A DNA stretch of 50,231 bases from positions 1 through 50,231 of the forward strand of contig BEIG01000010.1 in the NCBI GenBank assembly GCA_002898795.1, written 5' to 3'. Positions within the stretch are counted from its first letter, which is position 1. Each line of letters begins with the position of its first letter. Under the pieces are notes generated by a model. That model was given only the letters and a program-made list of their open reading frames with translations. It was not told the origin of the DNA and did not search any database. Made by a program: the position numbers and the translations under genes. Source of the DNA: a bacterium HR30. GTDB taxonomy: Bacteria > Desulfobacterota > Binatia > HRBIN30. This document shows positions 1-50,231 of the stretch, one piece after another.

Positions 1-1
1 T

Positions 2-3000
2 AGTCGTGACGCCGAAGACGCAGCCGAGATCGCACGGTTGCGCGCTGAGGTCGACGCACTGCAGGACCGCTTGGTCGCCGCAGAAACGGAGCGTACCCGC
101 ACGTTGCGCTTGGCTGAAGGGCGGGTTCAGGCACTCCAACAGTCGCTTGGCAATCTGCAGCGGGAGTGGGATTCCTTGCAAGCGCGCACGGGTAGCACCG
201 AGGCGCAACTGGCGGAGTGGCAAACTCTTGCCCTGGCCGTTTGCGAGGAGCGCGACCGCCTGGTGGCGCAAATCGAATCCCTGCATGCACAGCGGCGGGC
301 CCTCGAGGAAGAACTTGCCCGCTTGCGAAGGGACGCAGGTGAGGAGCGCCTTGCACTCGAGGCTGACCGGGACGCGTGGAAAAACGAGGCCGCGGCCGCG
401 AGGGCGCAGCTAACCGAGCGTGCCAGAGCGTTGGCCCGCCTGGAAGCGGAATTGCGTAACGTTACCGTGCAGCGCGACGCGCTCGGCGAACAACTACGCT
501 CACTGCGGGCGGAATGGGACGAGCTCAGCCGCATCGCGGAAGAAGCGCACGCGCAGTTTGCCGACAGTGAAACCGCGCGGGCTGCTGCGATGGCGGAAAA
601 CCAAGTCCTTCGTCAGGCCTTAGAGCAAGAGCGTCAACGGTCTGCAGAAGCTGCGGCAGCCTGGGAAAAGGAAGTCGCTGCCGCCCGAGAAGAAGCCGAC
701 TCGATGGCGCGGCTCGTAGAAACGTTGCGCGCCCAATTAGAGGAACAGCAACGTCTTTTCCGCGAAGGCCAAGAGTCCTGGGATCGGCTCCACGCGCAGT
801 TCTCGGCGGCCCAGGCCGAACTCGAGCGGCTGCGGGGTGAACTCGAGGCAAGCGAAGTGACTCGAGCGGAAACCGCAGCTCGCCTCGCCCATTTAGAGGA
901 AGAGCGGAGCAACTCCGCCCGAGAGCGCCAGACATTGCTGGAAGAATTGGCCACGTTGCGACGACAATTTGCAGAGCTCGAGGCGGCAAAGGCTGCCTTG
1001 GCAGCGGAGTTCGAAGCCCAAGCCATGTCCGTCACTCGCGAACTCGAACAAGCACGAGCGACGGCCAGCCGTTGGGCCCAGGAAGCCGAGAGCAAAACGG
1101 AGGAAGTCCGCAATTTGCGCCTCGAACTGCAACGGGCACGGGCCGAGGCAATGAGCTTGTCCTGGCAGATCCAGGACCTAAGGCAGCGCCTGGAGGAATC
1201 CGTGGCCGAGCGGCAACGCCTCAGCGAGGAGCTGCGCCAGCGCGAGTCGAGTTGGCGGCAGGCCAACGAGGCGCGGCAGGCACTCGAAGCTCGTTTCCAA
1301 GAGGAACGTGCCCGCTGGGAAGAGCAGCGTGCGTATTGGCAGCAACGTGTAGCCGAGGCCGAACGAGAGCGCGACGAACTCATCCAACGGCTGATCGATC
1401 GCGAGCAATCTCTGCAATTCGTGCAACGACGTCAGGAACAACTAGCGGCAGAATTGCAGCAGTGGCAACAGGTGGCGGAAGAACGGCGGCAACAAATCGT
1501 CGCGCTGCAGCAGGCAGTGGAAGCGGCACAGGGAGAAGCCGCGATCGCCCGCGAAGAATCTGCCCAAATGCGCGCCTCGTGGGCCGAGGAGCGACAGCGG
1601 GCTGAAGCCGTGGAAGCTGCTTTGCGGGCAGAATTAGCTGCCGTGCGCACGGACGCAGAAGCCGTAGCAATGCAGTTGGCTCGTTTGCGCGAGCAGCACG
1701 CCAATCTCGAACGCAGTTGGCAGGAGCGGGAGCGCGAGACGGACGCCCTACAACGCGAGCTTTCGAGCTTGCGCCAGCAACTGGCTGACCGGGCTTTGCT
1801 GGCAGCGCAGGCGGAATCGCTGGCGGCCCGCGTCGTCGAGCTGGAAGCCGAGCTGGCGATGGCCCGCGCTGAGGCCAGCAGAGCGGAGCACCGCACGGCG
1901 ACCGAATGGGAGCAGCGAATGGTCGCTCTCGAGAGCGAGCTCGCTCGCGTGCGAGGAGAAGCCGAGAGTGCCGAACGTGCCCGGGCCGCCATGGCCGAAG
2001 AACTGGCGGTGGTCCGCAACCTGGCTGCCCAGACGGAGGCAGAGTCCAATCGCAAACTCTCCTCCCTGCGGGAGACCGTGCAGCAGCTCGAAGCGGAGCG
2101 TCTCCGGTTGGAGGAGAAGCTGGCCCAACGCGTTCTCGAGGCGCAGGCGCAGGCGGCGCAGCTCGCCTCGCTCCAAAGCATTGCCGACGAGCGTGCAAGG
2201 CAGTTCGACGAGGCGCGGCACACCATCGCGGAGCTGCAACAGCGTCTTACAGAAAGCTCCGCACAGGTGCGGGCTCAAGCTGAGCAACTGCGAGGCTTGG
2301 AGGGCGAATTGGAGCGATTGCGCGCGGAAATGGCCCGCTCTTCCCACGAGCTGGCCACCGTCCAGCAGGAACGCAGCGAAGCGTTGGCTCAGGTGCAGGA
2401 CTTACAAAACCGTCTGCGAGAGTTCCAAGAGCAGTTTGCCCGCGAACGTTCGGCTTGGGAGCGCGAATGGGGCACGGCCCGGAGCCAATGGGAACAGGCA
2501 GAGCAAGCCCGCCAAGCACGAGAGGAAGAGATTGCGCAGCTGCGAGCCCAGCTCGAAGGCTTGCAAGAGCAGCTTGCGCAGTTGCAAGCGGAGCGCGAAG
2601 CAGCGGTCACGGAGACGAGTCGCGCGGAGCATGCGGCGGCCGAGCAGCTTGCCGCCCTGGAAGCCCGATCACGAGCCGCAGAGCAAGCGTTACGCGAAGC
2701 CCAAACTCGTGCGGAGGAACTGCAGGGCTGCTTGCAAGAGCGGGAACGGCAATTGAGTGCAGCATTGCACGCGCAGGCCGAACTACAGGCCCAAATCCGG
2801 GAGTACGAGAAACGGTACGATACGTTGGCCAGCGAACAGCGGCGACTCGAAGAGGAACTGGCGAGCGCCCGCGCTTCGCAAGGGGAGCAGGTTCAGGCAT
2901 TGTCGCGCGATTTGCAGCGGCTGCGCACTGACTACCGAGCATTGCAGCAAGAAAAAGCACTCCTGGAAGGGGCACTTGCGGAGCATCAAAAACGAACGCG

Positions 3001-4669
3001 CGACCTAGCCCAGACACACGCCGCCACCGTGGGCGAGCTGCAAGACGTTGTAGAACACTTGCGCAAGCAGATCGCTGAGTTGAACCAGGGGCGCGCACAG
3101 CTCAACGAGCGACTCGGCCGAGCGGAGAACGAGATTGAATCGTGGCGGGCTGAGGCACAGCGCCGGAGTGTGGAGCAAGCAAAGTTGCTTGAACGGCTGC
3201 GCGCGGCCGAGGAGCAACTTGCAGCAAGCGAACAACGGCGGCAGGCCTTGGAAGCCGAATTGCAACAGCTACGCGACCAGGCCGAGTCGTGGCGTCGCCA
3301 AGCTGCAGAACGCGAAGCCGAGCTAGCCCGCTTCGGCGAAACGGCACAGCGGCTAGAAGCATTGCAGGCGGAAATCGACTCGTTGCGGAGCGAACTTGCC
3401 CGGAGCGAGCGGCAGCGGAAAACACTCGAAGAGGAACGCGAGCGGGCTGAGCGCGAACGTTCAGAACTGTTGGCCGAGCTCGAAGCCGAACGGCGGCGGT
3501 TAGAAGAACAGTTGAAACAAATTGGCGACGAACGCAAACGCGTCGAGGAGTTGTTGGCGGAACAGCAAGCAGCCTTGGAAAACGAACGTGCACTGGTGAG
3601 TACGTTGCGGGCAGATTACGAGCGACTCCAGGCGGAAAACCTCGCCACCCAGGAACAACAGGTGGAGTTGACGGTTGCGCTGGAAGAGGCACGCACCAAG
3701 TTGACGGAGCTCGAAGCGCGGTTGCAACAGCGGGAGCAGGCACTCCAGCAAGCAGAGCAGGAGAGAGAAGAACTGCTGGAGGCATTGCGGCGCGCGCAAG
3801 ATGCGGCGAGCCGGACGAAGGTGACGAACGCCCAGGCCAAGAAGGCTGGCGTGGTGAGCCTGACCAGCGCCGAACTTGAAGGCGCCGTGCTCCAACAGCC
3901 GGCACCAGAGGATTGTGCGGCGGCAGTCGAAGCCGTGGTCGAAAACGGCATCGAACCGGTCCGCGAGCTTTTCGTGCTCGACGCGGGCCGCCGCGCAGAA
4001 GAGGCAAGCACTGCCTTGCGGGCGGCAGGGTTCGAGGTGCGAGTGGTGGCCCCCAACGACGAGGCGGTGCGACGCTTGTCGCCCGCAGGCAGTGGTTGCG
4101 TGTTGATCAACCTCGGGGCTGGCCCCCAGGCGTGGAGAATCTTGCTTCGCTTACGCTCGGAGGAAGCGTGGAGACCCTGGCGGATCTTGGGTTATGTGAT
4201 GCCGCCGCAGGGTGACAAAGGGTTTTGCTTCGGCCGGGCGGAATTCGACCTGTGGCCTCTAGACTCACAACGCCTGCTCTCTGCCCTGGGCTGGCTCCGC
4301 CCGAAGCTGAGAAAGCTGCTTGCGGTTAGTCCAGACGTGGACGCCATGAACAAGCTGCGCGAGCCGCTCACCAAAGCGGGCATATCCACCTCGATTGTTC
4401 TCGACGGCAAACAAGCCCTGGAGTTTACCACGATCATCGCACCCGAGGCCGCCGTGTTGCACCTCGCACCAACGACTTCAGGCGCCGCACGCGCCGTTGC
4501 TACGCTGCGGCAGCAGGAGGGAACGGCTGAACTGCCCCTGTTCATTGCCCTCGACCCTGCCCCGCCCCGCGAGGAGCACTTCTATGCTTCGGTGGTGCGC
4601 GAACTGCTCCTGAAAGGGACCTTTACCTTCAAAGCCTTGCCTACGGCATTGGCAAGCCTGCTGGCTTGA
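2..4669 (+). CDS. Giant coiled-coil protein (5' truncated by window edge) with two C-terminal receiver-like domains
   Basis: Frame 2 is open from the first base to 4669 (SRDAEDAAEIARLRAEVDALQ...), so the listed start at 38 (TTG) is probably internal. About 1250 residues of Glu/Arg/Ala/Leu/Gln-rich heptads, then ~270 aa globular C-terminus (ELFVLDAGRRAEEASTALRAAGFEVRVV...; KLLAVSPDVDAMNKLREPLTKAGISTSIVLDG...). Confidence 0.85.
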   Translation, partial: SRDAEDAAEIARLRAEVDALQDRLVAAETERTRTLRLAEGRVQALQQSLGNLQREWDSLQARTGSTEAQLAEWQTLALAVCEERDRLVAQIESLHAQRRALEEELARLRRDAGEERLALEADRDAWKNEAAAARAQLTERARALARLEAELRNVTVQRDALGEQLRSLRAEWDELSRIAEEAHAQFADSETARAAAMAENQVLRQALEQERQRSAEAAAAWEKEVAAAREEADSMARLVETLRAQLEEQQRLFREGQESWDRLHAQFSAAQAELERLRGELEASEVTRAETAARLAHLEEERSNSARERQTLLEELATLRRQFAELEAAKAALAAEFEAQAMSVTRELEQARATASRWAQEAESKTEEVRNLRLELQRARAEAMSLSWQIQDLRQRLEESVAERQRLSEELRQRESSWRQANEARQALEARFQEERARWEEQRAYWQQRVAEAERERDELIQRLIDREQSLQFVQRRQEQLAAELQQWQQVAEERRQQIVALQQAVEAAQGEAAIAREESAQMRASWAEERQRAEAVEAALRAELAAVRTDAEAVAMQLARLREQHANLERSWQERERETDALQRELSSLRQQLADRALLAAQAESLAARVVELEAELAMARAEASRAEHRTATEWEQRMVALESELARVRGEAESAERARAAMAEELAVVRNLAAQTEAESNRKLSSLRETVQQLEAERLRLEEKLAQRVLEAQAQAAQLASLQSIADERARQFDEARHTIAELQQRLTESSAQVRAQAEQLRGLEGELERLRAEMARSSHELATVQQERSEALAQVQDLQNRLREFQEQFARERSAWEREWGTARSQWEQAEQARQAREEEIAQLRAQLEGLQEQLAQLQAEREAAVTETSRAEHAAAEQLAALEARSRAAEQALREAQTRAEELQGCLQERERQLSAALHAQAELQAQIREYEKRYDTLASEQRRLEEELASARASQGEQVQALSRDLQRLRTDYRALQQEKALLEGALAEHQKRTRDLAQTHAATVGELQDVVEHLRKQIAELNQGRAQLNERLGRAENEIESWRAEAQRRSVEQAKLLERLRAAEEQLAASEQRRQALEAELQQLRDQAESWRRQAAEREAELARFGETAQRLEALQAEIDSLRSELARSERQRKTLEEERERAERERSELLAELEAERRRLEEQLKQIGDERKRVEELLAEQQAALENERALVSTLRADYERLQAENLATQEQQVELTVALEEARTKLTELEARLQQREQALQQAEQEREELLEALRRAQDAASRTKVTNAQAKKAGVVSLTSAELEGAVLQQPAPEDCAAAVEAVVENGIEPVRELFVLDAGRRAEEASTALRAAGFEVRVVAPNDEAVRRLSPAGSGCVLINLGAGPQAWRILLRLRSEEAWRPWRILGYVMPPQGDKGFCFGRAEFDLWPLDSQRLLSALGWLRPKLRKLLAVSPDVDAMNKLREPLTKAGISTSIVLDGKQALEFTTIIAPEAAVLHLAPTTSGAARAVATLRQQEGTAELPLFIALDPAPPREEHFYASVVRELLLKGTFTFKALPTALASLLA

Positions 4670-4825
4670 GGGTCAAAGAACACACCACTCAGGGCGCGGG
4701 GAGCGCAATCACTAGCGGTCTCACTAGAAGGATTGGGAGCGGCATTGCTGGTCCAGCCAGGGGAAGGACTTTTCCGCAAAACACAACGGTCGAGCCGATT
4801 TGGTTCCCGCTCTTGATTTTTCGCC

Positions 4826-6451
4826 GTGGGCAGCGTTGGCTACGGTGACGTGAGCAGAGGACCGAGCGGGTGGCAAAAAGAGCCTACGGGGCGCCAGGAA
4901 TTGGGCTTGCGTTATCATGCGCGGGTCCGCCCGGACGCGGTCGCGATCGAAAGCCCATGGCGTCGGCTAAACTACGCCGACTTGTACCGCAGGGCAAACC
5001 AGCTTGCACACGCGTTCCGCTCTGCCGGGATCCGACAGGGAGACACCATCGCTTTGGTGCTGCACAATCGCCCGGAGTGGTTGGAGGCGATGCAAGCGGT
5101 GGGAAAGCTTGGCGCACGTGTCGTTCCTGTGGGGTATCGCGCCAAAGCTCCCGAAATTGCCTACTTGCTTCGCGACGCCGATGCGCGCCTGATCATTGCA
5201 GAAAATGCCCTTCAGGAAGAGCTCGATGCCGCTTTGACGGCAGCAGGCTTGGCTAACGCGATCACCCTGTGGGTAGTAGGTGAGGAACCGCCGTGGCGAG
5301 GCGAAAGTTACGAAGAACAAATTGCGGCACAGCCCGATCACGAGGCGGAGGACTTCTTCCCAGGCGGAGGGTTCGATGTGCTGGTATATACCTCGGGAAC
5401 TACTGGGAGACCGAAGGGCGTGGAGCGGGTCATCGACCCAGCACAAAGCCCTCGGCAGCTAGCTGCCGTGGCCGACATGTGGCAACTGACCCAAAACGAC
5501 GTGCACTTGGTTTGCGGCCCCCTGTACCACACCGCACCCGCGAGTTACGCCCAGGCGCACTTGCTGGTCGGTGCCAGCGTGGTTTTGTTACCGCGGTTCG
5601 ATGCCGTTGCGGCGCTCGAGGCCATCGCGCGGTATCGAGTGACAACCACCTTCATGGTGCCGACACATTTCGTGCGCCTCTTGCAGGTGCCAGAGGAGAC
5701 TCGGCAGCAGTACGACCTCAGCTCGATTCGCTTAGTGCTGCACGCTGCAGCGCCGTGCCCGATCGAAGTTAAACGCAGCATCATGGAACTTTTTCCACCG
5801 CACTCGGTGGTTGAGTTTTACGGGGCCTCGGAAACTGGCTTTACGCGGGTCACCGCCGAGGAGTGGCTGAAAAAGCCTGGTTCCGTTGGTAAGCCTTGGC
5901 CTGGTCACGAACTGCGCATCTTGGACGAGGAGGGGCGCGAATGTGCTCCTGGCGAGGTGGGTTTGGTGTACGTGCGGAGCCCGCAGATGAATTTTGCTTA
6001 CCGTCACGCTCCCGAGAAGAACACGCAGGCGTTTCGCGACGGCTGGTTTACTGCTGGCGATCTCGGTTATCTCGACGAGGATGGATACTTGTTCCTGGTC
6101 GACCGCCGGACCGACTTGATCTTGAGCGGCGGTGCGAACGTGTACCCTGCAGAAGTGGAGCAAACGTTGCTTTTGCACCCTAGCGTCGCCGATGCAGCGG
6201 TCGTGGGAGTTCCCGACAAAGACTTGGGCCGGCGCGTCGTTGCGGTTGTAGAACTACGCCCCGAGCACTCCCTCTCGGAGTGCGAGTTGATCGAATTTGC
6301 GCGCAGTCGGCTGGCGCACTACAAGTGCCCGCGGCAAGTGATTTTCGTTGCCGAGTTGCCTCGCGAGCCGACAGGGAAAATTCGACGGCACGAGTTGGCC
6401 TCTTGGGTTTGCCAGGAGCTTGGGGCGCTTCCATCGTCGAACTCGGGCTGA
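4826..6451 (+). CDS. AMP-binding acyl-CoA synthetase / fatty-acid-CoA ligase family
   Basis: YTSGTTGRPKGV P-loop motif, EFYGASETGF, GWFTAGDLGYLDEDGYLFLVDRRTDLILSGGANVYPAEVE, PREPTGKIRRHEL C-terminus. GTG start uncertain. Confidence 0.93.
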   Translation: MGSVGYGDVSRGPSGWQKEPTGRQELGLRYHARVRPDAVAIESPWRRLNYADLYRRANQLAHAFRSAGIRQGDTIALVLHNRPEWLEAMQAVGKLGARVVPVGYRAKAPEIAYLLRDADARLIIAENALQEELDAALTAAGLANAITLWVVGEEPPWRGESYEEQIAAQPDHEAEDFFPGGGFDVLVYTSGTTGRPKGVERVIDPAQSPRQLAAVADMWQLTQNDVHLVCGPLYHTAPASYAQAHLLVGASVVLLPRFDAVAALEAIARYRVTTTFMVPTHFVRLLQVPEETRQQYDLSSIRLVLHAAAPCPIEVKRSIMELFPPHSVVEFYGASETGFTRVTAEEWLKKPGSVGKPWPGHELRILDEEGRECAPGEVGLVYVRSPQMNFAYRHAPEKNTQAFRDGWFTAGDLGYLDEDGYLFLVDRRTDLILSGGANVYPAEVEQTLLLHPSVADAAVVGVPDKDLGRRVVAVVELRPEHSLSECELIEFARSRLAHYKCPRQVIFVAELPREPTGKIRRHELASWVCQELGALPSSNSG

Positions 6452-6492
6452 GACTTGCGCCGGGGTGGGCTCCTCTCGTAAAAGGCTTGCGC

Positions 6493-7071
6493 ATGGATGT
6501 GCCAGCCATTCGCTTCCGATTTCGAGAGCGCATGCAGGGTCCCGTAGCTCAGGGAGCCCCGACGCCCGAGGTAGGGGCGATCCAGGGACGAGCAAAGGGG
6601 ACCACGTTCGTCGCTGAGCTGGAAGTCGTGATCGAGGACTTCGACAGGTTCTTGGCCGACGCTCGTCACCCTGCGAAGCTCTTGGGGACGGTGACCTGCC
6701 CCGGCTTAGCTACAGCGCAGCCAATCACGCGTGGCGAACTGGAAATGTACGTTCCCGACCGACAAAAGGGCGCGAAGCTTCTTCGTTACACATTCTCGTT
6801 CCCTGGTGACGATGGTGGACAGTACTTTTTCACGGGCGTCAAGGTGCTGCGTACTCCCTTCCCCTCGGTGCGAGCTCAAGTCACGCTGCTCAGCGAGATT
6901 CGCGTAGGCGCTCCGGATGGGCCGCTGTGGGGAGCTGGTATTCTAACGTTCCGCTTGCGCGATTTACCGAGCTTCATCGCTTCGATGCGGGCGGAAGGGT
7001 GCTCTCGCGCACTGGCCTTGTGGCGTTTTGCCCGGTTTGCCCAGCGAGAGTTGGCGCTCGCTCCGACATGA
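6493..7071 (+). CDS. Free-standing domain resembling the cholesterol-oxidase (GMC)-associated domain
   Basis: FRERMQGPV...FVAELEVVIEDFDRFLADARHPAKLLGTVTCPGL...GELEMYVPDRQKGAKLLRYTFSFPGDDGGQYFFTGVKVLR resembles the extra domain seen in large cholesterol-oxidase-like proteins; ATG at 6493 in frame with ORF 6280..7071. Confidence 0.6.
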   Translation: MDVPAIRFRFRERMQGPVAQGAPTPEVGAIQGRAKGTTFVAELEVVIEDFDRFLADARHPAKLLGTVTCPGLATAQPITRGELEMYVPDRQKGAKLLRYTFSFPGDDGGQYFFTGVKVLRTPFPSVRAQVTLLSEIRVGAPDGPLWGAGILTFRLRDLPSFIASMRAEGCSRALALWRFARFAQRELALAPT

Positions 7072-7817
7072 CTTTGGCTCCGGCTGCGGGCGATCCGCGT
7101 GTTGTGGACAAGGAGCAGGACCCGGCGGCACTGCGCACCGAAACCGAAGCTCCCGCCGCTTGGGGTGGTTACGCGTTGCGGTGGGACCGGTGGCAGTATG
7201 GTGCGGTGGCGTTGGAGTTTGCCACCGTTGCCAATCTGGCAAGCCTGGTGGATACGGAGGCCCTCTTGCGCGATGCTCACGTGCCCGAACCTCCCTACTG
7301 GGCGCATCTTTGGCCAGGGAGCCGAGCATTGGCTCGGTACGTTGTGGAGCATCCAGAGGTCGTTTCGGGCCGCTGCCTCGAGGTGGGCTGTGGCCTTGGC
7401 TTGGTTGCCCTTGTGCTCGCACGAATGGGTGGCGAAGTGTTCGCGTTCGACCGCGACCGTGACGCTGTGGGATTTTGCCAGCTCAATGCGCGTCGTAACG
7501 GCTTGCACATACACGCCTGGCAAGGGGATGCGCGGCAGTTCGTGGTACGCGGCCGTTTTCCACTGATTTGCGCCGCAGATGTCACGTACGATGCGAGCTT
7601 GCAGCAAGCCTTGCTCGAATTGGCCGAGCGTGGGTTGGCCGGCGATGGTCGTGTGCTGTGTGCCGAGTCTGTGCGCGTGTTCGATCGAGCTTGGCTGGAG
7701 GAAGCAAGGGGCAGGGGGTTCTCGGTCCGGGAGGAGGAGCTCGAGGAGGTCGAATGCGGCCGGCCAGTGCAGGTTCGGCTGCTAGAACTGCGCCGAGTTC
7801 GCTCCGACACTGTTTGA
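7068..7817 (+). CDS. Class I SAM-dependent methyltransferase (METTL21 / nicotinamide N-methyltransferase-like)
   Basis: LWPGSRALARYVVEHPEVVSGRCLEVGCGLGLVALVLARMG; start codon overlaps preceding stop (ATGA at 7068-7071). Confidence 0.8.
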   Translation: MTLAPAAGDPRVVDKEQDPAALRTETEAPAAWGGYALRWDRWQYGAVALEFATVANLASLVDTEALLRDAHVPEPPYWAHLWPGSRALARYVVEHPEVVSGRCLEVGCGLGLVALVLARMGGEVFAFDRDRDAVGFCQLNARRNGLHIHAWQGDARQFVVRGRFPLICAADVTYDASLQQALLELAERGLAGDGRVLCAESVRVFDRAWLEEARGRGFSVREEELEEVECGRPVQVRLLELRRVRSDTV

Positions 7818-7914
7818 CCAGGCGGGTTTCCTACATTACCGGGCAGCAGTGCCGGACTTTCGCGGGGTAGGGCTTGGCGTTTGACGGCGAGAAGGCGAAA
7901 GGGAGACCTGGGTC

Positions 7915-8751
7915 ATGAATGGACGAGAACGACTGCGAAACCTTTTGAGCGTCCACCAACCGCTGGTTATGGGTGGCGTTTACGACGGTATCTCGACACG
8001 GCTAGCCCACGCAGCCGGGTTCGAGGCATTGTTCATCGGTGGCTTTAGCGTGGCCGCGTCGCTCTTGGGCGAGCCAGATCTTGGCTATCTGACCCAGACG
8101 GAAATGGCGGACACGGCTAGGCGCCTCTGCCGGCTAACCGATCGCCCCGTACTCGTCGATGCCGATACCGGTTACGGTGGGCTCGTCAACGTTCAGCGTA
8201 CCGTCGAACTTTATCAACAGGCTGGCGCGGCGGGTTTGTTCCTGGAAGATCAAGTGTGGCCGAAGCGCTGCGGGCATATGCGCGGTAAGCAAGTAGTGGA
8301 GTGCGACGAGTGGCTGGCCAAGCTTCGTGCCGTACGCACGCACCCCTTGGGCGACGAACTTTTTCTCGTGGCGCGCACCGATGCTCTTGCCGTGCTGGGC
8401 ATCGAAGAAGCCTTGCGTCGTGGTAACGCGGCCTACGAAGCCGGAGCCGACGCGATCTTCGTCGAGGCGCCGGAATCGAAGGAGCAGTTACAGCGGATTG
8501 GCCGGGAAGTGCCCGGCGTGAAGGTTGCGAACATGGTGGAATTTGGTCGCACGCCGCTCCTCGACCCGACCGAGCTGTTCGAGCTCGGCTTCCAGATTGT
8601 CGTCACACCGTTAGCCCCAATGCTCAGTGCGGCCCGAGCGTTGGAGGAAACCTATCGCATCCTCCGCAGCAAGGGGACCCTGCGGAACCATTTAAACCAC
8701 CTGCTCCCTTTGTCCCGGTGGTACGAACTGGTGGGGTATACGGAACCTTAA
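7915..8751 (+). CDS. Isocitrate lyase / PEP mutase family protein
   Basis: MGGVYDGISTRLAHAAGFEALFIGGFSVAASLLGEPDLGYLT, DADTGYGG, GLFLEDQVWPKRCGHM (K-[KR]-C-G-H motif). Confidence 0.9.
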   Translation: MNGRERLRNLLSVHQPLVMGGVYDGISTRLAHAAGFEALFIGGFSVAASLLGEPDLGYLTQTEMADTARRLCRLTDRPVLVDADTGYGGLVNVQRTVELYQQAGAAGLFLEDQVWPKRCGHMRGKQVVECDEWLAKLRAVRTHPLGDELFLVARTDALAVLGIEEALRRGNAAYEAGADAIFVEAPESKEQLQRIGREVPGVKVANMVEFGRTPLLDPTELFELGFQIVVTPLAPMLSAARALEETYRILRSKGTLRNHLNHLLPLSRWYELVGYTEP

Positions 8752-8823
8752 GGCTACCTGCGGGTTCCTCTCGCAAAGCTTGCGCTGCCGGGTAGAGCGA
8801 AAAGGCGACCCTGAGAAACGCTC

Positions 8824-10053
8824 GTGCCGCTGATGGCGTGTTCCAGTGCACGGGCCTCTGGCACTAGAATTGAAGGGCACTTCCCCCTGGAGTTCGTCGT
8901 GCCCACGCCCAAAGCTGCAACGAAGTTTTCCGTCGACTTGGATCGCGCGCCATTCACGGTGATCTGGGAAGTCACCCGAGCGTGCGACCTTCGCTGTCTG
9001 CACTGCCGGGCAGATGCACAGCGCTGGCGACACCCGAGCGAGCTCTCCACGGATGAAGGTCGGCGTCTTCTAGAGCAGGTGCGTGACCTCGAAAGCCCAG
9101 TGTTCATTTTCACGGGTGGCGATCCCCTGCGGCGACTGGACCTGTTCGAACTGATCGACTATGCGGTTCGCCTTGGCTTGAATGTGGCCATCACGCCGAG
9201 CGGCACGCCTTTATTGACGCCGGCAGTTGTCCGGCGTTTTCGCGAGCAAGGCGTGCGGCGAATGGGCCTGAGCCTGGATGGCCCCGACGCTGAAAGCCAC
9301 GATGCCTTTCGCCAGCAACCAGGTTCGTTTTTGTGGAGCGTGACTGCGCTGAAAGCTGCGCGCGATTGTGGACTAGCCACGCAAATCAACACCACGGTGA
9401 CACGGCGCAACCTACACAAACTCGGGCGGATGGCTGCACTCGTGGGAGATTTGGGGGCTGCCACTTGGAGCTTGTTCTTCCTCGTGCGTGTGGGCCGTGC
9501 CCAAGAATGCGACCAGCTTACGTCGCAAGAGTTCGAAGAAGTGTTTGCTTTTCTTTACGAGCTTTCGCAAAGGGTTCCGTATCAAGTGCGGACCACTGCC
9601 GCCCCTCACTATCGCCGTTACGTCCTCCAACGCCAAACGGAGGAGCGTCGGCGCCAAGCGGCGGGCGTCTTACCCCTGTTGGGAACAATTCCGCAAGACG
9701 TCCCCGGTTCCATGCCTCGTGCCGTACACGGGGTTACTGACGGACGCGGGCTGATGTTCATTTCCCACATTGGCGAGGTGTGTCCAAGCGGCTTTCTCCC
9801 TTTGGTTGCTGGCAACGTCCGCCAAGCCTCGCTGGCGGAAATCTATCGCACGGCCCCGCTGTTTCAGGCGCTGCGGGACGTAACGAAATGGCATGGCAAG
9901 TGTCGTGACTGTGAATTCGTCCGCGTCTGTGGTGGCTCGCGGGCCCGCGCCTACGCGCAGTACGGCGACCCCTTGGCCGAAGAGCCCTTGTGTGCGTACG
10001 AGCCTCGCTCCAAACGCCGGGGCGCTTCGGTAGCTAGCCCGGTTCCTCAGTAA
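8824..10053 (+). CDS. Radical SAM/SPASM domain protein (TIGR04053-like)
   Basis: FTVIWEVTRACDLRCLHCRADA (CxxxCxxC), GGDPLRR, C-terminal SPASM cysteines (CPSGFLPLVAGNVRQASLAEIYRTAPLFQALRD...CRDCEFVRVCGGSRARAY). Exact start uncertain. Confidence 0.88.
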   Translation: MPLMACSSARASGTRIEGHFPLEFVVPTPKAATKFSVDLDRAPFTVIWEVTRACDLRCLHCRADAQRWRHPSELSTDEGRRLLEQVRDLESPVFIFTGGDPLRRLDLFELIDYAVRLGLNVAITPSGTPLLTPAVVRRFREQGVRRMGLSLDGPDAESHDAFRQQPGSFLWSVTALKAARDCGLATQINTTVTRRNLHKLGRMAALVGDLGAATWSLFFLVRVGRAQECDQLTSQEFEEVFAFLYELSQRVPYQVRTTAAPHYRRYVLQRQTEERRRQAAGVLPLLGTIPQDVPGSMPRAVHGVTDGRGLMFISHIGEVCPSGFLPLVAGNVRQASLAEIYRTAPLFQALRDVTKWHGKCRDCEFVRVCGGSRARAYAQYGDPLAEEPLCAYEPRSKRRGASVASPVPQ

Positions 10054-10058
10054 TCCGT

Positions 10059-12602
10059 TCAGTTGCGAGCAGGGTCGGGCTTGTCAGGATCGATGCCGAA
10101 CTCCTCGATCGCGCGAGCGACGGCATCGGGCGCAATCGCGCCGCGTTCTGCCAGGAGCGCCAGAGCTGCGACGGTAATGCACTCTGCGTCCACTTCAAAG
10201 TAGCGACGCAGGGTCTTGCGCTCGTCGCTGCGGCCAAAACCATCCGTGCCGAGAGCGAACAGCCCATTGGGCACAAATGGCGCCAGTGCGTCGCCGAGCA
10301 CCTTCATGTAATCGCTTACCGCTACGATCGGGTATGGTTCGTCCACTAAAAGCTGCTCGAGGTAAGACTGCCGCCGGGGCGACAAGGGGTGCAACATGTT
10401 CCAGCGCCGGCACGCCAGCGCATCGCGCCGAAGTTCGGTCCAACTAGTGACGCTCCACACGTGTGCGGCAACTTGTCGCTCGGCCAGCAGGTCTTGCGCC
10501 CGCCAGGCCTCGCGCAAAATGGCGCCACTGGCAAACAGGTGCACGTGGGGCCAATCGCCCACGGGGTCGGCGGCTTGCAGCTTGTAGCACCCCCTCAGGA
10601 TTCCGTCGCGTACGCCATCGGGCATGGGTGGCTGGCGGTAGAGTTCGTTGGTGACCGTGATGTAGTAAAAGCAATCTTCCCGTTCTGTGTACATGCGGCG
10701 GAGTCCATCTTCGATAATCACCGCAATTTCATAGGCAAAGGCTGGGTCGTACGCCCGCACTGTGGGCACGGTACTGGCAAGCACATGACTGTGGCCATCC
10801 TGGTGTTGCAGTCCCTCGCCAGCCAAGGTCGTGCGTCCGGACGTAGCACCGATGAGAAAACCCTTGCCGCGAGCATCGGCGTTTTGCCAGATCAGGTCTC
10901 CAATCCGCTGGAAGCCGAACATCGAGTAAAAGAAGAAGAAAGGAATGGTGTTGACCCCGTGGGTGGAGTACGCCGTTCCGGCGGCTTGAAACGAGGCCAT
11001 GGCGCCCGCCTCGGTGATGCCTTCCTCGAGCAATTGGCCGTCGGTTGCCTCGCGATAAAACGCGACGACATCGGAATCGACCGGCTCGTACAGTTGCCCC
11101 TTGGGAGAGTAAATGCCGAACTTGCGGAACAGAGCGTCCATGCCAAACGTACGGGCTTCGTCCGCCACGATCGGAACGATCAACCGCCCGAGCTCGGGGT
11201 CGCTCATGAGTTGCCGCAGCAGTCGTACTAGGACCATCGTTGTGGCCACTTCGCGGGTTCCCGAGCCTTGGTAGTACTCTTCGAAAATGGACCTCGGAGG
11301 CGGTGGCAAGCTGATCGTGTGGCTGCGTCTGCTCGGGACGAAACCTCCCAGGGCGCGGCGGCGCTCCAAGAGGTACTCGATTTCCTCGCTATCTTCGGGC
11401 GGTTTGTAAAAGGGGGTCTCCGCAAGTTCTGCGTCGCTAATCGGGATGCCGAGGCGGTCACGGAACGAGCGGAGTTCCCGTTCGTTCAATTTCTTTTGCT
11501 GGTGCGTGACGTTGCGTCCTTCGCCTGCCTCACCTAGGCCGTACCCTTTGATCGTCTTGGCCAAAATCACCGTGGGCTGGCCGCGATGTTCCGTGGCGGC
11601 CTTGTACGCTGCGTAAATCTTTTCTGGGTCGTGCCCGCCTCGCCGGAGTTTGCGCAGCCGAGCGTCGGTGAGATCGGCCACCATCTCGAGTAATTCCGGA
11701 TGCACACCGAAGAAGTGGCTGCGAATGTAGGCGCCGGACTCCACTGTGTACTTTTGGTACTGCCCATCCACGACCTCGTTCATTCTCTGGACGAGCAATC
11801 CCTTTTTGTCGCGAGCGAGCAGTGGATCCCAGTCATTGCCCCAAATCACTTTGATCACGTTCCACCCGGCACCGCGAAACAAGGCTTCGAGCTCCTGAAT
11901 GATTTTGCCGTTGCCCCGCACCGGGCCATCTAGCCGTTGCAAGTTGCAGTTGATCACCCAGGTGAGGTTGTCGAGTTCTTCGCGCGCGGCCAACGTGAGC
12001 GCCCCGACGGCTTCCGGTTCGTCCATCTCGCCATCCCCGAGGAAAGCCCAAACTCGCCCGCCGTCGTGCGTGATCAGGCCGCGCGCACGCAGGTAGCGGT
12101 TGAATCGCGCTTGGTAGATCGACGTAATCGGCGAAAGCCCCATGGATACAGTAGGAAATTGCCAGAATTCGGGCATGCACCACGGGTGTGGATAGGAGGC
12201 CAAGCCGCCCCCTTCGGCGAACTCCCGTCGAAATGCCAGCAAGTGCTGCTCGGTCAGGCGCCCCTCGAGAAAGGCCCTCGCGTAAACGCCAGGAGAGGCG
12301 TGCCCCTGAAAGAACACTTGATCCCCCGGATGATCGGGAGAGGCGGCACGGAAGAAATGGTTGAAACCCACTTCGAACAGCGTGGCGACAGAAGCAAATG
12401 TGGAAATGTGACCACCGATGCCGGGGTACTCCTTGTTGGCATGCACCACCATGGCCATCGCGTTCCAGCGGATAATGTTTCGGATCCGACGCTCGATCTC
12501 GAGATCCCCGGGGTATGGTGGCTGCTCCTCCACGGGAATGGTGTTGATGTAAGGAGTCGTAAGACCCGCAACGAATTTCGAAGCTCCGCGGCTGATCTCC
12601 AT
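10059..12602 (-). CDS. aceE: Pyruvate dehydrogenase E1 component, homodimeric type
   Basis: NTIPVEEQPPYPGDLEIERRIRNIIRWNAMAMVVHANK...GIGGHISTFASVATLFEVGFNHFFR; FLGDGEMDEPE thiamine-PP motif; DGFGRSDERKTLRRYFEVD. Confidence 0.97.
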   Translation of the reverse strand: MEISRGASKFVAGLTTPYINTIPVEEQPPYPGDLEIERRIRNIIRWNAMAMVVHANKEYPGIGGHISTFASVATLFEVGFNHFFRAASPDHPGDQVFFQGHASPGVYARAFLEGRLTEQHLLAFRREFAEGGGLASYPHPWCMPEFWQFPTVSMGLSPITSIYQARFNRYLRARGLITHDGGRVWAFLGDGEMDEPEAVGALTLAAREELDNLTWVINCNLQRLDGPVRGNGKIIQELEALFRGAGWNVIKVIWGNDWDPLLARDKKGLLVQRMNEVVDGQYQKYTVESGAYIRSHFFGVHPELLEMVADLTDARLRKLRRGGHDPEKIYAAYKAATEHRGQPTVILAKTIKGYGLGEAGEGRNVTHQQKKLNERELRSFRDRLGIPISDAELAETPFYKPPEDSEEIEYLLERRRALGGFVPSRRSHTISLPPPPRSIFEEYYQGSGTREVATTMVLVRLLRQLMSDPELGRLIVPIVADEARTFGMDALFRKFGIYSPKGQLYEPVDSDVVAFYREATDGQLLEEGITEAGAMASFQAAGTAYSTHGVNTIPFFFFYSMFGFQRIGDLIWQNADARGKGFLIGATSGRTTLAGEGLQHQDGHSHVLASTVPTVRAYDPAFAYEIAVIIEDGLRRMYTEREDCFYYITVTNELYRQPPMPDGVRDGILRGCYKLQAADPVGDWPHVHLFASGAILREAWRAQDLLAERQVAAHVWSVTSWTELRRDALACRRWNMLHPLSPRRQSYLEQLLVDEPYPIVAVSDYMKVLGDALAPFVPNGLFALGTDGFGRSDERKTLRRYFEVDAECITVAALALLAERGAIAPDAVARAIEEFGIDPDKPDPARN

Positions 12603-12794
12603 GGATCAAATTCTATCGTGTAGGGTGGAGCTTAGCTACGAGAAGCGAACCGAGGGTGGGTCCGATCCATGTCCGATTGCCGCCGAGTTCACCGAGTTTC
12701 TAGAGCGTCGGAATCGGAAGAGCGAAACGCATGCATTTTTGTTCCGGGCTCGCTGGGCACGGTGAAAGCTAGGAAAGCTGAGGGTCCAAAAGTC

Positions 12795-14291
12795 ATGACG
12801 AGGGGATGGCAGCACAAACTAGCCGTACTGGGTGCAGCATGCGGAATCTGCTTCGCGTTAGCGGGCAGGCTGTGGGCAGAAACGAAAGGTGGGGCAGGCG
12901 AACGCCTGCCGGTGCGACCGTTGTTGAGCGATCGGATTCGCGTCGAGGTGGTCGACTGGTTCCGGCCCGCTCCGGGCCGAAGTCACGCAGGAGCGCAACG
13001 GTACTCCTTTTACGCCAACCAACTGCGCTTCGGCGCGGAGTACGAGTATGGCGTGGTCGGTGTGGTGCTCGAGGGCCAGTATACGCAGTTGCTCGGCTTG
13101 CCGGACGACGCGAGCTTGCCCCCACCCGAAGGAAACTTAGGCCCAGGAGCCATCTACTTTGCACACACGCGGCGCCACAACCAGGGCGAGGTGTTCCTGA
13201 AGCGAGGTTTCTTGACTCTGCGAAACTGGCAGGTACTTCCGCCCGCGAGCATCGCCCTTGGGCGGTTCGAGCTGAGTGACGGCTTGGAAACGGTGCCCAA
13301 GGATCCGTCGTTGGCGTGGCTCAAAAGGGCGCGAGTGGCCGAACGGTTGATTGGCCCATTTGGCTATACCCATGTCACCCGGAGCTTCGACGGCGTCCGG
13401 CTAGGCTGGGATGAACCCCGCTGGAATTTCACTGCCTTTGCCAGCCGACCAACCCAAGGCGGCTTCGAAATTAGCGCTAACCCCGAGCTCGACGAAATCG
13501 GCCTGGCTGGCGCGGCTCTGACATGGAAAGAACAGCCGAACCTATTCCCCTTGGATGGTCGCGTGTTTTGGTTGTACTACGAAGACGATCGCGATCGAGC
13601 GGTGAAAGTGGATAACCGCCCGGCCGGCACGCGCGTGAACGATCGAAAACGGATTGCCATCCACACCGTGGGGTTCCACGCGTTGGGAGTCATTCCGGCA
13701 GGGCCGGGTAAGGCCGACTACCTCGCTTGGCTTGCTGTGCAGCGGGGCCGGTGGGGCGACCTCGACCACGCCGCCTGGGCTTGGTCGCTCGAAGGGGGCT
13801 ACCAGTTGCCCTTCCTGCCGGCCGAGCCGTGGGCGCGCATCGGATACACGCAAAGCTCTGGAGATGCCGACGCTACCGATGGCGAGCACGGAACGTTCTT
13901 TCAACTGTTGCCCACCGCGCGACTTTACGCGCAGACGCCGTTTTTCAACCTCATGAATATCGAGGACTTGTTTGCGCAGCTCCTGCTACGACCTCATGCG
14001 CGGCTCACGATTCGAGCCGATTGGCATTGGCTCCGCGTAAACGATGCCGCTGACCTTTGGTACGCGGGAGGCGGAGCCAGCAACGATCGTATCTTTGGCT
14101 TTGCGGGCACGCCTACCGGTGGCCATCGGGAGCTGGCGCAGTTGGTCGACATCGGCGCCAGCTATCAAGTGCATTCCCGCGTGCAAGTTTATGCTTACTA
14201 CGGCCACGCCTTCGGCCAAAGCGTGGTGTCGCGCACGTTTGCCGGAAAACAGCTCGACTACGGGTACGTAGAACTCACCGCTCGTTACTGA
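12795..14291 (+). CDS. Alginate-export (AlgE-like) family outer-membrane porin
   Basis: N-terminal signal-like segment, beta-barrel alternation, SDRIRVEVVDWF...RYSFYANQLRFGAEYEY..., LGRFELSDGLE, terminal aromatic YVELTARY. Internal ATG 12795 preferred. Confidence 0.75.
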   Translation: MTRGWQHKLAVLGAACGICFALAGRLWAETKGGAGERLPVRPLLSDRIRVEVVDWFRPAPGRSHAGAQRYSFYANQLRFGAEYEYGVVGVVLEGQYTQLLGLPDDASLPPPEGNLGPGAIYFAHTRRHNQGEVFLKRGFLTLRNWQVLPPASIALGRFELSDGLETVPKDPSLAWLKRARVAERLIGPFGYTHVTRSFDGVRLGWDEPRWNFTAFASRPTQGGFEISANPELDEIGLAGAALTWKEQPNLFPLDGRVFWLYYEDDRDRAVKVDNRPAGTRVNDRKRIAIHTVGFHALGVIPAGPGKADYLAWLAVQRGRWGDLDHAAWAWSLEGGYQLPFLPAEPWARIGYTQSSGDADATDGEHGTFFQLLPTARLYAQTPFFNLMNIEDLFAQLLLRPHARLTIRADWHWLRVNDAADLWYAGGGASNDRIFGFAGTPTGGHRELAQLVDIGASYQVHSRVQVYAYYGHAFGQSVVSRTFAGKQLDYGYVELTARY

Positions 14292-14444
14292 GCGAATTGC
14301 ACCTTCTTTCCCGTGCGGCCGTACCACCCGGCGTTTCTCACGGTTGGTAAAAAGGCCTAGCCTTCCCGATACCACTGCACCGCAGCCGTAGCGGTATGCT
14401 TGTTGCTCGGTGGGTGCCGCGGTCAGCGAAAGGAGGCACGGATC

Positions 14445-17400
14445 ATGATCGACCGCCGGCGCTTTTTACAACTTGCTACAATGGCTGGGCTGGGTTCGGC
14501 GTTGACGCCGAGGGAATTGCTGGCGGGCTTACGCATTCTCACGCCCATTCGTGTGGGTAATCCGTTGGAGTCGTACCCGAACCGCGATTGGGAGAGGTTG
14601 TACCGGGACATTTTCCGGCATGATGCCTCGTTCGTTTTTTTGTGTGCGCCCAACGACACCCACAACTGCTTGCTGCGGGCATTTGTGAAGAACGACGTGG
14701 TCGTTCGGATCGAGCCCACCTACGGTTATTCGAAGGCTACGGATTTAGCCGGCAATCGTGCTTCGCCTCGGTGGGATCCGCGTTGTTGCCAAAAGGGCTT
14801 GGTGATGGGTCGACGCCTGTACGGGGACCGGCGCGTGCGCGGGGCCTTCGTTCGTAAGGGCTTCAAGACCTGGGTCGAGCGGGGCTTCCCGCGCGACCCA
14901 AAGACGGGCCAGCCCCCGGCAGAACTCATGCGGCGCGGGTGGGATAGCTTTGTCAAAGTGTCCTTCGAGGAGGCATTTTCGTTGCACGCACGGGCACTGC
15001 TCAACATTGCCCAAACTTACAGCGGCGAGGACGGCAAACGAAAACTCCTCGCGCAGGGCTACGACCCTGCGATGGTCGAGGCAACGGAGGGTGCTGGTGT
15101 GCGCACCCTCAAGTTTCGCGGCGGCATGGCCAAACTTGGAGCCACCCGGATTGTCGGCACATACCGAATGGGTAACCTGATGGCCTTGCTCGACGCCTAC
15201 GTGCGGAAGGTGGGGCCCGATCAGGCCAAGGGCGCTGGCCTGTGGGATTCCTACTCATGGCATACCGATTTGCCGCCGGGCCATCCCATGGTGCACGGTG
15301 ACCAAACCTCGGACTTCGAGTTGTTCGATGCGGAAAACGCCAACCTGCTCCTCGTTTGGGGAATGAACTGGATTACCACGAAGATGCCCGACAGCCACTG
15401 GATGACCGAGGCGCGGCAGCGCGGCACCAAAGTAGTAGTCATCACCGTGGAATACTCGGCCACGGCGAACAAAGGCGACGAAGTGTTGGTCATCCGCCCG
15501 GGAACGGATGCGGCACTTGCTTTGGGACTGGCGCACGTCATCGTCAAAGAGAAACTGTACGACCGGGATTTTGTCCTGCAGTATACCGACCTTCCGCGGC
15601 TGGTTCGCTTGGATACCTTGGAGCCTTTGCTGGCCCGGGATGTCTTCCCCAATTACCAGGAGTCGGAGTTGTCCAATTGGACGAAGGTCTTGGCCGCGGG
15701 CGAAAAGCCCCCACCGACTCCAGCGCAAAATGGCATCCAGATCCCGGCAAATCTGCGAGGCGAGTTTGCCGATTACGTGGTATGGGACACGAAGAGCAAC
15801 GGCCCCGTCGCAGTTTCCCGCGATCATGTTGGGGAACACTTCCGCAAGCGGGGGCTGGAGCCTGCCTTGGAGGGCACGGTGACCGTGCAGTTGGCCAATG
15901 GGGCCACGGTGCAGGCACGGCCGGTGTTCGACTTGCTCCAGCAGTACCTCCTGGAAACCATGACTCCCGAAGTCGTCGAGAAAATCACCTGGGCCCCCGC
16001 CAGCGCGGTGGTGCGCTTAGCCCGAGAGATCGCGGCAAACCGGGGCAAGACTTTGTTTGCCATGGGCATGGGTCCGAACCAGTTTTTCCACAACGACTTA
16101 AAAGATCGCGCGGTTTTCCTGGTGGCATCGTTAACGGGATCGATTGGCCAACACGGCGGCAACGTTGGTTCGTATGCAGGGACGTACCGCACCACCCTTC
16201 TGTCTGGCGTGCCTCGTTACGCGGCAGAGGATCCTTTTGACCCGCAACTGGATCCGCAAGGCCCGCCGCACATTAAACCATACACGCGCTACGAGTCGTT
16301 GCACTACTACGCCGCAGGGGAGCGCATCCTGCGCGAAGGAAACAAACAGTTCACGACCAGTGCGCATGTTCCAACGCCCACCAAGGCGATTTGGTTGAGT
16401 AACTCGAACTCGCAAATTGCCAACGCGAAATACCACTACGACGTGGTGTTCAACACACTGCGCCGCCAGGAATGCGTCGTCGTGAACGAGTGGTGGTGGT
16501 CAGGCTCGTGCGAGTACGCCGACATCGTCTATGGGGTCGATTCCTGGCTCGAACTGAAGTACCCCGACTTGACGGCCTCCAACACCAACCCGTTCCTGCA
16601 AGTCTTTCCCCGCACCCCCCTGAAGCGCACGTTCGGCACGGTGAGCGATCTCGAGACGTACGCGGGCGTGGCCGAAGCGCTGGCTCAACTCACTGGCGAC
16701 CGGCGCTTCGCCGATTACTGGCGCTTTGTTCGTGCGAACAAGGTGGAGGTGTACTTGCAGCGGATACTGGACGGTAGCGCGCCTACGAAGGGATATCGGT
16801 TCGAGCAACTCGAAGCCCTGGCCGCCCAAGGCATTCCGGCTTTGATGAATACCCGCACTTATCCGCGAACTTTTTCCTGGGAACAAGTGCACGAATCAAA
16901 ACCGTGGTACACGCGCACCGGGCGTTTGGAATTCTATCGGGGCGAGCCGGAATTCATCGAAGCGGGCGAGAATTTGATCGTGTACCGGGAGCCGGTCGAC
17001 TCTACATTTTACGACCCCAACGTGATCGTGGCCCGACCACACCCCGCGATTCGCCCGAAAACCCCCGAGGACTACGGATTCGACCCCGGGCGCCGCGACT
17101 GGTCTGCACGTCAAGCGCGCCACGTGATCGTGGCACCGGAGGAATTGCTCAAGACGCAACACCCGAACCTTCCGCTGGGTTTTCGTTACGTGTTCCACAC
17201 GCCTAAGTACCGGCACGGATCCCACACCACACCGATCGATACGGACCTGATGTCCAACTTCTTCGGGCCGTTTGGCGATATGTACCGTCGCGACAAGCGC
17301 TCTCCCCATGTGGGGGAAGCTTACATCGACATTAACCCAGAGGATGCGCGGGAACTGGGCATCAATGACGGCGACTACGTGTGGGTGGATGGCGATCCCC

Positions 17401-17915
17401 AAGACAATCCGTTCCGCGGCTGGAACGAACGCGGGCGTGAGGCCGAGTATCACGTTGCCCGTCTCCTCTGTCGCGCGCGGTACTACCCGGGCACACCACG
17501 GGGTATCACCCGCATGTGGCACAACGGGTACATGGCAACCCCGGGTTCGGTCAAAGGCCACGAAACCCGACCCGATGGCTTGGCCAAAAACCCGGAGACC
17601 AACTACCAGTCGTTTTTCCGTTACGGCTCCCACCAGTCGCTGACGCGTTCGTGGCTCAACCCCACACACCAAACCAACTCGCTGATCACCCGCAAGTTGT
17701 TCGTGCATGAGGTGACGAAGGGATTCCAAGCGGATGTCCACTGCGTGACCGGTGCCCCTCGCGAAGCGATGTGTAAGATCACCAAAGCAGAGGACGGCGG
17801 CATCGGCGGTAAAGGTCTATGGCGGCCGGTGGCGCTGGGGCTGCGCCCCAGCAACGAGAACCCTGCTTTGCAGCAATATTTGCGGGGCGCCTTTGTCACG
17901 GTTCGTAAGGCCTGA
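14445..17915 (+). CDS. Type II DMSO-reductase family molybdopterin oxidoreductase, catalytic alpha subunit (NXR / NarG-like)
   Basis: Tat signal [13 protein letters not shown]0 region [31 protein letters not shown]...NPR-like [27 protein letters not shown] (W-x2-D-L-P-P as in type II enzymes); long MopB fold and molybdopterin-binding C-terminal domain. RBS aaggagg upstream. Confidence 0.92.
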
Positions 17916-17925
17916 GGAGGAGACG

Positions 17926-19053
17926 ATGGCCAAGGTGTACAATTGGCAAATTGGTCGCGAAATGGACTACCCGTTCGAGGGGCACCGCCCGCAAAAGCAG
18001 TTTGCCATGGTGTTCGACACGAACAAGTGTATCGCCTGCCAAACTTGCACGGTTGCCTGCAAAACCACGTGGACCCCTGGACGTGGGCAGGAGTACATGT
18101 ACTGGAACAACGTCGAAACCAAGCCGTACGGCTACTACCCGCTTGGCTGGGATGTTCGCATCCTCGAAGCGCTCGGCGTGCAGGACATGACCGGGCCGGT
18201 CTATCAGGGCAAGACCTTGTTCGACGCCGCCCCGACGGGCGAGGTGATCCTTGGCTACTTGCCCGAGGACATCGACTATGCCCACCCGAACATCGGCGAG
18301 GACGACTGCGCCGGAACGATGCCGCAGGGCGCGCACCTGCAATTACCGCACATGCAGTGGATGTTTTACCTGCCCCGGATCTGCAACCACTGTACGTATC
18401 CGGCCTGTCTCGCGGCGTGTCCGCGGCAGTCGATTTACAAGCGTCCGGAAGACGGCATTGTGCTGTTGGATCAAAGCCGTTGCCGCGGATACCGTGAGTG
18501 CGTTCGGGGCTGCCCGTACAAGAAAACGTATTTCAACGCGGTGACCCGCGTGAGCGAGAAATGCATCGGTTGCTATCCTGCCATCGAACAAGGCCGACAA
18601 ACTCAGTGCACCATTGCATGCATCGGCAAGATCCGGCTGCAAGGTTTTCTTGGCAAACACGATGCACCCGATGAGGACAATCCCCTCGATTACCTGGTCT
18701 TCGTCCGCAAACTGGCGCTGCCGTTGTACCCGCAGTTTGGCCTCGAGCCGAACACCTACTACATCCCACCGGTGCATGTGCCGCCAGAATTCTTGCGGCA
18801 GATGTTCGGCTGGGGTGTGGACGCAGCCATCGCACTTTACCGCAAGCTCCACGAAGACAAGAAGTTGCTTGCTGCTCTCACTTTGTTTGGTTCCACACCG
18901 CAAATCATCCACTACTTCCGAGTCGATGGCGACTACGCTGTTGGCTACGACGCGACGGAAAAGGAACTCGTGCGGGTGCCGCTGCACGAACCGGTGGTCA
19001 TTCGCGAGGCGTACGACCGGGCGCACGACGCTTACCGGACGAACATCACGTGA
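17926..19053 (+). CDS. Fe-S beta subunit of the type II molybdoenzyme (NxrB/NarH/EbdB-like)
   Basis: [15 protein letters not shown]...[94 protein letters not shown] 17926 with gaggagg RBS. Confidence 0.94.
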
Positions 19054-19064
19054 GGAGGGCAACG

Positions 19065-19955
19065 ATGAAACGGCGACTGCTGTCGGTTGTAACGGGGGCT
19101 CTAGCCCTGGGGCTGGCAGCCCTGAGCCCTGGACAACAAGTGGCGGAAATCGTTGCCATCACGGTGCCCGGAACTAATCCCATTGTCGACCCGAGTGCGC
19201 CGCTTTGGCGAGACGCTCGGCCGGTGGACGTGACCTTGTTGCCGCAAACGATCGTGGTCCCCCAGAAACCTGATGCCGCTGTGCGACAGCTCCAGGTTCG
19301 GGCGGCTCACAACGCCCAATGGCTCGCGTTCCGACTGGAGTGGGCGGATCCCACCGAGTCTAACCACATCGTGCTGGACAACTTTGGTGACCAAGTTGCG
19401 GTGGAGCTACCCGTAGACCCGCACGGGCCGGCGCCCTCGCCGATGATGGGCAATCCCGGTGGGCGCGTGAACATCATGCAATGGCGGGCCGCTTTCCAGC
19501 GCGACATTGACCGCGGCCCACCGACGGTGCAGAGTCTTTACCCAAACGCGTGGGCAGACGTTTACCCTGATCAGGTTCTCTCCGTCTCCGATGCGCGGGC
19601 CTATACCGGCGCGCTTGGAGTAGAAAACCCAATTTCGCGAGCCGCCGCCTCTCCCGTGCTCGACCAGATGGCAGAAGGTTGGGGCACAATGACGGTGAAG
19701 CCGGAGCAATACGCGGTGGGTCGCGGCGTGTGGAAAGACGGGCGCTGGGCCGTGGTGATCGCGCGGCCGCTGGTGTCGGACGATCTGAATGGGCCAAGGC
19801 TCGCCCGCGGGGATCGCACGGTCGTCGCCTTTGCGGTTTGGGAAGGTGGAAACGGTGAAGTTGGGTCGAGAAAGTCGTGGTCCACATGGGTTCCGCTGGT
19901 GATCGGGAGTGGCGGTGCCCAAAAGGGCGAGAGCGTGAAACGGCAACAACCATGA
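19065..19955 (+). CDS. EB_dh-type heme-binding gamma subunit of the molybdoenzyme
   Basis: Sec-type N-terminus MKRRLLSVVTGALALGLAAL; VRAAHNAQWLAFRLEWADPTESN; SPMMGNPGGRVNIMQWRA, typical of ethylbenzene-dehydrogenase-gamma-like heme proteins; position in operon. Confidence 0.88.
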   Translation: MKRRLLSVVTGALALGLAALSPGQQVAEIVAITVPGTNPIVDPSAPLWRDARPVDVTLLPQTIVVPQKPDAAVRQLQVRAAHNAQWLAFRLEWADPTESNHIVLDNFGDQVAVELPVDPHGPAPSPMMGNPGGRVNIMQWRAAFQRDIDRGPPTVQSLYPNAWADVYPDQVLSVSDARAYTGALGVENPISRAAASPVLDQMAEGWGTMTVKPEQYAVGRGVWKDGRWAVVIARPLVSDDLNGPRLARGDRTVVAFAVWEGGNGEVGSRKSWSTWVPLVIGSGGAQKGESVKRQQP

Positions 19956-20710
19956 AGGAACATTCTACGGTGCCAGGCAGTGGTCCGCTGGCAGATGGCG
20001 CGGCAGTGTCGGACGAGGCGAAGGTACTCAATACGCTGAGGCAAGCAACCATGTACCGCTTGCTGGCGACCGCTCTCAGCTACCCGAGCGAGGAGACCCT
20101 AGCTTGTATCGACACCACGGCGGAACAGCTCGCAGGCGGCATGAGGGAGTTCGCGCCTTTGATGGAACGATTGTGCGTGTGCGCACGCACGTCGGATCCC
20201 ACCTCCCTCGCGGCGGAATACCTGCGCATTTTCGAGCGGGATTCCCCTTGCTCGCCGCGCGAGGGGTCGTGGAACTTGCAGGGAGCCATGAGCCGCCCAG
20301 CATTGCTCGCCGACATCTCGGGCTTTTACTCGGCCTTCGGTGTGGGTCTGGGCAAGGTTTTGGGCGATACGGAAGATCACCTTGCGGCGGAACTCGAGTT
20401 CCTTGGATTCCTGGCTCTCAAGCTTGCCTATGCGCTGTCCACCGAAAACGATGAAGGAGTGGCCGTGGTGAACCGCGCGATACGCGCTTTTTGGTCTGAC
20501 CACGTAGCCCGCTTTATCCTGCCCTTTGCGCGTGCGTTGGAGGAAACCACGCGCGAGGAATTCTATCGGATCGTAGCTCGCATGCTGTGCGTGTGGGCCG
20601 AGCAAGAGTGCTGCCGCCTCGGTGTTACCCTACAGGAAACCGCCGAGCAAAAGCCTGGAGGCGCGCTCGAAGCTGACTGCTTTGTGTGCCCATTCAGTGA
20701 GCGCCCGTGA
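19952..20710 (+). CDS. TorD/DmsD-like molybdoenzyme assembly chaperone (delta subunit)
   Basis: All-helical, YRLLATALSYPSEETL..., AAEYLRIFERDSPCSPREGSW..., DHLAAELEFLGFLALKLA; ATGA overlap with gamma gene at 19952-19955. Confidence 0.88.
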   Translation: MKEHSTVPGSGPLADGAAVSDEAKVLNTLRQATMYRLLATALSYPSEETLACIDTTAEQLAGGMREFAPLMERLCVCARTSDPTSLAAEYLRIFERDSPCSPREGSWNLQGAMSRPALLADISGFYSAFGVGLGKVLGDTEDHLAAELEFLGFLALKLAYALSTENDEGVAVVNRAIRAFWSDHVARFILPFARALEETTREEFYRIVARMLCVWAEQECCRLGVTLQETAEQKPGGALEADCFVCPFSERP

Positions 20711-22212
20711 CTAACCCGCGGGTGCTCGCCCGCAGTCGGTGGCCTGGGTTGTATCTGCAGGCGTGTCGGTCTACCGGTGCGGTGATGCTATCAACGCGCC
20801 TGCGCGAGCAGTTGCGAGAAATTGTAGGCGCCGAGGGGCTCATCGAACCCTACGAGGCACGCAAGGTCTACGAGTGCGACGGTTATACGCTCGAGCGCGC
20901 GGTGCCAGAGCTCGTGGTGCTGCCAGCTTCTACGGTGGAGATGTGCGCGGTCCTACGGCTCCTGCATCGCGCAGGCGTGTCGTTCGTGCCGCGCGGCGCA
21001 GGCACGGGGCTGAGCGGTGGTTGCTTGCCGCTCGAAGCTCCGGTGATGATCGGCACGAGCCGGATGCGCCGGATTCTCGAAGTCGACTCGGTGAACCGGC
21101 GCATCGTGGTCGAAGCGGGCGTGGCCAACCTAGACGTCACACGAGCCGCTGCTCCCTTTGGCTTGCATTATGCGCCGGATCCCTCCAGCCAGGCCGCGTG
21201 CTCGATCGGGGGAAACATCGCGGAGAACTCTGGTGGCCCCCACACCCTCAAGTATGGGGTCACGACCAATCACGTACTGGGCCTGGAACTCGTACTGCCG
21301 GATGGGCAAGCGGTTTGGCTGGGTGGCTGGGTGGACGATGTGCCTGGCTATGACCTGCGGGGATTTGTGGTTGGAAGCGAGGGAACCTGTGGCGTGGTTA
21401 CGCGCGCCATTTTGCGCCTCGTGCGTAACCCTGAAAGCTGGCACACGGCTTTGGCGGTGTTTCCGAGCGTAGCAGCGGCGACGAAGGCGGTGTCGGCCAT
21501 TATCGCTGTGGGGATTGTACCCGCGGCTTTGGAGATGATGGATCGTCTGATCGTGCAGGCGGTGGAACAAGCTTACCACTTTGGTTTCCCTGGAGACGCG
21601 GGTGCAGTGTTGATCGTGGAACTCGATGGTCACCCGGCAACCGTACAGGCAGAAGCGAAAGCGGTCAGGCAACTCTGTCTCGATGCCGGCGCTAGCGAAA
21701 TTCGCACCGCGGCGACGGACCAAGAGCGAGCCGAGTTGTGGAAAAGCCGGAAACGAGCGTTCGGTGCCGTCGGGCGCCTCGCTCCAAGCTACTGCACGCA
21801 AGATGGTGTAGTGCCGCGCACCCGTTTGCCGGAAATTCTGCAACGGATCACCGATGTGGCTGAGCGCTATCGGTTGCGCATCGGCAATGTGTTTCATGCT
21901 GGTGACGGTAATATCCACCCGATCTTGTTGTTCGATGAGCGCAACCCCGATGAGGTTCAGCGCGTGCTCGCGGCGGGTCGCGAGATCCTGGCTGCATGCG
22001 TGGAATTGGGCGGGAGCATTACTGGGGAGCATGGAGTGGGGGTGGAGAAGATCGACCAGATGCCGCTGCTGTTCACGCCGCAAGACTTGATCGTGATGCA
22101 GGCGCTGCGACGAGCCTTCGACCCGTTGGAACGCTGCAACCCGGGCAAAATCTTTCCGCGCCCCGGAGGTTGCGTCGAAGTGGTGCGACCCCGTCGCCAA
22201 GTTCCGGTATGA
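20707..22212 (+). CDS. glcD: Glycolate/D-lactate oxidase FAD-binding subunit GlcD-like
   Basis: PRGAGTGLSGGCLPLEAPVMIGTSRM...NRRIVVEAGVANLDV...YAPDPSSQAACSIGGNIAENSGGPHTLKYGVTTNHVLGLE; GTGA overlap with preceding stop, alternative ATG at 20785. Confidence 0.92.
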   Translation: MTNPRVLARSRWPGLYLQACRSTGAVMLSTRLREQLREIVGAEGLIEPYEARKVYECDGYTLERAVPELVVLPASTVEMCAVLRLLHRAGVSFVPRGAGTGLSGGCLPLEAPVMIGTSRMRRILEVDSVNRRIVVEAGVANLDVTRAAAPFGLHYAPDPSSQAACSIGGNIAENSGGPHTLKYGVTTNHVLGLELVLPDGQAVWLGGWVDDVPGYDLRGFVVGSEGTCGVVTRAILRLVRNPESWHTALAVFPSVAAATKAVSAIIAVGIVPAALEMMDRLIVQAVEQAYHFGFPGDAGAVLIVELDGHPATVQAEAKAVRQLCLDAGASEIRTAATDQERAELWKSRKRAFGAVGRLAPSYCTQDGVVPRTRLPEILQRITDVAERYRLRIGNVFHAGDGNIHPILLFDERNPDEVQRVLAAGREILAACVELGGSITGEHGVGVEKIDQMPLLFTPQDLIVMQALRRAFDPLERCNPGKIFPRPGGCVEVVRPRRQVPV

Positions 22213-22216
22213 GGCA

Positions 22217-23521
22217 ATGAGCGTGCCGAGTGAAGCTTTGGCTCGCGAGCTTGCAGCACGATTGCCTCCTGAATCGGTTTGCACCGATCGAGCGGAGCGC
22301 CAACGTTTTGCTTTGGGCGGTGTGCCACCCCAAGCCGTGGTCTATCCTTCAAGCGAAGAGGAGGTCGCTACCGCCGTGGCTTGTTGCGCGGAGCTCAGGG
22401 CTGCGCTTGTGCCGTGGGGCGGCGGGGCGCGACAGCGTCAAGTGCCCCCACCGTGGCAGTACGATGTGGCGCTCGTGTTGTCGCGCTTGAATCGCGTGCT
22501 CCGCTACGAGCCCGACGATCTCACGATGACCGTACAGTGCGGCTGCCGCATGGATTCGCTGGCCGCAGTTTTGGCGGCCAGGAGACAGTGGCTCCCGTTC
22601 GACGTTGCCCTACCAGGCGAGAGTACCGTGGGCGGAGTGGTGGCAAGTGCCACGGTTGGCTGGGAGCGGTCGGGACAACTTTCGACCCGAGACCTTTTGC
22701 TCGGTGTGACGTTCGTGGCAGGCAGGGGCGAGGTCGTGCGCGGGGGCGGCTCTGTGGTCAAGAACGTGGCTGGCTACGACATGATGCGCCTCGTTGCTGG
22801 TTCGTGGGGTACGCTCGGTGTGGTCACACAAGTGACTTGGAAGTTGCTGCCAGAGCCTCCGGAAAAAGCGGTCGGGTGGGTCGGTTGCCGAAGCCTCGCC
22901 CGTGCGATCGAGCAGGCGCTGGCAGGTGACCGGGTACGACCGCAGCCGAGCGGCTTGGCCGTGGTGGGGTTTGGGTCCGGCGCGGCCGTGGCCGACCCTC
23001 AGCGCGCTGGCGTTGTGGTGGCATACACTGGCAGCGCCGGGGAAGTGCAGGAGGGCAAGTCGGCTTTCGAGGAGGAAGTGGAAGATGTGCATTGGTTTCC
23101 TCACCTGGGTGCTGCAACTGGCTTGGTGCGACGAATTCGTGACTTCTCGCTCGTGGGACCCACGCACCCTTGGGCCGCGGGACTCCGCCTAGCGTTGCTG
23201 CCAAGCGACCTTGCAGCTTGTGTGGAGGAACTGACAGCCTTCCTCGATGAGGACAACACTAGCGTGTGCATCTGGCCGCAGCGGGGCACGGTGTACGTGC
23301 GTTTCACCGAGCAGAGCGAGCGAAGCCTGATGCGGCGCGCCTTTTTGTGGGCAGCCGAGTTTGCCCAGGAGCATCGCGGCTGGGCGTGGCCCGATTGGTG
23401 GCCCGAAGGTTGGGAGTTCGACGCCGTCTCCCTTCCTCACTTGTACCTGTCTCGACACATCAAAGATGCACTCGACCCGATGGGGATTTTCAGCCCCGGA
23501 CGCTACTGGAGGCACTGGTAA
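22217..23521 (+). CDS. glcE: Glycolate oxidase FAD-binding subunit GlcE-like
   Basis: VPWGGGARQRQ, STVGGVVASATVGWERSG, DLLLGVTFVAGRGEVVRGGGSVVKNVAGYDMMRLVAGSWGTLGVVTQVTWKLLPEP. Confidence 0.9.
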   Translation: MSVPSEALARELAARLPPESVCTDRAERQRFALGGVPPQAVVYPSSEEEVATAVACCAELRAALVPWGGGARQRQVPPPWQYDVALVLSRLNRVLRYEPDDLTMTVQCGCRMDSLAAVLAARRQWLPFDVALPGESTVGGVVASATVGWERSGQLSTRDLLLGVTFVAGRGEVVRGGGSVVKNVAGYDMMRLVAGSWGTLGVVTQVTWKLLPEPPEKAVGWVGCRSLARAIEQALAGDRVRPQPSGLAVVGFGSGAAVADPQRAGVVVAYTGSAGEVQEGKSAFEEEVEDVHWFPHLGAATGLVRRIRDFSLVGPTHPWAAGLRLALLPSDLAACVEELTAFLDEDNTSVCIWPQRGTVYVRFTEQSERSLMRRAFLWAAEFAQEHRGWAWPDWWPEGWEFDAVSLPHLYLSRHIKDALDPMGIFSPGRYWRHW

Positions 23522-24825
23522 TGGCCCAAGCGGTAGGGAGCCAAGGGATACAGGCCCACGTGCCCATGGCGCGTTTACTAGAGTGTGTGCACTGTGGTTT
23601 ATGTTTGCCCGCTTGCCCGACTTACTTGGAACTCGGGCATGAGGCGGATTCGCCGCGGGGACGCATCCATTTGATCCGCGAGCTGGTAGAAGGGCGCATG
23701 CCGCTTGGGCGCGACGCGGTGCGCCACTTGGATCTGTGCTTGGGCTGCCTTGGGTGCGAGACGGCATGCCCTTCTGGCGTGCATTACCGCGAGCTCATCG
23801 AGGGTGCGCGGGTGGCGCTCGAAGAATCTTACCGCCGCCGCTGGCGGGAGAGGTTGCTGCGGCGCTTCGTGCTCGAGGTGTTTCCCTACCCACACCGCCT
23901 GGCGGCGCTGCTGTGGCCCGTAAGGATCGCGGATCGGCTTGGGCTTGGCGAGCTGCTGCGGAAGCTGCCGTTGGCGGAGATGGTTCCCCCACGAGAGAGC
24001 AGGCAGCAGTGGGATCCCCCGACGCTGATTTCCGCTCGGGGCACGCGGCGCTATCGCGTGGCCCTGTTTCGCGGCTGCGTGGCTCGGGTCCTGTTCCCTG
24101 GAGTAGAAGCCGCTTTGGTTCGCGTTCTGACCGACAATGGTTGCGACGTGCTCGTACCAGGAGAACAAGGTTGCTGTGGGGCATTGGCGGCGCACCAGGG
24201 TGATCGTGTTCGCGCCACGGCATCGGTAGGTGCTGTCGTCCGGTCCTTCGCAGAGCCCGTGGACGCCATTTTGGTTACGGCCGCCGGTTGCGGTGCCTTC
24301 TTGCGCTCCTACGGGCATTGGGCGAAGGGTACAGAGTTGGAAGAGACCGCTCGAAGGGTTGCCTCGCGCGTGCGCGACGCCACAGAGTTTTTGTCCGGCC
24401 TCGACTTACCTCGCCCGAGTCGTCCGCTCGGCTGGAGGGTGGCGTACCACCATGCCTGCCACTTGGCCCACGCGCAAGGAATCCGCGAGGAACCTATGCG
24501 TTTGTTGCGGCTTGCGGGCGCGGAACTGGTGCCTTTTGAAGAAGCTGACCTTTGTTGTGGCAGCGCTGGCTCTTACAACATTCTCGAGCCGAAGCTTGCC
24601 CGGCGCCTTGGAGAACGGAAAGCGCGAAACATCCGAACAAGCGGTGCAGAGGTTGTCGCCGTGGCGAATCCGGGTTGTTCCATCCAAATCCGAGCAGCGC
24701 TGCGACGTGTTGGAACTCCCCTACCAGTTTTGCATCCCGTGGAAATTCTGGATGCGGCGTACCGTGGCAACGCACAACTCGGGTCAGAGCTGGCTGCCGC
24801 CCCCCTGTCTGGTCAACCAACTTAA
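23521..24825 (+). CDS. glcF: Glycolate oxidase Fe-S subunit GlcF-like
   Basis: ECVHCGLCLPACPTYLELGHEADSPRGRIHLIRE, CLGCLGCETACPSGVHYRELIEGAR, GCCGAL and DLCCGSAGSYNIL CCG motifs; TAATG overlap with glcE stop. Confidence 0.93.
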   Translation: MAQAVGSQGIQAHVPMARLLECVHCGLCLPACPTYLELGHEADSPRGRIHLIRELVEGRMPLGRDAVRHLDLCLGCLGCETACPSGVHYRELIEGARVALEESYRRRWRERLLRRFVLEVFPYPHRLAALLWPVRIADRLGLGELLRKLPLAEMVPPRESRQQWDPPTLISARGTRRYRVALFRGCVARVLFPGVEAALVRVLTDNGCDVLVPGEQGCCGALAAHQGDRVRATASVGAVVRSFAEPVDAILVTAAGCGAFLRSYGHWAKGTELEETARRVASRVRDATEFLSGLDLPRPSRPLGWRVAYHHACHLAHAQGIREEPMRLLRLAGAELVPFEEADLCCGSAGSYNILEPKLARRLGERKARNIRTSGAEVVAVANPGCSIQIRAALRRVGTPLPVLHPVEILDAAYRGNAQLGSELAAAPLSGQPT

Positions 24826-25586
24826 TGCGTTGATGATCCGGGGGTGGCAGCCGAAGCGGCAGGCTCCAAGTGGACGAGCAATCGGCGCACGGCCGTGTGT
24901 ACCTTGTGGGTGGGCCAGAGTTCGTGTTCAGGCCGGCGGTAATAAGAGCGGGCTACGAACACAGTCAGCCATTGCACCGGAACTCTTGCGCTGTAAAGCG
25001 CGCGCCCGTCGGGTTCGATCAGCTCCAAATATAGCCACATTGCGGTAACCCATTGCGGCATGTCCAAGATTGGTTGCCCGTGGAACTCCATGACCTCGTC
25101 GTCGAACCGAGGCCAGGGTGGCTCTCCGGTGCGCAGCATCAGGCTACCTTCGCGGGTCCAGGTGACCGCTAACACATCCACGTTGTGGGAGCGGGCCAGG
25201 TCGCGTGCAACGTAGGCGCGGGCGGTCTCCAGTTTCTTCCGATCGGGCTCGCCCGTGAGGGGATTGAACAGCCCACCGATTTGGCTTGCATAGCGGCGCC
25301 AAACCGGTCCCACGACATCGCTGCCGACGACCTGGTATCCCCGTTTTCGCAATAGGTCGCTCAGCGCAAACTCAATATCGCTGGCAACTTTCTCTCGGCG
25401 GAATCCCGACACGGCCACTCCGGGAGGCAAAATACCGATGGTTCGCACTACGCGCTGGAACTCCTCGCGCGGTACAAGGTAGGGGTCGAAGTCCTTGGTG
25501 GCCGGGCACCCACTGACCACGGCGAGGAGAAACACCAAGAATGGTGCGGAACACTGGAAGCGTTGCTGTCGCCTTGGCCGCCTCAT
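24822..25586 (-). CDS. Hypothetical lipoprotein
   Basis: MRRPRRQQRFQCSAPFLVFLLAVVSGCPATKD lipobox; ATG at 25584-25586 overlaps stop of upstream M48 gene (ATGA). Confidence 0.75.
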   Translation of the reverse strand: MRRPRRQQRFQCSAPFLVFLLAVVSGCPATKDFDPYLVPREEFQRVVRTIGILPPGVAVSGFRREKVASDIEFALSDLLRKRGYQVVGSDVVGPVWRRYASQIGGLFNPLTGEPDRKKLETARAYVARDLARSHNVDVLAVTWTREGSLMLRTGEPPWPRFDDEVMEFHGQPILDMPQWVTAMWLYLELIEPDGRALYSARVPVQWLTVFVARSYYRRPEHELWPTHKVHTAVRRLLVHLEPAASAATPGSSTH

Positions 25587-26800
25587 CGTGAACTCTGCTC
25601 GATTTCTTCGAGGATGCCTTGCACAATGGCCCGGTCCAATGCCTCCGGTGCCAGCTCGACGTAGCGTGTGAGATGTTTCCGCGCACAGGCCAGGTTGCCC
25701 TGTTCGCGACAAAGCAGGCCAGCCTCCCGGTGGGCAGGTGCAAAGCGAGCATCCAGCGCGAGTGCATGGGCATATGCCTCGGCTGCTGCCTCCAAGTTAC
25801 GTTCCCGCGTGTGTCGGCGATGCCAATCGCCGAGCGCCACGTAGCCGTCGGGTCGGTTGGGCAATGCGCGAATATGTTGGTCGATCAGGAAACGGGCTCG
25901 CTCGAAGCGCCGAAGTTTCATGTTGGTTGCCGCTACTTCGAGGCGCACTGTTGCCGTGTGTTCATGGTAGGTGGAGTCGCTGGAACGAGCGGGTGAAGCG
26001 GTAGAGCCAGTCGTGTTCATTTGCTGCCAGGCTTGCACGCGCTGCAGCCGGTCGGTCGTTGCCGGGTGGTTGCCGTAGAAATATGGTTCTTCCACCAAAC
26101 GCTCGGCGGCGAGCTGTTGTTCTTCTTGCAACAGACGCTGCATTGCCTCTAGGCACGCCGCGCCATCGTAACCGGCTGCACGTACGGCTTCCCACGCGCG
26201 CCGATCTGCCTCGTACTCGAGTTCGCGTGCGAAGCCCCGTACTTGCCACAATAGCAAGGAGGCGTGGGGACCTCCGAGAAGTTCGAACACGAGCGAAGGG
26301 CCTGGGAGTAGTATGGCCAAGCCGCCAGAGCCATACAGGAGCACGGCAAAGACGCTGCGTACAGTGCTGACAGCGCGCTGGTCGTGCAAGCTCTGGGCGT
26401 ACGCATGGCGTTCGGCAAAGTGAGTGATCTCGTGCCCGAGCACGCAGGCCAGCTCTCCCTCGCTGTCGAGCTGTGCCAAAAGGCCCTCGGACACAAAAAG
26501 CTTGCCGTTGGGGAGAACGAAGGCGTTCAAGAAAGGGTCGCGAATAACGCCGATCGCAACCGACTGCGACTCCAAGTGGAAGAAGGGTAGAAGACGCAAG
26601 GTGACTGCGCGGAGATAGTGGTCGAGGTCGGCGTCGGCGCGCAGGACCATGCGCTTCTGCAAGGTTTGGCTCAGTTCTTCCGCCTTCTCCCACAGCTTGC
26701 GCTCCTCTGGGGTTTGCGGCGCAGGCACTCCCACGAAGGGTTCGACATGTGGGCGGGGACAGCCTGAAAGCGCCAGAACCGTTGCGGCGGCGAACAACAT
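25583..26800 (-). CDS. M48-family metallopeptidase lipoprotein with C-terminal TPR-like region
   Basis: Lipobox VLALSGC; ACVLGHEITHFAERHA (HExxH); FARELEYEADRRAWEA third ligand; TPR-like ALGDWHRRHTRERNLEAAAEAYAHALALDARFAPAHREAG. Confidence 0.9.
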   Translation of the reverse strand: MLFAAATVLALSGCPRPHVEPFVGVPAPQTPEERKLWEKAEELSQTLQKRMVLRADADLDHYLRAVTLRLLPFFHLESQSVAIGVIRDPFLNAFVLPNGKLFVSEGLLAQLDSEGELACVLGHEITHFAERHAYAQSLHDQRAVSTVRSVFAVLLYGSGGLAILLPGPSLVFELLGGPHASLLLWQVRGFARELEYEADRRAWEAVRAAGYDGAACLEAMQRLLQEEQQLAAERLVEEPYFYGNHPATTDRLQRVQAWQQMNTTGSTASPARSSDSTYHEHTATVRLEVAATNMKLRRFERARFLIDQHIRALPNRPDGYVALGDWHRRHTRERNLEAAAEAYAHALALDARFAPAHREAGLLCREQGNLACARKHLTRYVELAPEALDRAIVQGILEEIEQSSR

Positions 26801-27013
26801 CCGCCGTGGCAAATGAAATAGTGTACCGGCAACGTCCCCACGACAATTCACGGAACACCCGCAAAAAGTCTTAGGCCGCCTTTTGGTGGCAACGCAACCA
26901 AGAAGTGATGCGTTCGGCACCCCGCGAGGGGATGCAGAGGCGCATTGGGCGTTGACTAAAGTGACCGCACGGCACAGAAGTGTACGGCACAGCATCCGAC
27001 GTAGGAAAACCGC

Positions 27014-27811
27014 ATGGGCACGGCAGCGTCCAGGTGTGAGAGGTTTTCTTCGCTGGCCAAGACGTTCTATGCGGCGGCGTGGATTCTCCTTTGCGCGACT
27101 CAAGCGTGCGGGCCGATTCCACCAACCCTGCGCATGCCTGAGGCAAACCCCTGGCGGGTCCCCGCAGAGGAGTTTGCCTTGCGGGCGCACACGGTGTGCA
27201 TCTTCCCGACGTCGGCGCCAATCGAGGAGCTCGAGGATCGTGCTCAGGAATTTGGGCGGTTGGCCGCGCAGGAGTTGAGGGGTGCTGGGTTGAAGGCGGT
27301 GGTTTTGTCGGAGGAGGATGCGCAAGGTTTACTGGAACACGCCGTTGCCGACGTGGGCGGCGTGGTCGACCCGGAAGTTGGTTGGGTGGACATGGACCGC
27401 GTACACTCCGTGGTCAAACGGCAGCGCGAACTCGCGCGCCAGATTCACGGCTGTGACGCATTCTTAGGGCTCTCCGTGGTGATGGTTCGAGCGCCTTTTA
27501 GCGACGGCTTGGTCAAATGGGACGGGCGTGAAGCGAAAATACAAGACTACCTGAGCGCAATGGGCAATTCGGGGTGGACCACCGTTCTCTCCCTCCATGC
27601 ACGGGTGAGTGACCTGAACAACGAGGAGTTGTACTTTTTTGCTGGCGGCATTCAGCCGGTGATCGAAGTGAAAACGTTCTCTCTGCCCTACGAGCCAATC
27701 TGGCGCGCGAAAAACCCTGAAGAGCTGCTTTTATCGGAGAGCGACAATCACAGGGCTGTTCTCCTGGCTCTGGGCCCGTTGTTGCCTGCCGTGCGCGGCG
27801 CGGCCCGTTGA
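27014..27811 (+). CDS. Hypothetical lipoprotein
   Basis: Signal peptide plus lipobox-like LLCATQACGP; continuous ORF in the GC-rich coding pattern. Confidence 0.65.
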   Translation: MGTAASRCERFSSLAKTFYAAAWILLCATQACGPIPPTLRMPEANPWRVPAEEFALRAHTVCIFPTSAPIEELEDRAQEFGRLAAQELRGAGLKAVVLSEEDAQGLLEHAVADVGGVVDPEVGWVDMDRVHSVVKRQRELARQIHGCDAFLGLSVVMVRAPFSDGLVKWDGREAKIQDYLSAMGNSGWTTVLSLHARVSDLNNEELYFFAGGIQPVIEVKTFSLPYEPIWRAKNPEELLLSESDNHRAVLLALGPLLPAVRGAAR

Positions 27812-27825
27812 TCGCGAAGCAACCC

Positions 27826-27850
27826 CGGGGAGTTCAACCGATTCTCCCCG
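27826..27850 (+). terminator. Candidate stem-loop downstream of the 27811 gene
   Basis: cggggag (27826-27832) ... ctccccg (27844-27850), 7-bp perfect stem, 11-nt loop; no U tract. Confidence 0.3.
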
Positions 27851-28074
27851 ATTCCACCTCTGTGCTGCTCTGGCAAGAACACCAGCGCGATGCACGCCCC
27901 AGTGTCGGAGGGCGGTTGGTCAAACGCCGAGCAGAATCCAAAACTGCTGGTGGCTTACGACTAGCGCCGTTCGGCTGTGTGCGTTCCCTTTCGGTGCCTG
28001 CGGCGAAACATTCCCAATCTTCGCGTACGGTTTCAAAGTCGGTCGCCGGAGTGCGGGCTTACAGAGCTGGGGCG

Positions 28075-29463
28075 TCACGAACGAGCCTTGCGGTGGGACC
28101 CCGGGCTTTGGCCCAGAGCAGCCTGGTCGAGTTCCTGTGCGATTTGTTCCAAAGTTTTGCCGCGGGTTTCCGGTGCGTAGCGAAGCACAAGGAGTGCTCC
28201 AATCACGGGTCCAATCGCCATGATTCCCACCGAGAGAGGGATGCCAATGCGATCGGCCAGCATGCCGATGAGCAGAGGAGTGACGATTTCTGTGACGCGG
28301 CCGAACAAGTTCGTGGTCCAACTGTAACCCGTGGCCCGAATCTCCGTCGGGAAAAGCTCGGTCGCATACGTCGAGGTTACCGAGTTCGCCCCGAGAAAGC
28401 ACACAATGCAAGCTGACATGAGCAGCGTTTGCACCGCTACGCTGGGTATCGGTACCATGAACAAGGCGAAGATAAAGCCAGCAGCTCCGAAGTAGTACAG
28501 GGCGCAAGATAAGCGCCGCCCCAAGCGGTTCATGAAGAAGCCGGCTAACGGGGCACCGACCAAGAAGCCGACAATGTAGGCACCAGCGACGACCACCGTG
28601 TAATCCTGGGCAGAGAAATGGAGGTTCCGCGCCGCGTGAATCGTCCAGAAGGTTACTGCGGGAGAGGTGACCATGTGATTGCAGTTCCAGATCAAGGTGA
28701 CCAAGAGAGACCGCGTCCGGTAGCGCCGCTGAAAAGGAACCTTGAAGGCGGCTAACTGCTCGCGCCACGAGCGATTCGAGTGTCCGTCGTTCCGGAGCTG
28801 TTCGAACCTACGGGTTTCCCGCATTCCGAGGCGAACGAGGACGACCAGCACAACCGGGACCAGCCCGAGCAAATACATCGTGCGCCAGTCGTAATGAGCC
28901 AGGACCCATCGTGCGGTCAGGAAGGAGAGGATGGTCCCGAAGGCTCCCATGCCCGCAAGGAGAGAGACCCCGAAACTCCGAAAACGTGTCGGGTACTCTT
29001 CTCCGATAATGATCAGTGCCAGAGCGAACTCGGCAGCAAGAAAAATCCGGGCACAAAACTGCCAAAGCGTAAAGCTGTACACGTCGACCGCATAGGCAGT
29101 AAGGCCGGTAAACAGCGCGTAACCGAAAATAGTGAGCGTAATGATCGGGCGGCGACCAAAGCGGTCGGCCAAGGCTAGGACAAAAAACGAAACCACCGCA
29201 CCGATGCGAATGACCAGGTTGACCAAACCCCACTGCGTGTGGTTGAGGTTGTACAACTGTTGGATTTGTGGGGCGACGGTGGAAAGAATGGCCACGTTGA
29301 ACGCGTCGAAAACCGTGGCCGAAACGAGCATCCCGAGCAGCGCCCACAAGTAAGGGCTCATTTGGGCCGCTTCGGTCACACGGTCCGATGCTGCGACCGG
29401 CCGGTCTGAAGGGCCGGGCACACCCATCCGTTTTGCCTCACTCGATCTTTGCGAACCCGCCAT
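28075..29463 (-). CDS. MFS transporter (sugar/metabolite:H+ symporter type)
   Basis: 12-TM hydrophobic pattern; RIGAVVSFFVLALADRFGRRPIITLTIFGYAL; ELFPTEIRATGYSWTTNLFGRV. Start placed at internal ATG to avoid overlap. Confidence 0.9.
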   Translation of the reverse strand: MAGSQRSSEAKRMGVPGPSDRPVAASDRVTEAAQMSPYLWALLGMLVSATVFDAFNVAILSTVAPQIQQLYNLNHTQWGLVNLVIRIGAVVSFFVLALADRFGRRPIITLTIFGYALFTGLTAYAVDVYSFTLWQFCARIFLAAEFALALIIIGEEYPTRFRSFGVSLLAGMGAFGTILSFLTARWVLAHYDWRTMYLLGLVPVVLVVLVRLGMRETRRFEQLRNDGHSNRSWREQLAAFKVPFQRRYRTRSLLVTLIWNCNHMVTSPAVTFWTIHAARNLHFSAQDYTVVVAGAYIVGFLVGAPLAGFFMNRLGRRLSCALYYFGAAGFIFALFMVPIPSVAVQTLLMSACIVCFLGANSVTSTYATELFPTEIRATGYSWTTNLFGRVTEIVTPLLIGMLADRIGIPLSVGIMAIGPVIGALLVLRYAPETRGKTLEQIAQELDQAALGQSPGSHRKARS

Positions 29464-29483
29464 ACGCCACTTTCTGTACCTGC

Positions 29484-30257
29484 TCAGCGGCCAGCCCAGC
29501 GAGGATGGCGCTTCTCGATGAAAGCGCACATGCCCTCCTGAGCGTCACTGGCAAGGGCGTTAAGACTCATCACTTCTTTGGCGTACGCGTACGCCTGGTG
29601 CTGGTCGAGGTCGATTTGCCGGTAGAAAGCCTGTTTTCCCAAGCCCACGGTAAAGGAGCTGGCTTCGACAATCCGTTGAGCCAACTCTTCCACGGCTTGG
29701 TCCAAGTCCGACTCCGGGACCACGCGGTTCACTAAACCCCAAGCACAAGCGGTCGGGGCATCGATTGGCGTTCCAGTCAAAAGCATTTCCATGGCACGTT
29801 TACGCCCAATGGCGCGAGTCAACGCAACCATGGGGGTGCTGCAAAAGAGACCGATGCGTACACCTGGGGTGGCAAAGCTGGCGCTGTCGGCGCAGATGGC
29901 CAAATCGCAACTGGCCACGAGCTGGCAGCCGGCAGCGGTGGCAATGCCATGAACGCGTGCGATGACCGGCTGGGGAATCCGTTGGATGGTTTCCATCAGG
30001 CACGTGCATTGATCGAACAACGCGCGGTAGAAACTTGCATCCCGCGATCGCATTTCGGTCAGATCATGGCCTGCACAAAATGCCGGGCCGTCACCCGCGA
30101 GAACGATCACGCGGGTGTCGGAATCGGCAGCAAGCGCGTCAAACGCATCGACCAGTTCGCGCATCATCGTCATCGACAACGCGTTGCGGCGCTCGGGTCG
30201 GCTCAGGGTCACGCGTGCGACCACGCCCTTTGTGACACGAATGTTTTGCCAATCCAT
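29484..30257 (-). CDS. Enoyl-CoA hydratase/isomerase family protein
   Basis: MDWQNIRVTKGVVARVTLSRPERRNALSMTMMRELVDAF...GPAFCAGHDLTEM...HGIATAAGCQLVASCDLAICADSASFATPGVRIGLF. Confidence 0.93.
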   Translation of the reverse strand: MDWQNIRVTKGVVARVTLSRPERRNALSMTMMRELVDAFDALAADSDTRVIVLAGDGPAFCAGHDLTEMRSRDASFYRALFDQCTCLMETIQRIPQPVIARVHGIATAAGCQLVASCDLAICADSASFATPGVRIGLFCSTPMVALTRAIGRKRAMEMLLTGTPIDAPTACAWGLVNRVVPESDLDQAVEELAQRIVEASSFTVGLGKQAFYRQIDLDQHQAYAYAKEVMSLNALASDAQEGMCAFIEKRHPRWAGR

Positions 30258-30571
30258 GCACGAATCCTCCTCGTACTGCGGAACGAACCTACCACATGCG
30301 GGGCGAAACGCGACTGTCTCGAGGGGCGTGAAGCAAAGGCTCCTCTTGTTGGCAGTGCGGCAACCGGTAACCAGGCGTCGCCTGAACGTGGTGACTTCCG
30401 TGTGCTCCATGTGCGACCTTACAGTCGTGTTGGCGGTGGAACCGCAAAACGGACTTCGCGACGCGGTACGAGCGACGAATTTTCGCTGGAAGCAGCCGGC
30501 GAATTCCAGTAACGTGCGAAAGTACGCCCCTGGGTAGGGCATGGTCGGTGAAGAAGGAAGGAGAGAGCTGC

Positions 30572-31609
30572 ATGGGCCGGTATTGGTCTTTGCTAACGTT
30601 ATGCGTGTGCCTCGTGTGGTTGGGAAAAGTCCCAGCGTGGGCTTACGAACCCTATCTAGGGGCCGACGTTGGCCTTACCGAACCGCTCAACGGCAACTTT
30701 CGCGGTCACGTCAACTTGGGCTTCGTCGTGAGCCCCTATGTGGGAGTGGAGCTTCACCCGTACGTTGGCTTCCAGGTCAGCCCTAGTTTTTATTTCTTTA
30801 GCCAGGGTGGCTCGTTCCCCGGAATGCCGGGCCAGGGACGTGAAGAAACCACGATGGTGGCTCTCAGTGGGGGCCCTCGGCTGCAGTATCCGCTGCATAC
30901 CCAACTGGGCGTTTTGACTCCGTTTGTGTACGGTAGCGGCGGGTATTACGTGGGTACCAGCGGGCGGCTGAGTCAAAGTGCGCCGGGTGTCTTTGGCGGG
31001 GGCGGAATGGAGTACCAGGTGACGGATCGGCTTTCCCTTGGTGCCTTTGCCCGTTACGAGTACGCGTACATGGGCCCGCGGCCAGAAGACTTGGGGCCGC
31101 GGCAGGTTCCCGAGGAACGGTTTGCCGAAAACATCCGCTGGATGTCTTACGGTTTCTCGGCGCGGTACGCATTTCGCGCCCCCGAGGAAGCTGTTGCTGC
31201 GGCCCCACCCCCTGTGGCCGAGGCGCCGGCAGCCGTGCCCACGCCTCAGCCCCTGCCTGCGCCGAGCAAGCGGAAGGTTGTCTTGCGAAGTATCCACTTC
31301 GAGTTCAATCAGGCACGGATTCAGCCTGAATCGCGCGTGGTTTTGGACGAGGCGTACCGCATTCTGCGCGACGAAACCGACATTGCGGTCCGCGCAGAGG
31401 GCCACACCGATGCAGTGGGCTCGGAGGAGTACAACTTGCGCCTAGGGCTACGCCGCGCCGAAGCCGTCCGTGCGTACTTGGTCTCCCAGGGGATCGCGCC
31501 CGAGCGAGTCCAGGCCGTGAGCTTCGGGGAATCGCGTCCGATCGCACCCAACGATACGCCCGAGGGAAGGGCACAAAATCGCCGCGTGGAGCTGCACGTG
31601 ATCGAGTAG
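30572..31609 (+). CDS. OmpA-family outer-membrane protein (beta-barrel plus peptidoglycan-binding domain)
   Basis: Signal peptide; barrel; C-terminal VLRSIHFEFNQARIQPESRVVLDEAYRILRDETDIAVRAEGHTDAVGSEEYNLRLGLRRAEAVRAYLVSQGI...NRRVELHVIE. Confidence 0.93.
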   Translation: MGRYWSLLTLCVCLVWLGKVPAWAYEPYLGADVGLTEPLNGNFRGHVNLGFVVSPYVGVELHPYVGFQVSPSFYFFSQGGSFPGMPGQGREETTMVALSGGPRLQYPLHTQLGVLTPFVYGSGGYYVGTSGRLSQSAPGVFGGGGMEYQVTDRLSLGAFARYEYAYMGPRPEDLGPRQVPEERFAENIRWMSYGFSARYAFRAPEEAVAAAPPPVAEAPAAVPTPQPLPAPSKRKVVLRSIHFEFNQARIQPESRVVLDEAYRILRDETDIAVRAEGHTDAVGSEEYNLRLGLRRAEAVRAYLVSQGIAPERVQAVSFGESRPIAPNDTPEGRAQNRRVELHVIE

Positions 31610-31625
31610 CCAGAAAAGACGATCA

Positions 31626-31647
31626 TGCTTGGTTCTTCGTCCAAGCA
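31626..31647 (+). terminator. Candidate stem-loop after the ompA-like gene
   Basis: tgcttgg (31626-31632) / ccaagca (31641-31647), 7-bp stem, 8-nt loop; no clear U tract. Confidence 0.35.
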
Positions 31648-31752
31648 GAATCGCCATGAGCTACGACGCCCTTCGTAGCCAACGGACTGGCCGGCGCTTT
31701 GCCCTGAGTTGGCACGCAATTGCGTGTGACCTTTGCTAGCAGGATGAGGAAC

Positions 31753-32931
31753 ATGGATTTCCCAGTCCTGCGGCTGAAACCCACCCGTGAGCGCGCGGTC
31801 AAACAAGGTCACCCCTGGATTTTCGCGGGAGCACTCGAAAATCCTGAGGCGATCACCGAGCCTGGGGAAGTGGTCGAGATCCGCGCTTCCGACGGCAGCT
31901 TTCTTGGGTATGGCACAGCCCATCCACGATGCACGATTGCCGTGCGTGTGTTCACGCGCGAGCGAGAGGCTTTGGACGAGGACTTTTTCCTGCGCCGTCT
32001 CGCCGTGGCCTTCAAACTTCGCGAGCCGGTGCTGCGTGGCGGACAGACGACTGCGTACCGACTGCTCAACGGCGAGGGAGATTGCCTCCCTGGGTTTGTT
32101 GTCGATGTCTATGGCGACGCTGTGGTGGTGCAGTGCCTCACCGCAGGGGCCGAGCGCCTCAAGCCCGTCTTGGTTCGCGCCTTACCGAAAATGGTCGAGG
32201 TGCGCTGCATTTACGAGCGCAGTACCGGAGCCGTGCGGCGTGAGGAAGGGCTCCAAGATGCCGAGGGCTGCCTTTGGGGCGAACTCCCGCCCTTGCCTCT
32301 GGCGATCCGCGAGAACGATCTCCGCTTCTGGGTGGACATCGTTACGGGACAAAAGACCGGCTTTTTCCTGGACCAACGCGACAACCGCGCACTCACGCGC
32401 GAGCTGGCGTTCGGGCGCGATGTGCTCAACGCGTTTGCCTACACCGGCGCGTTTGCCGTGTATGCTGCTGCAGGTGGAGCGCGGCGGGTCGTATCGGTGG
32501 AAAGCTCACGGCGGGCGGCAACGTTGATCGGCCAGCAGTGGGAGCTCAACCAGCTCTCCACCGAGCATGAGGTCATCGTCGAAGATGTGTTCACCTACTT
32601 ACGGAACACGAGCGATACGTTCGATTTGCTCGTTCTCGATCCGCCGGCTTTGGTCAAGCGGCGTCCGGAGCTCTCGCGCGGAACGCGTGCCTACTACGAC
32701 TTGCACACCTGGGCCCTTCGGCGTGCCAAACCGGAGGCTTGGCTTTTGACGTTCAGTTGCTCCCAGCACGTCACGCTGCCGTGGTTCGCCCACACCTTGG
32801 AGCGCGCTGCAGCGGTGACGGGCCGCGTCGTGCAGGTGGTGCGCACACTTGGCCCTGGGTTCGATCACCCAACCTTGATTTCCCATCCGGAGGGAAGTTA
32901 CCTCAAGGGCTTGCTCGTGCGCGTGCAGTAA
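31753..32931 (+). CDS. rlmI: RlmI-like class I SAM-dependent rRNA methyltransferase (PUA-like N-terminus)
   Basis: GHPWIFAGALE, GDGLPGFVVDVYGD-like GDCLPGFVVDVYGD, VDIVTGQKTGFFLDQRDNR, VLNAFAYTGAFAVYAAAGGARRVVSVE, DLLVLDPPALVK, SCSQHV. Confidence 0.9.
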   Translation: MDFPVLRLKPTRERAVKQGHPWIFAGALENPEAITEPGEVVEIRASDGSFLGYGTAHPRCTIAVRVFTREREALDEDFFLRRLAVAFKLREPVLRGGQTTAYRLLNGEGDCLPGFVVDVYGDAVVVQCLTAGAERLKPVLVRALPKMVEVRCIYERSTGAVRREEGLQDAEGCLWGELPPLPLAIRENDLRFWVDIVTGQKTGFFLDQRDNRALTRELAFGRDVLNAFAYTGAFAVYAAAGGARRVVSVESSRRAATLIGQQWELNQLSTEHEVIVEDVFTYLRNTSDTFDLLVLDPPALVKRRPELSRGTRAYYDLHTWALRRAKPEAWLLTFSCSQHVTLPWFAHTLERAAAVTGRVVQVVRTLGPGFDHPTLISHPEGSYLKGLLVRVQ

Positions 32932-32973
32932 AGGTGGTGATGCATGCAGCGTTTGCAAACGGAGTGGAGCCCC

Positions 32974-33471
32974 ATGAAGCCGGCAGAGACTTGGCAACAG
33001 CTCGTCGATCTCGAGGCCATCAAACAGCTCAAGTTTCGTTACTTGCGCCACCTCGATTTGAAGGAATGGGATGCATTGCTGGGGTGCTTTTCCGAAGATG
33101 CTCGCGCTGCATATGCAGATGGTCAGTACTCGTTCCGTGGCCGCGATGCCATCGTGAATTTCTTGCGCGAGGTGTTGGGATCCACGGAACGCCTATCGCT
33201 CCATCGTTGCCACCACCCTGAGATTTCCTTCGTCGGGCCCGATCGAGCGCGAGGTTGCTGGGCGCTCGACGATCTTGTGATCGACGGCCCTAGCGGCACG
33301 GTCTTGCAGGGTGCCGCTTATTATGAAGACGAGTACGAACGTGTGGCGGGAGAGTGGAAAATTCGCTTTACGAGTTACCGGCGCGTCTTCGAGCAGGTTT
33401 GGCAGGAGCGAGACTTGCCGAGCCTTGTGCGCAAGGTGTCGTGGTGGCGAGGCGACACGGAAGAATCCTAG
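32974..33471 (+). CDS. SnoaL/NTF2-like family protein
   Basis: LVDLEAIKQLKFRYLRHLDLKEWDALLGCFSEDARAAYADGQYSFRGRDAIVNFL...; typical nuclear-transport-factor-2-like start. Confidence 0.85.
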   Translation: MKPAETWQQLVDLEAIKQLKFRYLRHLDLKEWDALLGCFSEDARAAYADGQYSFRGRDAIVNFLREVLGSTERLSLHRCHHPEISFVGPDRARGCWALDDLVIDGPSGTVLQGAAYYEDEYERVAGEWKIRFTSYRRVFEQVWQERDLPSLVRKVSWWRGDTEES

Positions 33472-33726
33472 AGACTTCGTTATGCTCGTGTAAAAACGGC
33501 CCACGTGGTCTGGGGCGGGCACTTCAAAGTCGCCAGAGCGTGGGGAGAACGTAGCCTCACGAAAGCCTCTCAACTTTACACTTTATCCGTGTTGCCGATG
33601 GTTGTATAGGGCCAGTGCACCCCATAACGAGGGAACGATCGTACGCGTTCCGAAGGGCTTAGGGTCGATGCTGAAAAACTTAGCCACGCGAAGAGGGGGC
33701 CCACATCTGCCGAGGCAGAACCGGTC

Positions 33727-35688
33727 ATGACTGTGGAAGGCATTACCGTGCTTGCCGACCTGGTATGGCATTGGCGCTGGGAGGAGCCGGGTGTTTGGCA
33801 TTCCGCTGAATCGAGCGCGCAAACTTTTCTTGGGCACCCGGTTGTGATGGGGACGATAGAAGAAGCGCTGGCCGCTTGGTTTGCCCCTGGCGACACCCAA
33901 CGTTTACGTGCGCTACTGGAGGAAGCCCGCACGGGAAAGGCCCAACGAATGGAGCTGCACATGTACGACGCGGGCGGCAGAGTTCATCGTGTGAGAATTG
34001 CCGCCGTCGCGCCAACGGTAGCTCGACAAAACGAGGTCGTTCTGGCTTTCGTTGTCTTGGGTCGCGCACCCTCATCGGAAATTTTCCCCGACTTCGGCCT
34101 TGAGCTCGCTGGGCATGCGGGAGACAGGGGTTACGAAAAAACTCTCCGCCGTCTCTTGTGGGTGCTGCGAGAGCGCCTTGGCTGCGAAGGGGTGGAGCTG
34201 CAATTGCGTGGAGCGCTCGAGCGCGAGCTAGAGCCCTTGCGAGAAGCGCGGGAGGCACGCCAGTACGCGGTGGCAGGAGCAGCCGAGCTGTTGCCGGGAC
34301 GGGGAGCGGAACAGGTGGAAGTGCCGATGACACTGCAGGGGGAGCTATTGGCGACGTTGCGCGTGGAAGGCTTTCGTCCCGTAGCTAGGCCGGGCGACGA
34401 GCGCTGGAGCGCCGCGTCGGACGTGCTCGAAGCGCTCCGCATGACCCTTGCAAGCTGGGCCCTTACCCGCCGGGGCGAGCTGTGGCGCAAAGTCATGGAG
34501 TTCCTGCGGGGAGCGCGCAGAGACTTGCTCGACCCCCAGGGTGATAGCTTCGGCGAACTTTGCCGAGCTGTTGCCGCGGCGCTCGGCGCCGATCGTGCAC
34601 ACGTGTGGTCCGTTGACTCGAGTTCCGAGCTTTACCGCTTAGTGGGGCAGTGGGGCTTCGGCGAAGAAGAGCTGGAGGCGCTACGGGTGCTCGAGCCGCC
34701 AGCTTGGGCAAGGAGGGCGTTGAGTCGTTCGGCAGCATTCGAGGAAGGCCTGGTGTTCGAGCCGCCGAACGAGTTGGATCGTCCGGGCGCCACTCGCCAA
34801 GTTTTGTTTCGGCTGGAACATGGGGGGCTATTGTTCGTGGACTGGAAGGGGCGTTACCCCGGACTCGACGATGACTTCGCCGAGCTGGTCTGCGCGATCG
34901 CTTCGTTGTGGTTTTCTAGAGCCAAGCTTGCGATCGAAGCCGATCAGGCTGCACGAGTGAAGGCGGATTTTGTTGCCACAATGTCCCACGAGCTTCGCAC
35001 CCCCCTCAACACGTTGATGGGCTACACCGATTTGCTCGCATGTGAAGAGTTCGGCCCGCTGACAGCGGAGCAACGGGATGTTTTGGAGCGGATGAATCGC
35101 AGTGCGCGGGAGCTGCTAGAGCTGATCAATGCCACGCTCGACTTTGGCCGAATCCAGGCCCAAGACCTACCCTTGCACGTGGAGGTCGTTTCGATCCCGG
35201 AGCTGCTGGAAGAGCTCGATCGGGAAATTGCTTACGCGCGCCAGCGCCGAGGCTTATCGTGGGCGACAAAGGTGGACCCAGACGCCATCCGATTGCGAAC
35301 CGACCGGGAAAAACTGAAGGCCGTGGTCAAAAATTTGTTGACCAATGCAGTGAAATTTACCGAGCGTGGCGGTGTCACTGTCACAGCGCAGCGCGTGGCG
35401 GGCGAAGTCGAGATCGCCGTGCACGATACAGGGATCGGCATCGATCCAGCGCTGCTACCGGTTATCTTCGAGCCCTTCCGACAAGGAGAACCGGCCTCTA
35501 CTCGCCGCTTCGGTGGAGTGGGGTTGGGGTTGTACGTCGTGCGGCGCTTGGTGGAGCGGTTGGGAGGTTCCGTGGCGGTGGAGTCGGAGCCCGCAAAAGG
35601 TTCTGTGTTCCGGGTACGTATCCCCGATGCTCCCGCCGTGGGGAGGCGGCGGAGTGACGGCGCGTCGATGGGCAGCGTAGAGCCTTAG
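33727..35688 (+). CDS. Sensor histidine kinase with N-terminal PAS-like and GAF-like regions
   Basis: VKADFVATMSHELRTPLNTLMGYTDLL (H-box), LLTNAVKFTERGGVTV (N-box), DTGIGIDPALLPVIFEPFRQ, FGGVGLGLYVVRRLVERLGGSV. Confidence 0.93.
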   Translation: MTVEGITVLADLVWHWRWEEPGVWHSAESSAQTFLGHPVVMGTIEEALAAWFAPGDTQRLRALLEEARTGKAQRMELHMYDAGGRVHRVRIAAVAPTVARQNEVVLAFVVLGRAPSSEIFPDFGLELAGHAGDRGYEKTLRRLLWVLRERLGCEGVELQLRGALERELEPLREAREARQYAVAGAAELLPGRGAEQVEVPMTLQGELLATLRVEGFRPVARPGDERWSAASDVLEALRMTLASWALTRRGELWRKVMEFLRGARRDLLDPQGDSFGELCRAVAAALGADRAHVWSVDSSSELYRLVGQWGFGEEELEALRVLEPPAWARRALSRSAAFEEGLVFEPPNELDRPGATRQVLFRLEHGGLLFVDWKGRYPGLDDDFAELVCAIASLWFSRAKLAIEADQAARVKADFVATMSHELRTPLNTLMGYTDLLACEEFGPLTAEQRDVLERMNRSARELLELINATLDFGRIQAQDLPLHVEVVSIPELLEELDREIAYARQRRGLSWATKVDPDAIRLRTDREKLKAVVKNLLTNAVKFTERGGVTVTAQRVAGEVEIAVHDTGIGIDPALLPVIFEPFRQGEPASTRRFGGVGLGLYVVRRLVERLGGSVAVESEPAKGSVFRVRIPDAPAVGRRRSDGASMGSVEP

Positions 35689-36668
35689 GAGCGGACACGC
35701 AGGACCACTTTGCCAAAATGCTGGCTCGACTGAACTCGGCGGTGGGCTTCTGCCACTTGCTCCAGCAGGTACACGGTGTCGATGACCGGGCGAATGCGCC
35801 CGGCCTCCAGATCGGCACCGAACTGCTCGCGGAATGCCGCGACGATCTTCGCTTTGTCCTCGCTGGAACGTGTACGCAGCGTCGACCCAATGATACTGAG
35901 GCGCCGTGTGAGCAGTGGGGCGAGGTTCAGCTCCGCTCTCGTACCGCCCATGAGGCCAATGACGACCAGTCGGCCGTCACTCGCAAGGCACTGTAAGTTG
36001 CCTTCGAGATACTTTGCTCCGATGTGGTCCAGCACCACGTGCACTCCTTGCCCCTGCGTAGCTTCGCGGACCACCTCGGCAAAATTTGCCGCCCGATAAT
36101 TGATGGCGACATCTGCACCATGTTCGCGGCAGCGGCGACACTTTGCGTCGTCACCGGCGGTGACAAACACCTGCACGGCACGGAGCTTCAGCAAGGTGGT
36201 CGCCGCTGTGCCAACTCCGCTGCCACCGCCGTGCACCAGTGCCTTGCCTCCATGGGGCACCTGGCCCAGTAAGAAAAGATTCAGGAACGCCGTAAGAAAG
36301 ACCTCCGGAAAGGCCCCGGCCTCTTCCCAGGAGAGGCAAGGTGGAACCGGCAGCACGCTGCCGTGATGGACCACGGCTTCTTCGGCGTAGCCGCCGCCGG
36401 CAAGTAACGCCATGGCACGGTCGCCTACGTTCCAGCCACGCACATTGGCGCCGACCTCCACCACTTCCCCGGCGCACTCGAGGCCAAGAATAGGCGAGGC
36501 GCCTGGAGGAGGTGGATACAGCCCTTGCCGCTGCAAGAGGTCGGCGCGGTTGACCGAAGTCGCAAAGACACGAATCCGCAGGTCGTCGGGCCCAAGCTCC
36601 GGGGTCGGCACTTCTGCAATGCGAAGCACTTCTTCGCCTCCGGGACGCTCACACACAACGGCTTTCAT
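35685..36668 (-). CDS. Zinc-free quinone oxidoreductase (PIG3/QOR-like, MDR superfamily)
   Basis: MKAVVCERPGGEEVLRIAEVPTPELGPDDLRIRVFATSVNRADLLQRQGLYPPPPGASPILGLECAGEVVEVG; VHGGGSGVGTAATTLLK. Confidence 0.93.
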   Translation of the reverse strand: MKAVVCERPGGEEVLRIAEVPTPELGPDDLRIRVFATSVNRADLLQRQGLYPPPPGASPILGLECAGEVVEVGANVRGWNVGDRAMALLAGGGYAEEAVVHHGSVLPVPPCLSWEEAGAFPEVFLTAFLNLFLLGQVPHGGKALVHGGGSGVGTAATTLLKLRAVQVFVTAGDDAKCRRCREHGADVAINYRAANFAEVVREATQGQGVHVVLDHIGAKYLEGNLQCLASDGRLVVIGLMGGTRAELNLAPLLTRRLSIIGSTLRTRSSEDKAKIVAAFREQFGADLEAGRIRPVIDTVYLLEQVAEAHRRVQSSQHFGKVVLRVRS

Positions 36669-37234
36669 GGCTTTGGCTCCTCCATGGGTTCTTGCCCCGA
36701 TTCGGGTCTGCTATGCGACCGCATCAGACGTCGGCGGCGACGCTCAATGTCGCGCAGGCGTAGGTCGACGTCTTCCAAGCGCTCGAGCAACAGCGCTCGG
36801 CGTTGTTTCAATGCGTCCTCGCGCTGCTGAAGACGCACCAGCGGAGGCACCGGCCCCATCCATTTTTGTCGCAGGATTTGCTCTCCTTCGGCAATGGCGA
36901 GGGGGACAATACCCCATAACAAGGCTAACACCGCAACCATGGCGGCACGGGCCGGGCTGCGGTCGTCGCGCCCGTCGGGGAACCGCCACCAGTGTCCGAA
37001 CTGCAAATTCCAGAGTTCGGCGGCGAGTCCAATCAGTGCTGCGATCGAGAATCCTTGCAGCCACCTCGCGCGCTGAGTGTACGCTGCGAGAGCTCCCATG
37101 ATGGCTCCGTACATGACTAGGATGACCACGAGGCGTAACGCGGGGCGGCGAAACTCCCAAAGCCGAAATAGCCAGGCACCGCCTTCTACCAGTGCCCCCA
37201 AAGCAATGCCCAGAACCACGCACCGCCACAGCAT
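36665..37234 (-). CDS. Membrane protein with C-terminal basic coiled coil, unknown function
   Basis: Several hydrophobic segments then RLQQREDALKQRRALLLERLEDVDLRLRDIERRRRRL; stop overlaps the QOR start (ATGA 36665-36668). ORF extends to 37450; true start uncertain. Confidence 0.6.
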   Translation of the reverse strand: MLWRCVVLGIALGALVEGGAWLFRLWEFRRPALRLVVILVMYGAIMGALAAYTQRARWLQGFSIAALIGLAAELWNLQFGHWWRFPDGRDDRSPARAAMVAVLALLWGIVPLAIAEGEQILRQKWMGPVPPLVRLQQREDALKQRRALLLERLEDVDLRLRDIERRRRRLMRSHSRPESGQEPMEEPKP

Positions 37235-37622
37235 GCGGCTTGTATCTGGCGAATCCGCCGGCCTTGTACAAGGCCGAATGGTTGTGCCGAAAGAGCTCAG
37301 ATGAGCAGGTGGGTAAAGGAAATCGGCCTGTTCTCCTGGCACCGCGGACGTCTCGTCCGCAACAGCGACCTCCGCACTAGTCGCTTGCGCTCCCAAACTA
37401 GCTTGGCTTTTCCCGCAGCCGCTTGCCGGTTGGTAGGGAGTATCGAGCATGGTCCGGCGTTCTCACCGCGGCCCAGCGATGGCCTTTGTACCGGTGGGCT
37501 GCTCCCTGTTGGCAATCCTTCTGGGTTTTGTTGCCCGCAAGGTCTACACCACCTTCTCTCTCCATGCCCCAGGGTCTTCCCTGTGCGGCATCCTCAAAAT
37601 ACGCGATAGGAGGCGAGCATTC

Positions 37623-38876
37623 ATGGCAAACGAAAAGCCCGAGCGCATCGCGTTGGTGCTGTCTGGGGGCGGTGCCCGAGGTGCCTACGAAGCGGGCGTG
37701 CTGGCTTACTTGCTCGAGGAGCTGCCCGTGAAGTTAGGTCGGCGGGTCGACTTCCACGTGATCACGGGAACCAGCGTGGGCGCGATCCACGCGGCCTACC
37801 TGGCCGCCCATGTGCAGGATCCCGATGCAGGCCGCAGGCTTCGGCAGGTATGGTTGTCGCTTTCGTTCGAGCGGGTTTTCACCCCGCGGCGGGTGGGAGA
37901 CCTGCTCCGCGGGCCCTTGCGCTTGTTTGGTCTGGGCTCTCAGCCGGCGCCGTTGCCACCAACCCGAAGCGGCATCCCGGAACGCTTGCCGGGCCTTTTC
38001 GACACGGGATGGCTTGAAGAAATTGTTCTTGCCAACATCGATTGGGCTCGTTTGCGCGAGCGCATCGACACGGGTGAGTTGCATGCCCTCGCGCTCACCG
38101 CGACCGAGATCGCCACTGGCCGCTCCGTCGTATTTGTCGATTCTCGCGAGGCGTCGCTCCCTTCGTGGCAGCACGATCCTTTCGTGATTGCGCGCCCAAC
38201 GCGGATCAGCCCAGCGCATGCCCTGGCTTCGGCCGCGATCCCGTTGTTTTTCCCGGCCTTGCGCATCGATCGTGCGTACTACTGCGACGGCGGGTTGCGC
38301 CTGAATACGCCGCTGGCGCCAGCACTGAGGTTGGGTGCACAGCGCGTGCTCGTTGTGAGCCTCAGACATGTGAGGAGCCCGGCCGAGGAAGACCGACTCG
38401 CGCGAAAACGGGAGGCTGCTTACAACAGTCTCACTTACCTGGGAGGCAAGGCACTGAACGCATTGCTCATGGATCGCGTGGAGCAGGACTTGGAACGCCT
38501 GCGGGCCCTCAACGCCCTGTTCGAAATCGGGAGGAAGCTTTGCGGTCGCGACTTCCTGGAGCGCGTAAACGCCGAGCTGAAAGCGACCAAAGGCCGGGAG
38601 TATCGTATCGTGCGGGACTGTGTCATCCGCCCCTCGCGTGACCTCGGTGAAGTTGCCCAGGAGTGTTTGCGGCACCGCTGGCGTAGCGCTTCGCTGCGGG
38701 AATGGCTGAGCCGGAATCTCGCCTGGGCAGTCACTCGCGGAACGATTACCGAGGCAGACCTCCTCTCGTACATTTATTTCGATTCTTGTTACGCAGCCCA
38801 CCTCATCGAGCTTGGTTGGAATGACGCTGCACAAGCACACGCGGAGCTGCTGCGGTTTTTTGGCGCGGAGGAGTGA
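37623..38876 (+). CDS. Patatin-like phospholipase
   Basis: ALVLSGGGARGAYEAGVLAYLLEELP, TGTSVGAIHAAYLAA (GxSxG), DGGLRLNTPLAPALRLGAQRVLVV (DG dyad); RBS ggagg before ATG 37623. Confidence 0.93.
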   Translation: MANEKPERIALVLSGGGARGAYEAGVLAYLLEELPVKLGRRVDFHVITGTSVGAIHAAYLAAHVQDPDAGRRLRQVWLSLSFERVFTPRRVGDLLRGPLRLFGLGSQPAPLPPTRSGIPERLPGLFDTGWLEEIVLANIDWARLRERIDTGELHALALTATEIATGRSVVFVDSREASLPSWQHDPFVIARPTRISPAHALASAAIPLFFPALRIDRAYYCDGGLRLNTPLAPALRLGAQRVLVVSLRHVRSPAEEDRLARKREAAYNSLTYLGGKALNALLMDRVEQDLERLRALNALFEIGRKLCGRDFLERVNAELKATKGREYRIVRDCVIRPSRDLGEVAQECLRHRWRSASLREWLSRNLAWAVTRGTITEADLLSYIYFDSCYAAHLIELGWNDAAQAHAELLRFFGAEE

Positions 38877-39102
38877 GGCATCGGCTGGCTGTGCTACCCG
38901 CCCGAACCGAGCCAGGAGAGCAAGCGGCGCCCTCTGCCTTGCTCGGCAGCGCAAGGCAAGGGCAGGCATCGTCGAATGCGACGTTCCCAGCTTAACGAAT
39001 GGAGAAGCAGTACTTTGCTGCCGATGAGACTGTGGCCTGGTGATTGTTGCGCACGATTAAGGGCTGCCCCGTGGTACAGGAAGTGCAACAACGTTTGTTG
39101 CT

Positions 39103-40215
39103 ATGGCCGCGATCCGGCAGTTCCCGGCCGACATTTCTCGCGCAGCCCAATTCTCGGTCTTGGGCACCACGAAAGGGCCGTTTGGCGAAGAGGTTCGTGA
39201 TCTCGCTGGGGTGGTGGCGAGCCGTTTACTCTCGCGTTGGAATGGCACCGTGGACAAGAACCCGCCGAACCTGGATTTGGTTCGGGACTTCGATGAAGAA
39301 TGTACCCGTGCAGGTTTGGCTCAGTTGTTTTCGGAAGCATCAGATGGCGGGGAAGGTTCTGAATCCTTAGCTGCCAGCGCAATTCGAGGCTTTGCGGAAG
39401 CGGATGGGGGTATCGCGGCAATCTTTCTCGCCCGCTTAGCTGCCGTGCTGCCGTGGGTACAAGGTTCCGTAGAAGTACCTGTCGTGGACGGATGGAGCAC
39501 TGCCTGGTCGGGTGGGTCTCGGCCAGATGTGGTTTGGGCATGGGGGTGGCGGGATGGGTTGCCAATCACGGTGTGTGTTCCTGGCGAGGGTAGCGCTTGG
39601 CGGCTGCAGTTGTTGCCGGCGCAGCATCTAGGATCTGTCGAAGTCCACCAACGCATGGGCCTAAGGGCTTGTCCCTCCGCCTGGGTGCGCGTGCACCTTG
39701 GCGAACCGATGGCAAGCATCGAGGTTGGGAGGGAAACAATCGCGCGCTGGCGGAGCTTGGTTGCAGGGTGGTGGGCTGTCATTGCGCTAGCCCGAGGCCG
39801 AGCGGCTTTGAGTGAGGCTGTTCGGTACGCGAGTGTGCGGTATCAGGGTGGAGCTCTGCTGATCGAGCATCCACTGGTGCAGGAAATGCTGGGCCGTGCC
39901 TTCGAGGCGGTCGTGGCGGCCGAAGCGTTACTCACGCGGGGCTTTTCCGGCGATGCGTCAAGCTTAGCCGCGGGCACGAGTTTGGCGACGCAAGCAAGTG
40001 AGCGGGCGGCCCACACTGCACAGCAAGTGTTTGGCGGTTACGGGTACATGCGCGATTACCCGGTCGAGCGATGCTTGCGCGATGTGAAGATGGCGGCTGT
40101 TGCTGCCGGGGGCTCGGCCCGGCTCCGAGTGGCAACGGCACATGCCGTTTGTGCCGCGGAGGGAGTTCATCTCCCAGACAAAGGAGAGGGAGTTTCTTTG
40201 GGAAGCGCGGGATGA
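39103..40215 (+). CDS. Acyl-CoA dehydrogenase-like protein, predicted to lack catalytic Glu
   Basis: C-terminal half ACAD-like (AAHTAQQVFGGYGYMRDYPVERCLRDVKM) but AAVAAGGSARLRV replaces the usual QIYEGTNEINR; weak N-terminal conservation. Confidence 0.78.
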   Translation: MAAIRQFPADISRAAQFSVLGTTKGPFGEEVRDLAGVVASRLLSRWNGTVDKNPPNLDLVRDFDEECTRAGLAQLFSEASDGGEGSESLAASAIRGFAEADGGIAAIFLARLAAVLPWVQGSVEVPVVDGWSTAWSGGSRPDVVWAWGWRDGLPITVCVPGEGSAWRLQLLPAQHLGSVEVHQRMGLRACPSAWVRVHLGEPMASIEVGRETIARWRSLVAGWWAVIALARGRAALSEAVRYASVRYQGGALLIEHPLVQEMLGRAFEAVVAAEALLTRGFSGDASSLAAGTSLATQASERAAHTAQQVFGGYGYMRDYPVERCLRDVKMAAVAAGGSARLRVATAHAVCAAEGVHLPDKGEGVSLGSAG

Positions 40216-40240
40216 AGTGGCCGGCAATTAGGGTGTTCCT

Positions 40241-41524
40241 ATGGGCGCAGAAGGCTGGTCAGCAAGATTAGGAGAACGGCTATTCGAGCGATTCGAGCGC
40301 GCTCGTGAAGGGGGGCGGGCTCCACGGTACTCGGCAGCTTTGCAGCGCCTGGCGGAGCAAGTGCAAGGCTTTGCCCGCGAAGCGGAGCCGTTGGTGGTGG
40401 CGGCAGATGAGGAAGCGTCGTTAGCCCAAGGCGTGGAGATTGCGCGAGAGCTTTTGCGCCGAGCCGCGCGGGCTGGATGGCTGACCCGCTTCTTGCCTGG
40501 ATGGGTGGGAGGTCAGGCTGGGGTTGCGGCGTTACAACAGCGGGGCAGGCTGCCGATGCTGATCTTTGTCGAGGAGTTGGCGGCGGTGTCGCCGGGATTG
40601 GCCACGCTTTTGGGGGCACACTACCTCGGAGCGATGCCGATCCTGTTGTCCTTCGACTTTGCCGCGCAAAGGCGGATCCTCAGGCCGCTGTGTGCCGCTC
40701 TTCAGGCCGGTGAACCGGCCATTTGTGCGTTCGCGATCACGGAGCCAGAAGCCGGCTCTGATGTAGAGGACCCAGTGGGTGGTAAGCGTGCTCGCTTGGG
40801 TACCACCGCTCGCCGTGTCGCCGGCGGCTACGTCCTCAAAGGCCGGAAGTGTTTCATTTCCGGGGGTAACCTTGCCAGGGTGACGACCGTGTTCGCGGCG
40901 CTGGAGCCGGAGAAGAGCCTTCGGTCGTGGACCTGCTTTGCTGTGCCGATGGACACACCGGGCGTGGAGGTTGTCCGGGTGGAGGACAAGATGGGGCAGC
41001 GAGTGAGTCCGGCCGCGGAACTGTATTTTGACGAGGTTTTCGTTCCGGAAAGCTACCGCGTTGGTCCCGAGCGAGAGGGCTGGCGGATCAATCGTGCAAC
41101 CCTCGATCTCTCGCGACCATTTGTGGGGGGCATGGCCTTGGGTGCAGCACGAACGGTGCTCCACGAGGGCGTGGCGTGGGCCGCAAAGAATGGGCTGATG
41201 CACGACCGCTTTTTCCAGCACGAGATAGCGAGGTTGCTTGGCTCCTATGCGGCGGCACGTGCTCTCGTGGTACGAGCCGTTGAGGTCGTGCCCCCCATGA
41301 CCGAGCTTTCTGCGATGGCGAAGTTCGTGGCCACGGATACGGCGATGAGGATTGTGTCACAAATCATGGACTGGATGGGCGTGGAAGCCACTTTGCGCAG
41401 CTCCCGCGTGGAGCGGCTCTATCGCGACATTCGCTTAACGCAAATTTACGAGGGTACCAACGAGATCAACCGCTTGGCTGTGTTCGAGCATGGTCAGCCC
41501 CGATCGTGGGCAGACAGCTTCTAA
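40241..41524 (+). CDS. Acyl-CoA dehydrogenase
   Basis: AICAFAITEPEAGSDVED, GYVLKGRKCFISGGNLA, YFDEVFVPESYRVG, YRDIRLTQIYEGTNEINRLAVFEHG. Confidence 0.94.
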   Translation: MGAEGWSARLGERLFERFERAREGGRAPRYSAALQRLAEQVQGFAREAEPLVVAADEEASLAQGVEIARELLRRAARAGWLTRFLPGWVGGQAGVAALQQRGRLPMLIFVEELAAVSPGLATLLGAHYLGAMPILLSFDFAAQRRILRPLCAALQAGEPAICAFAITEPEAGSDVEDPVGGKRARLGTTARRVAGGYVLKGRKCFISGGNLARVTTVFAALEPEKSLRSWTCFAVPMDTPGVEVVRVEDKMGQRVSPAAELYFDEVFVPESYRVGPEREGWRINRATLDLSRPFVGGMALGAARTVLHEGVAWAAKNGLMHDRFFQHEIARLLGSYAAARALVVRAVEVVPPMTELSAMAKFVATDTAMRIVSQIMDWMGVEATLRSSRVERLYRDIRLTQIYEGTNEINRLAVFEHGQPRSWADSF

Positions 41525-41550
41525 GGTCCCCGAAAAAAGGAGGTTCTGCC

Positions 41551-42372
41551 ATGGGTTTAGGATTTCTTTCCGTGTCGCGAGCCGTGGTGCCGGTCAGCAC
41601 CGGTCCGATCGAGGTTCCGATCCTGTACCGTAAGGCGCGGTCGGTTCTGGCTGTGTTCCCTGTTGAAAACGCTGCTCTCGAACCCTTACTCGATCCCGTC
41701 GGCCTTGCGGCGGTGCCGATCCTTGGAGAGCGGCCCGTGGTCGTTCTTGCGTTCTTCGATTACGTGGACACCACGATCGGGCCATATCACGAGGCCGCCA
41801 CGGCAACTGTGGTCGTGCCCCGTGGGATGCCGAAGCCTCAACATCCGATGCTGGATTTGTTGTTGCCATTGCGGTGGCGCCGGCTTGGACTTTACATTTT
41901 TGATCTGCCCGTCACCACAGCAGTAGCCAACGCTGCCGGTCGAGAACTGTGGGGCTTGCCGAAATTCGTAACGGAGATTCCTTTTACGTGGGAGGGCGAA
42001 CGAGTGGAGGCTGCGGTGTGCGATCCGGGCAGTCATGAACGGATGTGCTCCCTCGTTGGCTATGCCGGCGGAGGAAGCCGAGTACCCTTGCGGTCGCTCT
42101 CTCTCTACAGTTGGTTGGGTTCCGAACTCTTGCGCACCGAAGTGGATTTGCGCGGAATGGCGCACGTGATCCGCAGCCCCGCCTTTCATCTTCATATTGG
42201 GCCGCGCTTGCACCCCATGGCTCAACGCCTGGCAAATCTTGGGTTGGACGGCGCGATGCCCGCTCTGGTGCAACTGGCGCCGTCGTTTCAAGCCCGACTG
42301 AATCTTGGCCGGCGTGTGGCCTTGGCAGGCGCTGCCGGAGCGCAAGAAAGTGTAGCGAGCCAAGCCGCGTAG
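41551..42372 (+). CDS. Acetoacetate decarboxylase-like family protein
   Basis: PHYHEA-like DTTIGPYHEAATATVVVPRG, FDLPVTTAVANAAGRELWGLPKFVTEIPF, terminal SPAFHLHIGPRLHPMAQRLANLG; RBS aaaggagg. Confidence 0.75.
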   Translation: MGLGFLSVSRAVVPVSTGPIEVPILYRKARSVLAVFPVENAALEPLLDPVGLAAVPILGERPVVVLAFFDYVDTTIGPYHEAATATVVVPRGMPKPQHPMLDLLLPLRWRRLGLYIFDLPVTTAVANAAGRELWGLPKFVTEIPFTWEGERVEAAVCDPGSHERMCSLVGYAGGGSRVPLRSLSLYSWLGSELLRTEVDLRGMAHVIRSPAFHLHIGPRLHPMAQRLANLGLDGAMPALVQLAPSFQARLNLGRRVALAGAAGAQESVASQAA

Positions 42373-42429
42373 TTCGTTGCCCTCAGGGGAAGTCCATAGC
42401 AGGGTCCAATTCTGCGCCCAGGATGCTGG

Positions 42430-42496
42430 CTTTTCGCCCTGAAAAGCAGTAGCGGGTACGTTTAAACCGATTCTGTGGTTTCGAGGTGCGTACCCC
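42430..42496. other. Two adjacent inverted repeats in intergenic DNA
   Basis: gcttttCGCCCTGaaaagc (42430-42448) and gggtacg (42455-42461)/cgtaccc (42490-42496) enclosing aaacc (42465-42469)/ggttt (42478-42482). Confidence 0.45.
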
Positions 42497-42541
42497 AGTG
42501 CCTGGAATTTGTGCGAACAGCAAGGAGGCGCGGAAGGTAGG

Positions 42542-43588
42542 ATGAAAGTGCTCCGTGTGGCAGGGGTCGTTGTGTTTGTTGCGGTCGCGGCCGTTGGATA
42601 CCGCATCGTAACGCGCTCCGGGATGCTCACCCGAATCGAGCCACACTTTGGTGGGAGCTGTCGAGTGGTACCTGGAGCAGTGGGCGCAGAGGACGTGACG
42701 ATCGATCGCGCCTCCATGACTGCGTTTCTCTCCGCTCAAGATCGGCGCGCGATGCGAGGCCCAAGCGGGCCGAGAGGCGAGATTTACAGCTTGGACCTAA
42801 AGGACCCGAATGCTGTACCTCGCCCACTCACGGCCGGAGTGCCTACGGACTTTCATCCGCACGGTCTTTCGCTTTGGATTGCGCCCACGGGCCAACGGCG
42901 GTTGTTTGTGATCAATCATCGGTCGGACGGAAGTCACAGCGTAGAAATTTTCGAATGGGTGGAGCCGAAGCTACAGCACGTGCAAACGGTTCGTTACCCC
43001 GAGCTCGTTTCGCCCAACGATCTCGTGGCCGTGGACGAGTCACGGTTCTACGCCACGAACGATCGCGGGATCGTAGAGCCCGGCTGGTGGCAAACCTTGG
43101 AAGTGTACTTGGCCCTGCCTTGGTCCACCGTGTCCTACTTCGACGGCCAGCGCGGCATGATGGCGATGACCGGCCTTGCGATGGCCAATGGTATCGCTCG
43201 CAGCGCCAGTGGCGATAGGATCTTCGTCGCTGAGTGTTTGGGTCGAGCAATTCATGTGATGAAGCGAGATGCCCGGTCGGGCGCACTGACGGAGCAAAGG
43301 GTGATCCGGCTTGCGGCCTGCCCTGACAACATCGAGGTCGACGAGCAGGGGCAGTTGTGGGTCGCAACCCACCCGAAACTCTTCGACTTAGTGGGGCACA
43401 GTCAAGATCCAGCGAAGCGCTCCCCCTCGCAGGTGCTCCGGATCGACCCGGAGTCGGGGAAGGTCGAAGAGGTGTACCTATCTGACGGTAACCCGCTTTC
43501 CGGGGCGAGCACGGCAGCGGTAGCCGACCGCACGATGGTTCTGGGGACGATTTTCGAGCCTCACGTACTGGTTTGCACGCTGCCATAG
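42542..43588 (+). CDS. Paraoxonase/arylesterase (PON)-like six-blade propeller protein
   Basis: GAEDVTIDRASMTAFLSAQDRR, TDFHPHGLSLWI, RLFVINHRSDGSHSVEIFEW, PELVSPNDLVAVDESRFYATNDRG, ACPDNIEVDEQGQLWVATHPKLF. Confidence 0.82.
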   Translation: MKVLRVAGVVVFVAVAAVGYRIVTRSGMLTRIEPHFGGSCRVVPGAVGAEDVTIDRASMTAFLSAQDRRAMRGPSGPRGEIYSLDLKDPNAVPRPLTAGVPTDFHPHGLSLWIAPTGQRRLFVINHRSDGSHSVEIFEWVEPKLQHVQTVRYPELVSPNDLVAVDESRFYATNDRGIVEPGWWQTLEVYLALPWSTVSYFDGQRGMMAMTGLAMANGIARSASGDRIFVAECLGRAIHVMKRDARSGALTEQRVIRLAACPDNIEVDEQGQLWVATHPKLFDLVGHSQDPAKRSPSQVLRIDPESGKVEEVYLSDGNPLSGASTAAVADRTMVLGTIFEPHVLVCTLP

Positions 43589-43605
43589 GTGGCGATCCGT
43601 CGGAC

Positions 43606-44943
43606 TCACTCTCGCAAGCCGAGGGCGCGGGCGAACACTACGAATAACTCAGTTTGGTCGTGTCGGCCGGCGAGTTGTTCGCTGTAAGGGCCGGACGCAA
43701 ACACCGATACGTCGCTACCCGTGTGAGTTTGCGAGCCAGCAGGAGCGTTGGTTGCGTATCCGACGGTTAGTAACGCTCCCTCGTTCGTGACCAAGGTGCT
43801 GAGCAGTCCGGGGAAATGCGCTCCGGCGGAGGGGTGCGGCACGATTTGCGTGGCGTGCGCATGATCCGCAGTGACCACGAGTAACGTGTTGCCTCGCTCT
43901 TGTGCGTACTTCCAAACGAGGTCCACAGTGCGGTCGAACTCGGCCGTTTCTCCAATTTGCGCGCAAGGGTCGGCTGCGTGTGCGCTTTTGTCGATGTTGG
44001 CGCCTTCGACCTGCAAGAAAAATGGCCGTCCGCGCTCGCGAGCAAGTTGGTCCAGGATTTCCAGCGCTTTCCGGGTCATCTCCTCGAGCGTTGGCTGCTC
44101 TGGTGGCCGACCTGCGGGCTGGCAGCGCTGGGGACCGCTTCCTGGGTAAGGCCGCGCCGGTTCGCCTTTCCAGAGTCGGTCGAAATCACCCTCAGCAAAA
44201 AGGCCGAGCACCGGAGGCCTAAGCGGCCCTTCGAGCTGGCTCGTCGTGGTAACGACGGTGAAACCAAGTTGGTGAGCAGTGTCGAGAAGAGCTTGCGGGT
44301 TCCCTAGGCCACCCCAATGCTGCTCGAAGCGCCGGCGACCGCCGCCAAGCACAATTTCGAAGCGCTGATGAAGGATTTGCTCGGCAATGGACCCGAGCCC
44401 TCCGCTCTCTCGACGGAACTCGGGGCAAAAGGCCAGATCGTTTGGGCCTTGGCAGACGCGGGCATTGATGTGTGCTGCCAGCGCAGCCGGAGTTGCATCG
44501 GTGATTTCTGCGGTGGTGACAATGCCGACTGGAATACCGGCGGCGCGGCTTAACTCGGCTAAAGTTGCTAGGGGCTCCCCGGTTTGCGGGGCGGTGGAAA
44601 GCCTTCCGACGCTGGTTTTCTTCCCTGTAGCCCAGGCGGTGGCACTGGCCGCTGAGTCGACAACGTAATCGGGCAAGTGGGGAGCGTTTTCCACAACGGC
44701 ATATGTGGTCATTCGTCCGAGAACGGGGAGTTTCTCCATGGTGAGATGGCCCCCGGCCCCCGTGAGGTAGTTCCTAGCGGCGGCCAACTCTGCGTCCCCC
44801 AAGCCATCACCAATCAAAAGGATGACGTTTGTCCCCCGGGGGCTGGGGCGCTCCTTGATCCGGCGAGCGTTACAGCCTGCCAACGCGACGGCTGCAGCGA
44901 GAGAGCAAAGGAGTACGGTCGCGGTGCGTTGGCGAAGTTTCAT
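43606..44943 (-). CDS. Alkaline phosphatase family lipoprotein
   Basis: LAGCNARR lipobox; NVILLIGDGLGDAELAAARNY; VVDSAASATAWATGKKT; VEGANIDKSAHAADP; LLVVTADHAHATQ. Confidence 0.93.
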   Translation of the reverse strand: MKLRQRTATVLLCSLAAAVALAGCNARRIKERPSPRGTNVILLIGDGLGDAELAAARNYLTGAGGHLTMEKLPVLGRMTTYAVVENAPHLPDYVVDSAASATAWATGKKTSVGRLSTAPQTGEPLATLAELSRAAGIPVGIVTTAEITDATPAALAAHINARVCQGPNDLAFCPEFRRESGGLGSIAEQILHQRFEIVLGGGRRRFEQHWGGLGNPQALLDTAHQLGFTVVTTTSQLEGPLRPPVLGLFAEGDFDRLWKGEPARPYPGSGPQRCQPAGRPPEQPTLEEMTRKALEILDQLARERGRPFFLQVEGANIDKSAHAADPCAQIGETAEFDRTVDLVWKYAQERGNTLLVVTADHAHATQIVPHPSAGAHFPGLLSTLVTNEGALLTVGYATNAPAGSQTHTGSDVSVFASGPYSEQLAGRHDQTELFVVFARALGLRE

Positions 44944-45338
44944 AATGGCGGCAGCTCTTGGGTATGATGTGCCCAGGCGATATCTCGCACGACGCCGTCA
45001 AAATCGAAAAGGACCAACACACGGTCGCGGGTTTCGAATCGTCTCGTGTACGTGAACCAGTTCGTGCCGGTAATTGGGTCGCGCAGGCGAAGCGAGGAGT
45101 AGTTCAGCCGCGCGTAGGTGTAAACGAAGGCATCGCCATTGGTTTGATGAAAAATTTGCGTGGGTGGGCCGAACTCGCGGAGCACGTCGCTGCGGGTCGA
45201 CACCCCCGGTACGATGCGGGTGACATCTCCCCGCAGCGGGGAGTCTTGATACGTTCGAGCAATCGTGCACCCGGTTGCGAGCAGCCAGCTCGTGCAAACG
45301 ACTGCGGCAAGGGCCGGTCGAGAAAAACTCATGGTCAT
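44940..45338 (-). CDS. Small lipoprotein, BamE/SmpA-like
   Basis: LLATGCTIARTY lipobox; RIVPGVSTRSDVLREFGPPTQIF; stop overlaps phosphatase start (44940-44943). Confidence 0.75.
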   Translation of the reverse strand: MTMSFSRPALAAVVCTSWLLATGCTIARTYQDSPLRGDVTRIVPGVSTRSDVLREFGPPTQIFHQTNGDAFVYTYARLNYSSLRLRDPITGTNWFTYTRRFETRDRVLVLFDFDGVVRDIAWAHHTQELPPL

Positions 45339-45340
45339 CG

Positions 45341-45817
45341 TCAGTGAGAGGAGCGGGACAAAAAGCCAAACCTAGGAAGCTCAGCGGTACCCTTGCGGAA
45401 GGCAAAATCTTCCACGCGATTGTCGCCGTCGAAGAAGATAACGAGGGAGTCGTTTTTTTGATCGAACTCGGCGTAGTTAAACAGCAGCAAGACCAGCGCC
45501 AGAGCGTTCGCCCGCGAGTAGGTGTATCGGAACCACCGGGCGCTAACGATCCGTTCGACTGGGGGCTTGTCGCCGCGCCGAGACAAAAACGGTTCGAACG
45601 GTATGCCGATCGCGGTAAGCTCCCTGGCGTCGATTTCCTGAGGCGGCCCGAACATCTCTAGAACTTGTGCTTTTGTGGTGACCCCTCGTTGCAGGCGAGC
45701 AACTTTATTTTCGTCTAGGGGGTGGTCGCGGTAGACCCGTCCCATGACACAACCACTGGCAACGGTCCCTACCAGCGGCGCGGCAACTACGAGAAAGCTC
45801 ACCCAATTCCCGCCCAT
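45341..45817 (-). CDS. Small lipoprotein, BamE/SmpA-like paralog
   Basis: TVASGCVMGRVYRDHPL lipobox; RLQRGVTTKAQVLEMFGPPQEI; same gene order and architecture as 44940..45338. Confidence 0.75.
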   Translation of the reverse strand: MGGNWVSFLVVAAPLVGTVASGCVMGRVYRDHPLDENKVARLQRGVTTKAQVLEMFGPPQEIDARELTAIGIPFEPFLSRRGDKPPVERIVSARWFRYTYSRANALALVLLLFNYAEFDQKNDSLVIFFDGDNRVEDFAFRKGTAELPRFGFLSRSSH

Positions 45818-45863
45818 GGTTTCTCCTCCGCAACGGGGTCAGGAATACCTGATGCCGCGGTCG

Positions 45864-46607
45864 TTACAATACGTAGCCGCGGGGTCCGGATGCGACCAAA
45901 ATTGCCTCGCTGTAGTGAAGTGCTTGTTCCGCGTCGATTTCAATGCGTTGCAGGGTGACTTCGAACCGGTTGAGCGGGCAGTGCACGAGCACGGCCAGCA
46001 TCGCCGCTTCGCCGTGTCGGACAAGAGCGGGCTGGTAGCGTTCTACGGGATGAACCAGTTGCCAGTCGGGGCTGGAGACAAGCTGCGAAAACTCGTCGAG
46101 ACTTGCCAGCACGTGGGAATACGCCCATCGCGCGCTCGCCCAAAGTTCCTGGATGACAAACCAGTACTCGAAGTACCCTTGCGCAGTGCGCGGAAAGGAA
46201 AAATGGCGGTACAAAAGCTCTACGTCTTCGTTTGGTGCTCCTCGTTCAATCGCCCCCATGCTGTCCGGCGGCGGGTGCCACGGAAGCAGCCGCCGAACTG
46301 CATCGACTGGGGTGTCTGCCCGAGCAACAAACGGCCGAACCCGCAGGTCTCGTCCATGTTGGCCGAAACAACAGTACCGTACGCGATATCCGGGAACGAG
46401 TTGCACGCTCGGAAAGGCTTCGAGCACCTCTTCCGCGTTGGTTTCGAACCAAGCCTGCCAGTAGCTGGCGTCAAAACCAGAGGGCGCGGTACCCACGCGA
46501 GCCCCTGTGCGTTCGCGAACCTGGTGAATTCGTTCGCGGCACGTTCGCACGTGCGCAGGCGAGATAAACTCGACAGCCGGGTCGGAAGAGCTGGAGCTTT
46601 GGGTCAT
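45864..46607 (-). CDS. Conserved-looking hypothetical protein
   Basis: Continuous 247-aa ORF, same strand and spacing as downstream lipoprotein genes; no recognised motif. Confidence 0.6.
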   Translation of the reverse strand: MTQSSSSSDPAVEFISPAHVRTCRERIHQVRERTGARVGTAPSGFDASYWQAWFETNAEEVLEAFPSVQLVPGYRVRYCCFGQHGRDLRVRPFVARADTPVDAVRRLLPWHPPPDSMGAIERGAPNEDVELLYRHFSFPRTAQGYFEYWFVIQELWASARWAYSHVLASLDEFSQLVSSPDWQLVHPVERYQPALVRHGEAAMLAVLVHCPLNRFEVTLQRIEIDAEQALHYSEAILVASGPRGYVL

Positions 46608-46975
46608 GACTAGGCGAGTAGCTTACGATCACACTACCTGAAAGCGAGAGCCACGGACGCGAATGGCCTGGCGGTAGAGTGCGTGGATGAAGCGCGGGAC
46701 CCGTGTTCCCGCAACCTCGTTGCCGGCTAGGGGCAGCCGTTGCGGCTCCATGGGTGAGAGTGCGGAGGCCAAGCTTCTGCGCTCGAATGAGAGGAGGGAC
46801 CTTTGCTGCGGCAGACCTCCCGTACGGCGGGGCCGCCGAACGTCGCGGTGGCGGAGAACCCGGCCCCATTCAATCATGCGCGGTTGGCACTGAACTGGCC
46901 AGACGCCCACTGTCGAACAAGGGCCCTCGTACACTTGCATTCACGAATGGAGCTAGGTAAAGGGACGGCCGCGAC

Positions 46976-47125
46976 ATAGGCCGAATCCCTGGAGACAGGG
47001 AGCGGGGGAACCAAGATTTTTGGGGTGAATCCCGAGGACGGATGCAATCCTGATCCGAGGGTAGGGTAACTCTTTGAACCCGAACCCGGCAGCTAACCTC
47101 GTAGGCCTTCAAGGAGAGGCGCCGA
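46976..47125 (+). ncRNA. ydaO/yuaA-type cyclic-di-AMP riboswitch aptamer
   Basis: Matches the recalled conserved blocks in order: ggccgaatccctggagacagggagcGGGGGAACCAagattttTGGGGTGAATcc ... GGGTAACTCTTTGAACCCGAACCCGGCAGCTAACCTCGTAGGCcttcaaGGAGAGg; lies 5' of a cell-wall peptidase gene. Confidence 0.93.
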
Positions 47126-47224
47126 CACCTGGTGACGGCCTCGGGGCCTTGCCAGAGCCGGCAGCAAGCCGTTGTGCGGTGGGACGTGGCCTCTCCCGGT
47201 ATGTCGCGGAAAGGAGAGGAGGAG
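47113..47224 (+). promoter_or_regulatory. Candidate expression platform: anti-SD element with two alternative partners
   Basis: gcctctcc (47189-47196) is perfectly complementary to ggagaggc at the aptamer 3' end (47113-47120) and its cctctcc part to ggagagg at the SD (47213-47219), just before ATG 47226. Confidence 0.65.
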
Positions 47225-47225
47225 T

Positions 47226-48494
47226 ATGGACCACGCGCAACGGAGGGTATGGCTTACGGTGCTCACGGCGACCACATGCGTGGCGCTTGTAAGCCCCGGG
47301 CTTGGCGCAACCAAACGTGCCCCGAACCGCGGCCCGGCAACGCAATCCTTGCGGGTCGAGCGGCACGTCGTCGCGAGTGGAGAAACCTTAACCTCGATCT
47401 TGGCGCAGCGGGGTTTGCAGACCAGCGAAATTTTGCGTTGGCATGAGGCAATGCAAGCAGCGGCTGGCGAGTTCGCGCTGAGTCCTGGCCATGTGCTCCG
47501 ATTGGAGTTTCAAGGGCAGGTGCTGACGCGGACGAGTTACGAGGTCGACGACTGCGTCCGGGTGAAGGTGGAACGCCGCGGCAAACGGTTACTCGGGAAA
47601 ACCGAACCATTGCAGGCGCGGGTGCGCATGGTGGCGCGAGAAGGCGTGGTAACCAAGTCTTTTTCCGCGGCCGCCCGGCAAGCTGGAATTCCCAACGCCA
47701 TCGTGTCGAAGATGGCGGACGTGTTGGGCTGGGAATTTGATTTTCGGCGCGTTCGAGCCGGCGACCGCTTTCGCGTTCTCTACGAAGAGCGGACGAGTGT
47801 CGATGGCCGACCCTTGTCTCCCGGCAAGTTGTTGGCCGCGGAAATCCGCAGTGGAAAGCGGGTGTACCAAGCCTTCTTTTACGATGACGGAGGCGAAGGC
47901 ACGTACGTGGACGGCAATGGTCGCACGCTCTCGAACGGTTTCTTGCGCTTTCCCGTGGAGTTTACCCGCATTACCTCGCACTTTTCGCGGCAACGCTTTC
48001 ATCCTGTGTTGCAGGTCGGTCGCCCGCACCATGGCGTAGATTTCGCGGCTCCAGCAGGCACCCCTGTGAGAGCGGCCGGAGACGGGGTGGTCGTGTCTGC
48101 CGGGTGGGAAGGCGATTACGGAAATCAAGTGGAGATTCGCCACGAGAATGGATGGTCCACCGTGTACGCCCATCTGAAGGGGTTTGCCCCCGGCATCAAG
48201 CCAGGGCGCGCTGTTCGCCAAGGTGAGGTGATTGGCTATGTCGGGCAGACTGGCCTCGCGACGGGCCCGCATCTGCACTTCGGTCTTTTTCGAAATGGGC
48301 AATACCAGAACCCCCTTACCGCCAAGGTGGAACTACGCCGCGAAGTGAGGGACCCGGTGCGGTTTGCGGAGGCAAAGCGAACTCTGCTGCGGCAAATTTC
48401 GGCGCTTGTACGGCCGGCGCCACCGGTGGCGGCAACGATGCTTGCAACCGGGCCCAGTACGCTGCGCCCGTCGATGGTCTCGCTGCAGCCCTAA
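47226..48494 (+). CDS. LysM-like plus M23 (LytM) peptidoglycan endopeptidase
   Basis: VERHVVASGETLTSILAQRGLQTSEIL LysM-like; HHGVDFAAPAGTPVRAAGDGVVVSAGWEGDYGNQVEIRHENGWSTVYAHLKGF...VGQTGLATGPHLHFGLFRNG (HxxxD / HxH). Confidence 0.94.
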   Translation: MDHAQRRVWLTVLTATTCVALVSPGLGATKRAPNRGPATQSLRVERHVVASGETLTSILAQRGLQTSEILRWHEAMQAAAGEFALSPGHVLRLEFQGQVLTRTSYEVDDCVRVKVERRGKRLLGKTEPLQARVRMVAREGVVTKSFSAAARQAGIPNAIVSKMADVLGWEFDFRRVRAGDRFRVLYEERTSVDGRPLSPGKLLAAEIRSGKRVYQAFFYDDGGEGTYVDGNGRTLSNGFLRFPVEFTRITSHFSRQRFHPVLQVGRPHHGVDFAAPAGTPVRAAGDGVVVSAGWEGDYGNQVEIRHENGWSTVYAHLKGFAPGIKPGRAVRQGEVIGYVGQTGLATGPHLHFGLFRNGQYQNPLTAKVELRREVRDPVRFAEAKRTLLRQISALVRPAPPVAATMLATGPSTLRPSMVSLQP

Positions 48495-48536
48495 ACGGCA
48501 AATTTTCCACGCCCTCGGGTTCTTGTTCCCCTCACC

Positions 48537-49976
48537 TCAGAGAATTTCGCGAGGCTGGTGCCGTTTGGCCTCGGGGTAGCTGGCGAGCAGTTGGCGCGCT
48601 GCTTGGGTAAAAGCGTCGGTCTGGCGTAGGGCGTTGCCCAACAGGTGGTCAACCTGACTGAGAACGTTCTCGATCGTCGCCCGGTCAAGGCCGAGCTCGT
48701 GGCGTGCTGCCAGTCGCGCAACGAAATCCGCTCCCTCTCTGCCTTCACGCGCAGCCAAAGCTGCTGCTTGCGCTTCCTCCTGAATCATCGCATGTGCTTG
48801 CTCTCGCCCTACACCGCGACGCACGGCTTCCATGAGCAACGTGGTCGTGGCGAGGAACGGCGCGTGGCGCCGCCATTCCGTGGTGAGAGCAGCCGAAAAC
48901 AGGCGAAAGTTTTTGAGCACGGCCAAGAAAGTTTCCAGCAAGCCGTCGCCGGCGAGAAACACCCCGGGTAAGGCCACGCGGCGCACCACAGAACAGGAAA
49001 CATCGCCTTCGTTCCATTGGTCTCCCGCTAGCTCCGCGAGCATAGCGGCGTAGCCGCGAACGACCACGTGCAGGCCATTGAGCCGCTCGCAACTGCGCGT
49101 GTTCATCTTATGCGGCATGGCAGACGACCCAACTTGCCCTGCCGCGAAACCCTCGGTGGCGATTTCGAGGCCCGCCATCAGGCGTAGCGTTTTGGCGAAA
49201 CTGCTGGGCGCCGCACAGAGTTGCACCACGATACTCCCAAGGGCAGCGTCCAGGCTTCTGGGGTATACCTGCCCCACGGCGCCAAGAGAACGTTGAAACC
49301 CGAGGAAATTCCGCACAGCTTGCTCCAGGCGATCCACTTTCTCTGCATTGCCTTGGAACAGAGTCAGCAAATCGAGTTGCGTTCCGACCGGGCCTTTGAG
49401 GCCGCGCAGGGGATATTGGCTGAGAAACCCCTGCAAGTGCTCGATCGCGAGCATCAGCTCCTCGCCCCACATCGCTAACCGACGGCCAAATGTGGTGGGC
49501 TGTGCAGGCACGTTGTGCGTGCGGGCGGGGATGATCGTGTGCCGGTATTCCTCTGCTCGGTCCGCAATCCATCCTACCGCTGCTACCGCCTTCTCCAGCA
49601 GGAGAGTGGCTGCTCGAAAGATTTGGAGCTGCTCGACGTTTTCGGTGAGGTCGCGGCTGGTCAAGCCCTTATGGATGTGTTCGTAACCAGCGAGCGCACA
49701 GAACTCCTCGATCCGCGCCTTGACGTCGTGTTTCGTGACCCGTTCCCGAGCGCGGATTCGCTCCAAGTCGACCTGCGCCTTCACCCGCTCATAGGCGTCA
49801 ATGGCCTCCTGAGGTACGTCGAGGCCAAGCTCTTTTTGTGCCTTGAGCACCGCAATCCACAGCTCCCGTTCCAGCAACACTTTGCCCTCGGGCGACCAAA
49901 TGCTCGCCATTTCAGGGCTGGCGTAACGTTCCGCGAGCACGTCCGGCAGCAAAGAGCGCCACACACCGTCAGCCAT
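48537..49976 (-). CDS. purB: Adenylosuccinate lyase
   Basis: YASPEMASIWSPEGKVLLERELWIAVLKAQKELG; ERVTKHDVKARIEEFCALAG; HKGLTSRDLTENVEQLQI; GSSAMPHKMNTRSCERLNGL signature. Confidence 0.95.
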   Translation of the reverse strand: MADGVWRSLLPDVLAERYASPEMASIWSPEGKVLLERELWIAVLKAQKELGLDVPQEAIDAYERVKAQVDLERIRARERVTKHDVKARIEEFCALAGYEHIHKGLTSRDLTENVEQLQIFRAATLLLEKAVAAVGWIADRAEEYRHTIIPARTHNVPAQPTTFGRRLAMWGEELMLAIEHLQGFLSQYPLRGLKGPVGTQLDLLTLFQGNAEKVDRLEQAVRNFLGFQRSLGAVGQVYPRSLDAALGSIVVQLCAAPSSFAKTLRLMAGLEIATEGFAAGQVGSSAMPHKMNTRSCERLNGLHVVVRGYAAMLAELAGDQWNEGDVSCSVVRRVALPGVFLAGDGLLETFLAVLKNFRLFSAALTTEWRRHAPFLATTTLLMEAVRRGVGREQAHAMIQEEAQAAALAAREGREGADFVARLAARHELGLDRATIENVLSQVDHLLGNALRQTDAFTQAARQLLASYPEAKRHQPREIL

Positions 49977-50231
49977 TCTGTAATCCCTTTATGAAAATAC
50001 GCTGACCGTTACCAGCCAGTGCTCTGCTGGCTAGCAGCGTTTCTAGGGCATGTTGTCAAGTCGCTTCGCCGGTGGAGTCGGTTGACTCGGGACAGGTGAA
50101 ACGGTGCGTGACTGGCGGCTAGGAGTACCCGTCGCGGCTACAGCGGAAACTCCACGGGTTGGCGTACCACGAACGTTGGGCTGAGTGGGTGTGCCGTGGG
50201 TGGGGGAACGAGGATGCGCAGTTGGCTCCGG

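Follow-up and report, generated by a model that had tools for sequence, protein, structure and literature searches.

The window, the whole 50,231-nucleotide stretch that was analysed, is contig C10 of a 3.73-Mb draft genome (211 contigs, 95.8% complete). A cmscan search of the window returned a single match to the c-di-AMP (ydaO/yuaA) riboswitch family, RF00379, with 98.8 bits and an E-value of 2.6e-22, about 60 bits above the gathering score of 38. The match is untruncated (model positions 1-134 of 134), contains all helices and conserved cores, and shows only two non-standard pair marks against the RF00379 structure; the pseudoknot that joins the 3' tail to an internal loop, TTCAAGGAG:CTCTTTGAA, is also present. 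The earlier note had recognized a ydaO/yuaA riboswitch from consensus motifs, all of which were found in the sequence, and had suggested the covariance score as a check; the score and the complete aptamer confirm the identification. Its coordinates, 46976-47125, locate the element, with a 5' end that is 7 bases short and a 3' end that is 2 bases long. Of the 28 ligand-contact positions listed for this family (PMC7288161), 23 are identical in the window when mapped via a reference sequence that itself agrees with the list at 27 of 28 letters; the differences are A25G, A70U, U71A, A109C and the one position where the reference and the list disagree. Judged by every conclusively testable sequence feature, the element is an ordinary RF00379 member.

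The aptamer is followed, 102 nt downstream and in the same direction, by the start codon of a gene for an M23 endopeptidase (Table 1), with domains Peptidase_M23 (3.3e-35) and Csd3_N2 (2.5e-19) in Pfam and with scores of 218.7 bits (ShyC) and 208.4 bits (MepM) in NCBIfam, both under the equivalog cut-offs. The downstream gene had initially been described as a LysM/M23 endopeptidase: the co-directional M23 cell-wall endopeptidase stands, but Pfam reports no LysM domain at 1e-3; the segment RHVVASGETLTSILAQRGL resembles LysM/OapA by eye. A protein search of named genomes found a relative in 'Candidatus Binatia bacterium' that is 88% identical in the best segment and covers all 422 residues; the genus of the window's genome belongs to Candidatus Binatia. 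An alternative reading frame from GTG 47132 (104 aa) was rejected, its start not being conserved in relatives.

Table 1. Features of the riboswitch leader and its gene in the window
Feature	Position	Strand	Basis or remark
c-di-AMP (ydaO/yuaA, RF00379) riboswitch aptamer	46969..47123	+	cmscan, full model; orthologues in three same-genus genomes
P0 5' strand CCGCGACATA, directly 5' of P1	46969..46978	+	perfect 10-bp complement of 47200-47209; compensatory changes in relatives
P1 5' strand GGCC, partner 47104-47107	46979..46982	+	cmscan structure line
Pseudoknot loop strand CTCTTTGAA	47070..47078	+	partner TTCAAGGAG at 47108-47116; tail:loop covariation among compared loci
Aptamer 3' tail TTCAAGGAGAGGC, the pseudoknot strand	47108..47120	+	its GGAGAGGC (47113-47120) is an 8-bp perfect complement of 47189-47196
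Anti-Shine-Dalgarno (anti-SD) GCCTCTCC	47189..47196	+	CCTCTC conserved in f1/f3 leaders; can pair with tail or SD
P0 3' strand TATGTCGCGG, between anti-SD and SD	47200..47209	+	complement of 46969-46978
Shine-Dalgarno (SD) GGAGAGG of endopeptidase gene	47213..47219	+	6 nt upstream of ATG 47226
M23 endopeptidase with Csd3_N2 domain (MepM/ShyC-like), 422 aa, presumed regulated gene	47226..48494	+	Pfam PF01551, PF19425

The assembly, a draft in many contigs, has an estimated contamination of 2.96%, which might point to a chance similarity or to a contaminating Gram-positive contig. The probability of either is negligible: the E-value of the match is far too low for chance, and the same pair of leader and gene lies on long contigs of same-genus genomes (G001, 365 kb; G002, 1.27 Mb; G003, 1.28 Mb), so that their joint occurrence in independent genomes excludes this explanation.

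Envelope type and c-di-AMP metabolism

The genome encodes LptD (94.6 bits, cut-off 22.4), and the window an Alginate_exp outer-membrane protein at 12669-14291; the organism is therefore diderm, as had been supposed from the outer-membrane proteins in the window. A DAC domain was found in one protein of the genome (148.7 bits), whose score with the CdaA equivalog model, 235.4 bits, exceeds the cut-off of 188.8 and marks it as CdaA, the single diadenylate cyclase; the search for such a cyclase, the other check suggested at the outset, hence was positive. The cdaA gene is followed by a co-directional YbbR/CdaR-like gene and then by a gene for GlmM (479 bits). The gene in between looks like one for YbbR/CdaR by position and appearance, with no match in NCBIfam; the order cdaA-cdaR-glmM is the classical one of Firmicutes.

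A search of the draft genome for a PgpH-type phosphodiesterase was negative. Three proteins matched DHHA1, among them the RecJ-like L052 and a DHH protein of small size, L053, and none of the three could be named a c-di-AMP hydrolase. The small protein (L053:775-1746, plus strand; 323 aa) is a stand-alone DHH/DHHA1 protein and, PgpH being absent, a possible c-di-AMP or pApA phosphodiesterase. The co-occurrence of riboswitch and DAC domain was discarded as evidence, for DAC is present in 80 of 99 relatives regardless; two genomes (G061 and G081) carry the riboswitch without DAC, but are only 80-81% complete.

Distribution and target genes of the riboswitch

Within the class Binatia, 17 of 151 genomes carry the riboswitch, in families f1, f3 and f11 and as a single case in f9; at the level of the GTDB phylum it was found in 55 of 396 sampled genomes and in 38 of 246 genera. 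The rarity in diderms that the earlier note implied is overstated in view of these counts and of reviews in which Deltaproteobacteria, Cyanobacteria and Spirochaetes are listed as DAC carriers (PMC5575661, PMC7288161). The occurrence of RF00379 in a diderm thus is not novel in itself; the interesting part is the leader platform, which perhaps is a variant. Our search of the literature, of incomplete coverage, found no report joining Binatota with c-di-AMP or a riboswitch, or Desulfobacterota with both.

A second RF00379 copy of this genome (C36:15331-15485, minus strand, 95.4 bits) lies upstream of a gene for an RlpA-family protein (TIGR00413, 109.2 bits, cut-off 82.15), followed by a universal-stress protein gene. 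Both riboswitch targets in this genome are envelope enzymes. The M23 and RlpA targets recur in related genomes, and orthologous leader-gene pairs are present in genomes of the same genus. In contrast, 16 of 17 downstream genes tested in the wider phylum are transporter genes (six Kup-type K_trans, nine AA_permease_2, one KdpA; the remaining gene is a radical-SAM gene), several of the AA_permease_2 genes looking KimA-like by appearance, whereas in Binatia the copies stand upstream of genes for M23 and DPBB/RlpA enzymes. The aptamer family is common to both groups, and the neighbours' targets (Kup, APC permeases, KdpA) are transporters, not cell-wall enzymes. In their predicted targets, Binatia resemble Actinobacteria, and their phylum neighbours Firmicutes, a contrast drawn from PMC9960051.

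Further observations were made at these loci. Near the second riboswitch, L004:2917-5625 (minus strand) encodes a 902-aa, secreted-looking protein with a long low-complexity repeat region rich in Thr, Pro and Ser. For the RlpA protein (L004:6713-7330, minus strand), the f11 members carry E or D (ASGERF, ASGDRF) at a position that the f1/f3 homologues fill with R, K or a small amino acid (ANGRSF, ANGKSF, ASGATF); this position presumably lies near the catalytic acid, and the activity of the f1/f3 proteins may differ. A divergent riboswitch of 57.3 bits (L030; G004:C190, 333-496, minus strand) precedes the apparent start of a Kup K+ transporter, on a contig that at 510 nt is too short to exclude contamination. 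Pairs of RF00379 matches in the same orientation, 2-3 kb apart, stand near L069, L063 and L072 in wider-phylum genomes (G189:C3, 511433 and 513778; G228:C29, 79650 and 77100; G434:C45, 5596 and 7965), which suggests neighbouring transporter genes that each have a riboswitch of their own.

Conserved pairing elements of the leader

Between aptamer and gene, the window leader contains an anti-SD whose motif includes CCTCTCC and which is a perfect complement of the tail segment GGAGAGGC and, in a stretch of seven bases, of the SD as well. Further, a newly seen outer helix, P0, can be formed just outside P1 by CCGCGACATA with TATGTCGCGG. A CCTCTC between tail and SD is present in 14 of 14 f1/f3 leaders, where dinucleotide shuffling predicts 0.31; within each set, the four species of the same genus do not count as independent. 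For P0, the 14 leaders (11 distinct, registered by hand, one order) were aligned, and 85.7% of the cells are paired; five of the seven pairs are altered on both sides and nine further pair types occur, either of which was reached by 2 of 500 shuffles. When the registers were slid by one to three columns, zero to one pairs were altered on both sides, and the covariation score was 0.016-0.102 compared with 0.268 in the proposed register. Examples of compensation are CACGAC/GTCGTG (L024), GTGAC/GTCAC (L010) and GCGTC/GACGC (L014); P0 is shorter in the RlpA copies (5-7 bp).

The tail:loop pairing of the pseudoknot scored 18.7 for cognate and 16.5 for swapped partners in Binatia (shuffled at most 13.0), and 16.5 and 12.9, respectively, in the wider phylum (shuffled at most 12.9). 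The pairing of the tail with downstream sequence is weak across the wider phylum (16.2 compared with 15.6 for swapped partners), and a model with the tail as switching strand is therefore confined to Binatia. In Binatia, conservation between genera extends to the aptamer, the anti-SD, P0 and the SD alike, and also to the two gene types.

The variant leaders of the other two families carry intrinsic terminators. In f3, a terminator directly follows the aptamer and precedes an anti-SD/SD pair. In f11, a terminator was found in 10 of 10 leaders, and GGAG of the tail lies 7-8 nt before an ATG in nine and before a GTG in the tenth (L027). This codon opens an RlpA frame in six of the ten (L009, L015, L017, L019, L020, L028), the DPBB/RlpA domain being confirmed for L009, L015, L017 and L020; in the same six, a strong terminator-like hairpin with a T-run lies within the signal-peptide codons, and R-A-G-G-A-I-P-R is conserved. 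The pseudoknot strand of f11 thus appears, from these sequences, to be itself the SD of RlpA, with the terminator hairpin placed inside the signal-peptide codons; if so, ligand binding would directly hide the ribosome site. In three other f11 cases (L022, L027, L029), a second riboswitch copy stands before a protein that looks secreted (e.g. ...FAQSSGNFDAAVSPTVCTLNS...); the L029 protein, the one of the three that was tested, gave no Pfam match at 1e-5. These may possibly be novel envelope proteins under c-di-AMP control.

Proposed control of translation and relation to known systems

We propose that the leader is a translational OFF switch through which a high c-di-AMP level, set by the single CdaA, lowers synthesis of the peptidoglycan endopeptidase. 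We assign this reading a probability of about two in three; a complete aptamer, a CdaA homologue, a co-directional cell-wall gene and conserved complementary leader elements are all present. With ligand bound, tail positions 47108-47116 would be held in the pseudoknot with the loop (47070-47078), leaving the anti-SD free to pair with the SD, and translation would be blocked. Without ligand, the tail would pair with the anti-SD, P0 would close the leader, and the SD would be exposed. Since the elements are transcribed in the order tail, anti-SD, P0 strand and SD, the outcome is probably decided while the RNA is being made.

The predicted energetics depend on transcript length. When the transcript stops short of the SD, 11 of 14 leaders are predicted to pair tail and anti-SD at 0.4-1.0, and 13 of 14 to form P0. 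In equilibrium folding of the window leader, P0 is dominant in both states with 12 nt after the SD, and anti-SD:SD pairing is dominant with 25 nt, with or without the pseudoknot; the energies of the two states invert with transcript length (-109.3 versus -99.8, then -109.8 versus -113.0 kcal/mol). Including 5-12 nt beyond the SD favours the ON form, by about 8-10 kcal/mol, and including 25-40 nt favours the OFF form, by about 3-5 kcal/mol. In equilibrium folding of full leaders, blocking the pseudoknot strands alone left the state predicted for the window copy as it was. As SD pairing was unchanged or P0 persisted for this copy, fold energies are not claimed as proof of switching; a kinetic, co-transcriptional choice would fit. 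The ambiguous energetics would also be compatible with an ON switch, or with an aptamer that lost its regulatory link and was retained otherwise. We consider this improbable, given that aptamer, anti-SD, P0 and SD are conserved between genera with the same two gene types, and that the known members are OFF switches (PMC9960051).

It is somewhat less improbable, albeit still unlikely, that the riboswitch acts on transcription by intrinsic or Rho-dependent termination, the SD pairing then being incidental or of secondary importance. In Bacillus subtilis, control by termination is established (PMC9960051, PMC5575661), a terminator is clear in the f3 relatives and present in all ten f11 leaders, and the f11 tail pairs with the 3' strand of the terminator (GGGATC:GATCCC; compensated as AGGATC:GATCCT in L022). 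Against this, the search for a G+C-rich hairpin with a T-run after the aptamer was negative in all eight f1 leaders examined, the window leader and the second copy of this genome among them, and such a model would give the conserved anti-SD and P0 no evident function; a Rho-dependent mode may still apply.

Beyond the proposed OFF switch of this locus, we tentatively suggest for Binatia that the pseudoknot tail AAGGAG may act as the switching strand with which a c-di-AMP riboswitch controls translation: in f1 a decoy that rivals the true SD for one anti-SD, assisted by P0, and in f11 the SD of RlpA itself. If this is true, it would explain in structural terms how translation comes under the control of a c-di-AMP riboswitch, and it would hold in a diderm lineage with cell-wall targets, unlike the K+ uptake targets of the phylum neighbours.

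The ydaO/kimA riboswitch of B. subtilis (RF00379) shares with the window copy the full-length aptamer consensus, the expected ligand and the expected OFF logic; it has a transcription terminator and controls K+ transport genes (PMC5575661, PMC9960051), whereas the window copy has no terminator, precedes a cell-wall peptidase and is accompanied by P0 and an anti-SD. The nlpC riboswitch of Corynebacterium glutamicum is similar in its cell-wall peptidase target and in the absence of a canonical terminator, and its repression is most likely translational according to the authors (PMC9960051); it differs in its actinobacterial, monoderm host and in the NlpC/P60 family of the peptidase. Streptomyces riboswitches (six in S. 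lividans) resemble the Binatia copies in serving a regulon of secreted cell-wall hydrolases (PMC8079986), but also belong to monoderms, and the S. coelicolor copy is reported to have no terminator and to act independently of Rho (PMC9960051). For one organism, reporter data have led to the suggestion that a c-di-AMP riboswitch controls translation, which according to the authors had not been shown earlier (PMC9960051); within our incomplete coverage of the literature, no report other than that on C. glutamicum nlpC was found.

The Binatia leaders provide a concrete, mutable structural model of translational control with comparative support, and it is very probable that an uncultured diderm lineage uses c-di-AMP to control peptidoglycan enzymes, as is well known for Actinobacteria.

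Follow-up and report, generated by a model that had tools for sequence, protein, structure and literature searches.

We have identified a helix, P0, in the leader of an M23 peptidase gene of an uncultured Binatota bacterium, formed between the sequence directly 5' of a c-di-AMP riboswitch aptamer and a segment close to the ribosome binding site, and its two strands covary across homologous leaders. Together with a conserved anti-Shine-Dalgarno (anti-SD) element that has two possible partners, the aptamer tail and the SD region, P0 leads us to favour, with some confidence, the reading that this leader acts as a c-di-AMP riboswitch turning off translation of a peptidoglycan hydrolase, in which P0 aids a choice made co-transcriptionally. 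The P0 helix is the new part of this proposal; the SD-exchange mechanism itself is plausible and precedented.

Aptamer and regulated gene

The window, which is the whole stretch of 50,231 nucleotides that was analysed, is contig G000:C10 within a 3.7-Mb draft genome. The M23 protein encoded here has an 88% identical counterpart in the Candidatus Binatia MAG CALAMI010000011.1, that is, in the candidate phylum Binatota, and a search of genome contigs with this protein returned a single relative, the same as G076. The leader matched RF00379 at 46969-47123 (+) over the full model (1-134) with 98.8 bits in cmscan (gathering threshold 38; E 2.6e-22). The features of the leader are as follows.

46969-47123, + strand: c-di-AMP (ydaO/yuaA) riboswitch aptamer, RF00379 (cmscan; the span includes 10 nt of flank 5' of the model)
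46969-46978, + strand: P0 5' strand CCGCGACAUA, directly 5' of aptamer P1 (longest inverted repeat; covariation in 11 distinct homologs, 10 without L009)
46979-46982, + strand: aptamer P1 5' strand GGCC, pairing with 47104-47107 (Rfam alignment)
47067-47074, + strand: aptamer pseudoknot loop CUCUUUGA, with the tail UCAAGGAG (47109-47116) as partner (8-bp duplex)
47113-47120, + strand: aptamer tail GGAGAGGC, which would be held through its GGAG part in the pseudoknot if ligand-bound and would otherwise pair with the anti-SD (complementarity, homologs)
47169-47178, + strand: CCGUUGUGCG, which may pair with 47234-47243 in the first codons as an outer stem of the SD hairpin (full-leader MFE)
47189-47196, + strand: anti-SD GCCUCUCC (present in all 12 leaders from families f1 and f4)
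47200-47209, + strand: P0 3' strand UAUGUCGCGG, inside the anti-SD/SD loop (inverted repeat; covariation)
47213-47224, + strand: SD region GGAGAGGAGGAG, of which GGAGAGG (47213-47219) is complementary to the anti-SD (repeat search, homologs)
47226-48494, + strand: M23 peptidase of 422 aa with a Csd3_N2 domain and an N-terminal signal-peptide-like segment, the putative regulated gene (Pfam PF01551, 3.3e-35; PF19425, 2.5e-19)

The M23 peptidase gene beside the aptamer belongs to a known type of c-di-AMP regulon (cell wall, K+ or osmotic), and a second copy of the aptamer in the same genome (L002) lies upstream of an RlpA-like (DPBB_1) gene. The genome of the window encodes a diadenylate cyclase, as does each of the 15 genomes of the order; the riboswitch was found in 8 of these 15 and, across the class, in 15 of 148 genomes. 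The pseudoknot between loop and tail (CUCUUUGA:UCAAGGAG, 8 bp) is possible in nearly all loci of the class, with a longer variant carrying GCUC/GAGC in family f11; in the ydaO aptamer the ligand-bound form holds the tail strand in this pseudoknot, and the equivalent strands of the solved RNA are ACUCCUUCG and CGAAGGAG (PMC5393176).

An in-frame TTG at 47172 was ruled out as the start codon, as it has no SD while the ATG at 47226 opens a clear signal-peptide-like segment. Upstream of the aptamer, a TTGCAT at about 46935 is followed after 17 nt by a weak -10-like TAAAGG (46935-46968 region), and similar -35-like elements were seen upstream of homologous leaders. A consensus promoter scan did not call the TTGCAT/TAAAGG element; as a candidate promoter it would put the transcript start close to 46966-46969, and hence P0 at the 5' end of the RNA.

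Tail, anti-SD and SD elements are conserved

An element pairing mutually exclusively with the aptamer end and the SD was proposed in the original prediction, whose positions proved exact: GGAGAGGC at 47113-47120, GCCUCUCC at 47189-47196 and GGAGAGG at 47213-47219 before the ATG at 47226, with a 16-nt loop. Both alternative pairings of the anti-SD were recovered independently by an unbiased repeat search (I3 and I4). Chance often produces a perfect 8-nt inverted repeat somewhere in the 311-nt leader (48% of shuffles); when only the spacer between tail and SD was shuffled, GCCUCUCC arose in 0.2% and CCUCUCC in 0.5% of cases, and the duplex of tail and spacer in the window had a shuffle P of 0.003. 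The idea that the ligand-bound aptamer holds its GGAGAG applies to GGAG (47113-47116), which is common to the pseudoknot and the anti-SD helix, and not to the whole of GGAGAGGC. The 10-bp extension of the SD hairpin by 47169-47178:47234-47243 was also possible by eye in L007 and L017, with 9-10 of 10 pairs.

We compared 12 leaders (11 distinct sequences) of families f1 and f4 from eight genomes of the same order. They share one plan: the tail AAGGAGAGG is followed by a spacer that differs between leaders in length and sequence, then by CCUCUC(C/U) and a loop, and finally by a GGAG-type SD with the start codon. This tail:anti-SD arrangement precedes two unrelated gene types, M23 (L001, L007, L017 and L019, as well as L012 by aligning its N-terminal part) and RlpA-like (L002, L003, L005, L006, L008, L009 and L018). 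The best partner of the tail was the same CCUCUC element in every one of the 12 leaders (shuffle P 0.000-0.081 per locus), and the element matched the SD nearly always, so that the complementarity whose loss in homologs would have counted against the original prediction is preserved. Among the 11 distinct sequences, 100% of cells were paired for tail:anti-SD and 93.5% for anti-SD:SD, with no double changes in either. The covariation looked for in these two helices was thus not found, since they hardly vary and offer no compensatory change that could prove either of them; their signal is one of conservation, not covariation, and both purine strands (tail and SD) are constrained for other reasons. 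An anti-SD complementary to the SD and kept in homologs, as found here, is characteristic of a translational SD-sequestering platform. No intrinsic terminator-like site was found within 46850-47300, in agreement with the earlier claim, and with no intrinsic terminator downstream of the aptamer in this region the leader does not fit a transcription-terminating ydaO platform.

P0 covaries across homologous leaders

The pairing of 46969-46978 with 47200-47209 (I1, 10 of 10 positions) was overlooked in the original prediction, even though no perfect inverted repeat in the leader is longer. Taken alone it is borderline, as an inverted repeat of at least 10 occurred in 5.3% of shuffles of the leader. 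However, the two strands vary jointly, being CGCGACAUA/UAUGUCGCG in the window, CACGACAUA/UAUGUCGUG in L017, GUGACAUA/UAUGUCAC in L005 and GCGUCC/GGACGC in L009. In an alignment made by hand around the GUCGC core (A2; 11 distinct sequences, eight genomes), 85.2% of cells were paired and 6 of 8 pairs showed double changes, a level reached in 0 of 500 shuffles, which do not model relatedness; slid-partner controls gave 22-52% paired cells and double changes in 0-1 pairs. L009 was placed by hand, because a free MAFFT alignment moved it by two columns, and when it was left out double changes persisted in 5 of 8 pairs (2 of 500 shuffles). Cognate flank-loop duplexes also bound better than swapped ones (50 of 20000 permutations). 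By energy per locus compared with shuffles, P0 was not significant at most single loci, and the signal lies in the covariation across loci. In more distant leaders the outer pairs are often open and 6 bp are formed. Interpretation of P0 as a protein-bound DNA inverted repeat is less likely, as the arms covary with G-U pairs allowed and lie 221 nt apart. Among 28 loci in other classes of the phylum, mostly K+ transporter leaders as judged by eye, there was no consistent support for P0.

Folding of nascent and full-length leaders

In pseudoknot-free approximations, in which a pseudoknot of P0 and anti-SD:SD cannot be scored, window transcripts cut off at the start codon or after 12 nt of coding sequence (through codon 4) formed P0 and tail:anti-SD, with the SD unpaired at 0.98 and 0.85, respectively. 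With P0 blocked these values were 0.40 and 0.14, and with the tail blocked as the ligand would do they were 0.47 and 0.16. Nascent-length folding of L007 resembled that of the window, and that of L009 largely did so. SD exposure in L017 was independent of P0, and nascent snapshots of L002, L003, L008, L018, L005 and L006 gave no clean P0-dependent switch. For the window, these models suggest that the ON state requires P0.

When transcription has reached 24 nt into the gene, the dominant fold of the window leader under every condition is the SD hairpin with its extension 47169-47178:47234-47243. Full-leader equilibrium folding likewise favoured the OFF hairpin with or without ligand, and constrained full-length ensembles placed OFF about 7 kcal/mol below ON. 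Comparing tail-blocked with free equilibrium folding gave little information in most loci and speaks against a simple exchange in the window; a ligand-like dependence appeared, with these pseudoknot-free energies, only at nascent lengths and only in some loci. Since the OFF hairpin wins at equilibrium even without ligand, a simple thermodynamic exchange is unsupported and a co-transcriptional choice must be invoked; according to the models the switch, if real, is probably co-transcriptional and kinetic. The ligand-OFF model originally proposed therefore stands in its architecture, which is kept in 12 of 12 leaders, in the placement of the tail in the pseudoknot and in the lack of a terminator, but it missed P0, its equilibrium exchange is unsupported, and its helices lack compensatory changes.

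Proposed mechanism and alternatives

In the mechanism that we infer for the ligand response, its OFF direction, the role of P0 in the ON state and the timing, the tail GGAGAGGC would capture the anti-SD GCCUCUCC in the absence of ligand, and the first bases of the transcript, CCGCGACAUA, would pair with UAUGUCGCGG just 3' of the anti-SD to form P0. P0, P1 and tail:anti-SD would then join in a compact three-way junction, in which the anti-SD is kept away from the SD, so that the SD emerges free (ON). With c-di-AMP, the tail would be locked in the aptamer pseudoknot, making tail:anti-SD impossible, and the anti-SD would fold onto the SD in a hairpin extended by pairing to the first codons (OFF). 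The decision between ON and OFF would fall during transcription, since the polymerase completes P0 and the anti-SD ahead of the SD. Whether c-di-AMP riboswitches of Binatota more widely employ the very 5' terminus of the RNA as a covarying regulatory strand that closes a three-way junction with P1 and the tail:anti-SD helix, and so act as kinetic co-transcriptional translational switches, we consider evenly balanced.

Topologically, P0 nests with tail:anti-SD but forms a knot with anti-SD:SD. In an alternative that we regard as possible but doubtful, P0 would be a constitutive tether or a part of the OFF state. As such it would form an H-type pseudoknot with anti-SD:SD that stabilises SD sequestration, or it would hold the platform by the aptamer, and the competition between tail, anti-SD and SD would decide. 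The spacing in all leaders is compatible with this, with 2-6 nt between P0 and the anti-SD, 3-13 nt between P0 and the SD, and A-rich 3' linkers, and as about 10 bp correspond to one helical turn, linkers of 3 nt may suffice; moreover, some leaders (L002, L018 and L008) have no ON state in pseudoknot-free folding. On the other hand, tail:anti-SD is the only one of the two helices with which P0 is nested, and blocking P0 in the apo snapshots abolishes SD exposure in the window, L007 and L009, which speaks for the role in the ON state.

It is unlikely that the ligand acts on transcription, by termination (intrinsic, pausing or Rho), with SD pairing being secondary. Terminator-like hairpins do occur just 3' of the tail in leaders of the sister family f11 and of family f4, and ydaO of Bacillus subtilis is described in PMC9960051, with reference to Nelson 2013, as acting by termination, but the leader of the window has no terminator-like site and no U tract at the hairpin position, and its conserved element targets the SD. 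Less likely still, and already disfavoured, is a fortuitous anti-SD complementarity. The tail and the SD are both purine-rich and of GGAG type, so that any pyrimidine stretch would pair with both; both strands are constrained, and 8-nt inverted repeats are expected often. Nevertheless, CCUCUC(C/U) occurs at one place in all 12 leaders, the spacers of which are otherwise divergent, the per-locus shuffle values cited above are low, and the covarying P0 adjoins the element.

Relation to known riboswitches and to other families

The closest precedent is the nlpC riboswitch of Corynebacterium glutamicum (RSnlpC), where, according to PMC9960051, c-di-AMP lowers expression with an unchanged transcript level, and the authors suggest that a CUCC switches partners, from an upstream GGAG in the ligand-free RNA to the GGAG of the RBS once ligand is present. 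As in the window, a ydaO-type aptamer lies upstream of a cell-wall peptidase gene, control is reported as translational and the same exchange is envisaged; the core idea of the original prediction is therefore not new. In that same account the suggested pairing of RSnlpC comprises 4 nt, about 20 nt from the upstream partner and with no conservation analysis, whereas in the window it comprises 7-8 bp, is kept in 12 leaders and is joined by P0. The passages of PMC9960051 consulted make no mention, for RSnlpC, of a helix at the 5' end comparable to P0. The ydaO (kimA) riboswitch of B. subtilis shares the aptamer class, including the tail pseudoknot, and is an OFF switch upon ligand binding, but it controls transcription termination, whereas the leader of the window has no terminator. 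We found no description of P0, of Binatota riboswitches or of a P0-type expression platform for c-di-AMP riboswitches in the literature searched, outside which fall most subscription papers and the primary ydaO papers.

Family f11 (L004, L010, L011, L013, L014, L016, L020 and L021) comprises Binatia c-di-AMP riboswitches of the same bacterial class and with the same aptamer as the window, the identifiable next gene being mostly RlpA-like. Here too the tail is complementary to a downstream element; however, unlike in the window, the partner of the tail AAGGAGCGGGAUC is the 3' arm of a terminator-like hairpin, and the tail usually stands directly before an ATG, and neither an anti-SD element nor a P0 partner was found in these leaders. 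Since AAGGAGCGGGAUC lies directly 5' of the ATG (L004, L010, L011, L013, L014 and L020), the tail may itself be the SD. The terminator-like hairpin (GCCGGGGGAGCGAUCCCCCGGC and a U run) falls within the first codons of the RlpA-like frame. GACATA is kept 5' of the aptamer in f11 too (L010, L013, L014, L016, L020 and L021), at a variable distance from P1, and no TATGTC partner was found within 500 nt.

In family f4 (L005, L006 and L019) a terminator-like hairpin lies at +15 to +60 from the tail and the anti-SD/SD/P0 platform further 3', giving two platforms in series behind one aptamer. Inspection by eye of two K+ transporter-like leaders from other classes of the phylum (L025 and L030) points to a further tail-capture design: a CUCUCC some 30 nt 3' of the tail can pair with its GGAGAG, and the loop closed in this way contains AACCUUCCGG, a complement of the SD CCGGAGGUU. 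The platforms thus comprise a terminator-like hairpin right after the tail in f11 (checked in L010), a hairpin and an SD lid with P0 in f4, and an SD lid only in f1, which includes the window. This comparison, drawn up without a tree, suggests a shift from transcriptional to translational control.

In summary, the conserved elements and the covarying helix provide comparative support for translational c-di-AMP riboswitches, which in the literature searched had been argued from reporters in one organism. P0 is a specific part suggesting that sequence 5' of the aptamer can belong to the expression platform, and, in a phylum that has received little study, the leaders connect c-di-AMP with peptidoglycan hydrolases of the M23 and RlpA-like types. 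Finally, related families with terminator-only, terminator and SD-lid, and SD-lid-only leaders hint at how transcriptional control might have given way to translational control.
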